Assembly: GCF_023823125.1 (NCBI RefSeq)
Contig: NZ_CP090949.1
Location: forward strand, 2,504,001-2,568,000
Direction of reading: 5' to 3'
Length of the DNA: 64,000 nucleotides
Source of the DNA: Erythrobacter aurantius
Lineage (GTDB): Bacteria; Pseudomonadota; Alphaproteobacteria; Sphingomonadales; Sphingomonadaceae
Position numbers and translations under genes: made by a program. The notes below the pieces were generated by a model. It was given only the letters and a program-made list of their open reading frames with translations, was not told the origin of the DNA and did not search any database. Numbering within the stretch: position 1 is the first letter of the stretch; every line of letters starts with the position of its first letter. Below are positions 1 to 64,000 of the stretch, piece by piece.

Positions 1-851
1 GCTTCAAAGGCAGCCAGCTGCGCCGCCTCGATCGCGCCCGAATCCGCGCCCACCCCCTCGCGCGCCAGATCGTAGGGCGTGGGCGCATCCTCGGGCCGCG
101 CCGCATCCATCCGGTCAAGCCGGTTGCCGAGCCACTGACAATCCGCCTCGGTCAGATCGGCATCAGGATCGGCGCATTGCCCGCCGCATTCGGCACACGG
201 AGTGGGCGTTTCTGTCTGCCCTACCGCTTCGCTACTTGAGGGCGGTTTCCTACAGGATGGAACGGATGGAACACTGTCCTGGGGTTTGTTTTCCGGCCCT
301 TGCGCAGCGCCCTCACCACCGCAGACAGCACCCGCAGCAGGGGCCGCGCGCTCCAGCACTTCCGCCAGGTCCGCGCCTTCGTCCAGCGCCGCAATCGCAT
401 CGTCGAGCAGCGGCAGCAGCGCGGAGACATCCTCGCGCGCCTCCATCCGGTCAAGCCGGGCAAGATGCGCCAGCAGCAGCCTGTCGGAATACCGCCGCCG
501 CCGCGCGATTTCCTCGCCGTGGTAGAACACCGGCTCCTCCACCCCGTTGATCGCGCGATCCGCCAGCGTCGCCTCCGCATGGGCACGCGCCGCCACCAGC
601 GCCGCATCCCACAATTGCGCGAACAGCGCAGAGCGCCGCCGCACCCGGTACGCCGTTTGCGCCGAGACACCCGCCGCCCGGCACGCAAGCCGGACATTGC
701 CGAACAGTTGCAGCGATTTGAGGAACGCCCCTTGCGCATTGGGGCCAAGGATCGAATGCCCCTCCCCATGCGGCCCGGCCAGCGGCTGAACCGGCGGATA
801 GGAGTTGGCGTGCGCCGCATCTTCGAGCGCGAAGTCGAAATAGGCGATCAT
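1..851 (-). CDS. Terminase-small-subunit-like HTH protein, 3' end outside window
   Basis: The frame is open from an ATG at 851 to the window edge, giving at least 283 residues. Around residues 52-72 there is a helix-turn-helix-like stretch (ACRAAGVSAQTAYRVRRR), followed by an Ala-rich helix with LWDAALVAA and then EEPVFYHGEEIARRR. The second half is acidic and low in complexity, with CAECGGQC near residue 240. The layout is the same as that of the gene at 55918-56613, so the two are paralogues. Proteins of this shape resemble the DNA-binding part of phage terminase small subunits, but no large terminase or other phage gene is visible here. DNA binding is inferred; the biological role is unknown. 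The reading frame is well supported by its codon pattern compared with the other frames. Confidence 0.6.
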   Translation of the reverse strand, partial: MIAYFDFALEDAAHANSYPPVQPLAGPHGEGHSILGPNAQGAFLKSLQLFGNVRLACRAAGVSAQTAYRVRRRSALFAQLWDAALVAARAHAEATLADRAINGVEEPVFYHGEEIARRRRYSDRLLLAHLARLDRMEAREDVSALLPLLDDAIAALDEGADLAEVLERAAPAAGAVCGGEGAAQGPENKPQDSVPSVPSCRKPPSSSEAVGQTETPTPCAECGGQCADPDADLTEADCQWLGNRLDRMDAARPEDAPTPYDLAREGVGADSGAIEAAQLAAFE

Positions 852-869
852 ACCGCACCTCCCTTGAAA

Positions 870-988
870 GGCAGCGCCGCGCTACGCCCCGGCAGCGCCG
901 CGCTACTCCTCGTCATCCCCGCGCCCCCCCTCGTCATCCCCGCGCAGGCGGGGATCCAGCTGGACTCCCGCCTGCGCGGGAGTGACGA
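870..988. repeat. Palindromic REP-like intergenic repeat with a short direct repeat
   Basis: Two half-sites face each other at 932-959 and 960-987. They read CGTCATCCCCGCGCAGG and, inverted, CCTGCGCGGGAGTGACG, and form a long imperfect hairpin. A partial third copy starts at 911. Just before it, GGCAGCGCCGCGCTAC occurs twice, at about 870-885 and 891-906. This looks like the dispersed CGTCATCCCCGC repeat type of proteobacterial intergenic regions. Family membership is from memory. Confidence 0.65.
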
Positions 989-1344
989 CGGGAGGGAGAA
1001 GGAAACAGGACGGAAGATCAGGGGAGTATCGGGACAATTCATGGTTCACCCTTTTTGATTGCAGTGAACCGGCCCAATTATACGAAACCCGCCGAGTAGG
1101 AAAATCGGGAAGAAAAGACCCACCCCCCAACCGCTGGCGCTGCGCCCAATGGCGCGTAAGCCAAGCGAGCGGACGCGAACGCCGGCGCCTGAGGCGCTAC
1201 AAACACATGAGCCGGGGTATGTATGGCAGGATGGGGGGCGAAAGAAATATAGACGCAACTAACAAAGGTTGATGGCTACTTCACAAAATTTCATGCGATC
1301 ACTAAAATCATGGTCAAATTATCATCGGATCGGACAATTTGAGG
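989..1344. other. Intergenic stretch without a convincing gene
   Basis: I see no credible gene here. The left two thirds are GC-rich. From about 1240 the base composition shifts to AT-rich, like the MazG-like gene on the far side of the IS element. The AT-rich part is therefore probably the original upstream region of that gene, separated from it by the insertion. Confidence 0.5.
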
Positions 1345-1360
1345 TGACGTGCTCCCCTGA
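1345..1360 (+). repeat. Left terminal inverted repeat of the IS3 element
   Basis: The sequence TGACGTGCTCCCCTGA is perfectly matched, in inverted form, by 2568-2583. Transposase binding is inferred from its terminal position. Confidence 0.9.
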
Positions 1361-1406
1361 AATGTGACCGCTTTTTGGTAGAGTCTGACGCAAGGAGTCG
1401 GACGAT

Positions 1407-1673
1407 ATGAAGCGAAGCAGGTTCAACGAAGAGCAGATCATTGCGATCTTGAAGGAGCAGGAAGCGGGCATGGCGACGACTGAGGTCTGCCGCCGCCACG
1501 GGATCAGCTCGGCGACGTTCTACAAGTGGAAGTCTAAGTTCGGCGGGCTCGAGGTGTCCGAGGCCCGGCGGCTGCGATCGCTCGAGGAGGAGAACTCGCG
1601 GCTGAAGAAGCTGCTGGCCGAGGCGATGTTGGACAACGCGGTGCTGAAGGATCTGGCATCAAAAAAATGGTAA
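1407..1673 (+). CDS. IS3-family transposase OrfA
   Basis: An 88-residue protein that supplies the DNA-binding half of the transposase. It begins [16 protein letters not shown] and has the helix-turn-helix segment [21 protein letters not shown] at about residues 27-47. A Leu-rich coiled coil follows ([19 protein letters not shown]), typical of OrfA oligomerisation. It ends SKKW at a TAA. The run of seven A at 1661-1667 just before the end lets ribosomes slip by -1 into orfB, giving the fused OrfAB transposase; that mechanism is known for the family and inferred here. A short ribosome-binding sequence (AAGGAG) lies at 1392-1397. Confidence 0.93.
1661..1667 (+). promoter_or_regulatory. Probable -1 programmed frameshift heptamer (A AAA AAA)
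   Basis: Seven consecutive A sit in the orfA frame as A AAA AAA, immediately before TGG TAA. A -1 slip there puts ribosomes exactly into the orfB frame, whose own ATG begins at the last of these A. This is the standard arrangement for making the fused transposase of IS3-type elements. Confidence 0.7.
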
Positions 1674-2557
1674 CGCCCGGCGCCAAGCGGGAAGCCGTCG
1701 CCTATGCCCGGGAGCATCACGGGGTGAGCGAGCGTCGGGCGTGTGCACTGGTTGGTGTGAGCCGCAGGGTAATCCGTTACGAGCCTACAAGGCCAGATGA
1801 CGGGGCGCTGCGGCAACGGCTGCGCGAGCTGGCGGCGGAACGCCGCCGGTTCGGCTATCGCCGCCTGGGCTACCTTCTGGCGCGGGAAGGCATCAGGCCC
1901 AACCACAAGAAGCTGCTGCGCATCTACCGGGAGGAGGGGCTGCGCGTGCGTCGCCGTGGCGGCCGGAAAAGGGCCTTGGGCACGCGCAGGCCGATGGTGC
2001 TGCCGGACGGCCCGAACCAGCGTTGGTCGCTCGACTTCGTCTCCGACAGCCTGATCTGCGGTCGGCGCTTCCGTATCCTGTGCGTGGTCGATGACTACAC
2101 GCGCGAGTGCCTGGCGCTGGTGGCCGATACGTCGCTGTCGGGTGCTCGGGTAGCGCGGGAACTGACCAGCCTTATCGGCATCCGGGGAAAGCCGCATACG
2201 GTGGTCAGCGACAATGGCACCGAACTGACCTCGTCGGCCATCCTGCGCTGGTCGCAGGAGCGCAGGGTCGAGTGGCACTACATCGCACCGGGAAAGCCAA
2301 TGCAGAACGGCTTCGTGGAGAGCTTCAATGGCCGCCTGCGCGACGAATGCCTCAACGAGACGCTGTTCACCTCGCTGGCCCATGCCCGGTTCGTGCTGGC
2401 CGCCTGGCGACACGATTACAACACGGTCAGGCCACACTCGAAACTGGGCGGGAAGACCCCCGCCGAGATCGCCGGCCAACGTGTCTGGGGGCATGCCCCC
2501 AGACACGTTGCCATCCCATCAAACAACCATCATGAAGGAGCCAGACTCTACCTCTGA
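1667..2557 (+). CDS. IS3-family transposase OrfB (DDE integrase domain)
   Basis: A 296-residue catalytic half. An N-terminal region of about 100 residues (HTH_21-like: [17 protein letters not shown]) precedes the rve integrase core. The core shows the first acidic residue in WSLDFVSD, the second in [10 protein letters not shown], and the catalytic Glu region [17 protein letters not shown]. The C-terminus [19 protein letters not shown] is also typical. All DDE residues are present, so the enzyme looks active. The ATG overlaps the end of orfA; the functional product is probably the frameshifted OrfAB fusion. Confidence 0.94.
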
Positions 2558-2567
2558 CTGGTAACAA

Positions 2568-2583
2568 TCAGGGGAGCACGTCA
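2568..2583 (-). repeat. Right terminal inverted repeat of the IS3 element
   Basis: TCAGGGGAGCACGTCA is the exact reverse complement of the left end and closes the element. Confidence 0.9.
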
Positions 2584-2592
2584 TAGGCCTTC

Positions 2593-3531
2593 ATGCAATT
2601 CAATGAATATCAAGAATCAGCTCGCGAGACTGATCAGTTTAGTGGACCAGACAATCAAAAAATCACTCATCATCTCCTGAATCTTACTGAAACTGTATCG
2701 TACCTTTCACGCCTTTTAGAACAGGAACTGCGAGGCGAGCCATTGCGTGAACCTCATCGAACAAACCTAATTTCTCGAAAGCTAGGAGATGCTCTTTGGT
2801 ATATTTCAATAATTGCCTCTCGAAATAATCTCACCCTAGACGAAGTAGCTACGAATAATATCGTTATTACGCAAAAACGTTGGAATAAGTCGCGTGATAT
2901 GAAAGGTAAATCATTTGATCAATTCTATCCACGAATTGAGAGACTGCCACAAAAAATCAGAATTGCATTTGTTGCAGATTCTAACGACCAAGATCGCATA
3001 ATCCTATGTGTAAAGTTAGATGGTGGAGATTGGATGCAAATTGGCGACCGTGTCGATGACAATGCGGCAACCAGTGACGGCTACCGGTTCCATGATGTCT
3101 TCCACCTTTCACACGTAGCTTTCCTCGGGTGGTCTCCAGTCTTCCGGGGCCTCATGAAGAGAAAACGCAAAAGCAACCCTGATTGTGACCGAATACAAGA
3201 TGGCGCACGAGCAATGAATCTTGAAGAGGCAGCAACAGCGCTAATTTTCAGTTACGCCAAGGAACAGGCTTTTTTTGAAGGCGCTAAATCAATTGATTTT
3301 AACTTATTGAAGACTGTTGTAAGAATTACCGATGGCCTCGAAGTTTCACAGAGATCCTATGAGGATTGGGAGAAAAGTATCTTATTTGGATACCAGCCTT
3401 TCCGAGACTTGCAGAAGCACGGCGAAGGAGTTGTGATTATGGACCGCACCAAGAAGGCTGCCGATCGTCTAGTTTTCACCGCCATTGACGATCAAATAAG
3501 AAAAGAGATTGGTGTTGATGTCAAAAACTGA
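2593..3531 (+). CDS. MazG-like nucleotide pyrophosphohydrolase-family protein
   Basis: A 312-residue protein. Residues 1-100 resemble the all-alpha MazG fold: it starts FNEYQESAR, has RKLGDALWYIS at about 62-72, and continues NLTLDEVATNN. The usual ExxE...ExxD metal ligands look degenerate: the first Glu of the second motif is Lys (KLGD). A second half (about 160-225) carries FHDVFHLSHVAFLGWSPV, a KRKRKS run and NLEEAATALIF, a conserved extension of this MazG-like group that supplies His, Asp and Glu residues. The family hydrolyses nucleoside triphosphates or alarmones; the substrate here is unknown. The DNA is clearly more AT-rich than the surroundings. The start lies 9 bp after the IS element, so native promoter sequence has been displaced. 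It overlaps the next gene by 14 bp. Confidence 0.75.
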   Translation: MQFNEYQESARETDQFSGPDNQKITHHLLNLTETVSYLSRLLEQELRGEPLREPHRTNLISRKLGDALWYISIIASRNNLTLDEVATNNIVITQKRWNKSRDMKGKSFDQFYPRIERLPQKIRIAFVADSNDQDRIILCVKLDGGDWMQIGDRVDDNAATSDGYRFHDVFHLSHVAFLGWSPVFRGLMKRKRKSNPDCDRIQDGARAMNLEEAATALIFSYAKEQAFFEGAKSIDFNLLKTVVRITDGLEVSQRSYEDWEKSILFGYQPFRDLQKHGEGVVIMDRTKKAADRLVFTAIDDQIRKEIGVDVKN

Positions 3532-4033
3532 GGATTCTCTGGCATTATTTTCCGAATGCAAGTCTTATAGATACCTTCTTTCTCGTAATATAGGCATAGG
3601 ACCCACAGTATCTATATTGATGGCGAATCCCTCAATTGCTGATGACGAGAACGATGACCCAACTATACGTCGGTGCATGTCGCTGGCAAAAAATCAGGGC
3701 TGGGGGAAGATTTTGATTATAAATAAATTTGCCTATATTAGTTCAGATATATCTGTACTTTCTGCAGTGCGCGATCCAGTTGGCGAATATAACGATCAAT
3801 ATATTACTGAAGCTCTCGAAGCTTCTGATAAGTGCGTCTTTGCATGGGGGACGCTTGCAAAATTCAAGACAGCGACCTTGAAGGAACGCTGGAAAGATAT
3901 CCATAAGATCGCTAGAAACTTGAATATTGCTCCACTTTGTTGGGGTGCCAATAAAGATGGCCACCCTAAGCATCCCCTCTTCATTTCGGGTCAGAGCCCT
4001 GTGGTTCCTTGGTTGCCGCCGGTGAATGGGTAA
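3518..4033 (+). CDS. DUF1643-family protein
   Basis: A 171-residue protein from the ATG at 3518; a TTG at 3509 is an alternative. Family marks are SILMANPSIADDENDDPTIRRC (positions 32-53), IINKFAYISSD, DPVGEYND, FAWGTLAK and, at the end, GANKDGHPKHPLFIS. Function is not established to my knowledge. The NPS early and HPKHPLF late recall the two active-site loops of uracil-DNA-glycosylase-like folds; this is only an inference from pattern. It overlaps the MazG-like gene, so the two are translationally coupled and probably act together. The AT-rich composition argues for acquisition by transfer. Confidence 0.8.
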   Translation: MSKTEDSLALFSECKSYRYLLSRNIGIGPTVSILMANPSIADDENDDPTIRRCMSLAKNQGWGKILIINKFAYISSDISVLSAVRDPVGEYNDQYITEALEASDKCVFAWGTLAKFKTATLKERWKDIHKIARNLNIAPLCWGANKDGHPKHPLFISGQSPVVPWLPPVNG

Positions 4034-4098
4034 GGCATTCAGAACCGGTTTGAATTTTTGCCTCTTTCTGCCCAGCCCACCTCCACCATCCCCCACCC

Positions 4099-6993
<2,895 letters not shown>

Positions 6994-7004
6994 AGAGGCA
7001 GTCT

Positions 7005-7019
7005 GTTCCGGAAATGTTC
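7005..7019 (-). promoter_or_regulatory. LexA-binding SOS box upstream of uvrA
   Basis: GTTC-CGGAAAT-GTTC matches exactly the alphaproteobacterial LexA operator GTTCN7GTTC (GAACN7GAAC on the uvrA strand). It ends 11 bp before the uvrA ATG, so repressor binding would block transcription and uvrA would be DNA-damage inducible. Confidence 0.8.
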
Positions 7020-7125
7020 GCAAGTGTAAAGAGGCGCAATGGCGAACGTTCGGTGTGATCCACGGATTGCCCGCTGTGCATTGCGTTTACAATGCGTGAG
7101 AAGAAGGTTGGTTGCTGTGCTGGAT

Positions 7126-8781
7126 CTATCCGCCGTCAAAGAAGCTTAGGATACGAGCGATAATTTCTCCATCGGGAAGCCTGCCTCGCAACAAGTTCCA
7201 TATGCTGACAGCACGTTCACCAAGAGAAACTACACTTTCAATGTTCTTGGCTCCATCGCCAGCCCTTTTCAGCGCCCCTCCCATCCTTCGCACGACATTA
7301 CGACTCGTCTCACTTGCCGCGATCCGTGCTGGATCGTCATCTGGTGCATTGGGAGAAACCTGCGCATTGCTCGCCTCGATAATCTCTTGCGCAAGCTTCG
7401 TGGTTTGTCCCGACGCGCGAAATGCCGAAGCAATGAGATCCAGCACTTCGCGAGTTAGCGGCTCCCCGGTCTGACCAAACTTACCGTGCCAAAGTTCTGC
7501 AAGCTTGGGGCTGAACTCAGCCATCATCTTCAACGCTTCGACTAGCGGCAGATATGCGTCGCGCTGCGTCTCCGAGAGTTGGGGATTCATACTCTCGCCA
7601 CTCTCCCTTTCAGCGACCTGTCTTATCACTTCCCGCGCGCGCAGAATAAACAGGCGTGGTCGCAAATCTTCGACCGTCTCCCCGACCGACTCCCTTAGCA
7701 AATCGGTCGGCTCCGCCATGTCCTTTGCGTTTGTATCACCGGCTGTAGCCAGAGCCGCATTGTCAATCAGGCGGAGAATTTCGCTATGATTGTCCCGCTC
7801 GTCGTCATCTCCTTGAAGTCCATTCGGAAGAAGCTCCTGGTCAAGATCCGAACGCCCCTCATCATCGATAGTAAAAGTAAAAGCACGAGGGTTTTGCTCA
7901 AGCTCGTCTTCTGAAGGCAAGAATGGTCTGCGCAATGCCTCGACCATTGCTTGAATATCGGCATTTACAATAGACGGCTCGCGACCCCACCAATCGTTAT
8001 CAAATTCTGATAACTGTTTGTAAAAACTCCTCTCCGCCACATCATCGAAATTTGCAAATGAATGAGAAAGCCCATCAAGCTGGCGGTTACCCCATTCAGA
8101 CCAAATTCCTGCATTGCAATTGTTCCGTAAGTAGCTTGAGGTTTTTTGCCAGTTCACTTCGTCTGGACTCTTTGGCCAATGGCTTCGTAGCGGGGAATTC
8201 AATATCCTATCTGCGGTTGAACCTCGGTCCGCTGAAAAGAAATCCCCTTCAACATCATCCCAAAATTGAACAATCGCCTCCCCCTTATAATCTGGGTATG
8301 CAATAAAATCTCCAGCCATTTGCACTGCATGCGCAGCATGAACCGCTGCATTCATTCTTATATTTCTAGATGAATTTGAGCTATCGTTCGAATTTTGAAT
8401 AGAGAAAGCATTTAAAGCATGAGAGACGGCAGTAGCCAAATGATCAATTGGAGTGTTATTGCTAATACTCATTATTTCATTAAGGTGTTGACGTTCTATA
8501 TCTTGATCGAGTCGACCCTTTGCAACTACGAGAACCAACGCGCGCAGGCCAACCATTAGAAGCCTCTGGTCTAAGGGATTAGCACCCCACCTGCCCGATG
8601 TAGATAAGAACGGAATTGTTCGTAATGTGGCTCGAAGCGCGATGACTTTCGAAAATTGAGTCGACTTCTCGGCCATACGAGACTCGAGAATTTTCGCCCG
8701 CGACAGAATATCTTCCATATTTGCCGTATCGAACTGGAGCCGCCAAAACACAAGCTTCCGGTTTACCCTGTTTGCGAGCAT
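7126..8781 (-). CDS. Hypothetical AT-rich accessory protein, 551 aa
   Basis: I do not recognise a named family. The protein is soluble, with no signal peptide or membrane segment. The N-terminal half is rich in Asn and Ser. Residues about 220-275 (WSEWGNRQLDG... DNDWWGREPSIVNADI) resemble a short W...WG.R.L.G...W...P..VNA.I motif that I recall from assorted alphaproteobacterial accessory proteins. An acidic linker follows, then a helical C-terminus ending in VSIWNLLRGRLPDG. Start candidates are TTG 8790, ATG 8781 and ATG 8718; none has a good Shine-Dalgarno. Composition is AT-rich against its neighbours, which suggests transfer. It lies upstream of uvrA on the same strand, but the SOS box separates them. 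Confidence 0.7.
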   Translation of the reverse strand: MLANRVNRKLVFWRLQFDTANMEDILSRAKILESRMAEKSTQFSKVIALRATLRTIPFLSTSGRWGANPLDQRLLMVGLRALVLVVAKGRLDQDIERQHLNEIMSISNNTPIDHLATAVSHALNAFSIQNSNDSSNSSRNIRMNAAVHAAHAVQMAGDFIAYPDYKGEAIVQFWDDVEGDFFSADRGSTADRILNSPLRSHWPKSPDEVNWQKTSSYLRNNCNAGIWSEWGNRQLDGLSHSFANFDDVAERSFYKQLSEFDNDWWGREPSIVNADIQAMVEALRRPFLPSEDELEQNPRAFTFTIDDEGRSDLDQELLPNGLQGDDDERDNHSEILRLIDNAALATAGDTNAKDMAEPTDLLRESVGETVEDLRPRLFILRAREVIRQVAERESGESMNPQLSETQRDAYLPLVEALKMMAEFSPKLAELWHGKFGQTGEPLTREVLDLIASAFRASGQTTKLAQEIIEASNAQVSPNAPDDDPARIAASETSRNVVRRMGGALKRAGDGAKNIESVVSLGERAVSIWNLLRGRLPDGEIIARILSFFDGG

Positions 8782-8859
8782 TCCTTTCAACTCTCGGGCG
8801 GCAGGCTGTCAGGGAATAAAGCCCTGCGGTTCGCGTTGTGGGGTTGAAAGGAGCCTTTG

Positions 8860-9243
8860 ATGTCGCACAACTGTTCCCCCTTTTCCCACGTTGCCCCGCG
8901 CGCCGGCTTTGTCGCCGCGCTGGCGCTTGCCAGCCTTGTCATTCCCGCATTGCCCTTTGCCGCCGCCCCCGCTTTTGCCTGCAATCCCGAAGAGTGCCGC
9001 GGACTCAGCGCGGAAGAACTGGCGCGTGACCGGGCGGAAATCCGTCGCCTCAATCGCGAACAATTACGTTACGTCCGCTCGCGCGATGCCGAATATGCGC
9101 GCGGATGGGAGGCGCGGCGCGCCCATGCGCAGGCCCTGGCCGATCACGAACAGGCCCGCGCCGAATACGAACGCCGGATGGAGCAATGGCGCGAAGCCGT
9201 TCGCCGCTGCGAAGCGGGCGAATACCGCTATTGCGCGGGGTGA
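8860..9243 (+). CDS. Small secreted hypothetical protein
   Basis: A 127-residue protein with a signal peptide (hydrophobic GFVAALALASLVIPALPF, cleavage near AFA-CNPEE). The mature part is highly charged and helical, rich in Arg, Glu and Ala (ARDRAEIRRLNREQLRYVRSRDAEYARGW), probably a coiled coil. There are four Cys: CNPEEC near the N-terminus and RRCEAGEYRYC at the end, suggesting disulfides in the periplasm. AAAGGAG at 8847-8853 sits 6 bp before the ATG at 8860, which decides the start over the TTG at 8857. Function unknown. Confidence 0.75.
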   Translation: MSHNCSPFSHVAPRAGFVAALALASLVIPALPFAAAPAFACNPEECRGLSAEELARDRAEIRRLNREQLRYVRSRDAEYARGWEARRAHAQALADHEQARAEYERRMEQWREAVRRCEAGEYRYCAG

Positions 9244-9534
9244 TCGAGGGCCGAAATAGGCGCACTGAACCCCTGGAAATGCCCTTCCTACAAATTTTTT
9301 CACCCTCGTAATCCGCAGAATTCCGGGATTTTCCAAAGGGCTACAGAAAAAATGAAGGCGCAATTCTACGGTATTTTCCCGATACAGGGGTTCTCTTTGC
9401 AGGTCTTCCGCTTCAGCCCTTCGGGTCGCACCTTTGGGCAGTCGGTTGACTGACAGAGGAAGGGCTCGGTGCCCCTAGCGCCGCGCCGGGTTAGATCGCG
9501 CTTCTGGGGACACCCAAGGTGGACGTTGCACCTG
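9244..9534. other. Intergenic region with a structured segment
   Basis: No gene is visible. Within 9413-9464, AGCCCTTC pairs with GAAGGGCT and encloses a CAGTC-GGTT-GACTG hairpin, so the segment could be a small structured RNA or a terminator. AGGTG...CACCT at about 9518-9534 lies directly after the btuD stop but has no T-run. I could not match it to 6S, SRP, tmRNA or RNase P RNA. Confidence 0.3.
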
Positions 9535-10284
9535 TCAGCCCTGGGTCAGCGTCACCAGCGCGTTCTGACCCGGTTGGCCTAACCACTGGCTATCGACGCC
9601 CCAGACCTGCTTGATCACCTGCGACGACAGAGCTGTTTGCGGCGCCCCGTCCGCAGCCGTGGTTCCGCGATCCAGAACGAGCACCCGATCCGCATGGTTC
9701 ATCGCGAGCGCGAGATCGTGCAGCACGATCACCACCCCAGCGCCTGTGCTGGCGCAGTCTCGCAGATGGCCGCAAAGGGCCAGCTGGTGTGCAAGGTCGA
9801 GCGCGGCGAGCGGTTCGTCCGCGAGGATCCAGCGCGGTTCCCCCGCCAGCACGCGGGCCAGCAGCACCCGCGCGCGCTCTCCGCCGGAAAGCGTGCTGAC
9901 CGGGCGATGGCGCAGCGTCTCCAGCGAAAGCGCGGCGAGCGCGGCGTCGACCGGCTCCTTGCGATCATCGCGATGCGGCATCCGGCCCAGTGCCACCAGC
10001 GTCTCCACCGCCACGTCCCATGCGATATCGGCCCCTTGCGGCAGGTAACCGATCGCCTTGGCCCGCGTGACCGGATCGAGAGTGGCGAGCGGCGCAAGGT
10101 CCAGCGTCACCTGCCCAGATAGCGGCGCGATCAGGCCTGCGAGCGCGAGCAGCAGCGAGGACTTGCCCGCTCCATTGGGGCCGACGATGGCGGTGATTTG
10201 TCCGGGGGCAAGCGCGGCGCTGATCCCGTCGAGCACCCTTGCTCCGCCGCGCTCCAGCGCCAGCTGTTCGGCCGCAATGCTCAC
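9535..10284 (-). CDS. btuD: ABC transporter ATP-binding protein, cobalamin/iron-chelate type
   Basis: A 249-residue ATPase that would power uptake through the adjacent permease. Walker A is GPNGAGKSS (35-43), the Q-loop is in GYLPQGAD, the signature is LSGGERAR, Walker B is WILADEPLAALD, and the switch His is in VVIVLHDLALA. The start is a GTG at 10284 overlapping the permease stop (GTGA, 4 bp); a longer upstream frame reads through the permease gene and is rejected. Last gene of a tightly overlapped three-gene operon. The substrate could be vitamin B12, haem or a siderophore; B12 is favoured by the small substrate-binding lipoprotein and by the order binding protein-permease-ATPase. Confidence 0.85.
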   Translation of the reverse strand: MSIAAEQLALERGGARVLDGISAALAPGQITAIVGPNGAGKSSLLLALAGLIAPLSGQVTLDLAPLATLDPVTRAKAIGYLPQGADIAWDVAVETLVALGRMPHRDDRKEPVDAALAALSLETLRHRPVSTLSGGERARVLLARVLAGEPRWILADEPLAALDLAHQLALCGHLRDCASTGAGVVIVLHDLALAMNHADRVLVLDRGTTAADGAPQTALSSQVIKQVWGVDSQWLGQPGQNALVTLTQG

Positions 10285-11249
10285 AGCGTTCCCCTCCGCA
10301 TCCGGATCAGCAGCCACAGGAAGAACGGCGCACCGATCAGCGACAGCGCAATGCCCAGCCGCAGTTCGGTGACGAAGGGCAGGGTGCGCACCGCGCTGTC
10401 CGCCGCCAGCACAAGGCACGCACCCGCCAGCGCACTGGGCAGCAACAGCGAAGACGGCATCCGGTTGGTCATCGGGCGGACGAGATGCGGGACGATCAGG
10501 CCAACAAAGCCGATGATCCCCGCCACCGCCACGCCGGCTCCGACTGTCAGGCCCACTCCGGCGACGAGCAGCAACAGCAGCCGCTGCGGGTCCATGCCGA
10601 GCGATCGCGCCGCTGCTTCGCCAAGAGTCAGCGCGTCAAGCCCGCGCGCGGCGAGCAGCAGCACCCCGATCCCCGCGAGCGTGAGCGGTGCGGCGATCCA
10701 TACCTCTGCCCATGAACGATCGGTCAATGCGCCGTTGAGCCACATGACGATCTGCGACAGGGCAAAGGCGCTGGGTGCCATGGTGATCGCCAGAGCGGTG
10801 AGCGCGCCTGCAAGGCTCGCGATCATCAACCCGGCCAGCGTGAACAGCGCGATGCCTCCCCCCGCGCCTGCGGGGGTGCGCCCTGCGATCAGCGCGAGAA
10901 GCGCCATGGCGAGACCCGCGCCTGCCAAAGCCGCCATTGGCAGCGCCCATGTCGCCCCGATCCAGAAGCTTGCAACCGCGCCCAATGCCGCCATCGGCGC
11001 GATGCCGAACAGCCCCGGATCGGCCAACGGATTGCGCAGATATCCCTGCATTGCCGCCCCCGCCGCGCCAAGACCTGCGCCCACGACTATCGCCAGCACC
11101 GCCCGTGGCAGTCGCAGTTCCATCAGGATCAGCGCGGCGTTGTCCGGCCCTGCATCGCCGAACGGGGAAATCCATACCCTCCCCGCCAGCAGTGACAGCG
11201 GCACCAGCACCGCCAACAGCGCGGCGAATGTCAGCGTGGCGCGGTTCAT
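10281..11249 (-). CDS. btuC: FecCD-family ABC permease, cobalamin/iron-chelate type
   Basis: A 322-residue integral membrane protein with about nine to ten hydrophobic segments. Family marks are LRLPRAVLAIVVGAGLGAAGAAMQG near the N-terminus (positions 48-72), NPLADPGLFGIAPMA, and GFVGLIVPHLVRP in the C-terminal half, which is the ATPase-coupling loop region. Its ATG overlaps the end of the binding-protein gene by 4 bp (ATGA) and its stop overlaps the ATPase start by 4 bp. Confidence 0.9.
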   Translation of the reverse strand: MNRATLTFAALLAVLVPLSLLAGRVWISPFGDAGPDNAALILMELRLPRAVLAIVVGAGLGAAGAAMQGYLRNPLADPGLFGIAPMAALGAVASFWIGATWALPMAALAGAGLAMALLALIAGRTPAGAGGGIALFTLAGLMIASLAGALTALAITMAPSAFALSQIVMWLNGALTDRSWAEVWIAAPLTLAGIGVLLLAARGLDALTLGEAAARSLGMDPQRLLLLLVAGVGLTVGAGVAVAGIIGFVGLIVPHLVRPMTNRMPSSLLLPSALAGACLVLAADSAVRTLPFVTELRLGIALSLIGAPFFLWLLIRMRRGTL

Positions 11250-12088
11250 GGCCGCAGCCCCGCACGGATTTCATCCAGTCGTTGTCCCAGCGCGATCACG
11301 CTGGGGCCGCCGCAGAACAGCAGGCGGGGATCGACCGGCTCCACCCGCGTCTGCTCAAGTCGGGCAAGCAACGGGTGGCCCTGCCCCGCGCTGTCTCCCG
11401 CGACCAGCAGCAGCTCAGGCGGATCGGCCAGCACGGTCTCCAGCGCAACATGATCAGCCTGACCCAGACCCATTGCCGCGGCGTGGCTTTGAAACCCGCG
11501 TGATTGCAGCATTTCGGCGACCAGCGTCGCTTCGCCCGCGACGATCTCTCCCGGCTGCCACAGGAGCGTCGAAACCGGGCGCGTCTTTGCCTCGCCGCCC
11601 GCCCGCGCCGCTTCGATCCGCTGCACCAGCGCCTCTCCCTCGGGCTCGCGCCGCACGGCCTGAGCGAGCGCGCGCACTTGCTCAACGCTTTCGACGGTGC
11701 TTGTGGGGCTGCCGAAGGTTTCGACCCGAAGCCCCGCCCGCTCCAGCGCGTCGCGCGTGGCAGGCACGATGAAAATCGAGGCAAGCACCAGATCGGGCGA
11801 AAGCGCGATCACCTCCTCCGCCGTGCCTCCGGTGAAGCCAAAACTTCGCGCCACGCCCTGCGGGATAGAGCTTGCAGCGGGATCACGGCTGTAATGCGAC
11901 AACGCCAGCACCTGAGACGGATCGGCGATTTCGACGATTATTGCATCAAGGCACGGGTTGAGGCTGACGATGGTCGGGCCAGAGGGCAAGAGTTCCTCAC
12001 CACCACGCATATCCGGCGCAGTCGGCGCGCAAGCCGCCAGCGTCAGCGCACAACCTGCCACTCCTGATCTGATCCCGCGCCATCCCAT
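11246..12088 (-). CDS. btuF: ABC transporter substrate-binding lipoprotein, cobalamin type
   Basis: A 280-residue periplasmic binding protein. From the ATG at 12088 the product begins MGWRGIRSGVAGC and has a lipobox LAAC, so it is probably a lipid-anchored protein. The Fold-III binding domain is recognisable: TIVSLNPCLDAIIVEIAD, the Ser-rich GGTAEEVIALSPDLVLAS, and a C-terminal lobe with LLLVAGDSAGQGHPLLARL. A longer frame to 12166 exists but would bury the lipobox. It leads the operon with the permease and ATPase and is divergent from the wall-hydrolase gene. I saw no cobalamin riboswitch upstream. Confidence 0.8.
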   Translation of the reverse strand: MGWRGIRSGVAGCALTLAACAPTAPDMRGGEELLPSGPTIVSLNPCLDAIIVEIADPSQVLALSHYSRDPAASSIPQGVARSFGFTGGTAEEVIALSPDLVLASIFIVPATRDALERAGLRVETFGSPTSTVESVEQVRALAQAVRREPEGEALVQRIEAARAGGEAKTRPVSTLLWQPGEIVAGEATLVAEMLQSRGFQSHAAAMGLGQADHVALETVLADPPELLLVAGDSAGQGHPLLARLEQTRVEPVDPRLLFCGGPSVIALGQRLDEIRAGLRP

Positions 12089-12242
12089 ATCCGCCCGCAG
12101 CGATAGGCGGCACGCTGCAAGCCTGCAAGCGGGCGCGTGGCCCGACTTGTTAACCGGTTTGATCAAGCTGTTTGCTTTCGGGACAGCGGGTGTCAGGCCG
12201 CTCGCTTGCGCCCCCCTTCCCCGCTACGCGCCAAAGCGCGCC

Positions 12243-13421
12243 ATGAACCCGCTCCGCCATCTTCTTGCCCGCAAGGCTCCAGATACCTCGCGCAGGAACG
12301 AACTGCGCGACGACGGCGCACGCACCCTGCGCAAGCGGATCGCGGTGTTGCTGGCGATCATCACCGTCCCCGCCATGGCTACACCCGGCGATTTCGGCGA
12401 ACTGCCGGGCGATGCGCCGACAGAGGCGGAACTGGTCAGCGCCCGCCTCGCCGCGCAAATGGCCGACAATCCGCCAATGGATTTCGAACGTCCGGGGATG
12501 AGCTTCCCCGGTTCGGCATTCTACTTCCTCGCCGATCCGCCCTCCACCGGTTCGCTGATCGCTTTGCCGACAACCGATGCCCGCGATCCCGGAGCGGAAG
12601 CAGGCCGCGAACTCGGCGAGATCATCGATGTCGGCCCCGCAGCCCGCCCCTTCTTCAGCGGTGCCGGCCTTGGCCATGATCGCGCTCTCGAATGTCTGGC
12701 GCAGGCCGTATGGTATGAAGCCGCCAGCGAAAGCGAAGCCGGCCAGCGCGCCGTCGCGCAGGTCGTGCTCAACCGGGTTGCTCATCCCAATTGGCCGGGC
12801 AGCGTCTGCGGGGTGGTGTATCAGGGTTCGGAACGCTCAACCGGGTGCCAGTTCACCTTCACCTGCGACGGGAGCCTTTCGCGCAAGGCACGCGGCGCAA
12901 GCTGGGACCGCGCCCGGCGGATCGCCAGCGAGGCCTTGTCAGGCAGCGTCTACGCCCCAGTGGGCCATGCGACCCATTACCACACGCTCTGGGTCAATCC
13001 CTATTGGGCCGCGACACTTGATCATGTCGGCACTATCGGCGCGCACCGTTTCTATCGCAATCGCGGCGCGGCAGGAGAGAAAGGCGCGTTCACCACACGC
13101 TATGCCGGGTTCGAACCGGGCGTGAGCGGACGCGTGACCCCGCCGCCTGCGGGAGACGCGCCAAGGCTGCAGTATTCTACCGAAGTGACAGCCGGTCCTT
13201 TGCCCACGCCGGTGTCTTCGTCCGCACCATCGCGCCAAGCGGCACCCGCGCCCGAGCCGATTCTGGCCGATCCCGCCTATTCCGCCGTCGGCCAGGTGCG
13301 ACAGGATTACTCGCGGGCAGGCCAGTGGAAAACCGACGCGGCGCGCGCCGCGCTCGCCAATGAAGAACGCCGGCTTGCAACCGAACGCGCCAACGAAGGT
13401 GCAATGGCTCAGCCCCGCTAG
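12243..13421 (+). CDS. SleB-type cell wall hydrolase
   Basis: A 392-residue protein. The N-terminus is basic and then hydrophobic (RKRIAVLLAIITVPAMA), a signal peptide or anchor. The SleB (Hydrolase_2) domain is at about 140-280: ECLAQAVWYEAASESEAGQ contains the catalytic Glu, followed by VAQVVLNRVAHP, YQGSERSTGCQFTFTCDG, and ATHYHTLWVNPYW. This family cleaves peptidoglycan glycan strands. The C-terminal 110 residues are Pro- and Ala-rich and probably disordered. The ATG at 12243 begins the recognisable N-terminus; an upstream extension in frame overlaps the divergent btuF and is rejected. Confidence 0.9.
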   Translation: MNPLRHLLARKAPDTSRRNELRDDGARTLRKRIAVLLAIITVPAMATPGDFGELPGDAPTEAELVSARLAAQMADNPPMDFERPGMSFPGSAFYFLADPPSTGSLIALPTTDARDPGAEAGRELGEIIDVGPAARPFFSGAGLGHDRALECLAQAVWYEAASESEAGQRAVAQVVLNRVAHPNWPGSVCGVVYQGSERSTGCQFTFTCDGSLSRKARGASWDRARRIASEALSGSVYAPVGHATHYHTLWVNPYWAATLDHVGTIGAHRFYRNRGAAGEKGAFTTRYAGFEPGVSGRVTPPPAGDAPRLQYSTEVTAGPLPTPVSSSAPSRQAAPAPEPILADPAYSAVGQVRQDYSRAGQWKTDAARAALANEERRLATERANEGAMAQPR

Positions 13422-13437
13422 ATCGAGCCGTGACATA

Positions 13438-13466
13438 TTCACGGTTAACGCGCTCTCAACCGTGAA
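13438..13466 (+). terminator. Perfect 9-bp stem-loop after the wall-hydrolase gene
   Basis: TTCACGGTT (13438-13446) pairs with AACCGTGAA (13458-13466) around an 11-base loop, 16 bp after the stop. There is no T-run, so it may be a processing or partial termination site rather than a full intrinsic terminator. Confidence 0.35.
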
Positions 13467-13572
13467 GTGACACCAAGCCTTAGCGGGCCCGCCCCTATTG
13501 CACCGCTTATTGCTTGAACACCCGCGCACTGCCCGCCTTTGTGGTCTGACATGACGACATCGGGGCAACGCC

Positions 13573-13944
13573 ATGAACGGATACGCAAGGCCCATGCCCA
13601 TCCATTTCGCTGCTGCTAAAGTTCCCGGGCGTTCTCCGGCTTGCGCCCCGATTGCCCGGGCGATGGTGGCCCGCGCGATGGAACGCGTGGCCAATGACAA
13701 CGGGGATGGATCGGCCAGCCAGGCGGCGAACGACCAGATCCTGCGCGCTGCCCTGCGGCATTTTGCCCAGCACGGCCTTGGCGCCGCACGCGAGGCCCGG
13801 GCCAAAGCCGAAGAGGCATTCTTTGCCGGGGATCGCCAAGGGTATCAGTGGTGGCTGGGAATCACCCGCACACTGGATCGCAGGCTGGCACGGCAGGCGG
13901 AAATGCTTTCGCCCAACCTCCCGGTCGATCGCGCGCAGCCGTAA
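13573..13944 (+). CDS. Conserved small hypothetical protein
   Basis: A 123-residue protein without signal peptide or membrane segment. The N-terminal third is basic and low in complexity; the core is ILRAALRHFAQHGLGAAREA followed by AEEAFFAGDRQGYQWWLGITRTLDRR, a helical unit that I recall in other sphingomonad hypothetical proteins. Function unknown. It stands alone between the hydrolase and the GGDEF-EAL gene. Confidence 0.65.
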   Translation: MNGYARPMPIHFAAAKVPGRSPACAPIARAMVARAMERVANDNGDGSASQAANDQILRAALRHFAQHGLGAAREARAKAEEAFFAGDRQGYQWWLGITRTLDRRLARQAEMLSPNLPVDRAQP

Positions 13945-14040
13945 ACCATAACCGTCGCACGGCCTGTGCGGGTCAGACAGCCGCACCCCAGATTGCGCGT
14001 TAACCTGTATTTGACCACTTTGATCTAACCGGGTCATTGT

Positions 14041-16032
14041 ATGGGAGTGACCCGTTTCCTGAATGCGCTCCTCCACCCCGCAAGGCCGGGGCTGGAGCAA
14101 GGGCGTGAACAGCCATCGCGCGAACGCTCGGACCAGCTGTCCGAGCGTGTTCGTCGCATGCTCGTCACCACTCTCTATGCCCAACCTTCCAGCCTCGCGA
14201 TCGGGGCTTTGGCGACAGTTTCGGCTGCCGGCGTTTCTGCCTGGATCGCCGGCCTGCCGGAGCTATGGGTTGCGGCGGTCATTCTTGGCATGATCGCGGT
14301 GGCGCGTGTCGTCGCGGCGCTCGGCCTTTCCCCCGATAGCGAAGGCAACAGCACCGCCACGCTCGAAATGGTCTATGAAGTCGGCGCTTTCAGCTATGCG
14401 CTGGCGCTGGGCTGCACCGCGGCCTTCACCATTCTGGTGGGCACCAACGCCGAAGTCGTGGTGCTGATGGTTGCCAATGCTCTAGGCTATGGCATCGGCG
14501 TTTCGGCGCGCAACGCCGGACGCCTGACAATCGCCATCGGGCAACTTGCCCTGTCCTGTGTGCCGATCGCGCTTGCCTGTTTCTGGGTCGGCAGCATCGG
14601 TTTCATCGCGCTGGGCTTCACTATCCTGCTGCTGATCCCGGCGATGATTTCCATCGCGACCAACATCTTCAAGGTTCTGCGCGATTCGATCGCGGCTGCG
14701 GAAACCAGCAAGAAACTGGCTGACAAGATGCAGATTCTTGCCCGAACCGATGTCGTGACGGGCCTTGCCAACCGCGCCGGTCTCAATCACGCGATGGTCG
14801 AAACCATGATGGCGGTCGAAGACGACACCTGCCTCGCGCTCTTCTGGATCGACCTCGACCGTTTCAAGGAAGTCAACGACCTGCTCGGCCACCCGGTTGG
14901 CGACAGGGTGCTGAACGAAGTGGCAAAACGGCTGCGCAGCGTTTCACCCGAAGGCGCGACGGTCGCCCGTTTCGGCGGCGATGAATTCATCGTTTTCTGC
15001 CCCATCACAGGGCGCAAGGACGCAGAGCGGCTTGCGAGCGAAGTTCACGCTGAAATCATGCGCCCGCTCCGTATCGACGGCGAGCGGCTGGAAGTGCGCG
15101 CTTCGCTGGGTGTGGCGATGCTGCCCGAACATGGACGCGATGCCGACACGCTGATGCAGAGCGCGGACCTTGCGCTGTATCACGCCAAGGTCGGCGGGCG
15201 TTCGCAAACCTGCTTCTACGACAGTGCGATGAGCCGCGATCTGGTGCGCCGCCGCGAGATCGAGGACGAATTGCGCTCTGCCCTGCAACGCGACGAACTG
15301 TCGATCTTCTTCCAGCCGATCGTCGATCTGGAGACCGGGCGGATCAAGACCTTCGAGGCGCTGGTACGCTGGTTCCACCCGGAAAAAGGCGAATTGCGCC
15401 CCGACGAATTCATTCCGGTGGCAGAGGAAACCGGCGTGATCGTGACGCTGGGCAACTGGATCACCGCGCAGGCCGCACGCGTTGCGGCAAGCTGGCCCGA
15501 AGAAGTGACCCTGGCGGTGAACCTCTCGCCGCTGCAGATCCGCGCTCCGGGCGCGGCGCTGGGTATCAAGAATGCCTTGCGCGAAGCAGGGCTCGATCCG
15601 CGCCGGTTGGAGCTGGAAGTCACCGAAAGCCTGTTCATCGAGGACAACCACGCCACCGCGTCGTTTATCGAGGAACTGTCGGAGATCGGCGTGCGCTTTG
15701 CCCTCGACGATTTCGGCACGGGCTATTCCTCGCTCGGTTACATCAACAAGTTCCCCTTCTCGAAGATCAAGGTCGATCGCAGCTTCGTCTCCGGCACGCA
15801 GGTCGGGCGCAAGAGCGACGCGATCATCCGTGCCGTCGCCGAAATGGGCAACACGCTCGGCATGGATATCGTCGCCGAAGGGCTGGAAACGATCGAGCAG
15901 GTGCAGGCGGTGAAGGATGCCGGGTGCAATCTTGGCCAGGGGTATTACTTCAGCCGCGCCGTGCCCGACTACCTTGCCGCGATGCTGCTGGCGCAGGAAC
16001 GCGAACAGGAAGGCCGCAAGGCGCTGGGCTGA
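14041..16032 (+). CDS. Membrane-bound GGDEF-EAL cyclic-di-GMP protein
   Basis: A 663-residue protein. Residues about 50-215 hold five to six hydrophobic segments, an uncharacterised membrane sensor region. The diguanylate-cyclase domain (about 235-400) has the intact motif RFGGDEFIVF at 309-318. The phosphodiesterase domain (about 415-655) has EAL at 439-441 plus LDDFGTGYSS and KVDRSFV, with AEGLET near the end, so both active sites look intact. No RxxD inhibitory site precedes GGDEF. Which activity dominates cannot be read from sequence. Single gene, no partner nearby. Confidence 0.95.
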   Translation: MGVTRFLNALLHPARPGLEQGREQPSRERSDQLSERVRRMLVTTLYAQPSSLAIGALATVSAAGVSAWIAGLPELWVAAVILGMIAVARVVAALGLSPDSEGNSTATLEMVYEVGAFSYALALGCTAAFTILVGTNAEVVVLMVANALGYGIGVSARNAGRLTIAIGQLALSCVPIALACFWVGSIGFIALGFTILLLIPAMISIATNIFKVLRDSIAAAETSKKLADKMQILARTDVVTGLANRAGLNHAMVETMMAVEDDTCLALFWIDLDRFKEVNDLLGHPVGDRVLNEVAKRLRSVSPEGATVARFGGDEFIVFCPITGRKDAERLASEVHAEIMRPLRIDGERLEVRASLGVAMLPEHGRDADTLMQSADLALYHAKVGGRSQTCFYDSAMSRDLVRRREIEDELRSALQRDELSIFFQPIVDLETGRIKTFEALVRWFHPEKGELRPDEFIPVAEETGVIVTLGNWITAQAARVAASWPEEVTLAVNLSPLQIRAPGAALGIKNALREAGLDPRRLELEVTESLFIEDNHATASFIEELSEIGVRFALDDFGTGYSSLGYINKFPFSKIKVDRSFVSGTQVGRKSDAIIRAVAEMGNTLGMDIVAEGLETIEQVQAVKDAGCNLGQGYYFSRAVPDYLAAMLLAQEREQEGRKALG

Positions 16033-16124
16033 CATTCGCAGGCATCGCGCCTGTCCCTCTCTCACAACAGCAATGGCATGGACGCTAGAGCCGCCGCAGG
16101 ACAGGTATAACCTGAGGCTTATTG

Positions 16125-16152
16125 CTCTTGCAAACTATTTGCAAAAATAGTT
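16125..16152 (+). promoter_or_regulatory. AT-rich dyad upstream of mdh
   Basis: TTGCAAACTATTTGCAAA is a direct repeat of TTGCAAA, and AACTATT pairs with AATAGTT around TGCAAA. It stands out from the GC-rich surroundings. It could be an operator or promoter element for the mdh operon; the factor is unknown. Evidence is pattern only. Confidence 0.35.
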
Positions 16153-16171
16153 GAGAAATGCGACCTTTTGA

Positions 16172-17744
<1,573 letters not shown>

Positions 17745-18635
17745 ATGTCGATCCTGATTAACAAAGACACCAAGGTCATCACCCAGGGGATGACCGGCAA
17801 TACCGGCACTTTCCACACGCAGCAGGCGCTCGATTACGGGACGCAGATGGTGGCGGGTGTGACGCCGGGCAAAGGCGGAACCGAGCATATCGGCCTGCCG
17901 CAGTATGACACCGTGCGCGAAGCCAAGGCTGCGACCGGCGCGACCGCTTCGTGCATCTACGTACCCCCGCCCTTTGCCGCTGATGCCATTTGCGAGGCTA
18001 TTGATGCCGAGATGGAATTGATCATCTGCATCACCGAGGGCATTCCGGTGCTCGACATGGTTCGCGCCAAGGCGGCGCTGAAGGGCTCGAAATCGCGCCT
18101 GATCGGCCCGAACTGCCCCGGCGTGCTGACCCCGAACGAATGCAAGATCGGCATCATGCCGGGTTCGATCTTCAAGAAGGGCAGCGTCGGCGTCGTCTCG
18201 CGCTCGGGCACGCTTACTTATGAAGCCGTGCACCAGACCACCATGGTGGGCCTTGGTCAGACCACCGCTGTCGGCATCGGCGGCGACCCTGTGAACGGCA
18301 CCAACTTCATCGACGTGCTCGACCTGTTCCTCGACGATCCGGAAACCGAGAGCATCATCATGATCGGCGAAATCGGCGGCAGCGCCGAAGAAGAAGCCGC
18401 CGAATTCATCAAACAGGAAGCCGCCAAGGGCCGCAGGAAGCCGATGGTTGGCTTCATCGCCGGTCGCACCGCGCCTCCGGGCCGCCGCATGGGCCACGCT
18501 GGCGCGATCGTCAGCGGCGGACAGGGCGGCGCAGAAGACAAGATCGCAGCGATGGAAGCTGCCGGCATCCGCGTTTCGCCCTCGCCTTCGGAACTCGGCA
18601 CCACGCTTGCCGATCTGCTGAAGGAAATGGCGTAA
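17745..18635 (+). CDS. sucD: Succinyl-CoA synthetase alpha subunit
   Basis: A 296-residue subunit that carries the CoA-binding Rossmann domain and the phosphorylated His. Visible are [20 protein letters not shown], the CoA ligase signature [29 protein letters not shown] and, with the phospho-His, [17 protein letters not shown]. The partner beta subunit gene sucC, often next to it in other alphaproteobacteria, is absent here. It is 25 bp before sucA. Confidence 0.97.
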
Positions 18636-18660
18636 CCCCTCCCTCCCCAGGAGAACCCAC

Positions 18661-21477
18661 ATGGGTAAAGAACAGCACGATTTCATTCCGCAGATGACCG
18701 ACCAGGAAGGGCCGCAACCCGGCCCGTCCTGGGGCAATCCCGCATGGCTTGATACCGTATCCGAGGCCGGAGCCGATCTGACTGGGGCAATGGACCCCAC
18801 TCAGATGCTGCTCGATGCCAAGGAAGCGGTTGCCAAGGCGGCGAAGGCCGCGGGCAAGCCGACCGATCCCAAGGCGATCGAGAACGCGGCCAGCCTGTCG
18901 ATCGCGGCGATGACGCTGGTGCGGCTTTACCGTGTGCGCGGCCATCTGGCCGCCGATCTCGATCCGCTGGGCCTGTCGACCAAGCGCAGCGAACCGCAAG
19001 ACCTCTCGCTCGCTTTCCACGGCCTTGCCGGGAAGGAGAACGAGGAAGTCTATGTCGGCGGCGTGCTGGGCATGGAATGGACCACGGTGGGCGCACTCTA
19101 TAATCGCCTGCGCGAAGTGTATTGCGGCAAGGTCGGCCTAGAATACATGCACATCGCCGACACCGAGGAACGCCGTTTCCTGCAGGACAAGTTCGAAAGC
19201 CCCGGCGATACGATCCACTTCACCCCCGAAGGCAAAAAGGCGATCCTCGCCGCCGTCCTGCGCGGGGAGCAGTACGAGGAATTCTTGGGCCGCAAATATG
19301 TCGGAACCAAGCGTTTCGGCCTCGATGGCGGGGAATCGATGATCCCGGCGCTGGAGGCCGTGATCAAGCATGGCGGCAGCGCTGGCGTGCGCGAAATCAT
19401 CTACGGCATGGCGCACCGTGGCCGTCTGAACGTTCTCGCGAACGTGATGGCCAAGCCGTACAAGGTGATCTTCCACGAATTTTCGGGCGGCACCGCCAAC
19501 CCGGAGGACGTGGGTGGTTCGGGCGACGTGAAATATCACCTCGGGACCTCAACCGATCGCGAATTCGACGGGATCAGCGTGCACATGTCGCTCACCCCCA
19601 ACCCGTCGCACCTCGAAACGGTGAACCCGGTGGTGTTAGGCAAGGCGCGCGCGCAGCAGGCGATCCGCGACGATCTCGACAACAAGAAGCAGGTTCTGCC
19701 TGTCCTGATCCACGGCGATGCCGCATTCGCGGGTCAAGGCGTGGTGTGGGAAAGCCTCTCGCTGTCGGGCGTGCCCGGCTATGACACGGGCGGTTGCATC
19801 CACTTCATCATCAACAACCAGATCGGCTTTACCACCTCGCCCAAATTCTCGCGCGGGTCGCCTTACCCGTCCGACGTGGCGAAGGGCGTGATGGCGCCGA
19901 TCCTGCACGTCAACGGCGACGATCCCGAAGCGGTGACTTTCGCGTGCAAGCTGGCGGTCGAATACCGCCAGACCTTCCACCGCGATGTCGTGATCGACAT
20001 GTGGTGCTATCGCCGCTTTGGCCACAACGAAGGCGACGAACCCAAGTTCACCCAGCCGCTGATGTACGAGATGATCGGCAAGCACCCCAAGGTGAGCCGC
20101 GTCTACGAACAGCGGCTGATCGCAGAAGGCGTGATTGAGGAAGGCCACCGGGATCAGGTCACGGCGGAATTCGTCGCCATGCTCGAAGAAGAATTCGAGG
20201 CGGCCAAGAGCTATTCCGCCAATCAGGCCGACTGGTTCGGCGGGCGCTGGTCGGGCTTCAACAAGCCGGCGGACGATGAAACCGCGCGTCGCAATATCGA
20301 AACCGCGATCGAACCCAAGATGTTCGACCGCATCGGTACGGTGCTGACGACGGTTCCCGACAGTGTCGACATCCACAAGACGCTGGGCCGCGTTCTCAAG
20401 GCCAAGGCCGACATGTTCGAAACCGGCGAAGGCTTCGACTGGGCGACGGCAGAGGCGCTGGCGTTCGGCAGCCTCGTGATGGAAGGCTACGGCGTACGCC
20501 TGTCGGGACAAGACAGCGGACGCGGAACTTTCTCGCAGCGGCATGCCGTGTGGGTCGATCAGAAGACCGAGGAGAAGTACATTCCCCTCACCACCCTGCC
20601 GCACGGCAAGTTCGAGGTCTATGACAGCACCCTGTCCGAATACGGTGTGCTCGGCTTTGAATACGGGTTTGCAATGGCGGACCCGAAATCGCTGGTGCTG
20701 TGGGAAGCGCAATTCGGCGACTTCGCCAATGGCGCGCAGATCATGATCGATCAGTACATCGCGGCAGCCGAGGCCAAGTGGCTGCGCGCAAACGGGCTCG
20801 TGATGCTGCTGCCGCACGGATATGAAGGCCAGGGCCCGGAACACTCCTCCGCCCGGCTCGAACGGTTCCTGCAACTGTGCGCGAACGACAATATCCAGGT
20901 CTGCAACATCACCACTCCGGCGAATTACTTCCATGTGCTGCGCCGCCAGATGCTGCGTAATTTCCGCAAGCCGTTGGTGATCATGACGCCGAAATCGCTG
21001 CTGCGTCACCCGCTGGCAAAGAGCACGCGCGAGGACTTCCTCGGCGAAAGCCAGTTCAAGCGCATCCTGTCGGACATCACCGAAGTGGCGGATGACAAGG
21101 TCAAGCGGCTCGTGCTGTGTTCGGGCAAGGTCTATTACGACTTGCACGAAAAGCGCGAGGAAGAAGGGCTGAAAGACGTTTCGATCGTGCGGATCGAACA
21201 GCTTTATCCCTTCCCCGGCGATCCGCTGGCCTTGCGGCTTTCGCGGATGACCAATCTTGAAACGGTCGTCTGGTGTCAGGAAGAACCGAAGAACAACGGC
21301 TCGTGGTTCTTCGTCCAGAACCAGATCGAGGACGCATTGACCGCTGCGGGGCATGACGGCAAGCGCCCGGTCTATGCCGGACGCGATGCCGCCGCATCGC
21401 CCGCCACGGGCCTCGCCAAACGTCATGCGGAGCAGCAGGCGAAACTCGTCGCCGACGCGCTCGGTCTCACCAAGTAA
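18661..21477 (+). CDS. sucA: 2-oxoglutarate dehydrogenase E1 component
   Basis: A 938-residue thiamine-diphosphate enzyme that decarboxylates 2-oxoglutarate and passes the succinyl group to E2. Motifs include [43 protein letters not shown], and in the C-terminal half [24 protein letters not shown], where histidines of the active site lie. Length is usual for bacterial OdhA/SucA. AGGAGAACCC precedes the ATG. Followed by sucB after 31 bp. Confidence 0.98.
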
Positions 21478-21508
21478 ACGAATTCAGCAAAGCTGAGGAA
21501 ATACGAAA

Positions 21509-22732
21509 ATGGCCACTGAAATCACTGTCCCGGCACTGGGTGAATCGGTCACCGAAGGCTCGATCGGCGAATGGCTGAAGCAGCCGGGCGACGCGGTCGC
21601 CGTCGACGAACCGATCTGCAGCCTCGAAACCGACAAGGTCGCTGTCGATGTGCCCTCGCCCGTCGCCGGGATCCTGTCCGAACACCGCTTTGCCGTGGGT
21701 GACACGGTGGAAGTCGGCGCGGTGATCGCGGTGATCGAGGAAGGCGCGAGCGCGTCTGCCGCTGCGAAATCGGACACGCCTGCTCCCGCTCCTGCCCCGG
21801 CACCTGCTGCCGCCAAGGAAGCCGTCGGCGATGCCGCCGTCACCATGTCGCCTGCGGTGCGCCGCGCGGTGCTGGAACACGGGGTTGATCCCTCCACCAT
21901 CAAGGGCACCGGCAAGGATGGCCGCTTGACCAAGGAAGACGTGCTGGCCGCAGCCAAGGCCAAGAGCGCGCCCGCGCCCACCCCTGCCCCTGCACCCGCA
22001 GCACCAGCCGCTCCGGCTGCGACCACGGGTGAACGCCGCGAAGAGCGGGTGAAGATGACGCGGATGCGCCAGACCATCGCCAAGCGGCTGAAGGGCGCGC
22101 AGGAAAATGCAGCGCTGCTGACCACTTTCAACGATGTCGACATGTCGGCGGTGATCGAGGCGCGCAACAAGTACAAGGACCTGTTCGCCAAGAAGCATGA
22201 CATCCGGCTCGGCTTCATGGGTTTCTTCGTCAAGGCGGCCTGCCTCGCGCTGAAGGACGTGCCCGCCGTCAACGCATACATCGACGGTGACGAGATCGTG
22301 TACCACGACTACGTCGATATCTCGGTGGCCGTCAGCGCGCCCAACGGCCTCGTCGTTCCGGTGATCTGCGATTGCCAGGACAAGGGCTTTGCCCGGATCG
22401 AGAAAGACATCGCCGATTTTGGCAAGCGCGCCAAGGAAGGCACGCTGACCATGGCCGACATGCAGGGCGGCACCTTCACCATCTCGAACGGCGGCGTGTT
22501 CGGATCGCTGATGTCGACTCCGATCATCAACCCGCCGCAGTCGGCGGTGCTGGGCCTGCACCGGATCGAAGACCGCCCGGTCGTGGTCGACGGCCAGATC
22601 GTGATCCGCCCGATGATGTACATCGCCCTGTCCTACGACCACCGCCTGATCGACGGGCGCGAGGCGGTGACCGCGCTCAAGATCATCAAGGAAGCGATCG
22701 AAGATCCGACCCGGATGCTGATCGACCTGTAA
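21509..22732 (+). CDS. sucB: 2-oxoglutarate dehydrogenase E2, dihydrolipoyl succinyltransferase
   Basis: A 407-residue protein. A single lipoyl domain (1-78) has the lipoyl-Lys motif [12 protein letters not shown]. An Ala/Pro linker leads to a peripheral subunit-binding domain (about 110-147, [15 protein letters not shown]), then a second Ala/Pro linker and the catalytic acyltransferase domain (about 170-407) with the active-site [13 protein letters not shown]. It forms the core of the 2-oxoglutarate dehydrogenase complex with SucA and Lpd. Confidence 0.98.
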
Positions 22733-22742
22733 GGTCAAACCG

Positions 22743-23978
22743 ATGCGCCCGCCGTGGGAAGTCGAGCCTGAAAAGTTCGCCGACAAATTCTGGATCGTCG
22801 CAAAGAGCGACTATCTGGAGGAGTGGCGGAACTGGTTCACCAACCTCGGCGACGCGCAGCAGGCAGAGTACAAGGCCGCTCACACCCCTCCAGAAGCGTG
22901 TGGCGGTCTGTTCTATGACGTGTTGGGCGTGCCGCGATACGATCCGGTTGCCTATGCCGATACCTACCGGGACGAAGAGGGATTGCTGCCCCCTCCGTGG
23001 GTCTATGCGCCAGACATTCCGCGTGGCTCCATCGGTTGGCGCATGGGGCATGGCGAGGATTACTGGCACGTCTTCTTTGATTGGCTCCGCTCGCTGCCCC
23101 CGGAGGATCAGGAACGGGTAAAGGCGAAATATCCCGAACCCGCACCTGAAACTGTCAGGAAGGGTCTGCCGTGGCAGGGCATCTATGAAGCCCATCTCAA
23201 TCCGCAGGAAGGACAAGCCCGCGCGTTCTTCGACCGGATGAAGTTCGACGAGCGCCGCTACGCTGATTTCCTGCGCGATCGCTTCCCCGAATTCTGGGCG
23301 CGCTTTGGCGGGATTCCCGATGTAGCGGGCAAGCGCGTGATCGATTTCGGTTGCGGACGTGGCGGCATGGTGCAGCGGATGATGGAAGCCGGCGCGGACA
23401 GCGCACTGGGGATCGAGCTCAACCAGTCCTATGTCGATTTTGCCAACTGGAAAGTCGCCAGCCAATGGGACGGGCGCGCGCGGTTTGCCTGTCAGGACAT
23501 CCGCAAGATGGACATCGAACCCGCCGACATCGTCACCTCCGTCGACGTGATGGAGCACGTGATGGACTTGCCCGAAACGCTCGCCAAGGTCGTTGATGCG
23601 TGCAAGCCCGGAGGGGAACTCTTCATCGGTTTCGCACCCTTGTGGCATTCCCCTTTCGGCCATCACCGACTGATGGAAACCCGCATCCCATGGGCGCATC
23701 TGCCGCGCGGCAACCGCGCCTTCCTGGACAGGCTGGTGGACGATGACGGCAATTCGCCCGAGACGATCCAGGAACTGGGCTTTAGCGGGGCGACGCCAGC
23801 CGATTTCCGCGCCGCGCTCAAAGGATTGCCGGTGGAGATCGTCTCCGCCCGCCGCAATGTCGCAAGCCACCCGCTCAAGGCATTGGCGCTGAAGGCGATG
23901 CTGATACCTTCGATCATACCCGCGCTCGAAAAATATGTGACAGTGGGCATTTACTGGCACTTGCGGCGCAAGAAATGA
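22743..23978 (+). CDS. Class I SAM-dependent methyltransferase
   Basis: A 411-residue protein. The SAM-binding domain begins at about 195: KRVIDFGCGRGGMVQRMMEAGAD is motif I, GIELNQSYVDFAN motif II region, and ADIVTSVDVMEHVMD the post-II acidic loop. The N-terminal 190 residues (KFWIVAKSDYLEEWRNWF... ) are of no family I recognise. The substrate is unknown. It lies 10 bp after sucB and about 100 bp before lpd, so it is inserted in the 2-oxoglutarate dehydrogenase cluster and is probably co-transcribed. The link to the complex is only positional. Confidence 0.85.
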   Translation: MRPPWEVEPEKFADKFWIVAKSDYLEEWRNWFTNLGDAQQAEYKAAHTPPEACGGLFYDVLGVPRYDPVAYADTYRDEEGLLPPPWVYAPDIPRGSIGWRMGHGEDYWHVFFDWLRSLPPEDQERVKAKYPEPAPETVRKGLPWQGIYEAHLNPQEGQARAFFDRMKFDERRYADFLRDRFPEFWARFGGIPDVAGKRVIDFGCGRGGMVQRMMEAGADSALGIELNQSYVDFANWKVASQWDGRARFACQDIRKMDIEPADIVTSVDVMEHVMDLPETLAKVVDACKPGGELFIGFAPLWHSPFGHHRLMETRIPWAHLPRGNRAFLDRLVDDDGNSPETIQELGFSGATPADFRAALKGLPVEIVSARRNVASHPLKALALKAMLIPSIIPALEKYVTVGIYWHLRRKK

Positions 23979-24078
23979 CAACAGTTTGGCCGAAAGTAGC
24001 AATGGCACTTGCGGCCTTCATTGCCTACATGGGCTCCGGACGAAAACACACGCCATAGATAACGGGATCATTCGAACC

Positions 24079-25482
<1,404 letters not shown>

Positions 25483-25502
25483 TACAGGAGCGCGGGGCGG
25501 CG

Positions 25503-26360
25503 ATGTATGCGCAAGTTTTTGACCGTCGCCGCCTCGCTCTTCCGCTGATCTTTCCCGCTGTTGGCGGGCTGATCTACCTCAACATTTTCGACGCGCCTCA
25601 GCGCCTGATCCTCATCAATGCAGGTGCGCTCGTTCTTGCGCTCGCATGGATCGCATTGGGAAGGCTGCCAGCGGATCGCCGCTTCAGGCTGGGCATCGCT
25701 TGGGCCTGCGCCGCCCTGCTCTTCGTGCCGCTTTTGACAGGCCCGGAAATGGGCGGCGTTGCGCGCTGGTTTCCGGCGGGTCCGATTACGCTGCATTCCG
25801 GCCCGCTGCTGCTGCCGCTCATCGCGGTCCTGTGCGCGCGCGAAGAGAAGTGGGGCGCGGCACCCTTGGCGCTTGCAGCATTTGCATTGGCGCTGCAATC
25901 CGACGGCGCGGCGCTGCTCGCGCTCGGCCTCGCGGGTGCCGCACTCGCTTGGCTGCATCGCAGCTTGACCTTTGCGGCGTTGAGCCTGTTTGCGCTCAGT
26001 CTGACCGCTTTCACCTTTCAGGACGCGAGTCTAACGCCCCAGCAATTCACCGAAGGCGTTCTGGCCGACGCGTTTGATCGCACATTCATACAGGGGCTAG
26101 GGTTTGCGATGATGCTGTTCGTGATCCCGCTGTGGCATCTGGTCGTCGACCCGCAATTGCAGCGCACCGAAGGTTACACTTTGGCAGCGCTGCTCATCGG
26201 TCTGGGTCTGGCGGCGGTGATGGCGCCCTACCCCTATCCGCTGATCGGGTATGGAGCATCGCCGATCCTGGGTTTCGGCCTCGCGCTGGGCGCGGCGGCA
26301 CTGCGGGATCAACTGCGAGTGACCGAATTGTTCGAACTCATGGAGCGGACTCGCGAATAA
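25503..26360 (+). CDS. Polytopic membrane protein of unknown function
   Basis: A 285-residue protein with about eight hydrophobic segments (for example LILINAGALVLALAWIALG and GYTLAALLIGLGLAAVMA). No transporter motif recognised. Start at ATG 25503, 20 bp after lpd, so it may be the tail of that operon. Ends with a short charged cytoplasmic stretch RVTELFELMERTRE. Confidence 0.7.
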   Translation: MYAQVFDRRRLALPLIFPAVGGLIYLNIFDAPQRLILINAGALVLALAWIALGRLPADRRFRLGIAWACAALLFVPLLTGPEMGGVARWFPAGPITLHSGPLLLPLIAVLCAREEKWGAAPLALAAFALALQSDGAALLALGLAGAALAWLHRSLTFAALSLFALSLTAFTFQDASLTPQQFTEGVLADAFDRTFIQGLGFAMMLFVIPLWHLVVDPQLQRTEGYTLAALLIGLGLAAVMAPYPYPLIGYGASPILGFGLALGAAALRDQLRVTELFELMERTRE

Positions 26361-26461
26361 TTGCGCACGCTTTCCATGGCAGGGGCCCGGCCCCGATCGG
26401 ATTGCGCCTCGTCCTTTGCTCGCTTAAGCCTTTAGACGGAAGAGAGAGGGGAACACCGCGC

Positions 26462-27820
26462 ATGGCCTATCCGAAACTGACCGACAAACCGGGGATGCTC
26501 GAAACCGCGGCGGCGATCCGCAGCGGCGCGATGAGTGTTGCCGAAGCGGTCGATGCCGCGATTACCCGGATCGAGCATTACGATGCCGAAATCGACGCGC
26601 TTGCCGTGCCCGATTTCGAACGCGCGGCAGCAACGGCCAAGGCGATGGATGCGAGCGGCCCGGTGGGTGACCAGCCGCTGTTCGGCGTGCCGATGACCGT
26701 GAAGGAAAGTTTCGATGTCGAAGGGCTGCAAAGCTGCTGGGGTCATGAACGGCTGACCGATTACATCGCGCCGCGCGACAGCGAGCTTGTCAGGCGGTTG
26801 AAAGCGGCAGGCGTGGTAATCATCGGAAAGACCAACGTGCCGGTCGATCTGACCGATTGGCAGAGCGTCAATCCGGTCTATGGCCGCACCAACAATCCGC
26901 ATGACACATCGCGTTCTCCGGGCGGATCGTCGGGCGGCAGCGCGGCGGCAGTCGCCAGCGGCATGGTGGCGGGGGAATATGGCACCGACATCGGCGGCTC
27001 AGTGCGGGTTCCGGCGCATTTCTGCGGGGTCTGGGGCCACAAGACGACATGGGGGCTGGTATCGAAGCAGGGCCATGATCACCCGATGATGGCGCGTCGC
27101 CCCGGCTTTGTCGCCGCGCATGACGGCGCGCTTTCCATCGCCGGGCCGCTGGCCCGCAGCGCTGCCGATCTCGCGATCCTGACGCAGGTGGGCGCGCAAT
27201 ACGCGCTTTCGCGCAAGGGCAAGCCGCTGAAGCAATGCCGCCTGCTGGCGATCACCGAATATCCCGGCTGCCCCGTCGATGCGAGCGTATCCGAACCGAC
27301 CGAAGCGGCCATCGCGGCGCTGATCGCGGCGGGCATCACGGTTGACCGTACCAGCGAGCTGATCCCCGATCTCGCCGCGCAACAGGGCCATTACATGCGG
27401 ATGCTCAACACCGCGATGGCGCGCGGTGCGCCCGCGCCCAATGGCAAGCGCGCCAGCGCGACCGACTGGTTCGACCTGCTCGACGCGCAGGCCGCCAATG
27501 AATTCGAATGGGCGCGCCTGTTCGAAACCTACGACTTCGTGCTTGCCCCGCCCGCCCCGGTGCTGGCGGTGCCGCACAACGAGAAGCGGGTGTTCGACAG
27601 CACGATCCGCGTCAACGGGCAGGACATTCCGGGCGCAGCCGGGCTTGCCTGGGCGGGCCTTGCCACCTTCCCCAACCTTCCGGCCACAGTCCTGCCGATC
27701 GGCAGCGGCCATTACGAAGGGTCACAGCTACCCTGCGGAATGCAGGTCATGGGGCCGCGCATGAGCGATCTCGACTGCATCCACGCCGCGGGAGAAATCG
27801 GGAAGATCTTGCACGGCTGA
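26462..27820 (+). CDS. Amidase signature-family enzyme
   Basis: A 452-residue amide hydrolase. The Ser-cisSer-Lys triad is visible: Lys in GKTNVPVDL, cis-Ser in SPGGSSGGSAAAVASG, and the nucleophile Ser in GTDIGGSVRVPAHFCG. It begins MAYPKLTDKPGMLETAAAI, a typical N-terminus with the AVDAAITRIEHYD helix. The substrate cannot be assigned; no gatB or gatC neighbour, so it is not the tRNA amidotransferase subunit. AGAGGGG precedes the ATG at 26462. Confidence 0.93.
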   Translation: MAYPKLTDKPGMLETAAAIRSGAMSVAEAVDAAITRIEHYDAEIDALAVPDFERAAATAKAMDASGPVGDQPLFGVPMTVKESFDVEGLQSCWGHERLTDYIAPRDSELVRRLKAAGVVIIGKTNVPVDLTDWQSVNPVYGRTNNPHDTSRSPGGSSGGSAAAVASGMVAGEYGTDIGGSVRVPAHFCGVWGHKTTWGLVSKQGHDHPMMARRPGFVAAHDGALSIAGPLARSAADLAILTQVGAQYALSRKGKPLKQCRLLAITEYPGCPVDASVSEPTEAAIAALIAAGITVDRTSELIPDLAAQQGHYMRMLNTAMARGAPAPNGKRASATDWFDLLDAQAANEFEWARLFETYDFVLAPPAPVLAVPHNEKRVFDSTIRVNGQDIPGAAGLAWAGLATFPNLPATVLPIGSGHYEGSQLPCGMQVMGPRMSDLDCIHAAGEIGKILHG

Positions 27821-27832
27821 CCGGCATTCGTC

Positions 27833-28543
27833 ATGGCGAGCCCCATGGCAAACAAACCCATCATGCAGCGCCTTGCCAAATGGCACATCTGGCTGGGCTG
27901 GCTGGTCGGCGTTCCGATCGCGATGTGGACCGCGACCGGCCTGTTCATGGTCGTCAAGCCGATTGACGAGGTGCGCGGCAATCACCTGCGCCTGCCGGTC
28001 GAGCAGCAGGCGCTGATCATGACGGGCAGCGATCTGGCCACGCCCGACGCGCAGCTGGCCGAGATGACCATGCGGATGCAAGACGGGCGCGCGATTGCGA
28101 TCCTGACAACGCTTGATGGCGTTACGAGCCGGGTCGATGTCGCCACAGGCGCGCCGATCCCGGCAGTCGATGCGCCAGCGGCGCGGGCCATCGCGGCGGA
28201 ACGGATCGCGGGCGGAGACAAGGTGCGCAGCATCACCTTCTTCGACGCCGACGAAGTGCCGTTCGATTTCCGTCGCCCGATCCCCGTTTGGCAAATCGCG
28301 CTGGAGGACGGCGCGCATGTCTATATCGGGCGCGACACGGGAGAGATCGAGGCTGTGCGCACCAGCTGGTGGCGGTGGTTCGACTTCATGTGGGGGCTGC
28401 ACATTATGGATCTGTCGGAACGTGAGGATACCAGCCATCCGATCCTCATCCTGTTCGCGGCCTTGTCTCTGGTCGGCGCCTTGTTCGGCTGCATCCTGAT
28501 GTTCCGCCGCCGCAAGGCACGGGTAACGGCTTCCGCGGCATGA
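27833..28543 (+). CDS. PepSY-domain membrane protein
   Basis: A 236-residue protein with an N-terminal membrane segment after KWHIWLGWLVGVPIAMWTATG and a C-terminal one (ILILFAALSLVGALFGCILMF). Between them lies a periplasmic stretch with VWQIALEDGAHVYIGRDTGEIEAV, the PepSY-like pattern, and WWRWFDFMWGLHIMDL, as in PepSY-TM iron-uptake-associated proteins. ATG 27833 or ATG 27845 may be used. The stop overlaps the next start (ATGA). Confidence 0.85.
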   Translation: MASPMANKPIMQRLAKWHIWLGWLVGVPIAMWTATGLFMVVKPIDEVRGNHLRLPVEQQALIMTGSDLATPDAQLAEMTMRMQDGRAIAILTTLDGVTSRVDVATGAPIPAVDAPAARAIAAERIAGGDKVRSITFFDADEVPFDFRRPIPVWQIALEDGAHVYIGRDTGEIEAVRTSWWRWFDFMWGLHIMDLSEREDTSHPILILFAALSLVGALFGCILMFRRRKARVTASAA

Positions 28544-29226
28544 ACGAGACTGTCCTTACCCCGATCCTCGACATTCTCGACATCATCGGGATTGCCGTTT
28601 TCGCCCTGTCAGGCGCACTGGTCGCGGCCAAGGAACGGCAGACCTTCGTCACGATGGGCTTCTTCGCGCTGGTGACGGGCGTTGGCGGGGGCACAGTGCG
28701 CGATCTGCTGATCGATGCGCCGGTGTTCTGGATCACCGATCCGTGGGTTGCGGCGGTATGCCTTGGAACGGCGCTGATCGCGTGGTTCACTCCGGTCCGT
28801 ATCTGGGAGGGCAAGCTGCTCGATTATGCCGACGGAATCGGGCTCGCCGCATATGCCGTGCTCGGCAGTGCGAAAGCCATCGCCTATGGCATCCCGCCCG
28901 TGCCCGCTGCGCTGATGGGCGTGATCACCGGCTGTGTCGGCGGGGTGATCCGCGATGTCGTGGCCGGGCGCCCTTCGATCATCATGCAGCCCGAACTCTA
29001 TGTCACCGCCGCAGCTCTCACCGCGACGCTGACAGTCGCGGGCATGCAAGTCGCACCTATGCTTGGCCTGCCCGACTGGGCAGTGTGGAGCATGGCCTTT
29101 GCCTGCGGTTTCGCGCTGCGTGCGGCGGCGATCCGGTTTGAGCTGGGATTGCCCAGCTATGGCGACGGGAAAGAGGGGAACACTACCGAGAGCACTCCCC
29201 GCTCCTCCTCCACGGATCAGTCCTGA
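28540..29226 (+). CDS. TRIC/UPF0126-family membrane channel protein
   Basis: A 228-residue protein with two homologous halves of three helices each, each beginning with a GG(T/V)xRD signature: GVGGGTVRDLLID and GCVGGVIRDVVAG. It also has IIGIAVFALSGALVAAKE at the start. This is the bacterial trimeric intracellular cation channel family (formerly UPF0126). It overlaps the PepSY gene by 4 bp. The C-terminus is charged and extends beyond the family domain. Its last 10 bases overlap the convergent next gene. Confidence 0.9.
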   Translation: MNETVLTPILDILDIIGIAVFALSGALVAAKERQTFVTMGFFALVTGVGGGTVRDLLIDAPVFWITDPWVAAVCLGTALIAWFTPVRIWEGKLLDYADGIGLAAYAVLGSAKAIAYGIPPVPAALMGVITGCVGGVIRDVVAGRPSIIMQPELYVTAAALTATLTVAGMQVAPMLGLPDWAVWSMAFACGFALRAAAIRFELGLPSYGDGKEGNTTESTPRSSSTDQS

Positions 29227-30023
29227 TAGGTTTCGCCCGGCAAAGGGCCGCCGGGATAGGCCGGCATATTGTCCGAAGTCAGTGGGACGAGCGGCTGACG
29301 GTCGTTGCCAGAATAGGGCTGACCAGCAAGCGCGCCACGTGCATCGGCATAGCTTTGATCGGACCATTGGCCGTCGGCAGCGGAGCCTGAAAAGCCGCCG
29401 TAATCGATATCGGAAATACGCCCGCTGTTGTCGATCTGGCAGGTGAAGCCCGATCCGTTGAACAGCGTGCCGGTGACCACCCAGCCCTGCGCGATGCGGC
29501 TTGCGCCATCGACACTGTCGACCCGCACATCACGCTCGATCTCGTTGAGGCATTGCGACACCGCATTGTCGATGCCCGAACCTCCGGTGGTGCTGCGATT
29601 GGTGCGGCGGTTTTCGGGGCGGTAATCATAGTCGCGATCATTGCGAACCCGCTCACGCTCCACCACAACAACATCGCGATCGCGGCGGCGATTATTGTTG
29701 CTCGCGGCGCTGGCGATCGCGGCGATCCCGCCAAGCACCAGCACGCCCGCCAGCACATCGCCCCCGCGAATGCCACGGCGGTGCCCGCGCCAGCATCCGT
29801 GCCAGCCACAGCGTCGCCATTCGGCGTTCTGCGCATCGGCATCATAGGTGCTGGCGCCGAAAGTGCCGCCCTGCCCGTCAGCAAATTGTGCGTGGATCGC
29901 GTTTGAATATCCGAATGCGCCGCCCACAGCAGTTTCGGCGGCCATGGCCTGTGCCGGAGTGAACGCCAGCGATGCAGCGGCAACGAAACCGGCATATCCG
30001 GCCAAGCGGGTGTGGTGAGCCAT
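29217..30023 (-). CDS. Secreted hypothetical protein, paralogue of 30155-30724
   Basis: A 268-residue protein with a signal peptide (YAGFVAAASLAFTPAQAMA). A glycine-rich hydrophobic stretch (GGDVLAGVLVLGGIAAIASA) is followed by an Arg/Asp-rich spacer and a C-terminal domain with VSQCLNEIERDVRV, GWVVTGTLFN and FTCQIDNSGRISDIDYGG, two conserved Cys. The same layout recurs in the next gene, so they are tandem duplicates. Function unknown; periplasmic or envelope location inferred. Confidence 0.8.
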   Translation of the reverse strand: MAHHTRLAGYAGFVAAASLAFTPAQAMAAETAVGGAFGYSNAIHAQFADGQGGTFGASTYDADAQNAEWRRCGWHGCWRGHRRGIRGGDVLAGVLVLGGIAAIASAASNNNRRRDRDVVVVERERVRNDRDYDYRPENRRTNRSTTGGSGIDNAVSQCLNEIERDVRVDSVDGASRIAQGWVVTGTLFNGSGFTCQIDNSGRISDIDYGGFSGSAADGQWSDQSYADARGALAGQPYSGNDRQPLVPLTSDNMPAYPGGPLPGETYQD

Positions 30024-30154
30024 GAATGCTCCCTCCTGTTTCTCAATTGTGCGAGAGCGCCCACCATTCGCTCAATGATGGGCGCAAAGTTAGGCGGCCC
30101 AGGCTTACGCTTGCCTGAACCGCCTTGGTTGTCATGCCGGGTTATCCACCGCGA

Positions 30155-30724
30155 TCAGCGCAGGCCCCGGATGTTGTCAAAGTCGATGTCGACGATCCGA
30201 CCGCGCCGGATGTCGCAGCTGAAGCGGCCCCGGTCGACTCCGCGACCCCAGCGATAGCCGTCGGCCACTTCGATCCGGCCTTCGATCTCCCAGCCGCGCC
30301 GTTCGCGGTCGACATCGCGGATGCTCGTCACCTGAGCGTAGCGGAAGCCGTTGCGGCGCGCTTCACGCTCGACCGCGTTGACGCAGCGCTGAACCGCGCG
30401 ATCAGGGTGGCCACCGCGATAGTTGAAGCGATTGCCATAGTGGCGGTCATTGTAGTGCCGGTCGCGATAGCGGCGGACATCATAACGGCGATCATTGTAG
30501 CGGCGATCATCATACCGGCGGTCGCGATCGCCATCAAAGGCTCCTGCCAGCGCGGCGATGCCGCCGATGACAACGGCCCCAGCGATCACATCGCCCGCGT
30601 CGATTCCGCCTCGGTCGCGGTTGCGATCTCCTGCCATGGCAGGGGTTGCCGACGCCAGGGCCATCGCGCCAGCCGCGACAGTCCCGAGCGTGGCCTTGGT
30701 GATGGTCTTTTTCAGATCAGTCAT
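30155..30724 (-). CDS. Secreted hypothetical protein with RRY repeats
   Basis: A 189-residue protein with a signal peptide (TLGTVAAGAMALASATPAMA). The hydrophobic unit AGDVIAGAVVIGGIAALAGA matches its tandem paralogue. A degenerate Arg-Arg-Tyr-(Asn)-Asp repeat of about 25 residues follows, then the shared C-terminal domain: AVQRCVNAVEREARR, GWEIEGRIEV and FSCDIRRGRIVDIDFDN. Shares its two Cys with the paralogue. Function unknown. Confidence 0.8.
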   Translation of the reverse strand: MTDLKKTITKATLGTVAAGAMALASATPAMAGDRNRDRGGIDAGDVIAGAVVIGGIAALAGAFDGDRDRRYDDRRYNDRRYDVRRYRDRHYNDRHYGNRFNYRGGHPDRAVQRCVNAVEREARRNGFRYAQVTSIRDVDRERRGWEIEGRIEVADGYRWGRGVDRGRFSCDIRRGRIVDIDFDNIRGLR

Positions 30725-30858
30725 TTCGGTTCATCCTCGGGTTTTCAGTGGCGGAAGAATTTCCGTTCACTGTAAACCCGTTTTAGATGAACAATTCTGA
30801 GGTGATTCTGACCGAGGCTTGCAGCCGATATTCAGGTTACTCGCATTTTACCTGAACG

Positions 30859-32310
30859 CTATTCAGGAAGCGCAGCCAGCACGTCGCGGGTAAAAGCGGC
30901 AATGTCGAAGCGGCTACCTGCTGGATCCTCACCTCGCCGCACGATCACGACATTGCGGCTCGGCACGACGACGACATATTGTCCGCGATTGCCGAAAGCG
31001 GCGAAGGTATCGGACGGAATGCCTTCCGACTTGTTCATCAACCACCACCCCGCGCCATAGCCGAACGGCCCGTCCGGCTGAGGGCCGCTGGGGGTGGAGA
31101 TGTACTCGACCCAACCTTCGGGCAGAATGCGTTCACCCGAGGGAAGAACGCCGTCGTTGAGATGGAGTTGGCCCAGATCAGCAAGATCGGACGCGGTCGA
31201 CCAGACTTGGCTGGAAAGGATGTAGTCCCCCGCCCAATCGGTTTCGGCAACGGTGTGCTCCTTCCCGACAGCCTTGAAGAATGCCGCGGGGTCGAAATCC
31301 TCGTGCCGATCCGAGATCGCCTTGACCGCCATCAGCGTATCGTTGTTGGCGTAGCGGAACTGCGTTCCCGGCATGTTGATCAGCGGCCAGTCGGTTGCCG
31401 TCTCTTCAACCAGCGAGCCGCCAGCGTAGAGAGGATCGGTGCGGTTGCCGGGCGTATCGGAATACCTGCCCGAAGCCATCCGGAGGAGATGATCGACGGT
31501 AATCGCACGTCGGGCATCACGTTGCCACTCCTCGCGACCAGTTCTGTCTTTGACGTCGAGCAGACCTCGATGGGCTGCAACCCCGACCAACGTTGCTGCG
31601 ATGCTCTTGGCGACTGACCATGTCCGCTGAGGAGTCTCGTTATCAAAACCGGCAGTATATCGAGCGGACTCTACAAGACCGTTGCCCTCCCGATTGATGC
31701 GCACCAGCGCCGCGGTAGTGCGCGTGCCCTCGCCATACTTGTCCTCATGCGCGTCGGCGAGAACCTGATCGATTGCAGTGGGTTTGTAGGGCGGAGCCTT
31801 GCCGCCGCCCTCGATCACGAAGTTAAAGCTCGCGGGCTCGTTCGCCTTATCGGTATCGGATGATTGCTCTGATCCGAGTACCGCCGTCTCCGGCATGCTC
31901 GGCGCGAGGCCGATAGGGGCAAGCCTGCATCCGTCACCGCGCTCCGCATCGGCAAAGCGGGGCGGCATATCGTCAGTCCAGTCAACCTCGACATGGGTGA
32001 TGTATCCATCCGCATCGCGCAGCACTCGATAATCCAGATCGCGCACGATGGGATCAATGGCTGAGTAGACCCCGGTCAGCTCCCATTCGTGCACGCTTTC
32101 TTCCCTTCGCTCCGAGCCATTCCTCTCCGCATTCGCAATCGCACCGCACAGGAACAGCGCCTTGTACCCGGCTGCGAGCGCGCGGTTGTAGCGTTCGTCG
32201 AGCTGGTCCTGCGCGGACTGGGCGTAGGTGGGGCCGGAGCCCAAGACGAGGCTGGCGACGGCTATACCGAGGAGTGGGCCACGGAGTGCGCCAAGGAGGG
32301 TTGTCTTCAT
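30859..32310 (-). CDS. Secreted serine hydrolase, beta-lactamase/NylB-like
   Basis: A 483-residue protein. From ATG 32310 there is a signal peptide ([18 protein letters not shown]). The penicillin-binding fold is at about 190-480, with the SxxK catalytic motif in [15 protein letters not shown] and the Y-x-N motif region around [12 protein letters not shown]. The active-site GxxY region near [11 protein letters not shown] is plausible. Beta-lactamase, esterase or 6-aminohexanoate-dimer hydrolase activity cannot be separated from sequence. AAGAAGG lies 4-10 bp upstream of the ATG; a longer frame to 32466 covers the ribosomal terminator and is rejected. Confidence 0.88.
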
Positions 32311-32335
32311 CCCGCCTTCTTGCCATGCGCAGCGC

Positions 32336-32370
32336 AAAAGAAAAGGGCCGGCGGATCGCTCCACCGGCCC
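32336..32370 (-). terminator. Intrinsic terminator of the ribosomal cluster after rplQ
   Basis: GGGCCGG and CCGGCCC at 32345-32370 form a hairpin with additional inner pairs. On the minus strand it is followed by TTTTCTTTT (32336-32344). This ends the rplQ transcript, 26 bp after the gene. Confidence 0.85.
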
Positions 32371-32395
32371 TTCGAATTTCGCTTGGCGAGAACGC

Positions 32396-32812
32396 TTACG
32401 CGTCTTCGTATTCGCTGGTTTCCACAGGGCCCGAATCCTGGCCCTTGGCGTCGACATCGCGGTCAACCAGTTCGATCACGGCCATCGGAGCGGCGTCGCT
32501 GCCGCGCAGGCCGGCCTTGATCACGCGGGTGTAGCCGCCGTCGCGGTCGCTGTAACGCTCAGCCAGAACGTCGAACAGCTTCTTCAGCTGGGTTTCGTCG
32601 CCCAGACGGCTCATGGCGAGACGACGGTTCGAAAGGCCGCCGCGCTTTGCCAGCGTGATGAGCTTTTCGATGTAGGGGCGCAGTTCCTTGGCCTTAGGGG
32701 CCGTGGTGATGATCTGCTCATGCTTGATCAGCGCGGCCGACATGTTGCGGAACATGGCGGTGCGGTGACCCGACTTGCGACCAAGCTTACGCTGAGAAAT
32801 TCCGTGACGCAT
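32396..32812 (-). CDS. rplQ: 50S ribosomal protein L17
   Basis: 138 residues, starting [17 protein letters not shown] with [16 protein letters not shown]. The C-terminal acidic tail is longer than in E. coli and ends SEYEDA. Last gene of the ribosomal cluster, behind rpoA and ahead of a terminator. A stem GGCGGCGC...GCGCCGCC lies between it and rpoA. Confidence 0.97.
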
Positions 32813-32892
32813 ATTCTTTTACTCCGTTCGAAAAGGGGCCGTTTCAGGTACCCCAGTGCTGGCGGCGCTTATGGTGCGCCGCCGGTACCAGT

Positions 32893-33948
32893 TCAGCCGA
32901 GCAGCTCTTGTTCGAGCTTCTTGGCCATTTCCTCGATATTCTCAGGCGGCCATCCGGGGATGTCCATGCCAAGGCGCAGGCCCATGCTGCTGAGAACTTC
33001 CTTGATCTCGTTCAAGGACTTGCGGCCGAAGTTCGGCGTGCGCAGCATCTCGGCTTCGGTCTTCTGGACCAGATCGCCGATGTAAATGATGTTGTCGTTT
33101 TTGAGGCAGTTGGCCGAACGCACCGAAAGCTCCAGCTCGTCGACCTTCTTGAGCAGGTAACGGTTGAGCTGGTTGGCGTCGTCTTCCTGCGGGGTCGCAG
33201 CGTGGCCGATCATGGCCGACTGCGGCTGCGGGATGCCGTCTTCGAAGTGGACGAACAGCGTCAGCTGGTCCTGCAGGATGCGCGCGGCATAGGCCACGGC
33301 GTCTTCAGGGGTGACAGTGCCATCGGTTTCGACGGTCAGCGACAGCTTGTCATAGTCGAGTTCCTGACCAACGCGGGCGTTTTCGACCTTGTAGCTGACC
33401 TGACGCACCGGCGAATACAGCGAGTCGACCGGGATGAGGCCGATCGGCGCATCAACCGGACGGTTCTGGACTGCGGGCGAGTAGCCCTTGCCGGTGTCGG
33501 CGGTGAGTTCCATGTTCAGCGTCGCGCCTTCATCGAGGTGGCACAGGACAAGGTCCTTGTTCATCACTTCGATGTCGCCGGTAACAGCGATGTCGCCAGC
33601 CTTGACGGTTGCCGGGCCGGTCATGGAAAGCTGCAGGCGCTTGGGGCCTTCGCCTTCCATCTTGAGCGCGATCTGCTTCACGTTCAGCACGATGTCGGTC
33701 ACGTCTTCGCGCACGCCGGCGAGCGACGAGAATTCGTGGAGGACGTTTTCGATCTTGATCGAGGTGATCGCTGCGCCCTGAAGCGAGCTCAGAAGCACAC
33801 GGCGCAGTGCGTTGCCGAGCGTCAGGCCAAAGCCGCGCTCAAGCGGTTCGGCTACGAAGGTGGCCTTGCGCTGCTTGTCGCCGCCATCCTTGATTTCAAG
33901 AGCGTTGGGTTTCTTGAGTTCCTGCCAGTTCTTCATATTGACGGACAT
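32893..33948 (-). CDS. rpoA: RNA polymerase alpha subunit
   Basis: 351 residues. The N-terminal assembly domain (about 20-240) includes [24 protein letters not shown], and the C-terminal DNA/activator-binding domain contains [20 protein letters not shown]. The N-terminus MSVNMKNW leaves either Met as start. Length is about 20 residues more than E. coli, usual in alphaproteobacteria. Confidence 0.98.
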
Positions 33949-34073
33949 GGATTTCCCCTAGTTCGCTTACGTAAGCGGTTCAGTGTTGTGGGCGGGCCGG
34001 CGACGCTCGTCAGCGTCATGCCAGTCCGTTCGGGAAGCGGCGCTCGGATCATCCGGCGCCGCCCCTTGATCGG

Positions 34074-34463
34074 TCAGACGCGGCGACGCTTGGACGGACG
34101 CACGCCGTTGTGCGGGATCGGCGTCACGTCACGGATCGAAGTGATGTTGAAGCCGACCGCTGCAAGACCGCGCAGCGCGCTTTCACGGCCCGAACCGGGG
34201 CCCTTCACTTCGACTTCGAGGGTGCGGACGCCGTGTTCGGCTGCCTTCTTGCCGGCGTCGTCGGCTGCAACCTGCGCTGCATACGGGGTCGACTTGCGGC
34301 TACCCTTGAAGCCCATCATCCCTGCCGAGGACCAGCTGATAGCATTGCCCTGAGCATCGGTGATGGTGATCATGGTGTTGTTGAAGCTGGCGTTGATATG
34401 CGCAACGCCGCTGGTGATGTTCTTCCTGTCGCGGCGCCTTACTTTGCCGGGTTCGCGTGCCAT
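34074..34463 (-). CDS. rpsK: 30S ribosomal protein S11
   Basis: 129 residues with the conserved [24 protein letters not shown] opening and a C-terminus [23 protein letters not shown]. Second gene of the alpha operon, between rpsM and rpoA. Confidence 0.98.
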
Positions 34464-34520
34464 TGTTCCAGTTCCTTATAAATGCGGAAAAAGGGAAAAG
34501 CCTCTGGTCGAAACCAGTGC

Positions 34521-34889
34521 TTACTTCTTCTTCCCTGCAATCGGCTTGGCCTTGCCCTTGCGGGTACGGGCGTTGGTGTGCGTGCGCTGGCCGCGAACGG
34601 GCAGGCCGTTACGGTGACGCAGGCCGCGATACGAGCGGAGGTCCATCAGGCGCTTGATGTTCATCGCGGTGTTGCGACGAAGATCGCCTTCGACGGTGTA
34701 GTCCGCGTCGATCGTTTCGCGGATACGCAGGACTTCCTCATCGGTGAGATCCTGAACGCGCGCGGTGTGCGGGATGCCAAGCTTGTCGGCGATCTGGACA
34801 GCCGTGGTGCGGCCAATTCCGTGAATGTAGGTGAGCGCGATGATAACGCGCTTGTTGGTGGGGATGTTTACCCCGGCAATACGAGCCAC
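34521..34889 (-). CDS. rpsM: 30S ribosomal protein S13
   Basis: 122 residues, [26 protein letters not shown], with C-terminal [22 protein letters not shown]. First gene of the alpha operon here; it is preceded by a 317-bp gap with a candidate promoter. Confidence 0.98.
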
Positions 34890-35206
34890 TTAATTCTCCA
34901 TGCTCCACAGGGGCTTTGGCCTTGGGGCCACCCCTATCTCGACGCTAAAAACACCCGGCATGAACAAGACCGATGCTTAAACAGCAAAAGTCCGGTTGGC
35001 ACACCGCATACGGGCAGTGCCTGCCGGACTGGACTCGAACGTGTCGAATGAACGGCGCGCTTACGGTGATTCGAGTGATCCGTCAACCGTTGCACGCGCT
35101 GATTTGTCCGAGCCGCCCATATCGGCCGCTACGGCACGCTTTCAACCTGCGTAATACACCTTGCCCCCGCCTGTCAAAAAGGGGAAGCGGCTGGCGCGCC
35201 CGTTAC
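34890..35206 (-). other. Gap between the SRPBCC gene and rpsM
   Basis: No gene seen. The gap holds a possible promoter for rpsM (35151-35177) and would give a leader of over 200 bases. A GC-rich part with CCGGTTGGCACACC...GCCTGCCGG could fold, but I could not assign a regulatory RNA class. Confidence 0.4.
35151..35177 (-). promoter_or_regulatory. Candidate promoter for rpsM-rpsK-rpoA-rplQ
   Basis: On the minus strand TTGACA (35172-35177) is followed after 15 bases by TATTAC (35151-35156). The -35 is perfect; the spacer is short and the -10 only 4/6. Consistent with a separate transcript for the alpha operon downstream of a non-ribosomal gene. Confidence 0.4.
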
Positions 35207-35968
35207 CTAACTGCCCGGCTCGTTGGCCAGATCGTCAAACGCCTCGTCAACGCTGGCGCCGCGAGGCTCCTCCGTCTCGATAACCGCTTCGGGATCGATC
35301 GTGATGGGGGCCTCTCCCTCCACGTCGGACACAGCATCAGTTTCCGACTCAGGCTCGGGCTCAGGCTCAGGAGCAACAACCTGCGAAGGGACCCTGGGAG
35401 CAACGACCTGACCCAGCAGTTCGGAAAGGCGCGTGAGTTGCAGTGTCATCACGCCGTCAACCGCAGTCGAGATCACCGGCACCGGATAGCGCATCTTGCC
35501 GCCGACATTGTATTCCCAGACGATGCGCGTACCCTCGCCCTGCTCCGTTTCGACCTTGCTGATCGCGATCGTCAGGACCCCTGTCACCGGCTCGCTTTGC
35601 AGGGGACCAAGCGCTCCGCTCATCCGCAGTGCCACTTCGGGATAGGCCTGGATCACACGCATGTGCTCGACACTGCCTTCAAGTGTAATGCGCGCGTTGT
35701 CCTGCACTTCGGGAATGCGTTCGCAGAAACAGCCGCCGGCCTGCGGGGTGAGCGTCAGGTTGGCGGCATCGGCTGACCAGGTATGCTCGCTCGACCACCA
35801 CCGCGCCGGGCTGATCAGGGCAAGCCAGGTCGCCTTGGGATCGGCCTCCACCACCGCCTCGTTGCGGGTGATGAAGTGATCCTCGTCAGCCTGCACCACT
35901 TCGGCCCACCCAGGCGAAGCAGTGGCAGCCAGAGCCGCACCGGCCAGAAACAATGTTGATTTACGCAA
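35207..35968 (-). CDS. Secreted SRPBCC-like protein embedded in the ribosomal cluster
   Basis: A 253-residue protein with a signal peptide (LFLAGAALAATASPGWAE). Residues about 30-190 look like an SRPBCC (START-like) domain: VVEADPKATWLALISPARWW, LTPQAGGCFCERIP and GEGTRIVWEYNVGG. The C-terminal 60 residues are an acidic, Glu/Pro-rich tail. It is not ribosomal, and lies between adk and rpsM on the same strand. Ligand unknown; periplasmic. Confidence 0.75.
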   Translation of the reverse strand: MRKSTLFLAGAALAATASPGWAEVVQADEDHFITRNEAVVEADPKATWLALISPARWWSSEHTWSADAANLTLTPQAGGCFCERIPEVQDNARITLEGSVEHMRVIQAYPEVALRMSGALGPLQSEPVTGVLTIAISKVETEQGEGTRIVWEYNVGGKMRYPVPVISTAVDGVMTLQLTRLSELLGQVVAPRVPSQVVAPEPEPEPESETDAVSDVEGEAPITIDPEAVIETEEPRGASVDEAFDDLANEPGS

Positions 35969-36032
35969 GATCGCGTCCTCCTCGTCCCCTGCTCACTAGG
36001 GGATAAGGCAGGGGCTGGAAAGCCCGGATCGG

Positions 36033-36680
36033 TTATCCGGCGAGCACTGCATCCACAGCGGCGGCCACTTCGTCGATCCCGGCCATCCCGTCGACCCGTG
36101 TGACGATCCCGCGCGCTTCGTAACCCGGCAGAATCGGCGCGGTCTTGGCGCGGTATTCGTCCATGCGGGTGCGTACGGTTTCCTCATTGTCGTCGGGGCG
36201 ACGCTTGAACTCGGTCGAGCCGCAATTGTCGCACACGCCTTCCTTCGAGGGCGGATTGGCGGTGTCATGATAGAGCGCACCGCAGTTCCCGCAGGAGAAG
36301 CGACCGGTGATCCGCTCGACCAGAGCGTCCACATCGACTTCCAGTTCGATCACATGATCGAGCGTGCGGCCATGCTTCGCCAGCAGCGCATCGAGCTGAT
36401 CTGCCTGCGCCGCCGTGCGCGGGTATCCGTCAAAGATCGCACCTTGCGCCGCATCCATACCGGCAAGGTTTTCGTCGATAAGCGCGGACACGATGTCGTC
36501 GGAAACCAGTTCCCCGCGATCCATCACCGCCTTGGCTTCGATCCCGACAGGGGTCTGCGCCTTCACAGCCGCACGGAGCATGTCTCCGGTGGAAAGCTGC
36601 TTCATGCCGTGGCGCTCGACCAGACCGGCGCTCTGAGTGCCTTTGCCTGCCCCGGGAGGGCCAAGAAGAATGATGTTCAC
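36033..36680 (-). CDS. adk: Adenylate kinase
   Basis: 215 residues from GTG 36680; a TTG at 36689 is less likely because AGGGGG is spaced correctly only for the GTG. P-loop GPPGAGKGT, lid with four Cys (CGNC...CDNC), so a zinc-binding lid, and FDGYPRTAAQADQL. Catalyses 2 ADP to ATP plus AMP. Between secY and the SRPBCC gene, the alphaproteobacterial position. Confidence 0.97.
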   Translation of the reverse strand: MNIILLGPPGAGKGTQSAGLVERHGMKQLSTGDMLRAAVKAQTPVGIEAKAVMDRGELVSDDIVSALIDENLAGMDAAQGAIFDGYPRTAAQADQLDALLAKHGRTLDHVIELEVDVDALVERITGRFSCGNCGALYHDTANPPSKEGVCDNCGSTEFKRRPDDNEETVRTRMDEYRAKTAPILPGYEARGIVTRVDGMAGIDEVAAAVDAVLAG

Positions 36681-36757
36681 GAAAAACAACCCCCTTTTGA
36701 CGCGCGAATCGATTGGGTGTCCGCGCGCTTATGTGTGCCTGATCAGCACTCCATGCG

Positions 36758-38122
36758 TCAGCGCATGCGGCCTTTCAACTTAGCCTTCTTGATTAGATCG
36801 CCATACTGGTGGGCAAGCAGATGCGACTGCACCTGGCTGATGGTATCCACCGTCACGTTGACGACGATCAGAAGGCTGGTTCCGCCAAGGAACAGCGGGA
36901 TGCCGGTTTGTGCGATCATGTATTCGGGGACGACGCAAACGATGGTCAGATACATCGCGCCGACCACGGTGATCCGGGTGAGGACGTATTCCAGATAATC
37001 GGCGGTCCGCTTGCCCGGGCGAACGCCGGGAATGAAGCCGCCATTCTTCTTGAGGTTCTCTGCATTGTCCTCCGGGTCGAAAACGACCGCGGTGTAGAAG
37101 AAGCAGAAGAACACGATCAGGACGGAATACAGCGCCATGTAGATCGGCTGCCCATGCGCCAGATACTGGTTGAGCGTCACAATCGTCGAACCGACACCGC
37201 TGGTGGTGTCCACCGAACTGCCCGCGAACTGCGAAATCGTAAGCGGCAGCAGCAGCAGCGAGCTGGCGAAAATCGGGGGAATAACGCCTGCGGTGTTCAG
37301 CTTGAGCGGAAGGTAGGAATTTTCCGCCTGCATCATGCCGCGCTGGGTCGCGCGCTTGGGGTACTGGATCAACAGCCGCCGCTGCGCCCGCTCGACAAAG
37401 CTGATGAGCAGGATCAGCACGACGACCATCAGGATGAAGCCGATGATGATGCCCGGTGCGATGGAGCCGGTGCGGCCGCCTTCAAACAGGTTGGTGGCGA
37501 ATGTCGGAAACTGGGCGACGATGCCCGCCATGATGATCAGCGAAACGCCGTTGCCGATCCCGCGCGAGGTGATTTGCTCACCCAGCCACAAGAGGAACAT
37601 GGTGCCGCCGACAAGGCTGATGACCGCGCCGACACGGAAGCCGTAGCCGGGGTTCACAACTGCTGCGATGCCCTGCGAACTGGCGAAGCTTTCAAGACCC
37701 GTCGCCAGGAACCAGCCCTGGATCGCGCAAAGGAAAACGGTGCCGTAACGGGTGTACTGGTTGAGCTTCTGCCGCCCGGTCGCGCCCTCTTTCTTGAGCG
37801 CGGCGAGCGTCGGATGAAGTGCCGACGCCATCTGCACCACGATCGACGCGGTGATGTAAGGCATGACGCCAAGTGCGATGAGGCTCATGTTCGACAGCGC
37901 ACCGCCGGTGAACATGTTGAACATGTCGATGATGCCGCCCTGCGTCTGCGCAGCCAGTTCATCCAGCGCCTTGGGGTTGACCCCCGGCAGCGGCACGAAG
38001 CTGAGGAAGCGGAAAACGATCAGCGCACCGATGGTGAACCAGATGCGTTGGCGCAATTCGGTGGCCTGGGCGAAATTGCCAAGGTTGAGATTGCTGGCGA
38101 TATTATCGGCGCGTGATGCCAT
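36758..38122 (-). CDS. secY: Preprotein translocase subunit SecY
   Basis: 454 residues with ten hydrophobic segments, the pore-forming channel of the Sec translocon. Family regions include FNMFTGGALSNMSLIALGVMPYITASI and NLKKNGGFIPGVRPGKRTADYLE. Downstream of rplO as in the spc operon. Confidence 0.98.
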   Translation of the reverse strand: MASRADNIASNLNLGNFAQATELRQRIWFTIGALIVFRFLSFVPLPGVNPKALDELAAQTQGGIIDMFNMFTGGALSNMSLIALGVMPYITASIVVQMASALHPTLAALKKEGATGRQKLNQYTRYGTVFLCAIQGWFLATGLESFASSQGIAAVVNPGYGFRVGAVISLVGGTMFLLWLGEQITSRGIGNGVSLIIMAGIVAQFPTFATNLFEGGRTGSIAPGIIIGFILMVVVLILLISFVERAQRRLLIQYPKRATQRGMMQAENSYLPLKLNTAGVIPPIFASSLLLLPLTISQFAGSSVDTTSGVGSTIVTLNQYLAHGQPIYMALYSVLIVFFCFFYTAVVFDPEDNAENLKKNGGFIPGVRPGKRTADYLEYVLTRITVVGAMYLTIVCVVPEYMIAQTGIPLFLGGTSLLIVVNVTVDTISQVQSHLLAHQYGDLIKKAKLKGRMR

Positions 38123-38242
38123 GGTGTATCGTCGATCCTAATCTTTTGCCGGACCGCTCCCCATGGGGATGTCTCGGCTCAGAGACGATAAGTAGGGAGC
38201 AGGTGGCCCAATGTCGAACCCCTGCCCCCATGTTTTGTCGTA

Positions 38243-38758
38243 TTATTTACCGCGAGCGGCGCGGGCTTCCTTCTTGGCAGCCTTGACCTCGGCGTTGATC
38301 GGCGCGGTCACTTCGACGCTGCCGCCAGCCTTCTCGACGGCTGCGATCGCGCCCTTGGTCGCGCCGCTGACGACGAACTTGACCTTGGCCGAGATCTCGC
38401 CCTTGCCCAGCAGACGGACGCCGTCCTTGCCACCGCGAACAAGACCTGCTTCGCGCAGGACTTCTTCGGTGATGTCCTTCTTGGCATCGACCTTCTTGGC
38501 GTCGATGAACTTCTGGACCATGCCGATGTTCACTTCGGCGAAATCCTTGCCGAACGGATTATTGAAGCCGCGCTTCGGCAGGCGCATGTGCAGCGGCATC
38601 TGGCCGCCTTCAAAGCCCTTGATCGCCACGCCCGAACGGCTCTTCTGGCCCTTCTGACCGCGTGCCGAGGTCTTGCCCTTGCCCGAGCCGATACCACGGC
38701 CCACACGCATGCGGCCCTTGCGGGCACCGGAATTGTCACGGATGTCGTTGAGTTTCAT
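38243..38758 (-). CDS. rplO: 50S ribosomal protein L15
   Basis: 171 residues from ATG 38758 (a GTG at 38767 is an alternative), [22 protein letters not shown], with [20 protein letters not shown]. The C-terminal tail is Ala/Lys-rich and longer than usual. First ribosomal gene after the break in the spc operon. Confidence 0.97.
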
Positions 38759-38908
38759 TGTGTGCACTCGCTTTCGCTTTCTGACGGCCCCACCACGGGG
38801 CTACGCGCTATGGAAGCGGCGCCCCTAGCGGAGGGGAGCGCGCGGCGCAAGGGGCAATCGGGCGCGCAAAGGCGCCCTGCCCCGGTCTGTAGCCAAAGAC
38901 TGCGCGGA

Positions 38909-39352
38909 TTACTGGCCGTACACACCAATGCCGTAATAGCACGGCTCGACATTGCAGGTGATCATGCGCGTCCGGATGCGAAAACGGGCGTTCCTGATCG
39001 GCGTGACTTCTACGATCGGCGTGTCGTCATCCAGCACGTCTTCGTCGATCAGATTGTTGTTCTCGTCATACAACCACAGATCGATGTCCGAGCAATCGCC
39101 ATCGCATTGCGCGATGATCATATAGCTGGTTCCGGCATCGAGATCGATCGTGACCTGCTTTTCCTGACCTTCGCTCAGCTGGCCGTTGTAGCGCGAATGG
39201 GTCGAATTGTAGCCGTTGTTGCGCGCAAGCCCCTCTGCCGCATCAAGCAGGCTATTGACCAGATCCTGATGGCTGTTCTGGGCAAGAGCCGGAACACCGG
39301 CGCCTGCAACAAGCGCCATGGCCCCCGCGGCCGACAGTGCGATCTTTGTCAT
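38909..39352 (-). CDS. Secreted hypothetical protein inside the spc operon
   Basis: A 147-residue protein from ATG 39352, with a signal peptide (ALSAAGAMALVAGAGVPALAQ). The mature part has VTIDLDAGTSYMIIAQCDGDCSDIDLWLYDENNN, a compact beta-sandwich-like stretch reminiscent of pre-peptidase C-terminal domains, with CDGDC and CNVEPC as possible disulfides. It sits between rpmD, whose transcript ends at an intrinsic terminator (39437-39468), and rplO. Not ribosomal; function unknown. Confidence 0.75.
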   Translation of the reverse strand: MTKIALSAAGAMALVAGAGVPALAQNSHQDLVNSLLDAAEGLARNNGYNSTHSRYNGQLSEGQEKQVTIDLDAGTSYMIIAQCDGDCSDIDLWLYDENNNLIDEDVLDDDTPIVEVTPIRNARFRIRTRMITCNVEPCYYGIGVYGQ

Positions 39353-39436
39353 TACCCTCACGTCATTCCCCTCGCATTCCCGATCAAGCGGCCCGCCCCA
39401 ATAAGTATCACCCGCATCTGAGTCGGCATAGCGGAT

Positions 39437-39468
39437 AAAAAAAGCCCCGGCCGAACGACCGGGGCTTT
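39437..39468 (-). terminator. Intrinsic terminator after rpmD, inside the spc operon
   Basis: AAAGCCCCGG (39441-39450) pairs with CCGGGGCTTT (39459-39468) around eight bases. On the minus strand the hairpin runs into seven T. It lies 26 bp after the rpmD stop, so the spc transcript would end there. Confidence 0.85.
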
Positions 39469-39494
39469 GATTGTTTCGTTGCAGGCGATCGCGC

Positions 39495-39671
39495 TTAGTC
39501 GATCACTTTCACCAGATGCGGGATCTTGGCGACTGCACCGCGCACCTCGGGGGTGTCCTGACGCTCGACGACCTTGTGCATCTTGTTCAGCCCGAGACCG
39601 ATGAGGATCTTGCGCTGGCTTTCAGGGCGACGGATCGGCGAACCGATCTGCTTGATCTTGATGGTAGCCAT
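39495..39671 (-). CDS. rpmD: 50S ribosomal protein L30
   Basis: 58 residues, [16 protein letters not shown] and ending HLVKVID, short enough to be missed by many ORF callers. The frame runs from ATG 39671 to TAA at 39495. The [11 protein letters not shown] motif is typical. Directly after rpsE. Confidence 0.95.
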
Positions 39672-39677
39672 TGATCG

Positions 39678-40391
39678 TTACTCCACAATAGCCGCAGCTT
39701 CGGCTTCTGCCTCGGCTGCACTTGCACCACCGCGACCGAGCAGGTCAGCGACCTTCTTGCCGCGACGCTGGGCAACCGACTTCGGCGAAGTCTGGTCCTG
39801 CAGCGCGTCAAAGGTGGCGCGGATCATGTTGTAGGGGTTCGAAGTGCCGACCGACTTGGTCACCACGTCTGCAACGCCCAGGCTTTCGAACACGGCGCGC
39901 ATCGGACCACCGGCGATGATGCCGGTACCCGGAGGCGCGGTGCGGACGGTTACCTTGCCGGCACCGAAACGGCCGTTGCCGTCATGGTGCAGCGTGCGAC
40001 CTTCCTTGAGCGGGACGCGGATCATCTTCTTGCGAGCGGCTGCGGTAGCCTTGGTGATGGCTTCCGGCACTTCACGGGCCTTGCCGTGACCAAAGCCGAC
40101 GCGGCCCTGACCGTCACCAACCACAACCAGAGCGGCGAAACCGAAGCGCTTACCGCCCTTCACCGTCTTGGACACGCGGTTGATGTGCACCAGCTTCTCG
40201 ATGATGCCGTCGTCTTCTTCCTCGCGCTTGCCGCGACGATCGTCACGACCGCCACGACCGCGACCACGGCCTTCACCGTCACGGCCGCCACGGCCACGAC
40301 CGCGACCACGGCCCTGCTGCTCTTCGGCACCGGTTTCGGTGGCTTCCGCCGGAGCTTCGGTGGTTTCGATGTTGTTTTCTTCAGCCATCAT
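39678..40391 (-). CDS. rpsE: 30S ribosomal protein S5 with RG-rich N-terminal extension
   Basis: 237 residues. The core domain from about residue 62 is standard ([30 protein letters not shown]). Before it lies a low-complexity extension of about 60 residues: a Glu/Thr/Ala-rich stretch, then Arg-Gly repeats ([19 protein letters not shown]). E. coli S5 lacks it. Two adjacent ATGs (40391 and 40388) are possible starts; the first overlaps the rplR stop (TGATG). Confidence 0.97.
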
Positions 40392-40735
40392 CAGAACTCC
40401 AGCCCGCCTTCGCGAGCGGCATCGGCCAGCGCCTTGACGCGGCCATGGAAAAGGAACCCGCCGCGATCGAACACGACAGTGGTCACGCCAGCCTTCTTGG
40501 CGGCAGCGGCGATGTCCTTGCCCACCTGGACGGCGGCATCGACATTCGCACCCGAAGCCTTCGAACCGAGGGTCGAAGCGGCAGCAACGGTCTTGCCCTG
40601 GGCATCATCGATGATCTGGGCGTAGATGTGCTTGCCGGTGCGGTGCACGGACAGACGCGGCTTGCCACCGGCACGAGCGCGAAGCGCGGTGCGGACGCGG
40701 CGGCGGCGACGTTCGAAAAGGGAAAGCTTTGCCAT
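40391..40735 (-). CDS. rplR: 50S ribosomal protein L18
   Basis: 114 residues, [19 protein letters not shown], ending [17 protein letters not shown]. The ATG at 40735 is preferred to an upstream frame that runs through rplF. Binds 5S rRNA by family. Confidence 0.97.
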
Positions 40736-40736
40736 C

Positions 40737-41270
40737 TTACTTCTTCTTCCCTTCCTTGCGGAAGATGTACTCGCCGCGATACTTGATACCCTTGCCCTTG
40801 TAAGGCTCAGGCTTACGGAATTCGCGGACTTCGGCAGCAAACTGGCCAACGGCCTGCTTGTCGATGCCGGAAATCTCGACCGTGGTCTGATCCGGAGTGT
40901 TGACCGTCAGGCCATCGGGAACCGGCAGATCGACGTCGTGGCTGAAACCGAGCTCAAGCTTCAGGGTGTTGCCCTGCGCCTTGGCACGATAACCAACGCC
41001 CGAAATTTCAAGCGTCTTGGTGAAACCTTCGGTCACACCTTCAACCAGGTTGGCGACGAGCGTGCGCTGCATGCCCCAGAAGGCGCGAGCCTGCTTGCTG
41101 TCGTTGGCCGGGTTCACGGCGATCTGACCGTCTTCGACCTTGTAGTCGATCAGGTCGGACAGGCCCATCGAAAGGGTGCCCTTGGGCCCCTTCACGCTGA
41201 GCGTGCCGTTGTCGATATTGGCCGTCACCCCCGCGGGGATCGCGACCGGCTTTTTACCAATGCGGCTCAT
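40737..41270 (-). CDS. rplF: 50S ribosomal protein L6
   Basis: 177 residues, [19 protein letters not shown], with C-terminal [25 protein letters not shown]. Starts in the rpsH stop (1-bp overlap). Confidence 0.98.
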
Positions 41271-41665
41271 CAGAAGACCTCCGCGAGCACTTCGCCGCCG
41301 ACCTTGTTGGCGCGCGCTTCAGCGTCCGAAAGGACACCGCGCGGGGTCGAGACGATGGTGATGCCAAGGCCGTTGCGCACGGTCGGAAGATCCTGCGATC
41401 CCGAATAGACGCGGCGGCCTGGCTTGGAAACGCGAGCGACATGCTTGATCGCAGGCTCGCCCTCGAAGTACTTCAGTTCGATCCGCAGCGCCTTGTGCGG
41501 GCCGCTCTCGTCTTCGCTGTAGCCGCGAATGTAACCTTCGCGGGTGAGCACTTCGAGAACGTTCGCACGCAGCTTGGAAGCGGGCGAAAGGACGCTGTCC
41601 TTCTTCGCACGCTGGCCGTTGCGGATGCGGGTGAGCATATCACCCAAAGGATCGGTCATAGCCAT
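41270..41665 (-). CDS. rpsH: 30S ribosomal protein S8
   Basis: 131 residues, [23 protein letters not shown]-terminal [21 protein letters not shown]. Standard spc-operon position after rpsN. Confidence 0.98.
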
Positions 41666-41676
41666 CTGTCAGTTCC

Positions 41677-41982
41677 TCACCAGCTCGACTTCGTCAGACC
41701 AGGGATCATGCCCCGGTTGCCGAGTTGACGCAGTTCGATACGGTTGATGCCGAACTTGCGGTAGTAGCCGCGCGGGCGGCCGGTGGTGGCGCAGCGATTG
41801 CGCACGCGAGTGGGATTCGCATTGCGCGGAATCTCAGCCATCTTGAGCCGGGCCATCAGACGCTCGGTCTCGTCGAGGCTTTCGTCATCCGCGATCGCCT
41901 TCAGCTTTTCGTACTTCGCTGCGTATTTCTGGACGAGCTTCTTGCGACGCTCGTTTTTGTTGATCGAACTCAGTTTCGCCAT
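41677..41982 (-). CDS. rpsN: 30S ribosomal protein S14
   Basis: 101 residues, the long zinc-free form: it has [17 protein letters not shown] but lacks the CxxC pairs of zinc-binding S14. Ends [17 protein letters not shown]. Confidence 0.98.
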
Positions 41983-42028
41983 TGGACTTAAGCTCTCTTC
42001 TTTCGTGTCTTGTGTCTAAGGAAACGGC

Positions 42029-42607
42029 TTACGCCGCTTCCTTCTGTTCGCCAGCTTCGCCCTGGAACGGGAAACCGAACAGGCGCAGCAGTTCGCGCGC
42101 TTCTTCGTCCGTCTTGGCGGTGGTGGTGATGATGATGTCCATGCCCCGGACCTTTTCGATCTTGTCGTAGCTGATCTCGGGGAAGATGATCTGTTCCTTG
42201 ATGCCCATGGCGTAGTTGCCACGGCCGTCGAACGACTTGGGGTTGAGGCCACGGAAGTCGCGGATACGCGGCATCGCGATGGTCACCAAACGGTCGAGGA
42301 ATTCATACATGCGGTCACGGCGCAGGTTGACCTTGCAGCCGATCGGCATGCCGTCGCGCAGCTTGAACTGTGCGATCGACTTCTTCGCCTTGGTGATAAC
42401 CGGCTTCTGACCAGCGATCAGCGCCATTTCCTCGGCAGCCGTCGTCACCTTCTTCTTGTCCTGGCTCGCTTCGCCCACGCCCATGTTGAGCGTGATCTTT
42501 TCGAGCTTGGGAACCTGAAGACGGTTCACGTAGCCGAACTTCTCGGTCATGGCCTTGACGATTTCCTCGTCATACTTGGCCTTCATGCGAGGCGTGTAAT
42601 CAGCCAT
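42029..42607 (-). CDS. rplE: 50S ribosomal protein L5
   Basis: 192 residues from ATG 42607, [20 protein letters not shown], with [17 protein letters not shown] region and C-terminal [20 protein letters not shown]. The start overlaps the rplX stop by 8 bp. Confidence 0.97.
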
Positions 42608-42920
42608 CGATGGTCTCCCCACTCTTCACGGCAACACGCACCTTCTTGCCGTCCTTTTCTTCGAAACGGACGCGGGTGGGCTTGCCATCCTTGGGATCGG
42701 CCAGAGCGACCTTGGAGATGTGCATCGGAGCGGGAAAACGCTCAATGCCACCCTGCGGGTTCATCTGGCTGGGCTTGCGGTGACGGGTTGCGACGTTGAC
42801 GCCTTCGACAACGATCTTGCCATCCTTCGGCATGACCTTGCTGACGGTGCCGGTGCGGCCCTTGTCCTTGCCGGACAGAACGACGACGCTGTCACCCTTC
42901 TTGATCTTTGCAGCACCCAT
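42600..42920 (-). CDS. rplX: 50S ribosomal protein L24
   Basis: 106 residues with the KOW motif [20 protein letters not shown]. Follows rplN closely (2-bp gap). Confidence 0.98.
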
Positions 42921-42922
42921 GA

Positions 42923-43291
42923 TCAGAGCACCTCCGGAGCGAGCGAGATAATCTTCATGAAGCCGCGGCCACGCAGTTCACGAACCACCGGGCCAAAGAT
43001 ACGGGTGCCAATCGGCTCCTCGTTCTTGTTGACCAGCACGGCGGCGTTGCTGTCGAAGCGGATCACGCTGCCATCGGGGCGGCGGACGTCCTTCTTGGTG
43101 CGCACGATGACGGCGCGATGAACGTCGCCCTTCTTCACCTTTGCGCGCGGCTGGGCTTCCTTGATGGAAACCACGATCACGTCGCCAACGGAGGCAAAAC
43201 GACGCTTCGACCCGCCCAGCACCTTGATGCACTGGACGCGCTTAGCGCCGCTGTTGTCCGCGACGTCGAGATTGGATTGCATCTGGATCAT
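42923..43291 (-). CDS. rplN: 50S ribosomal protein L14
   Basis: 122 residues, [21 protein letters not shown], ending [22 protein letters not shown] 72-bp gap separates it from rpsQ. Confidence 0.98.
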
Positions 43292-43363
43292 TGATCCGTT
43301 TCCTTCTCTTGGCTTGCCAAGACACCCGATTTCTGGCCGGGGCCTGGCAGTTCCTACGTCAGA

Positions 43364-43654
43364 TTACTGTCCTGCCGCCTCGACATCGAGATCGGCTTCG
43401 ATCGCCTGCACCCCGCCGGCCACGACACGGTCCTTGACGGCCCAGGTCTTGGTCTTGGAGATCGGCTTGGTCTCTTCGATCCGCACGACATCGCCAATGG
43501 TGTACTCATTGGCTTCGTCATGGGCGTGATACTTCTTCGAACGACGGATGATCTTCCCGTAAAGCGGGTGCTTCACCTTGCGCTCGACCAGAACGGTTAC
43601 AGTCTTGTCGGTCTTGTCGGAGGTGACGGTCCCGATCAGAATACGTTTCGGCAT
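43364..43654 (-). CDS. rpsQ: 30S ribosomal protein S17
   Basis: 96 residues, [21 protein letters not shown], with a C-terminal extension ([15 protein letters not shown]) beyond the usual fold. Confidence 0.97.
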
Positions 43655-43664
43655 TGTCTACTCC

Positions 43665-43874
43665 TTAAGCCTTGGCTGCCGAAGCAGCGCGCTCGTTCTG
43701 CAGCGTCTTGATCTGGGCGATCGTGCGACGCACTTCGCGGATGCGCGAAGGCTTTTCGAGCTGGTTGGTCGCTGCCTGGAAGCGCAGGTTGAACTGCTCA
43801 CGCTTCAGCTCGGTGAGCTCGGCGCTGAGCTGATCATCAGTCTTCGTGCGAAGATCCTCGATTGCGTTTGCCAT
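43665..43874 (-). CDS. rpmC: 50S ribosomal protein L29
   Basis: 69 residues, a two-helix hairpin: LRTKTDDQLSAELTELKREQ and RRTIAQIKTLQNERA. Start overlaps the rplP stop by 1 bp. Confidence 0.97.
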   Translation of the reverse strand: MANAIEDLRTKTDDQLSAELTELKREQFNLRFQAATNQLEKPSRIREVRRTIAQIKTLQNERAASAAKA

Positions 43875-44311
43875 TACTTGTCACCTCCCAGGTGCGAGGT
43901 GTCGCCCAGTCGGGCCACGACCTTGGTCTTGATCGGCAGCTTCATCGCGGCGCGTTCAAACGCAAGCGCGGCAAGCGGACCGGGGACGCCGTCCAGTTCG
44001 AACAGGATGCGGCCCGGCTTGACGCGAGCTGCCCAGTATTCGACCGAGCCCTTGCCCTTACCCTGACGAACTTCGGCCGGCTTCTTCGACACCGGCACGT
44101 CCGGGAAGACGCGGATCCACAGACGACCCTGACGCTTCATCGCGCGCGTGATGGCACGACGAGCAGCCTCGATCTGGCGAGCGGTGATACGCTCCGGCTC
44201 AAGAGCCTTCAGACCATAGGCGCCAAAGTTCAGCGTGGTACCGCCCTTTGCATCGCCCTTGATCCGGCCCTTGAAGGCCTTGCGATATTTCATTTTCTTC
44301 GGTTGCAGCAT
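43874..44311 (-). CDS. rplP: 50S ribosomal protein L16
   Basis: 145 residues, [19 protein letters not shown], with [20 protein letters not shown] and the loop [12 protein letters not shown]. Confidence 0.98.
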
Positions 44312-44332
44312 TTTCTCTTACCTATCCTGCAA

Positions 44333-45028
44333 TCAGCGAGCCGGACGCACGCCGGAAGTCTGAGCTTCCATCATCAGGCGATCCTGCGCGGTCGGGTCAT
44401 GGGCGAGAATCTCGCCCTTGAAGATCCAGACCTTGATGCCGATGATGCCATAAGCAGTCAGCGCTTCGGTTTCAGCGTAATCGATGTTGGCGCGCAGCGT
44501 GTGAAGCGGAACGCGACCTTCGCGATACCATTCGACGCGAGCGATTTCTGCACCACCCAGACGGCCGCCGCAGACGATCTTGATGCCTTCGGCACCCAGA
44601 CGCAGCGCCGACTGAACCGCACGCTTCATGGCGCGACGGAAGGCGACACGGCGAACCAGCTGGTCGGCAATGCCCTGAGCGACGAGCTTGGCGTCGATTT
44701 CCGGCTTGCGGATTTCGACGATGTTCAGCTTTACTTCGCTTTCGGTCATGGTCGACAGCTTCGAACGCAGCTTTTCGATGTCTGCGCCCTTCTTGCCGAT
44801 GATGACACCCGGACGGGCAGCGTAGATCGAAACGCGGCACAGCTTGGCCGGACGCTCGATCACGACTTTCGAGATGGCTGCCTGCGGCAGGTTCGCAAGG
44901 ATGTACTTGCGCATCTCGATGTCTTCCTTGAGCAGACGCGCATAGTCACGCCCTTCGGCGTACCAGCGGCTGTCCCAGGTGCGGTTGATCTGCAGGCGCA
45001 GACCGATCGGATTGCTCTTCTGGCCCAT
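44333..45028 (-). CDS. rpsC: 30S ribosomal protein S3
   Basis: 231 residues, [40 protein letters not shown], with KH domain [18 protein letters not shown] and C-terminal [11 protein letters not shown]. Confidence 0.98.
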
Positions 45029-45031
45029 GGT

Positions 45032-45412
45032 TTACGCCTCTTCTGCTTGTTCGCGAACGACGATGCGCAGCTTGCTGAACGGCTTCAGGATGCGGGTCGA
45101 CTTGCCACGGCCACGAGTGTGAAACCGCTTCATGGTGATCGACTTGCCCACCGAAGCCTCGGCAACGATGAGAGCATCGACGTCGAGATCATGGTTGTTT
45201 TCCGCGTTGGCGATCGCCGAAGCCAGAACCTTGCTGGCATCCTTGGCCATCGCCTTGCGCGAAAACGCGAGGATGTTCATGGCCTCTTCGGCCTTCTTGC
45301 CGCGGATCAGTTCGGCAACGAGGTTAAGCTTCTGCGCCGAACCACGGATGGTGGTGCCGACGGCCAGTGCCTCGTTGTCCGCAACGCGGCGGGGAGACTT
45401 TGCCTTGCCCAT
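45032..45412 (-). CDS. rplV: 50S ribosomal protein L22
   Basis: 126 residues with the tunnel-lining loop [18 protein letters not shown] near the C-terminus, and an N-terminus [16 protein letters not shown] slightly longer than E. coli. Shares 1 bp with rpsS. Confidence 0.98.
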
Positions 45413-45687
45413 TAGCGCTTGCCCTTCTTGTCGGCAGCGTGGCCGGGGAAGTTGCGCGTGGGCGCGAATTCACCAAGCTTGTGACCGACCATTTCTTCCG
45501 AAACCGAAACGGGGATGAATTTCTGCCCGTTGTAGACGTTGAACGTCAGACCAACGAACTGCGGGAGGATCGTCGAACGACGCGACCAGGTCTTGATCGG
45601 CTTCGAGTTTCCAGCGTCCTGTGCCTCTTCGGCCTTCTTGAGAAGGCTGAGCTCGACAAACGGACCTTTCCAGACGGAACGTGCCAT
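45412..45687 (-). CDS. rpsS: 30S ribosomal protein S19
   Basis: 91 residues, [22 protein letters not shown], with [22 protein letters not shown] and [24 protein letters not shown]. Confidence 0.98.
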
Positions 45688-45694
45688 TGCCTAG

Positions 45695-46531
45695 TTACCT
45701 CTTCTTCTTCGCGTGGCGCGAACGGATGATCATCTTGTCCGTCTGCTTGTTGTTGCGGGTACGGGCGCCCTTGGTCGGCTTGCCCCACGGGGTCACCGGG
45801 TGACGGCCACCGCTGGTGCGGCCTTCACCACCACCGTGCGGGTGATCGACCGGGTTCTTTGCGACACCACGGGTAAGCGGACGACGGCCCTTCCAACGGG
45901 TTCGACCGGCCTTGCCGAAGTTCTGGTTCTGGTTGTCAGGGTTCGAAACCGCTCCAACCGTACCCATGCAATCGGCGCGCAGGTAACGCTGTTCACCCGA
46001 GTTGAGGCGAACGATGACCATGCCACGGTCACGACCGACGAGCTGGACGTAAGCGCCTGCCGAACGGGCGATCTGACCGCCCTTGCCCGGCTTCATCTCG
46101 ACGTTGTGGCAGATCGTGCCGACCGGCATCTGACCCAGAAGCATGGCATTGCCCGGCTTCGTGTCGGTCTTTTCGCCAGCGACGACCGTGTCACCCACAG
46201 CAAGGCGCTGAGGAGCGATGATGTAGGCCAGTTCGCCATCTTCGTACTTGAGCAGCGCGATGAAGGCGGTGCGGTTGGGATCGTATTCGATCCGCTCGAC
46301 CGTTGCCGGCATGTCCCACTTGCGACGCTTGAAGTCGATGAAGCGGTACTTCTGCTTGTGACCACCGGCGATGCCGCGCGAAGTCACGTGACCCTTGTTG
46401 TTGCGACCGCCGGTCTTGCGCTTGCCTTCGGTCAGCGCCTTGACGGGGCCACCTTTGTGCAGAGTCGACTTGTCGACCAGGATCAGGCCGCGGCGAGCCG
46501 GGCTTGTCGGTTTATAGTTCTTGAGTGCCAT
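45695..46531 (-). CDS. rplB: 50S ribosomal protein L2
   Basis: 278 residues, [20 protein letters not shown], with the [29 protein letters not shown] region needed for peptidyl-transferase assembly. Confidence 0.98.
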
Positions 46532-46532
46532 C

Positions 46533-46844
46533 TCAGTTCACCTTCTCGGTGATGTCGATCATCTCACCGTCGGCGAGACGGACGACAGCCTTCTTGAAAT
46601 CCGAACGCTTGTAGGGCTTGCCCTTCCAGCGCTTCGACTTGCCCTTGCTCAGGAGCGTGTTCACCGAAACGACCTTCGTTGAATAGATCGCTTCGACCGC
46701 TTCCTTGATCTGCGGCTTGGTCGCGTCGTTCGCCACCTTGAACACCACCGCGTTGTTTTCCGACGCCATGGTCGACTTTTCGGTGATGTGCGGTGCGAGG
46801 ATCACGTCGTAGTGCCGCGCGTCGATGCCGTCCTTCTTAGCCAT
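46533..46844 (-). CDS. rplW: 50S ribosomal protein L23
   Basis: 103 residues with [20 protein letters not shown] and the internal loop [20 protein letters not shown]. Overlaps rplD by 8 bp. Confidence 0.98.
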
Positions 46845-47460
46845 TGAAGCGCGCCTCCAGCTTGGCGACAGCGTCCTTGGTCAGGACGAGCGTGTCGTGG
46901 TTGAGGATGTCGTAGACATTGGCGCCGGCAGCCGGGAGGACGTTCACGCCCTTGAGGTTGCCCGCAGCCTGACGGAAACCGGCGTCAACGGCTTCACCGT
47001 CGATAACCAGCACCTTGCCTGCAAAACCGGCCTTCTCGAAGTGACCCTTGAGAGCCTTCGTCTTGGCGTCCTTGAGCTCAAGGCTGTCGATCACGACCAG
47101 GCCGCTCTTGGCCTTGGTGCTCAGGGCCATCTTGAGGCCGAGGGCACGGATCTTCTTGTTGAGCGACGGATTGAAGTCGCGCTTGCGAGCACCGTGAGCC
47201 TTGCCGCCGCCGATGAAAATCGGAGCTGCACGGTCACCGTGACGAGCGCCACCCGAACCCTTCTGGTTGCCGAACTTCTTGCCGGTACGCGCGACATCCG
47301 AACGCTCACGCGTCGGACGTGCGGTGGCACGACGCTTTTCCAGCTGCCAGGTCACGACCCGGTGCAGGATGTCAGCGCGCGGCTCAACGCCGAACACTGC
47401 ATCCGACAGCTCGATGTCGCCCGACGCCTTCCCGTCGATTTTCTGGACCTTCACCTTCAT
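46837..47460 (-). CDS. rplD: 50S ribosomal protein L4
   Basis: 207 residues with [31 protein letters not shown] and [17 protein letters not shown]. In gammaproteobacteria L4 is the autoregulator of the S10 operon; here that is only a hypothesis. Confidence 0.98.
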
Positions 47461-47463
47461 GGC

Positions 47464-48264
47464 TTAGCCTTCCTTGTTTTCTTCGCTGGCCGGAGCATCC
47501 GCAGCGGGAGCTTCGGTCACGGCGACATCTTCAGCGGCGACGTCAGCCACTGCGGGCGTTTCGTCGGCCTGCGGAGCCTTGGCTTCGACGACAGCGCCGG
47601 GGAACGGCACGCCTTCGGGCATCGGCAGCTTGATCGCGTCGCGAACCAGCAGCCAGCCATTCTTCGAGCCCGGAACCGAGCCCTTGATGAACAGGAGGCC
47701 ACGATCGGCGTCGGTGCGAACCACTTCGAGGTTCATCTGGGTGCGCTGACGGTCACCCATGTGACCAGCCATCTTCTTACCCTTGAACACGCGGCCCGGA
47801 TCCTGACGGTTACCCGTCGAACCGTGCGCACGGTGGGTGATGGAGACGCCGTGCGATGCACGCATACCACCGAAGCCCCAACGCTTCATGGCGCCGGCAA
47901 AGCCCTTGCCCTGCGTGTGGCCGGTGATGTCGACCTTCTGGCCGGCAACGAAGTGATCGGCGCTGATCAGCGAGCCGACGGGCACGAGGCCGTCTTCGCT
48001 TTCGACGCGGAATTCCGCGACGCGCTTTTTCAGGCCAACGCCAGCCTTCGCGAAATGTTCGCGCTGGGGCTTGGCAACGTTCTTTTGCTTGGCTTCGCCA
48101 GCACCCAGCTGGACAGCGTAGTAGCCGTCATTGTCTGCGGTGCGGTGAGAGACAACCTGACAATCTTCCAATGCGAGAACGGTAACGGGCACGTGCCGTC
48201 CGTCCTCCTGGAAGAGGCGGGTCATCCCGACTTTCTTTGCGATCACGCCGGTGCGCATCGTCAT
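47464..48264 (-). CDS. rplC: 50S ribosomal protein L3 with acidic C-terminal tail
   Basis: 266 residues, [22 protein letters not shown], with the core motif [23 protein letters not shown]-terminal Ala/Glu/Pro-rich extension of about 45 residues (starting [14 protein letters not shown]) goes beyond E. coli L3 and is probably disordered. AAGGAG precedes the ATG. A 260-bp spacer separates it from rpsJ. Confidence 0.97.
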
Positions 48265-48524
48265 TACTCCTTACAGAGGCACCCAGGGGACCATCCCACA
48301 GGGTGCGTGATTGCTCTTTGGCCAACCCAAATTTTTATGCTGCAACCCCCGTCCGGGTTGAATGCCAACTTGCCCGACGGGCAATCTGGCGAGACGGAGG
48401 ACGCAGCCCGGTAACGACCGGCGGTATCCAGATGTCTTGCCGGACCAAAATCCGGCGGGGCCATCAGGGACCCCGAATTCCCGGCAAATTTTACGTCCTG
48501 CCGAAGGACGGCCAACCAAGCAGC
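48265..48524 (-). promoter_or_regulatory. Long structured spacer between rpsJ and rplC
   Basis: No credible gene. In the minus strand it holds stems GTCC-TTCGGCA-GGAC, GCCGGA...TCCGGC, TTGCCC-GTC-GGGCAA, and, just before the rplC ribosome-binding site, GCACCC (48301-48306) with GGGTGC (48279-48284) enclosing GGGA-TGG-TCCC. The rpsJ-rplC junction is usually short. A regulatory leader or processing element is possible. Confidence 0.4.
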
Positions 48525-48836
48525 TTAGGCGAGCTTGATTTCCACGTTCACGCCCGCAGCGAGGTCGAGCTTCATCAGCGCGTCGACGGTCTGGGCGTTG
48601 GGCTGCACAATATCGAGCAGCCGCTTGTAGGTGCGCACCTCGAACTGCTCACGCGACTTCTTGTCGATGTGCGGGCCGCGGTTCACGGTGAACTTCTCGA
48701 TACGCGTCGGCATGGGAATGGGGCCACGAATAAGAGCACCCGTGCGACGCGCCGTGTCTGCAATCTCACCAGTTGCCTGGTCGAGAACGCGGTGGTCAAA
48801 TGCCTTGAGGCGAATACGGATGTTCTGTGCTTCCAT
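48525..48836 (-). CDS. rpsJ: 30S ribosomal protein S10
   Basis: 103 residues, [23 protein letters not shown], with [30 protein letters not shown]. Also known as the NusE antitermination factor. First gene of the S10 operon. Confidence 0.98.
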
Positions 48837-48880
48837 TACCTATACCGATGCGAAAGAGCCAAGGAGCCTGTTACAGCTCC

Positions 48881-48928
48881 CAAAAATAAAAGGCCCACCC
48901 AAACCCGGTCTGCCGGAAGCGGGAGGCC
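48881..48928 (-). terminator. Terminator-like hairpin in the rpsJ leader, possible attenuator
   Basis: On the minus strand GGCCTCCC (48921-48928) pairs imperfectly with GGGTGGGCC (48892-48900), enclosing CCGGTCTGCCGG-type inner pairs, and then CTTTTATTTTT (48881-48891). It lies 45 bp before rpsJ and downstream of a promoter-like sequence, so it looks like a leader attenuator. Confidence 0.5.
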
Positions 48929-48975
48929 CCATGAATTTCGTTGCAGGCGAAACGAATCTCGCCAGCGATGGCGCG

Positions 48976-49004
48976 CGTATATCGACACACCCGGATTCTG
49001 GCAA
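48976..49004 (-). promoter_or_regulatory. Candidate promoter of the S10 operon
   Basis: Minus strand TTGCCA (48999-49004), 17-base spacer, TATACG (48976-48981). It follows the tuf terminator and precedes a leader of about 135 bases before rpsJ. Confidence 0.5.
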
Positions 49005-49076
49005 CCCCGAAGTGTCATGATTTTTCGCGTGACCAGTGCAGCCTACCCACCCCTGATTTTCGGGAAAATAGGCCTC

Positions 49077-49117
49077 ACATAAATTGGGGCCCGGCTCACC
49101 TTGGTGAACCGGGCCCC
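49077..49117 (-). terminator. Intrinsic terminator after tuf
   Basis: GGGGCCCGG-C-TCACC-TT-GGTGA-A-CCGGGCCCC (49086-49117), a nearly perfect stem-loop, is followed on the minus strand by AATTTATG. It separates the str and S10 transcripts. Confidence 0.75.
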
Positions 49118-49148
49118 GAATTCATCCGCCCCTTCAGGAGCAAACGGA

Positions 49149-50339
<1,191 letters not shown>

Positions 50340-50433
50340 TTCTCTGTATTACCTTCTGTGCTGGATTTGATTGTTTGCGGGAGAAAAGGCGGCCCCGCTG
50401 AATCAGGCGCCGCCCCTAGCCTTGCTTGATGAG

Positions 50434-52566
<2,133 letters not shown>

Positions 52567-52677
52567 TTGCAAATTCCTTGGTTCTAGAGAGTGGGGAGCC
52601 GCCGTTTGCGCGGGTCGGCCCCCATATAGTTACGATTGTGACAACCGAAAGACGAAAGCCCCGGCCGTCCACAACCA

Positions 52678-53148
52678 TTACCAGCGATAGTGCGAGAAGG
52701 CGCGGTTGGCGTCAGCCATGCGGTGCGTGTCTTCACGCTTCTTCACCGCATTGCCACGGTTGTTCGCCGCATCCATCAGCTCGCCCGAAAGGCGGGCCGA
52801 CATGGTGGTTTCAGGACGACCGCGCGCGGCCGAGATCAGCCAGCGGATCGCAAGCGCCTGGGCACGCTCGGGGCGAACCTCGACCGGCACCTGATAGGTC
52901 GCACCACCAACACGGCGGCTGCGCACTTCGACCTGCGGCTTCACATTGTTGAGCGCGTCATGGAACAGCTGCACAGGATCGGCCTTGGCCTTGGCTTCAA
53001 CCGCGTCAAGCGCGCTGTAGACGATACCTTCGGCAACCGACTTCTTACCGTCGAGCATCAGGTTGTTCATGAACTTCGAAAGGACCTGATCACCAAACTT
53101 GGGATCGGGCAGGATGACCCGCTTTTCGGGACGACGACGACGTGACAT
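52678..53148 (-). CDS. rpsG: 30S ribosomal protein S7
   Basis: 156 residues, [20 protein letters not shown], with [19 protein letters not shown] and the C-terminal [13 protein letters not shown]. Second gene of the str operon, 128 bp after rpsL with repeats between. Confidence 0.98.
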
Positions 53149-53177
53149 TTCTATGTCTCCAATATCTCTTGTTCGTC

Positions 53178-53262
53178 GGCCCGCACTTGATGCGGGCCAA
53201 GGCTTCTTCTTTCAGGCGTTGCGCGAGCCAGAAGTAGGCCGAACCCCGCATCAAGTGCGGGG
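53178..53262. repeat. Inverted pair of REP-like palindromes between rpsL and rpsG
   Basis: GGCCCGCA-CTTGA-TGCGGGCC (53178-53198) and CCCCGCA-TCAAG-TGCGGGG (53244-53262) are inverted copies of the unit CCCGCACTTGATGCGGG. Palindromic pairs like this resemble BIME elements. They lie in an essential operon, where they could fold, slow, or stabilise the mRNA. Confidence 0.75.
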
Positions 53263-53276
53263 TGACGCAAAACGGG

Positions 53277-53648
53277 TTACTTGGGCCTTTTCGCCCCGTA
53301 CTTCGAACGCGACTGCTTGCGATCCTTCACGCCCTGCGTGTCGAGCACGCCGCGAAGGACGTGGTAACGAACGCCGGGAAGGTCGCGCACACGGCCGCCG
53401 CGGATCAGCACGACGCTGTGTTCCTGCAGGTTGTGGCCTTCGCCCGGAATGTAGGAGATGACTTCGCGCTGGTTCGTCAGGCGCACCTTGGCAACCTTGC
53501 GCAGAGCGGAGTTCGGCTTCTTCGGCGTCGTCGTATAGACGCGCGTGCAGACACCGCGCTTCTGCGGGTTCTGCTCCATCGCAGGGACCTTTGACTTGGC
53601 CTTCTGCGGAGTGCGGCCCTTGCGGACCAGCTGGTTGATCGTCGGCAT
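53277..53648 (-). CDS. rpsL: 30S ribosomal protein S12
   Basis: 123 residues, [19 protein letters not shown], with the decoding-centre motif [18 protein letters not shown] and [28 protein letters not shown]. The Lys at the streptomycin-resistance position (KKPNSA) is wild type. First gene of the str operon. Confidence 0.98.
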
Positions 53649-53921
53649 TAAGTTCTCACTTCACCTTTTTTGCCGACCCTTCCGGGCGGGAAACCGGTTC
53701 CCACTTTCCCTGAAGGGATCGGTGCGGAGGTGACAACCCAGACCGTTCATGCGTGGAGTGAGGCTTGGCAAAACCCGCTCGTGCTGACCCTGCCGAAACA
53801 TGACAGGAACCGCGCAGCGGCGTATCGACCAAGCTGAAACGCTCCACCCAAAACGGCCCTTCGGCCACCGGGTTACTTTGACAGCCGCCCCGCACTCCCC
53901 TTCCCGAAGGATCAGGGGAGC
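53649..53921 (-). other. Upstream region of the str operon
   Basis: No gene recognised. Likely holds the rpsL promoter and leader, but no clean -35/-10 pair was found. Confidence 0.4.
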
Positions 53922-53956
53922 CAATAGAAAAGGCCTTGGCATGACACGCAAGGCCT
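53922..53956 (-). terminator. Terminator downstream of the toroid/HEPN-like gene
   Basis: AGGCCTTG (53931-53938) pairs with CAAGGCCT (53949-53956) around ten bases; on the minus strand TTTTCTATT follows (53922-53930). It ends transcription of the gene at 54082-55659, about 125 bp after its stop, before the str operon. Confidence 0.65.
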
Positions 53957-54081
53957 GCAGGACGAACCGGCAATGTTCAGCTCTATTGTTCGAAAGCAGA
54001 GGTTCGCGGGTGAGCGCGAGCCATGCCTCCGGATGCGGCGCCGTTAGCGGGGAACGGGGGGCGGGTCAAGGGGGAGGCGAA

Positions 54082-55659
54082 TCACAAAAGAAAACCAGGA
54101 ATCATCTCGTTCATGAACCTCCGGACTGTTTCTCGATGCCTCTGAACCTCAGACTTGTCTGGAAACCTTACCTTATGCACCACTTCATCGCGTAGGTTCG
54201 CCAATTCACGTAACTGTGTTCGATAAGGAAGCGATCCACCTTCTGGTATCTGTCCTGCCAATGCGCTCCGCCTCTCCAGCGCACCTAGCGCCTCCCTCAA
54301 GCCGACGGTTTTTCCTTGATCATTAGAATATGGCTCAGGCGGATCTAAAGTCTGATGGAGAGCATAGCAAAAAAACTCACTCGCCATATGAAGCCCAATT
54401 ATCGCCATCTGCCGACCGACGATCTCATCGCTATCGGTGCTCTCAGACGCAATGAAAAAGTGCTCTTTAGCAAGATCTACAAAACCCGCTTCTCGCGAAA
54501 ACTTCGGTGCCGAATCAATTAGTGCCTCCGCGACAATGGCATTCAATGTTTCTGACGCTCGCCCACGCAAATCCCATAGTCCGTCTGGCCGTTGCTTACT
54601 CAAAAGAAAGCGTTCAGCCCCATCAATCTCCCTATGATAGTGGTCCTCATCAGTGCGCCTAAGCGCATCTAAAACCAGAGCAGTGACAAATGCCTCACCC
54701 TTTCTGCCATCCAAATGGGCCCAGCCCCCGTCTTTACGCTGCACTCCCGACAACCAGTCGCAAGCAGAATAGACGGAATTCCTTACGTGCTCATCCGATA
54801 GGCCGAAAAATGTGCCCAATCCAACGGCAATCGCAGCAGTTGCCATGACGTTCGGCTGGATCGCTGGGCCATGACCAGACATCCAACACCCCTCTGGTCT
54901 TTGCCACCTAAGGAGTGCCCGAAAATATTGTCTCGCTGGCCTAAATATCGCGCTTCTTATCCTCAGGTCTCTTACAGCTGCAATCAGAGACCAAGGGCCT
55001 TCACTTGGATATGGAACCTCGAAATTGATGTTGGGAGCGTCCTTGATGGACTCAAATGCGGCGCCAAATTCCGCATGGTACCACTCCCTGACGTCTGAGA
55101 GATACCGTTCTTTAGTACGCCCAGTAAGATAACTTGAGAATCTACAAACATAAAGCCAATGTATTAGTGTAATGTATCCATTATAATCTTCAATTGCATC
55201 TCGTGAAAAATTTCGTCCCAGACTATCCTCTTCGATCCATTTATTTTCTAGACATATAGACCAGTAAGCAATGTTCCCCTCTACTTCGGCGTTAGCACAA
55301 AGGCCGGCGGCAGTCTTGATCTTTGAAGAAGGAATCTTCTCCAACGACGCAATGAGTTTTCTTTGATATCGCGATATGATCTTGGCGAGTTCAGTGTCCT
55401 CACGCATACCTTCCTCAGCATCTGCATAATCGAACACCATCTCTGCGGTTGGATTCTTCCCTCGCGACCCATGCGGTTTTGCTTGCGAGATCAATGCTGA
55501 CACCGATGTCGCTATGTCGGTCCGCCGATGCCCGTCAATTTCACCATGCTTTTTCGACAATGCAACAAATACGAGGTTCCTTTGCGCCAACGAGATATAC
55601 TTGAGTTTGACAAGGCATTGGGCGATCTGGGCCGAAAGTCGGTTGATCTCATTCATCAT
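54082..55659 (-). CDS. Alpha/alpha-toroid (terpenoid-cyclase-like) protein with HEPN-like C-terminus
   Basis: A 525-residue soluble protein; no signal peptide. Residues about 225-400 hold repeats of the squalene-cyclase/prenyltransferase toroid type: QRPEGCW (253-259), QRKDGGW (307-313) and QRPDGLW (356-362), each followed by a helix. Residues 400-525 are helical with RDEVVH at 490-495, an R-x4-H pattern as in HEPN ribonucleases. The N-terminal 220 residues are unrecognised. AT-rich DNA against a GC-rich background indicates transfer. No partner gene on the same strand. Start ATG 55659 or 55656. A sensor-plus-RNase role is inference only. Confidence 0.7.
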   Translation of the reverse strand: MMNEINRLSAQIAQCLVKLKYISLAQRNLVFVALSKKHGEIDGHRRTDIATSVSALISQAKPHGSRGKNPTAEMVFDYADAEEGMREDTELAKIISRYQRKLIASLEKIPSSKIKTAAGLCANAEVEGNIAYWSICLENKWIEEDSLGRNFSRDAIEDYNGYITLIHWLYVCRFSSYLTGRTKERYLSDVREWYHAEFGAAFESIKDAPNINFEVPYPSEGPWSLIAAVRDLRIRSAIFRPARQYFRALLRWQRPEGCWMSGHGPAIQPNVMATAAIAVGLGTFFGLSDEHVRNSVYSACDWLSGVQRKDGGWAHLDGRKGEAFVTALVLDALRRTDEDHYHREIDGAERFLLSKQRPDGLWDLRGRASETLNAIVAEALIDSAPKFSREAGFVDLAKEHFFIASESTDSDEIVGRQMAIIGLHMASEFFCYALHQTLDPPEPYSNDQGKTVGLREALGALERRSALAGQIPEGGSLPYRTQLRELANLRDEVVHKVRFPDKSEVQRHRETVRRFMNEMIPGFLL

Positions 55660-55917
55660 ATTTCTCGGTTTTTTTGGGCCAATATTCTGCCGGCTATTCT
55701 AGCAATTTTCCGGAAACCGCCAATGGGGGTGGAAGAATCGACTATCGATAGCTGGTGCAACAATCAGCGGCGTGGGTGCCGGAAAGGTGAGCGCCCGACC
55801 CGAGCGACGCCGGAGCACACCGGCGGCTACCTAGCGAGAACGAAGGCGTGAATGCGTTCTCGCTAGGCAAACAACCAATTTTCCTACTCCCCCAAAATCT
55901 GCAATCTACCCGTGGCT
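55660..55917. other. Intergenic region with a perfect 13-bp inverted repeat
   Basis: CCTAGCGAGAACG (55830-55842) and CGTTCTCGCTAGG (55855-55867) form a perfect inverted repeat with a 12-base loop. It lies about 50 bp upstream of the HTH gene and could be an operator or a terminator without T-run. The remainder near 55660 is AT-rich. No gene seen. Confidence 0.45.
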
Positions 55918-56613
55918 ATGCCCAAGCCACCCTCCCTCACCCCCACCCGCGCCACTCCCCGCCAAGCCACCAGTGCCGTCGCTCATACCGCCCCTCCCCC
56001 GGCGCCGGACGATCCATTGCTCGCCTTCGCGCCGGTTCCGCACAAGGCTCCGCGGCGCAATTCGATCACGGCTGACTTGCAGCGCGCCTTCATCGCTCAT
56101 CTTGCCGCCACCGGCATCGTCTCGGAGGCGGCGCGGCATATCGGCAAGTCGATGGAGGCGCTTTACAAGCTGCGGCAGCGGCCCGGGGCCGAGGGCTTTC
56201 GGCATGCGTGGGATGCGGCGATCGATCGCGGAGTTGCGCGGCTGGAGGCGGGCGCGCTGGCGCGGGCGATTGCGGGGGAGGAGCGGCTCGTCGTGTCGGG
56301 CGGTCAGGTGCTGGGCACGGAAATCCGCCATAATGACGCGCTCACCATGTTCTTCCTGCGGCACCGGCGGCCCGAACGCTATGGCGCGGGAGCGCTTGTT
56401 CCGGGGCATCCGGCCTATGAGGCGCTCAAGGCGCAGTTGCGGGCCGAGTGGGAGGAGGAAAAGCGGGCCGAGCGCCAGTCGCCGGATAACCGCGCGGCCA
56501 ACATCGCCTTTTTCACCGAGCTGCGCGAGAAATGGCGCGAGCAGTGGGAGCGTGAACGGGAGTTTCAGGCCGCTGGTGCTGGCGGCGGCGGGTCTGATGC
56601 GAGCCTGCCGTAA
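55918..56613 (+). CDS. Terminase-small-subunit-like HTH protein
   Basis: A 231-residue protein from ATG 55918 (GTG 55912 is an alternative). N-terminal 45 residues Pro/Ala-rich. A helix-turn-helix is at about 66-88 (IVSEAARHIGKSMEALYKLRQRP), then AWDAAIDRG, then EERLVVSGGQVLGTEIRHNDALTMFFL and HRRPERYG. The C-terminus is a charged helix ending in Gly-rich residues. Domain order matches the gene at 1-851. DNA binding is inferred; no prophage is visible. The stop overlaps the convergent GNAT gene by 49 bp. Confidence 0.7.
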   Translation: MPKPPSLTPTRATPRQATSAVAHTAPPPAPDDPLLAFAPVPHKAPRRNSITADLQRAFIAHLAATGIVSEAARHIGKSMEALYKLRQRPGAEGFRHAWDAAIDRGVARLEAGALARAIAGEERLVVSGGQVLGTEIRHNDALTMFFLRHRRPERYGAGALVPGHPAYEALKAQLRAEWEEEKRAERQSPDNRAANIAFFTELREKWREQWEREREFQAAGAGGGGSDASLP

Positions 56614-57122
56614 ACCCACACATCGCACAGGCCCACATGGGTCGTCTCATGCTCGCGGAAAGTCGCCTCGCGGGTGAAGCCGAGGCTTTCAATCAGGCGG
56701 GCGGAGACGGCGTTGCCCGTGTCGACCACGGCGGTCAGCTTCCTTGCCATGCCCGATGCGAACAGGTGATCGACCAGCGCGGCGGTGCATTCGCGGGCGA
56801 CGCCCTGTTGCTGGCGGGCGGCGCAGGTGATGTAGCCGATTTCGAGCACGCGCTCTTCATGCGCGGGGAAGGCGACGAAGCGGCCGGCGACCTCTCCGTT
56901 TGCGTCCACCGCGATCCATGTCAGCCCCGGCCAGTCGGGCGCGGCGAGCCAGTCCCACAGCTCCTGCTGCGAGGCGAAGGCTTCGCGGGAGAGGTACAGG
57001 CACTGCTCCGGATCGCCGAGGGTCGGGAACAGCGCATGCTCGTCCCCCCGCCGAAGCGGCCGCATGGTGAACCGCGCAGTCGTGAGGGTGGGAACCTCAG
57101 CCACCGGTGAGGAACTGGACAA
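56565..57122 (-). CDS. GNAT-family N-acetyltransferase
   Basis: A 185-residue protein of the RimJ/RimL-like type: TLTTARFTMRPLRRGDEHAL start, acetyl-CoA loop region YITCAARQQQGVARECTAALVDHLF, and VDTGNAVSARLIESLGFTREATFREHE. Substrate unknown. Its start overlaps the LysR gene stop by 26 bp, so the two are coupled; the 3' end overlaps the convergent HTH gene. Confidence 0.9.
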   Translation of the reverse strand: MSSSSPVAEVPTLTTARFTMRPLRRGDEHALFPTLGDPEQCLYLSREAFASQQELWDWLAAPDWPGLTWIAVDANGEVAGRFVAFPAHEERVLEIGYITCAARQQQGVARECTAALVDHLFASGMARKLTAVVDTGNAVSARLIESLGFTREATFREHETTHVGLCDVWVYGRLASDPPPPAPAA

Positions 57123-57888
57123 GCGCTTTGACCTTCTTGCTGCGCCATTGCGGGACCGGGGCGACCAGCCAGTAGGCGCGGCGGCTTTCCTGCGGCTCGT
57201 CGAGCGCGTTGAGCTGGCCGCGCGCGATCGCGGTTTCGACCAGCGGCAGCGGGAGCACCGTCTTGCCCATGCCCGCCAGCGCGCTGGAGAGCGCCTGTCC
57301 CGCGCTGCCCGCCTTGATGCACGGCAGCACCCCGTCGGGCAGCGATGCGCCGGGCCAGTCGATCCATGCGTCGCGCGCTTGCGGCGCCTCCACTGTCACG
57401 CGCATCGCCTCGGCCAGTTGCACCCCTTCGAGGTCTTCCGGCCCGTCCACCAACCGGATCGCCAGATCAAGGTTCGCTTCGGTAAAGTCGGCATCCTCGT
57501 CCGCGATGATCGAATAAACGACACCAGGAGTCCCCGCCTGGAATTGCGCCAGCCGCGGGGCGAGCCATTCGGCGTAGAATTCGCGCGGGGCGGCAACGGT
57601 GTAGCGATCCGACGCCTGCCCCGCCTGCATCGCGGCGACGCTTTCCTCGAACCGCAGGAACCCTTCGCGCAAGGGATCAAGCCCGGCGCAGCCTTCGGGT
57701 GTCAGCTCCAGCCCCTTGGACGTGCGGCGGAACAGCACCACGCCCAGATGATCCTCCAGCGCACGGATCTGCTGGCCCACGGCCGCAGGCGTCACCGCCA
57801 GTTCATCCGCTGCACGAGTGAACGAAAGGTGCCGCGCCGCCGCGTCATAGACGCGCAGGGCATTCAAGGGGAGATGGGTCCGCTTCAC
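57097..57888 (-). CDS. LysR-family transcriptional regulator, GcvA-like
   Basis: A 263-residue regulator. N-terminal winged HTH LPLNALRVYDAAARHLSFTRAADELAVTPAAVGQQIRALEDHLG (residues about 6-50) is close to the GcvA pattern. The effector domain has ADFTEANLDLAIRLVDGPEDLEG and GMGKTVLPLPLVE. The target is unknown; the coupled GNAT gene is a candidate. Confidence 0.93.
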   Translation of the reverse strand: MKRTHLPLNALRVYDAAARHLSFTRAADELAVTPAAVGQQIRALEDHLGVVLFRRTSKGLELTPEGCAGLDPLREGFLRFEESVAAMQAGQASDRYTVAAPREFYAEWLAPRLAQFQAGTPGVVYSIIADEDADFTEANLDLAIRLVDGPEDLEGVQLAEAMRVTVEAPQARDAWIDWPGASLPDGVLPCIKAGSAGQALSSALAGMGKTVLPLPLVETAIARGQLNALDEPQESRRAYWLVAPVPQWRSKKVKALVQFLTGG

Positions 57889-57931
57889 GGATCAAGCGCC
57901 TAATCGCGCATCCGCCCGCCCGCAAGTCCGA

Positions 57932-58345
57932 TCAGGCGCGAGAGCGTCCGTCGGCGGTTTCAGGCGCGGCGAGCGGGAAGAACGGGATGCGCACCTCCAT
58001 CGGTTCGCCATCGCTGCGCACAAAGGTGTAGAACCCTTCCATCGAGCCATGCGGCGTCGTCAGCGGACAGCCCGATACATAATCATGGCTGGCCCCCGGC
58101 GCGAGCAGCGGCTGTTCGCCCACCACCCCTTCGCCATCGACATGATTGACCATGCCGCGCGCGTCGGTGATCCGCCAGTGGCGCGTCATCAGTTGCAGCG
58201 GTTCGTGCGAGCCGTTCTCGATCCGGATGTGATACACCCAGAACCACTTCCCCGCCTCCGGGTGCGATTGTTCGGGCAGGAAATTGACAGCCACCCGGAC
58301 AGTGACCCCATCGGTAGTGGCAGCGTGCTGGAATAGCTCTTTCAT
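57932..58345 (-). CDS. apaG: ApaG-family protein
   Basis: A 137-residue protein from ATG 58345, MKELFQHAATTDGVTVRVAVNFLPEQS. Family motifs FWVYHIRIENGSHEPLQLMTRHWRITDARG and PHGSMEGFYTFV make ApaG clear. It has a fibronectin-III-like fold; the biochemical role is not settled. Confidence 0.96.
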   Translation of the reverse strand: MKELFQHAATTDGVTVRVAVNFLPEQSHPEAGKWFWVYHIRIENGSHEPLQLMTRHWRITDARGMVNHVDGEGVVGEQPLLAPGASHDYVSGCPLTTPHGSMEGFYTFVRSDGEPMEVRIPFFPLAAPETADGRSRA

Positions 58346-58433
58346 GACAGCTCCAAGGTAGCAATTCCTGACCCACCCACAAGAGCACAAACGCAGCTAA
58401 TCCCCTCCCCGTTCCGACTGGTGCACCGAATCC

Positions 58434-58568
58434 TCACATCCCGCCCTGCGCTCTCTGCGCCGCTGCCTGCGCCACAGGCACGGGATCAGCCGGGTTGTGC
58501 TGCGCGAGGAACGCGTCGAGCGCGTCGTACCATTGCTGTTCGTTCGCGGCATTGGTGAAGCTGTGGCC
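58434..58568 (-). pseudogene. Duplicated 3'-terminal fragment of the S9 peptidase gene
   Basis: Minus-strand translation gives FTNAANEQQWYDALDAFL and ends VAQAAAQRAQGGM, nearly the last 45 residues of the peptidase at 59828-61882 (FTKAENEQQWYDALVAFL, ending AQTAQGGM). 50 bp are identical (58456-58505 versus 59850-59899); the rest differs by scattered substitutions. Homology stops at 58568. It has no start and is not a gene. The arrangement suggests integration or duplication at the peptidase 3' end. Confidence 0.85.
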
Positions 58569-58604
58569 GCAATGGTTGACACTTCGCCACCATTTGCGGC
58601 CACA
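58562..58604. repeat. Inverted repeat at the fragment boundary
   Basis: TGTGGCCGCAATGGT (58562-58576) and ACCATTTGCGGCCACA (58589-58604) form a near-perfect inverted repeat that differs by one extra A, with a 12-base loop. It straddles the end of the peptidase homology and lies just after the stop of the gene at 58613-59323. It could be an integration scar or a terminator. Confidence 0.6.
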
Positions 58605-58612
58605 CAAAGTCA

Positions 58613-59323
58613 TTAATTCAACCAGTTTTTCTCCAGATGCACTGCATCTCGAAGCCAAATCTCGCGAGCGATTTCTCGGCCCCTCACTCCGTAGGCCCTT
58701 GAGGCGAACCCTCGTAGTGATCGGATCACCTTATCAAATCTCTCTTTGCTAGACGGCTCGCCCCATGATTCCACATAGTCGCGGTCAACGACAGGAGGAA
58801 GCTGGGTGGTTAGGATCGCATCCAGCAACCAACGACGCTCTTTCGCTGATCGGTTTTCCGACAAGGCATAACCGAGCGACGCAAGGATGCCTTTACGCGG
58901 GTTATCGGCTCCGGCAGTGGTCGCTGGTTCCAACCATGTATCGTGGTTTGGTTCAAGCAAGCGACGCCTTACCCATTCGCTCTGTATTGCTGCGAGATGC
59001 AGATGCGCCTGTCGGATTTGCGCGGCCTTCCCCGGCAATTCCGCATGGTGGCAAAGATTGATCTGCAAGGCAGTCCATCGCTGCCTCAAAGTCGCTTCGT
59101 CACAGACTTCAATTCGGCTCAAAGCCCTTTGCGGTGCAGCGCCAGTCAAAAGCGACTGCAAGAATCTCTTGGCCCCCCTGCTCTTCCGGAACCGGAGCTC
59201 GTTAACGACCGCTGAGGGTTCAAAGGCGCTCCTCTTTCGTAAATCATCCAGCGAAAGGCTGCGCAATGGCCTCGAGCAATTTGCGGAAAGAACGCTTCGG
59301 GTAAACATTCGAGAATACTCCAT
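58613..59323 (-). CDS. Hypothetical protein in an island-like insertion
   Basis: A 236-residue basic protein from ATG 59323, preceded by AAGGAGA. The C-terminal 75 residues read RRWLLDAILTTQLPPVVDRDYVESWGEPSSKERFDKVIRSLRGFA... , a module (LP.V...Y...WG.P.S..R..K...S...F) that I recall from other accessory proteins of unknown function. The rest is helical and without recognised family. It lies between the peptidase 3'-end fragment and the intact peptidase, so it probably arrived with that event. Confidence 0.6.
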   Translation of the reverse strand: MEYSRMFTRSVLSANCSRPLRSLSLDDLRKRSAFEPSAVVNELRFRKSRGAKRFLQSLLTGAAPQRALSRIEVCDEATLRQRWTALQINLCHHAELPGKAAQIRQAHLHLAAIQSEWVRRRLLEPNHDTWLEPATTAGADNPRKGILASLGYALSENRSAKERRWLLDAILTTQLPPVVDRDYVESWGEPSSKERFDKVIRSLRGFASRAYGVRGREIAREIWLRDAVHLEKNWLN

Positions 59324-59827
59324 GATGCATGTCTCCTTTTTTGCACCGAGCCTCGGAGTTGATCCGGGCTCAACCGTAACAATCCTTTGGGTTCGCGCGC
59401 GCGTGCGCGCGCGCGCGCGTGTGCGCGCGTGAACTGGCCAATGATGCGGGAACGGCGCGACGCTTCTTGGGGGGCCTGAGCCCAATGAAAGTTAGGTAGC
59501 GGGGAAGGCGGCCAATAATGAAAATTCTGCCGGGTTAATTTGTCCACGGCTTGGCTATGGCGAGCCCACAGGGCGCCTCTGCACGCACGCCCACACGGGT
59601 GGGCGTGTTACTGCGTAAAAGATCAAGCGAATTAACCTTTGACGCACAATTAAGCGTGCCTGCAAACACTTGCAAACGAGGGAGGAGGTGGCCTTACTCC
59701 TGAAAGAGAAAATGGGGTGAGAATTGCTGATCGCAAGGCCTCAATCGAAAAAATGTCCCCGCGTTGGCCCGAGAACGGCAATTTCGGAACTATGTGCCGA
59801 CATTCCCTTGGATCTTGCGGCAAATCC
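59324..59827. other. Gene-free spacer of 504 bp with repeats
   Basis: I see no gene. It holds the alternating purine-pyrimidine tract at 59394-59431, a perfect hairpin CACGCCCAC-ACGG-GTGGGCGTG (59586-59607), and AT-richer stretches. It is part of the DNA that separates the two copies of the peptidase 3' end. Confidence 0.5.
59394..59431. repeat. Alternating CG/TG tract, possible Z-DNA former
   Basis: 38 bp of strictly alternating pyrimidine-purine (mostly CG with three TG), flanked by GTTC on the left and GAAC on the right. Such tracts readily adopt Z-form under negative supercoiling. It lies about 70 bp upstream of the gene at 58613-59323. Confidence 0.75.
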
Positions 59828-61882
59828 TTACATCCCGCCCTGCGCTGTTTGCGCCGCTGCCTGCGCCACAGGCACGGGATCAGCCGGGTTGTGCTGCGCC
59901 AGAAATGCCACCAGCGCATCGTACCATTGCTGCTCGTTCTCGGCCTTGGTGAAGCTGTGGCCTTCGCCTTCGATCATCAGCGTGTCGACCGGCACCGATG
60001 CGTCCTTCGCGGCGCGCTCAAAGCTGTAGAATTGCGAGGCAGGCACGCGCTGGTCCTCGCTGCCGTGGGCCAGCAGCACCGGGCGCGACAGATTGGCCGC
60101 GTGGTTCACCGGGGAATAGGCGTCGAGATCGAAATCCTCACCCTCCACCCGTTCGCGCAGGTCGCGCGCGCGCTTGCGCCCCAGATAGCGCCGGTCATAG
60201 CTGAGCATCCGGTCCCAATCGGTGACGCCCGCCCAGCTGGCGGCGCAGCGATAGCGTTCGGGATTGCGGATCACCGCCCACAGCGCGGCAAAGCCGCCGT
60301 ATGATCCGCCGACAACGCAGACCCGCCCGCCATCGGCAATGCCTTCGTTGACGGCCCAGTCCATCGCATCGTCGATATCGTCCTGCATCGCGCGCCCGAC
60401 CTGACCGACGCCCGCCTGATAGAACGCCTCGCCATAGCCGCCGCTGCCCCGGAAATTGGGTTGCAGCACGGCATAGCCGCGATTGGCGAGCAGCTGCACT
60501 TCGTCATTGTATTGCAAGAGGTCGCGCACCCCGAACGGCCCGCCATGCGGCATGACGATCAACGGCAGATCACGCGGTTCGCGCCCGCGCGGCAGAGTGA
60601 GATAGGCCGAGATCATCAACCCGTCGCGCGCCTGATACCGCACGGGATAGCTGCGCGCGAGTTTCTGGAAATCGAGTTCGGGCCGGTAATCGCCCAGCAG
60701 ATCGAGCCGCTTTTCCTCCGGCGAGAACAGGTAGAGCGCGCCCGGATCGGCTTCGCTCCCGCCCCAAACCAGCATGCGTTCGTTGTTGCGCGAACGGGTG
60801 ACGATCCGCAGATCCTCCATCTGCAGCGCGCGGCCCAGATCGCGGTGCAGCTTGGCCATGTCCGGATCGAACCATTCGATCCGCTCGCGATCGTCGGTGT
60901 AAAGCGCGGCCAGCGGGGTGCCGTCGCGGTTGAGCCACAGCTCCTCCACGTCCCATTCGGGGTTTTCGTAGAAGGTTTCGATCACCTCGCCCGTGCTGTA
61001 ATCGAACAGGCGCACCCCGATGCGGCCGTTCTCGCCTTCTTCCAGCACATAGCCGCGATCGCTGCCCGACACGATCTGGACGACATTCCAGTAGCGCGAG
61101 CGTTCATCGTCCTCGCGCAGCTTGTCCACCAGTTCGAAATCGTCATTTTCGGTTTCGCGGTAGTAGATGCGCAGCCGCTTGTTGCGCCAGCCCATGCCAA
61201 GACGCACCACGCCCGCATCATCGGCATACCAGTCCCACACGCCGCCCACCGGCTTTACCACGCGTTCGCGCTTGGCCCCCGGCACCAGTTCATAGCGATA
61301 GACCGAAGGGTCGCTTTGCCGCGTGTACTGGAGCGAAACCAGCGCATAGCTGCCGGCTTCATCCACATGGATGAGATCACCGCCCCAGAGCAGTTCGTTC
61401 GGCACGTCGAGCATGAAGGTTTCATTGTTGACGATGTTGCGCACCAGCAGGCGGTTCACCCGGACGGGAATGTCGTAATACATTCCGCGCATCGAGATCG
61501 ACATGATGATCTTGTCGTTTCCGGCCCAGCGGAACCAGTCGACCTCCTGTTCGGGATCGAATTTGAAGACCTTTAGCGGCGCCTTGGTCGCAGCGTCGAT
61601 AATCAGCAGATCGGTGGTGCCTTCGAATATCCGCTTCGTCACCAGATGCACCCCGTCGGGCGACATGCTGAAACTGCGATAGGCGCTGCGGGCGGCGAAA
61701 TCATGGGTGGGGATTTCTCCGGGGGCGATATCCTCCACCGTGATCGAAAGGTCGGACAGGCGGGTGATCGCAGGAGGAGCGGATTGCGCCTGATCGGCTG
61801 CCGGTTCCTGCGCCGAAAGCGGGCTTGCGGCGATCAACGCCGCGACAAAGGACAGCCGCGCTGCCCAGGCCATAAATTTCAT
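59828..61882 (-). CDS. Secreted S9-family serine peptidase (prolyl oligopeptidase type)
   Basis: A 684-residue enzyme with a signal peptide (RLSFVAALIAASPLSAQ). Residues about 60-400 form the beta-propeller; residues 410-665 the alpha/beta-hydrolase. Catalytic Ser is in GGSYGGFAA, Asp in LAHGSEDQRVPASQ, His in EGEGHSFTKAE; oxyanion neighbours HGGPFGVRD. Typical of dipeptidyl/acylaminoacyl-peptidase relatives. The C-terminus ends VAQAAAQTAQGGM, duplicated as a fragment at 58434-58568. Confidence 0.95.
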   Translation of the reverse strand: MKFMAWAARLSFVAALIAASPLSAQEPAADQAQSAPPAITRLSDLSITVEDIAPGEIPTHDFAARSAYRSFSMSPDGVHLVTKRIFEGTTDLLIIDAATKAPLKVFKFDPEQEVDWFRWAGNDKIIMSISMRGMYYDIPVRVNRLLVRNIVNNETFMLDVPNELLWGGDLIHVDEAGSYALVSLQYTRQSDPSVYRYELVPGAKRERVVKPVGGVWDWYADDAGVVRLGMGWRNKRLRIYYRETENDDFELVDKLREDDERSRYWNVVQIVSGSDRGYVLEEGENGRIGVRLFDYSTGEVIETFYENPEWDVEELWLNRDGTPLAALYTDDRERIEWFDPDMAKLHRDLGRALQMEDLRIVTRSRNNERMLVWGGSEADPGALYLFSPEEKRLDLLGDYRPELDFQKLARSYPVRYQARDGLMISAYLTLPRGREPRDLPLIVMPHGGPFGVRDLLQYNDEVQLLANRGYAVLQPNFRGSGGYGEAFYQAGVGQVGRAMQDDIDDAMDWAVNEGIADGGRVCVVGGSYGGFAALWAVIRNPERYRCAASWAGVTDWDRMLSYDRRYLGRKRARDLRERVEGEDFDLDAYSPVNHAANLSRPVLLAHGSEDQRVPASQFYSFERAAKDASVPVDTLMIEGEGHSFTKAENEQQWYDALVAFLAQHNPADPVPVAQAAAQTAQGGM

Positions 61883-61956
61883 GATGCGCCCCTTACCCCC
61901 TGATTCGTCACGGCAAAAAGACTATGCCGCGCGGGGGAAAAGGCAAGCCGGAGGGG

Positions 61957-62577
61957 CTATCCCTTGGCCAGTTCTTCCTCGACCTGGGCGAGCCGTTCCT
62001 TGCCGAAGAACATTTCCGTCGCCCCGCCCTTCGCCCCGGTGAACATCGTCGGGATACCGAATGCGCCGCGTTCGACCGCGTGATCGGTGTTGGCGGCAAG
62101 GCCTTGCTTCACTTCGTCGGTCTGCGAACGCTCAAACAGGTCCTTCGCGTCGAAACCGGCAGCGGCGATGGCCGCGCCCAGCGTTTCGGGATTGAGCACA
62201 TCCACCCCGTCTTCCCAGATTGCCGGCAGCAGGCTTTCGGCAAACTGCACCCCGCGCCCGTCCTGATCAGCGGCGTAGAGCATGCGTTGCAGCGTGATCG
62301 AATTGAACGGAAACTGCGGGTGCAGACGGTATTTGTCGAGCTGGTGCTTTTTGATGAAACGCTGCATTTCGAGCATGTCGTATTCGACCTTGCCCTTAAC
62401 GTCCTTGTTGCGGATCATCGGCGGGGCGTTGCCTGTCAGCTTGTGCATCCCGGCGAGGAACACCGGTGTCACGTCCAGTTCCGCACCGTTACGCTTCACC
62501 AGTTCGCGCAGCGGCCACCATACGAGGTAGGCGTTGGGACTGACGAAATCGAAGATCAGTTCGACGCGGTTTGCCAT
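61957..62577 (-). CDS. 2-hydroxychromene-2-carboxylate isomerase (DsbA/GST-kappa fold)
   Basis: A 206-residue protein, MANRVELIFDFVSPNAYLVWWPL, with the conserved SPNAY motif in place of a CXXC, PIRNKDVKG-like middle (here PMIRNKDVKGKVEYDM), and C-terminal GAFGIPTMFTGAKGGATEMFFGKERL. The family uses glutathione to isomerise aromatic degradation intermediates; no other degradation gene is adjacent, so the substrate is unknown. Confidence 0.9.
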   Translation of the reverse strand: MANRVELIFDFVSPNAYLVWWPLRELVKRNGAELDVTPVFLAGMHKLTGNAPPMIRNKDVKGKVEYDMLEMQRFIKKHQLDKYRLHPQFPFNSITLQRMLYAADQDGRGVQFAESLLPAIWEDGVDVLNPETLGAAIAAAGFDAKDLFERSQTDEVKQGLAANTDHAVERGAFGIPTMFTGAKGGATEMFFGKERLAQVEEELAKG

Positions 62578-62749
62578 GATGTGTGTCTCGCTTGCTTAGA
62601 TGGACCTGCACGTGGGTAGTCACCGACACGCAGTGTCGCAAGCGCGGAGTCGAAGGCGAAGCCGCAGACGGCCAAAGGCCACCTGCATGCGCTCCCACAG
62701 GGTTCGAAACAGCGTTTAGGACGCTCTCCCGGACGGGACAGCGCAACTA

Positions 62750-64000
62750 TCAGTGCGGCGCAAGGCCCAGTTCGATCCCGGTACGGTCTTCGAGCGCGAA
62801 TTTGTCGAACAGGTCGGCGCTCGCCGCGTTCAGCCCCACAACGCGGGTGTGACGGCCGTTGCGACGCATCCGCTCGATCACCTTTTCCAGCGCGCCGATT
62901 GCGGAAATGTCCCAGAAATGCGCCTTGGACACATCGATCACCACATGGTGCGCGGCGTCTTCATACTGGCTTTCGGGGCCGAGCTTCTCGACGAATTTGT
63001 CGACGCTGGCGAAGAATATCTCGCCGGTCACGACATAGACCGCGCTGTGCGGGCGGCGCACGCGTTCGACCGAGAACAGGTTCTTCACCTTTTGCGCGAA
63101 GAAAATGCCCGAAAGCAGCACGCCCGCCAGCACGCCCAGCGCAAGATCGTGTGTCCACACCACGACGACCACGGTGGCGATCATCACCACCGAACTGGTC
63201 CACGGATGGCGGCGCAGGTTGGGGATCGAATTCCAGCTGAAGGTCCCGATGCTGACCATGATCATCACCGCCACCAGCGCGGGCATCGGCACCTGACCCA
63301 CCCACGGGCCCAGCACAGTCAGCAGGAACAGCAGGAACGCACCGGCGGTGAAGGTGGACAGCCGCCCGCGCCCGCCGCTGGCGACGTTGATCACAGACTG
63401 CCCGATCATCGCGCAACCGCCCATCCCGCCAAAACAGGCGGCGACGATGTTGGCCACGCCCTGCCCCGCGCTCTCGCGCTGCTTGTTGCTTTCTGTATGC
63501 GTCATGTCGTCGACGATCTGCGCGGTCAGCAGGCTTTCGAGCAGGCCCACCGCCGCCATCGTCGCCGAATAGGGCGCGATGATCCGCAGCGTCTCCCACG
63601 TCAGCGGCACGTCGGGCAGCGCGAACACCGGCAACCCGTCGGGCAGCGTGCCCTCGCCCGCGACATTGTTGACCGGCAGTCCCCAGTAAACCGTCGCCGC
63701 CGTCAGCAGCAGGATCGCGACCAACGGGCTCGGCACGGCCTTGGTGATCCTCGGGAAGCCGTAGATGATCGCCAGCCCCGCCGCGACCATCGCCCAGGTC
63801 CACGGACCGACCCCGTCATTGCCGGGCATCAACTGCGGGATCTGCGCCATGAAGATCAGGATCGCGAGCGCGTTGACGAAGCCGGTGATGACGCTGCGGC
63901 TGACGAACTGCATCAGCAAATCGAGCCGCAGCAGCGCGGCAATCCCCTGAAACACACCCATCAGTATGGTCGCGGCGAACAGGTATTCGACCCCGTGATC
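62750..64000 (-). CDS. SulP-family anion transporter with STAS domain, 5' end outside window
   Basis: The frame is open to the window edge (417 residues seen). About eight membrane segments remain (SulP core, for example [21 protein letters not shown] and [13 protein letters not shown]), then a cytoplasmic STAS domain at the C-terminus ([21 protein letters not shown] and [20 protein letters not shown]). The Met at 63961 is internal: residues upstream ([13 protein letters not shown]) continue the protein. The family carries sulfate, bicarbonate or other anions; the substrate is not decided. Confidence 0.95.

Follow-up and report, generated by a model that had tools for sequence, protein, structure and literature searches.

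We analysed a window of 64,000 nucleotides from contig NZ_CP090949.1 of Erythrobacter aurantius, in which a low-GC insert upstream of rpsL carries a gene for a protein made up of a helical N-terminus, an alpha/alpha toroid and a HEPN domain (Table 1). The gene is flanked by rpsL, which was recognised by sequence, and by a gene for a 233-aa protein without a Pfam match. Its GC content is 0.490 and its GC3 is 0.475; the GC3 of nine other genes in the window lies between 0.72 and 0.84. By BLAST, homology to 15 loci from the same genus extends to position 54072 at most (L054 and L058) and resumes at 55878 at the earliest (L052), so that the insert measures about 1.8 kb and the gene is the only long one within it. 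At a threshold of E 1e-10, no member of this gene's family turned up in the 113 other genomes of the genus that were searched, nor in 395 others sampled from the order, which argues that it is not a housekeeping gene. Among the other 297 genomes sampled from the taxonomic family, 12 gave a match, and these were rejected as relatives because the matches cover the toroid region in part only. An earlier note on this DNA had proposed that the gene was acquired. That is probably the case, as the claim is supported by composition, by the boundaries of the insert and by the failure to find the gene in any of the 113 other genomes of the genus that were searched.

Inspection by eye showed a perfect inverted repeat of 12 bases close to the outer edge of the insert (55830-55867; cctagcgagaac / gttctcgctagg), and Rfam gave no match in the window. 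Elsewhere in the window, two direct repeats of 147 bp that are 89% identical (58422-58568 and 59816-59962) flank a lower-GC segment of about 1.25 kb, which looks like a second small insert; one copy of the repeat lies at the 3' end of a peptidase-like gene. The segment contains an ORF (58613-59485, minus strand), the last 236 residues of which have no Pfam or PADLOC match, and a palindrome-capable run of CG-rich dinucleotides (CGCGCGTG; 59394-59429).

Table 1 Features of the insert and of the gene that it carries (positions in the window)
Feature	Position	Strand	Remark
Low-GC insert upstream of rpsL, outer limits	54073..55877		Different cargo at this site in related genomes
Entire gene (525 aa), coding for a helical N-terminus, an alpha/alpha toroid and a HEPN domain	54082..55659	-	AlphaFold2 model
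Helical N-terminal region, residues 1-107	55339..55659	-	AlphaFold2 model
Complete alpha/alpha toroid (residues 112-386), of terpenoid-cyclase type and lacking DxDD	54502..55326	-	
HEPN domain, residues 388-525	54085..54498	-	
R490-D-E-V-V-H495, predicted RNase active-site motif (Rx4H), end of helix 480-494	54175..54192	-	
E428, invariant acidic residue in helix 413-437	54376..54378	-	

The toroid and the HEPN domain

The AlphaFold2 model of the whole 525-aa protein (pLDDT 89.0, pTM 0.83) places N-terminal helices at residues 2-38, 43-59, 72-80, 83-88 and 90-107. The repeats and the RDEVVH motif at 490-495 that had been noted in this gene are confirmed from its translation, with QW repeats at residues 253-259, 307-313 and 356-362. 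The toroid fold stands as well, since both Pfam (squalene-hopene cyclase C-terminal domain, E 1e-7) and the structure recover it; its proposed extent does not, as the toroid spans about residues 112-386 rather than 225-400 and forms a complete ring of 275 residues. The protein therefore has the alpha/alpha toroid with QW motifs that is typical of terpenoid (class II) cyclases. These enzymes are marked by the catalytic acid motif DxDD, which was not found in the window protein. The motif occurs anywhere in the sequence in 6 of 107 collected proteins, and it is placed before the toroid in P0003 and P0004 and at positions that differ among the proteins in P0016, P0059, P0076 and P0084. An active terpene cyclase was rejected for want of DxDD, and judging by its residues, class II cyclase activity of the toroid is improbable; compared with cyclases of the squalene-hopene or drimenyl diphosphate synthase type, the window protein differs in having a single toroid, no DxDD and a fused HEPN domain. 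We considered that it might be a HEPN protein that serves metabolism under the control of a ligand, its toroid still binding or modifying terpenoids. The completeness of the ring and the good match of fold and QW motifs to cyclases would suit such a role, which the lack of DxDD in the window protein, the rarity of this motif in the family and the gene's absence from the other same-genus and order genomes searched nevertheless render quite improbable.

Because toroids filled the match list when the whole model was compared with known structures, leaving the N-terminal and C-terminal regions barely probed, the C-terminal domain was modelled alone. In this fold search the best structure matches were HEPN structures, as the earlier note had anticipated, and several of the best-matching solved structures were HEPN toxins of MNT-HEPN pairs; the domain, as modelled, has the HEPN helical core fold. 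A survey of the superfamily (PMC3710099) defines HEPN proteins by Rx4-6H with a polar residue (N, D or H) after the arginine, and RDEVVH conforms to this definition. In the model, helix 480-494 ends within RDEVVH and the following helix comprises residues 502-519. No HEPN model matched the window protein in Pfam (none at E 10 or better), NCBIfam or PADLOC, and the HEPN_RiboL-PSP model matched 5 of 13 scanned relatives, below its cut-off.

Conservation of the motif was assessed in an alignment of 46 proteins, which were chosen from 105 homologues and include the window's own copy (P0002); P0101, P0102, P0104, P0106, other near-duplicates and fragments were left out. Conservation of R490 and H495, on which the HEPN reading had been made to depend, held in all 46 proteins, the window's own included, and E428, Y432, R480, L486, T451 and G453 are likewise identical in 46 of 46. 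Position 491 is D in 44 of the 46 and N in the other 2. (Note that in two alignments, A3 and A4, the motif columns are only 'nearly invariant' because fragments were included there.) Moreover, R[ND]xxxH lies within the last 120 residues of 101 of 105 proteins, a count that includes P0002 and excludes P0001 and the neighbour gene P0008. The four proteins without it (P0088, P0089, P0104 and P0106) stop before the HEPN domain when inspected by eye, the domain being absent from P0104 and P0106.

We infer from these results that the C-terminal domain is an RNase. A HEPN fold without catalysis, serving for example as a binding or dimerisation module, is very improbable in our estimation. It is true that some HEPN families have lost the motif, according to the same survey (PMC3710099), and that many have an acidic residue in helix 2, typically as Ex3[KR]; E428, invariant in helix 413-437, falls outside this common form, as the residue four positions on is the invariant Y432 rather than K or R. 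However, a non-catalytic module would have no need of R490, D491 and H495, which diverged homologues keep near-universally.

Homologues and a distant toroid-HEPN family

When about 5.8 billion proteins were searched and the best 7997 candidates scored, 5 matches came back: the protein of the window itself and four close homologues, which are 47-74% identical to it. (Note that because each main protein search scored only about 8000 candidates, the family may exceed what was found.) The viral contigs searched gave no relative, the phage records searched gave no match to the protein, and among 385 genomes of the class and 398 of the phylum there was no full-length relative except the window's own. 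Two candidates were rejected by eye: L002 from Massilia horti reads as an ordinary squalene-hopene-cyclase-like protein and L003, from a Gammaproteobacteria MAG, as the end of one.

By tblastn, residues 249-518 matched pSymB of S. meliloti at 27% identity, which led to P0007; used as a query, P0007 recovered at least 98 related proteins. The two families are bridged by P0107, which was found with residues 398-525 as the query and has 39% identity over the C-terminus. The P0007 family has the same order of domains, toroid and then HEPN, and the same invariant residues as the window protein. Source names among P0007 relatives include 'hypothetical protein' and 'terpene cyclase/mutase family protein'. 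One distant cousin, P0028, carries the source name 'Apea-like HEPN domain-containing protein', so the HEPN call on the wider family is not wholly new.

As annotated, P0007 has an AbiE pair on one side and, on the other, an antitoxin of Phd type with type I restriction-modification genes beyond it. The proposed check of homologue neighbourhoods for defence genes is thus positive for this one distant relative, which adjoins AbiE and type I restriction genes. A hypothetical gene for 243 aa (10872-11603 of L023) follows the toroid-HEPN gene of S. meliloti at a distance of 16 bases. It matches nothing in PADLOC and no Pfam model above the cut-off, and the window gene has no comparable partner next to it.

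The N-terminal module of the P0007 family differs from that of the window protein, whose own N-terminus is of another kind, and is also found in proteins annotated as TIR. It was matched in 60 plasmid records, 51 of them from Escherichia, and 33 of the 36 Escherichia plasmid matches listed are annotated as TIR-domain proteins; matches in 3 of 385 class genomes and 8 of 398 phylum genomes all fall within the first 156 profile positions. In the L067 ORF the module precedes a CAP12/Pycsar TIR domain (E 2e-36; PDC-S35 in PADLOC), and the L069 and L070 ORFs that carry it have no Pfam match. This module of about 125-145 residues (MFNLLVSGNG... RTHWAIKD; P0007 residues 1-145, L067, L069 and L070) thus has varied C-terminal partners, which may be the toroid-HEPN part, the CAP12/Pycsar TIR domain or a C-terminal part without a Pfam match. 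In neither P0007 nor L067 did the module reach the cut-off of any Pfam model. Residues 40-141 of P0007 were also matched in hypothetical genes of phages, in two Peduovirus records and in Escherichia phage Tritos (LR595870.1, NC_049386.1 and OV696610.1). The same kind of N-terminal module thus precedes HEPN in some proteins and TIR in others, which supports the view that the HEPN part acts as an effector.

A variable cargo site upstream of rpsL

The site of the insert was compared in 20 other genomes of the genus; rpsL was found in 19 of these, and 15 of the 19 loci were read. ORFs with a GC content of 0.55 or less lie between rpsL and the next conserved gene at 11 of the 15 loci (L052-L058, L061, L062, L065 and L066), and no low-GC ORF is present at L059, L060, L063 or L064. 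The variable stretch corresponds to 53649-55911 of the window and to loci L052-L066. PADLOC matches with an E-value of 1e-4 or better occur at 5 of the 11 cargo-bearing loci, comprising PD-Lambda-5_A in L055 (232 bits), Drt8 in L061 (315 bits), ThsB in L062 (434 bits), an AriA/PtuA-like ATPase in L065 (74 bits, with a partner gene that reaches AriB at E 0.005 only) and HipA_2 with DUF3037, as PDC-M66A/B, in L053 (22 and 38 bits). The other six loci have no or weak PADLOC matches, the L066 ORF at 2755-3489 being outside the scan; among their cargo are a GHKL ATPase (L056) and a regulator of LuxR type (L057). Ten other genes of the window served as a control, an easy one since several are translation genes, and none of them (0 of 10) matched PADLOC at E 0.01. 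The matches in relatives therefore mark this as a variable cargo site that holds known defence genes in some of them. Defence genes are likely enriched there; the unassigned cargo genes of L052, L054 and L058 and the GHKL ATPase of L056 are candidates for new ones, and the site would be a place to seek further defence genes in the genus. Consistent with the defence function that the earlier note had suggested, then, are both the cargo at the same site in relatives and the neighbours of one distant relative.

Note that because the HipA_2/DUF3037 pair and the LuxR-type regulator occur at the site, its cargo is not purely anti-phage. Together with the HEPN toxins of MNT-HEPN pairs among the best structure matches, this cargo lends something to the idea of a toxin for stress or maintenance, in which starvation or loss of a partner, not phage, would trigger the HEPN RNase. 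We regard that explanation as unlikely: no antitoxin gene adjoins the window gene, a toroid of 275 residues exceeds the needs of a simple toxin, and the PADLOC matches at the same site in four relatives reach 74-434 bits.

Precedents and a proposed mechanism

By analogy, the best precedent for the mechanism of the window protein is Tha, the tail-activated HEPN anti-phage system of S. aureus prophages. Its description (PMC11087260) presents Tha as a single protein with a C-terminal HEPN domain and an R-x4-H motif whose histidine is required for defence, and as a non-specific RNase activated by phage minor tail proteins. Tha-1 has 301 aa and no discernible N-terminal domain, whereas the window protein has its toroid and helical N-terminus; its trigger would be some signal of infection. 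The HEPN effector is shared with anti-phage proteins of the ApeA type, which to our knowledge have no toroid. Unlike MNT-HEPN pairs, the insert has no MNT gene, and unlike in Csm6, no CARF domain is seen, the putative regulator being the fused toroid. With PADLOC 2.0.0, neither the window protein nor any of 8 others, made up of 7 relatives and the product of one neighbour gene, reached a family at E 10 or better.

No description of a HEPN domain joined to a terpenoid-cyclase toroid was found in the literature searched, which extends to a minority of subscription papers. Matches to HEPN with squalene were, by title, CRISPR papers; among the matches listed for antiphage, terpenoid cyclase and HEPN, none concerned a terpenoid cyclase, and no title among those listed for an rpsL defence hotspot was about rpsL. 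The toroid passages of PMC8195603 and PMC12839542 concern ATPase or ORC rings, and the HEPN survey PMC3710099 contains none of the words toroid, squalene, terpen and prenyl. What we rate as new here is the regulatory domain, the toroid, on a HEPN effector.

The reading that we favour, with reasonable though guarded confidence, is that the gene encodes a toroid-regulated HEPN RNase for abortive phage defence, which would act, like Tha, as a single-protein immune effector. The HEPN domain would be a metal-independent RNase that is probably dimeric when active. By analogy with Tha, in the resting cell the toroid and the helical N-terminus may keep it off, with the toroid, devoid of the cyclase catalytic motif, acting as a binding ring. 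Binding of a phage product or an infection-made ligand to the toroid would then free the active site (R490 and H495), and the freed domain would cut RNA, so that the infected cell halts growth or dies ahead of phage release. More tentatively, and as a possibility to which we give less credence, the terpene-cyclase-type ring may be a new recognition domain of immune receptors, one that binds either an isoprenoid-like signal or a protein of the phage and so switches the fused HEPN RNase. As the cousins have their N-terminal module in common with TIR proteins, toroid-HEPN and TIR would then be outputs that can replace each other in a single sensing scheme.

Bacterial immune pathways frequently end in a HEPN RNase, and for few of these enzymes is it known how they are restrained and turned on. 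Fusion to an alpha/alpha toroid would be a switch of a new type, in which an enzyme fold is reused as a sensor, and some 100 related proteins, which often bear no other name than hypothetical or terpene cyclase, would become probable RNases.
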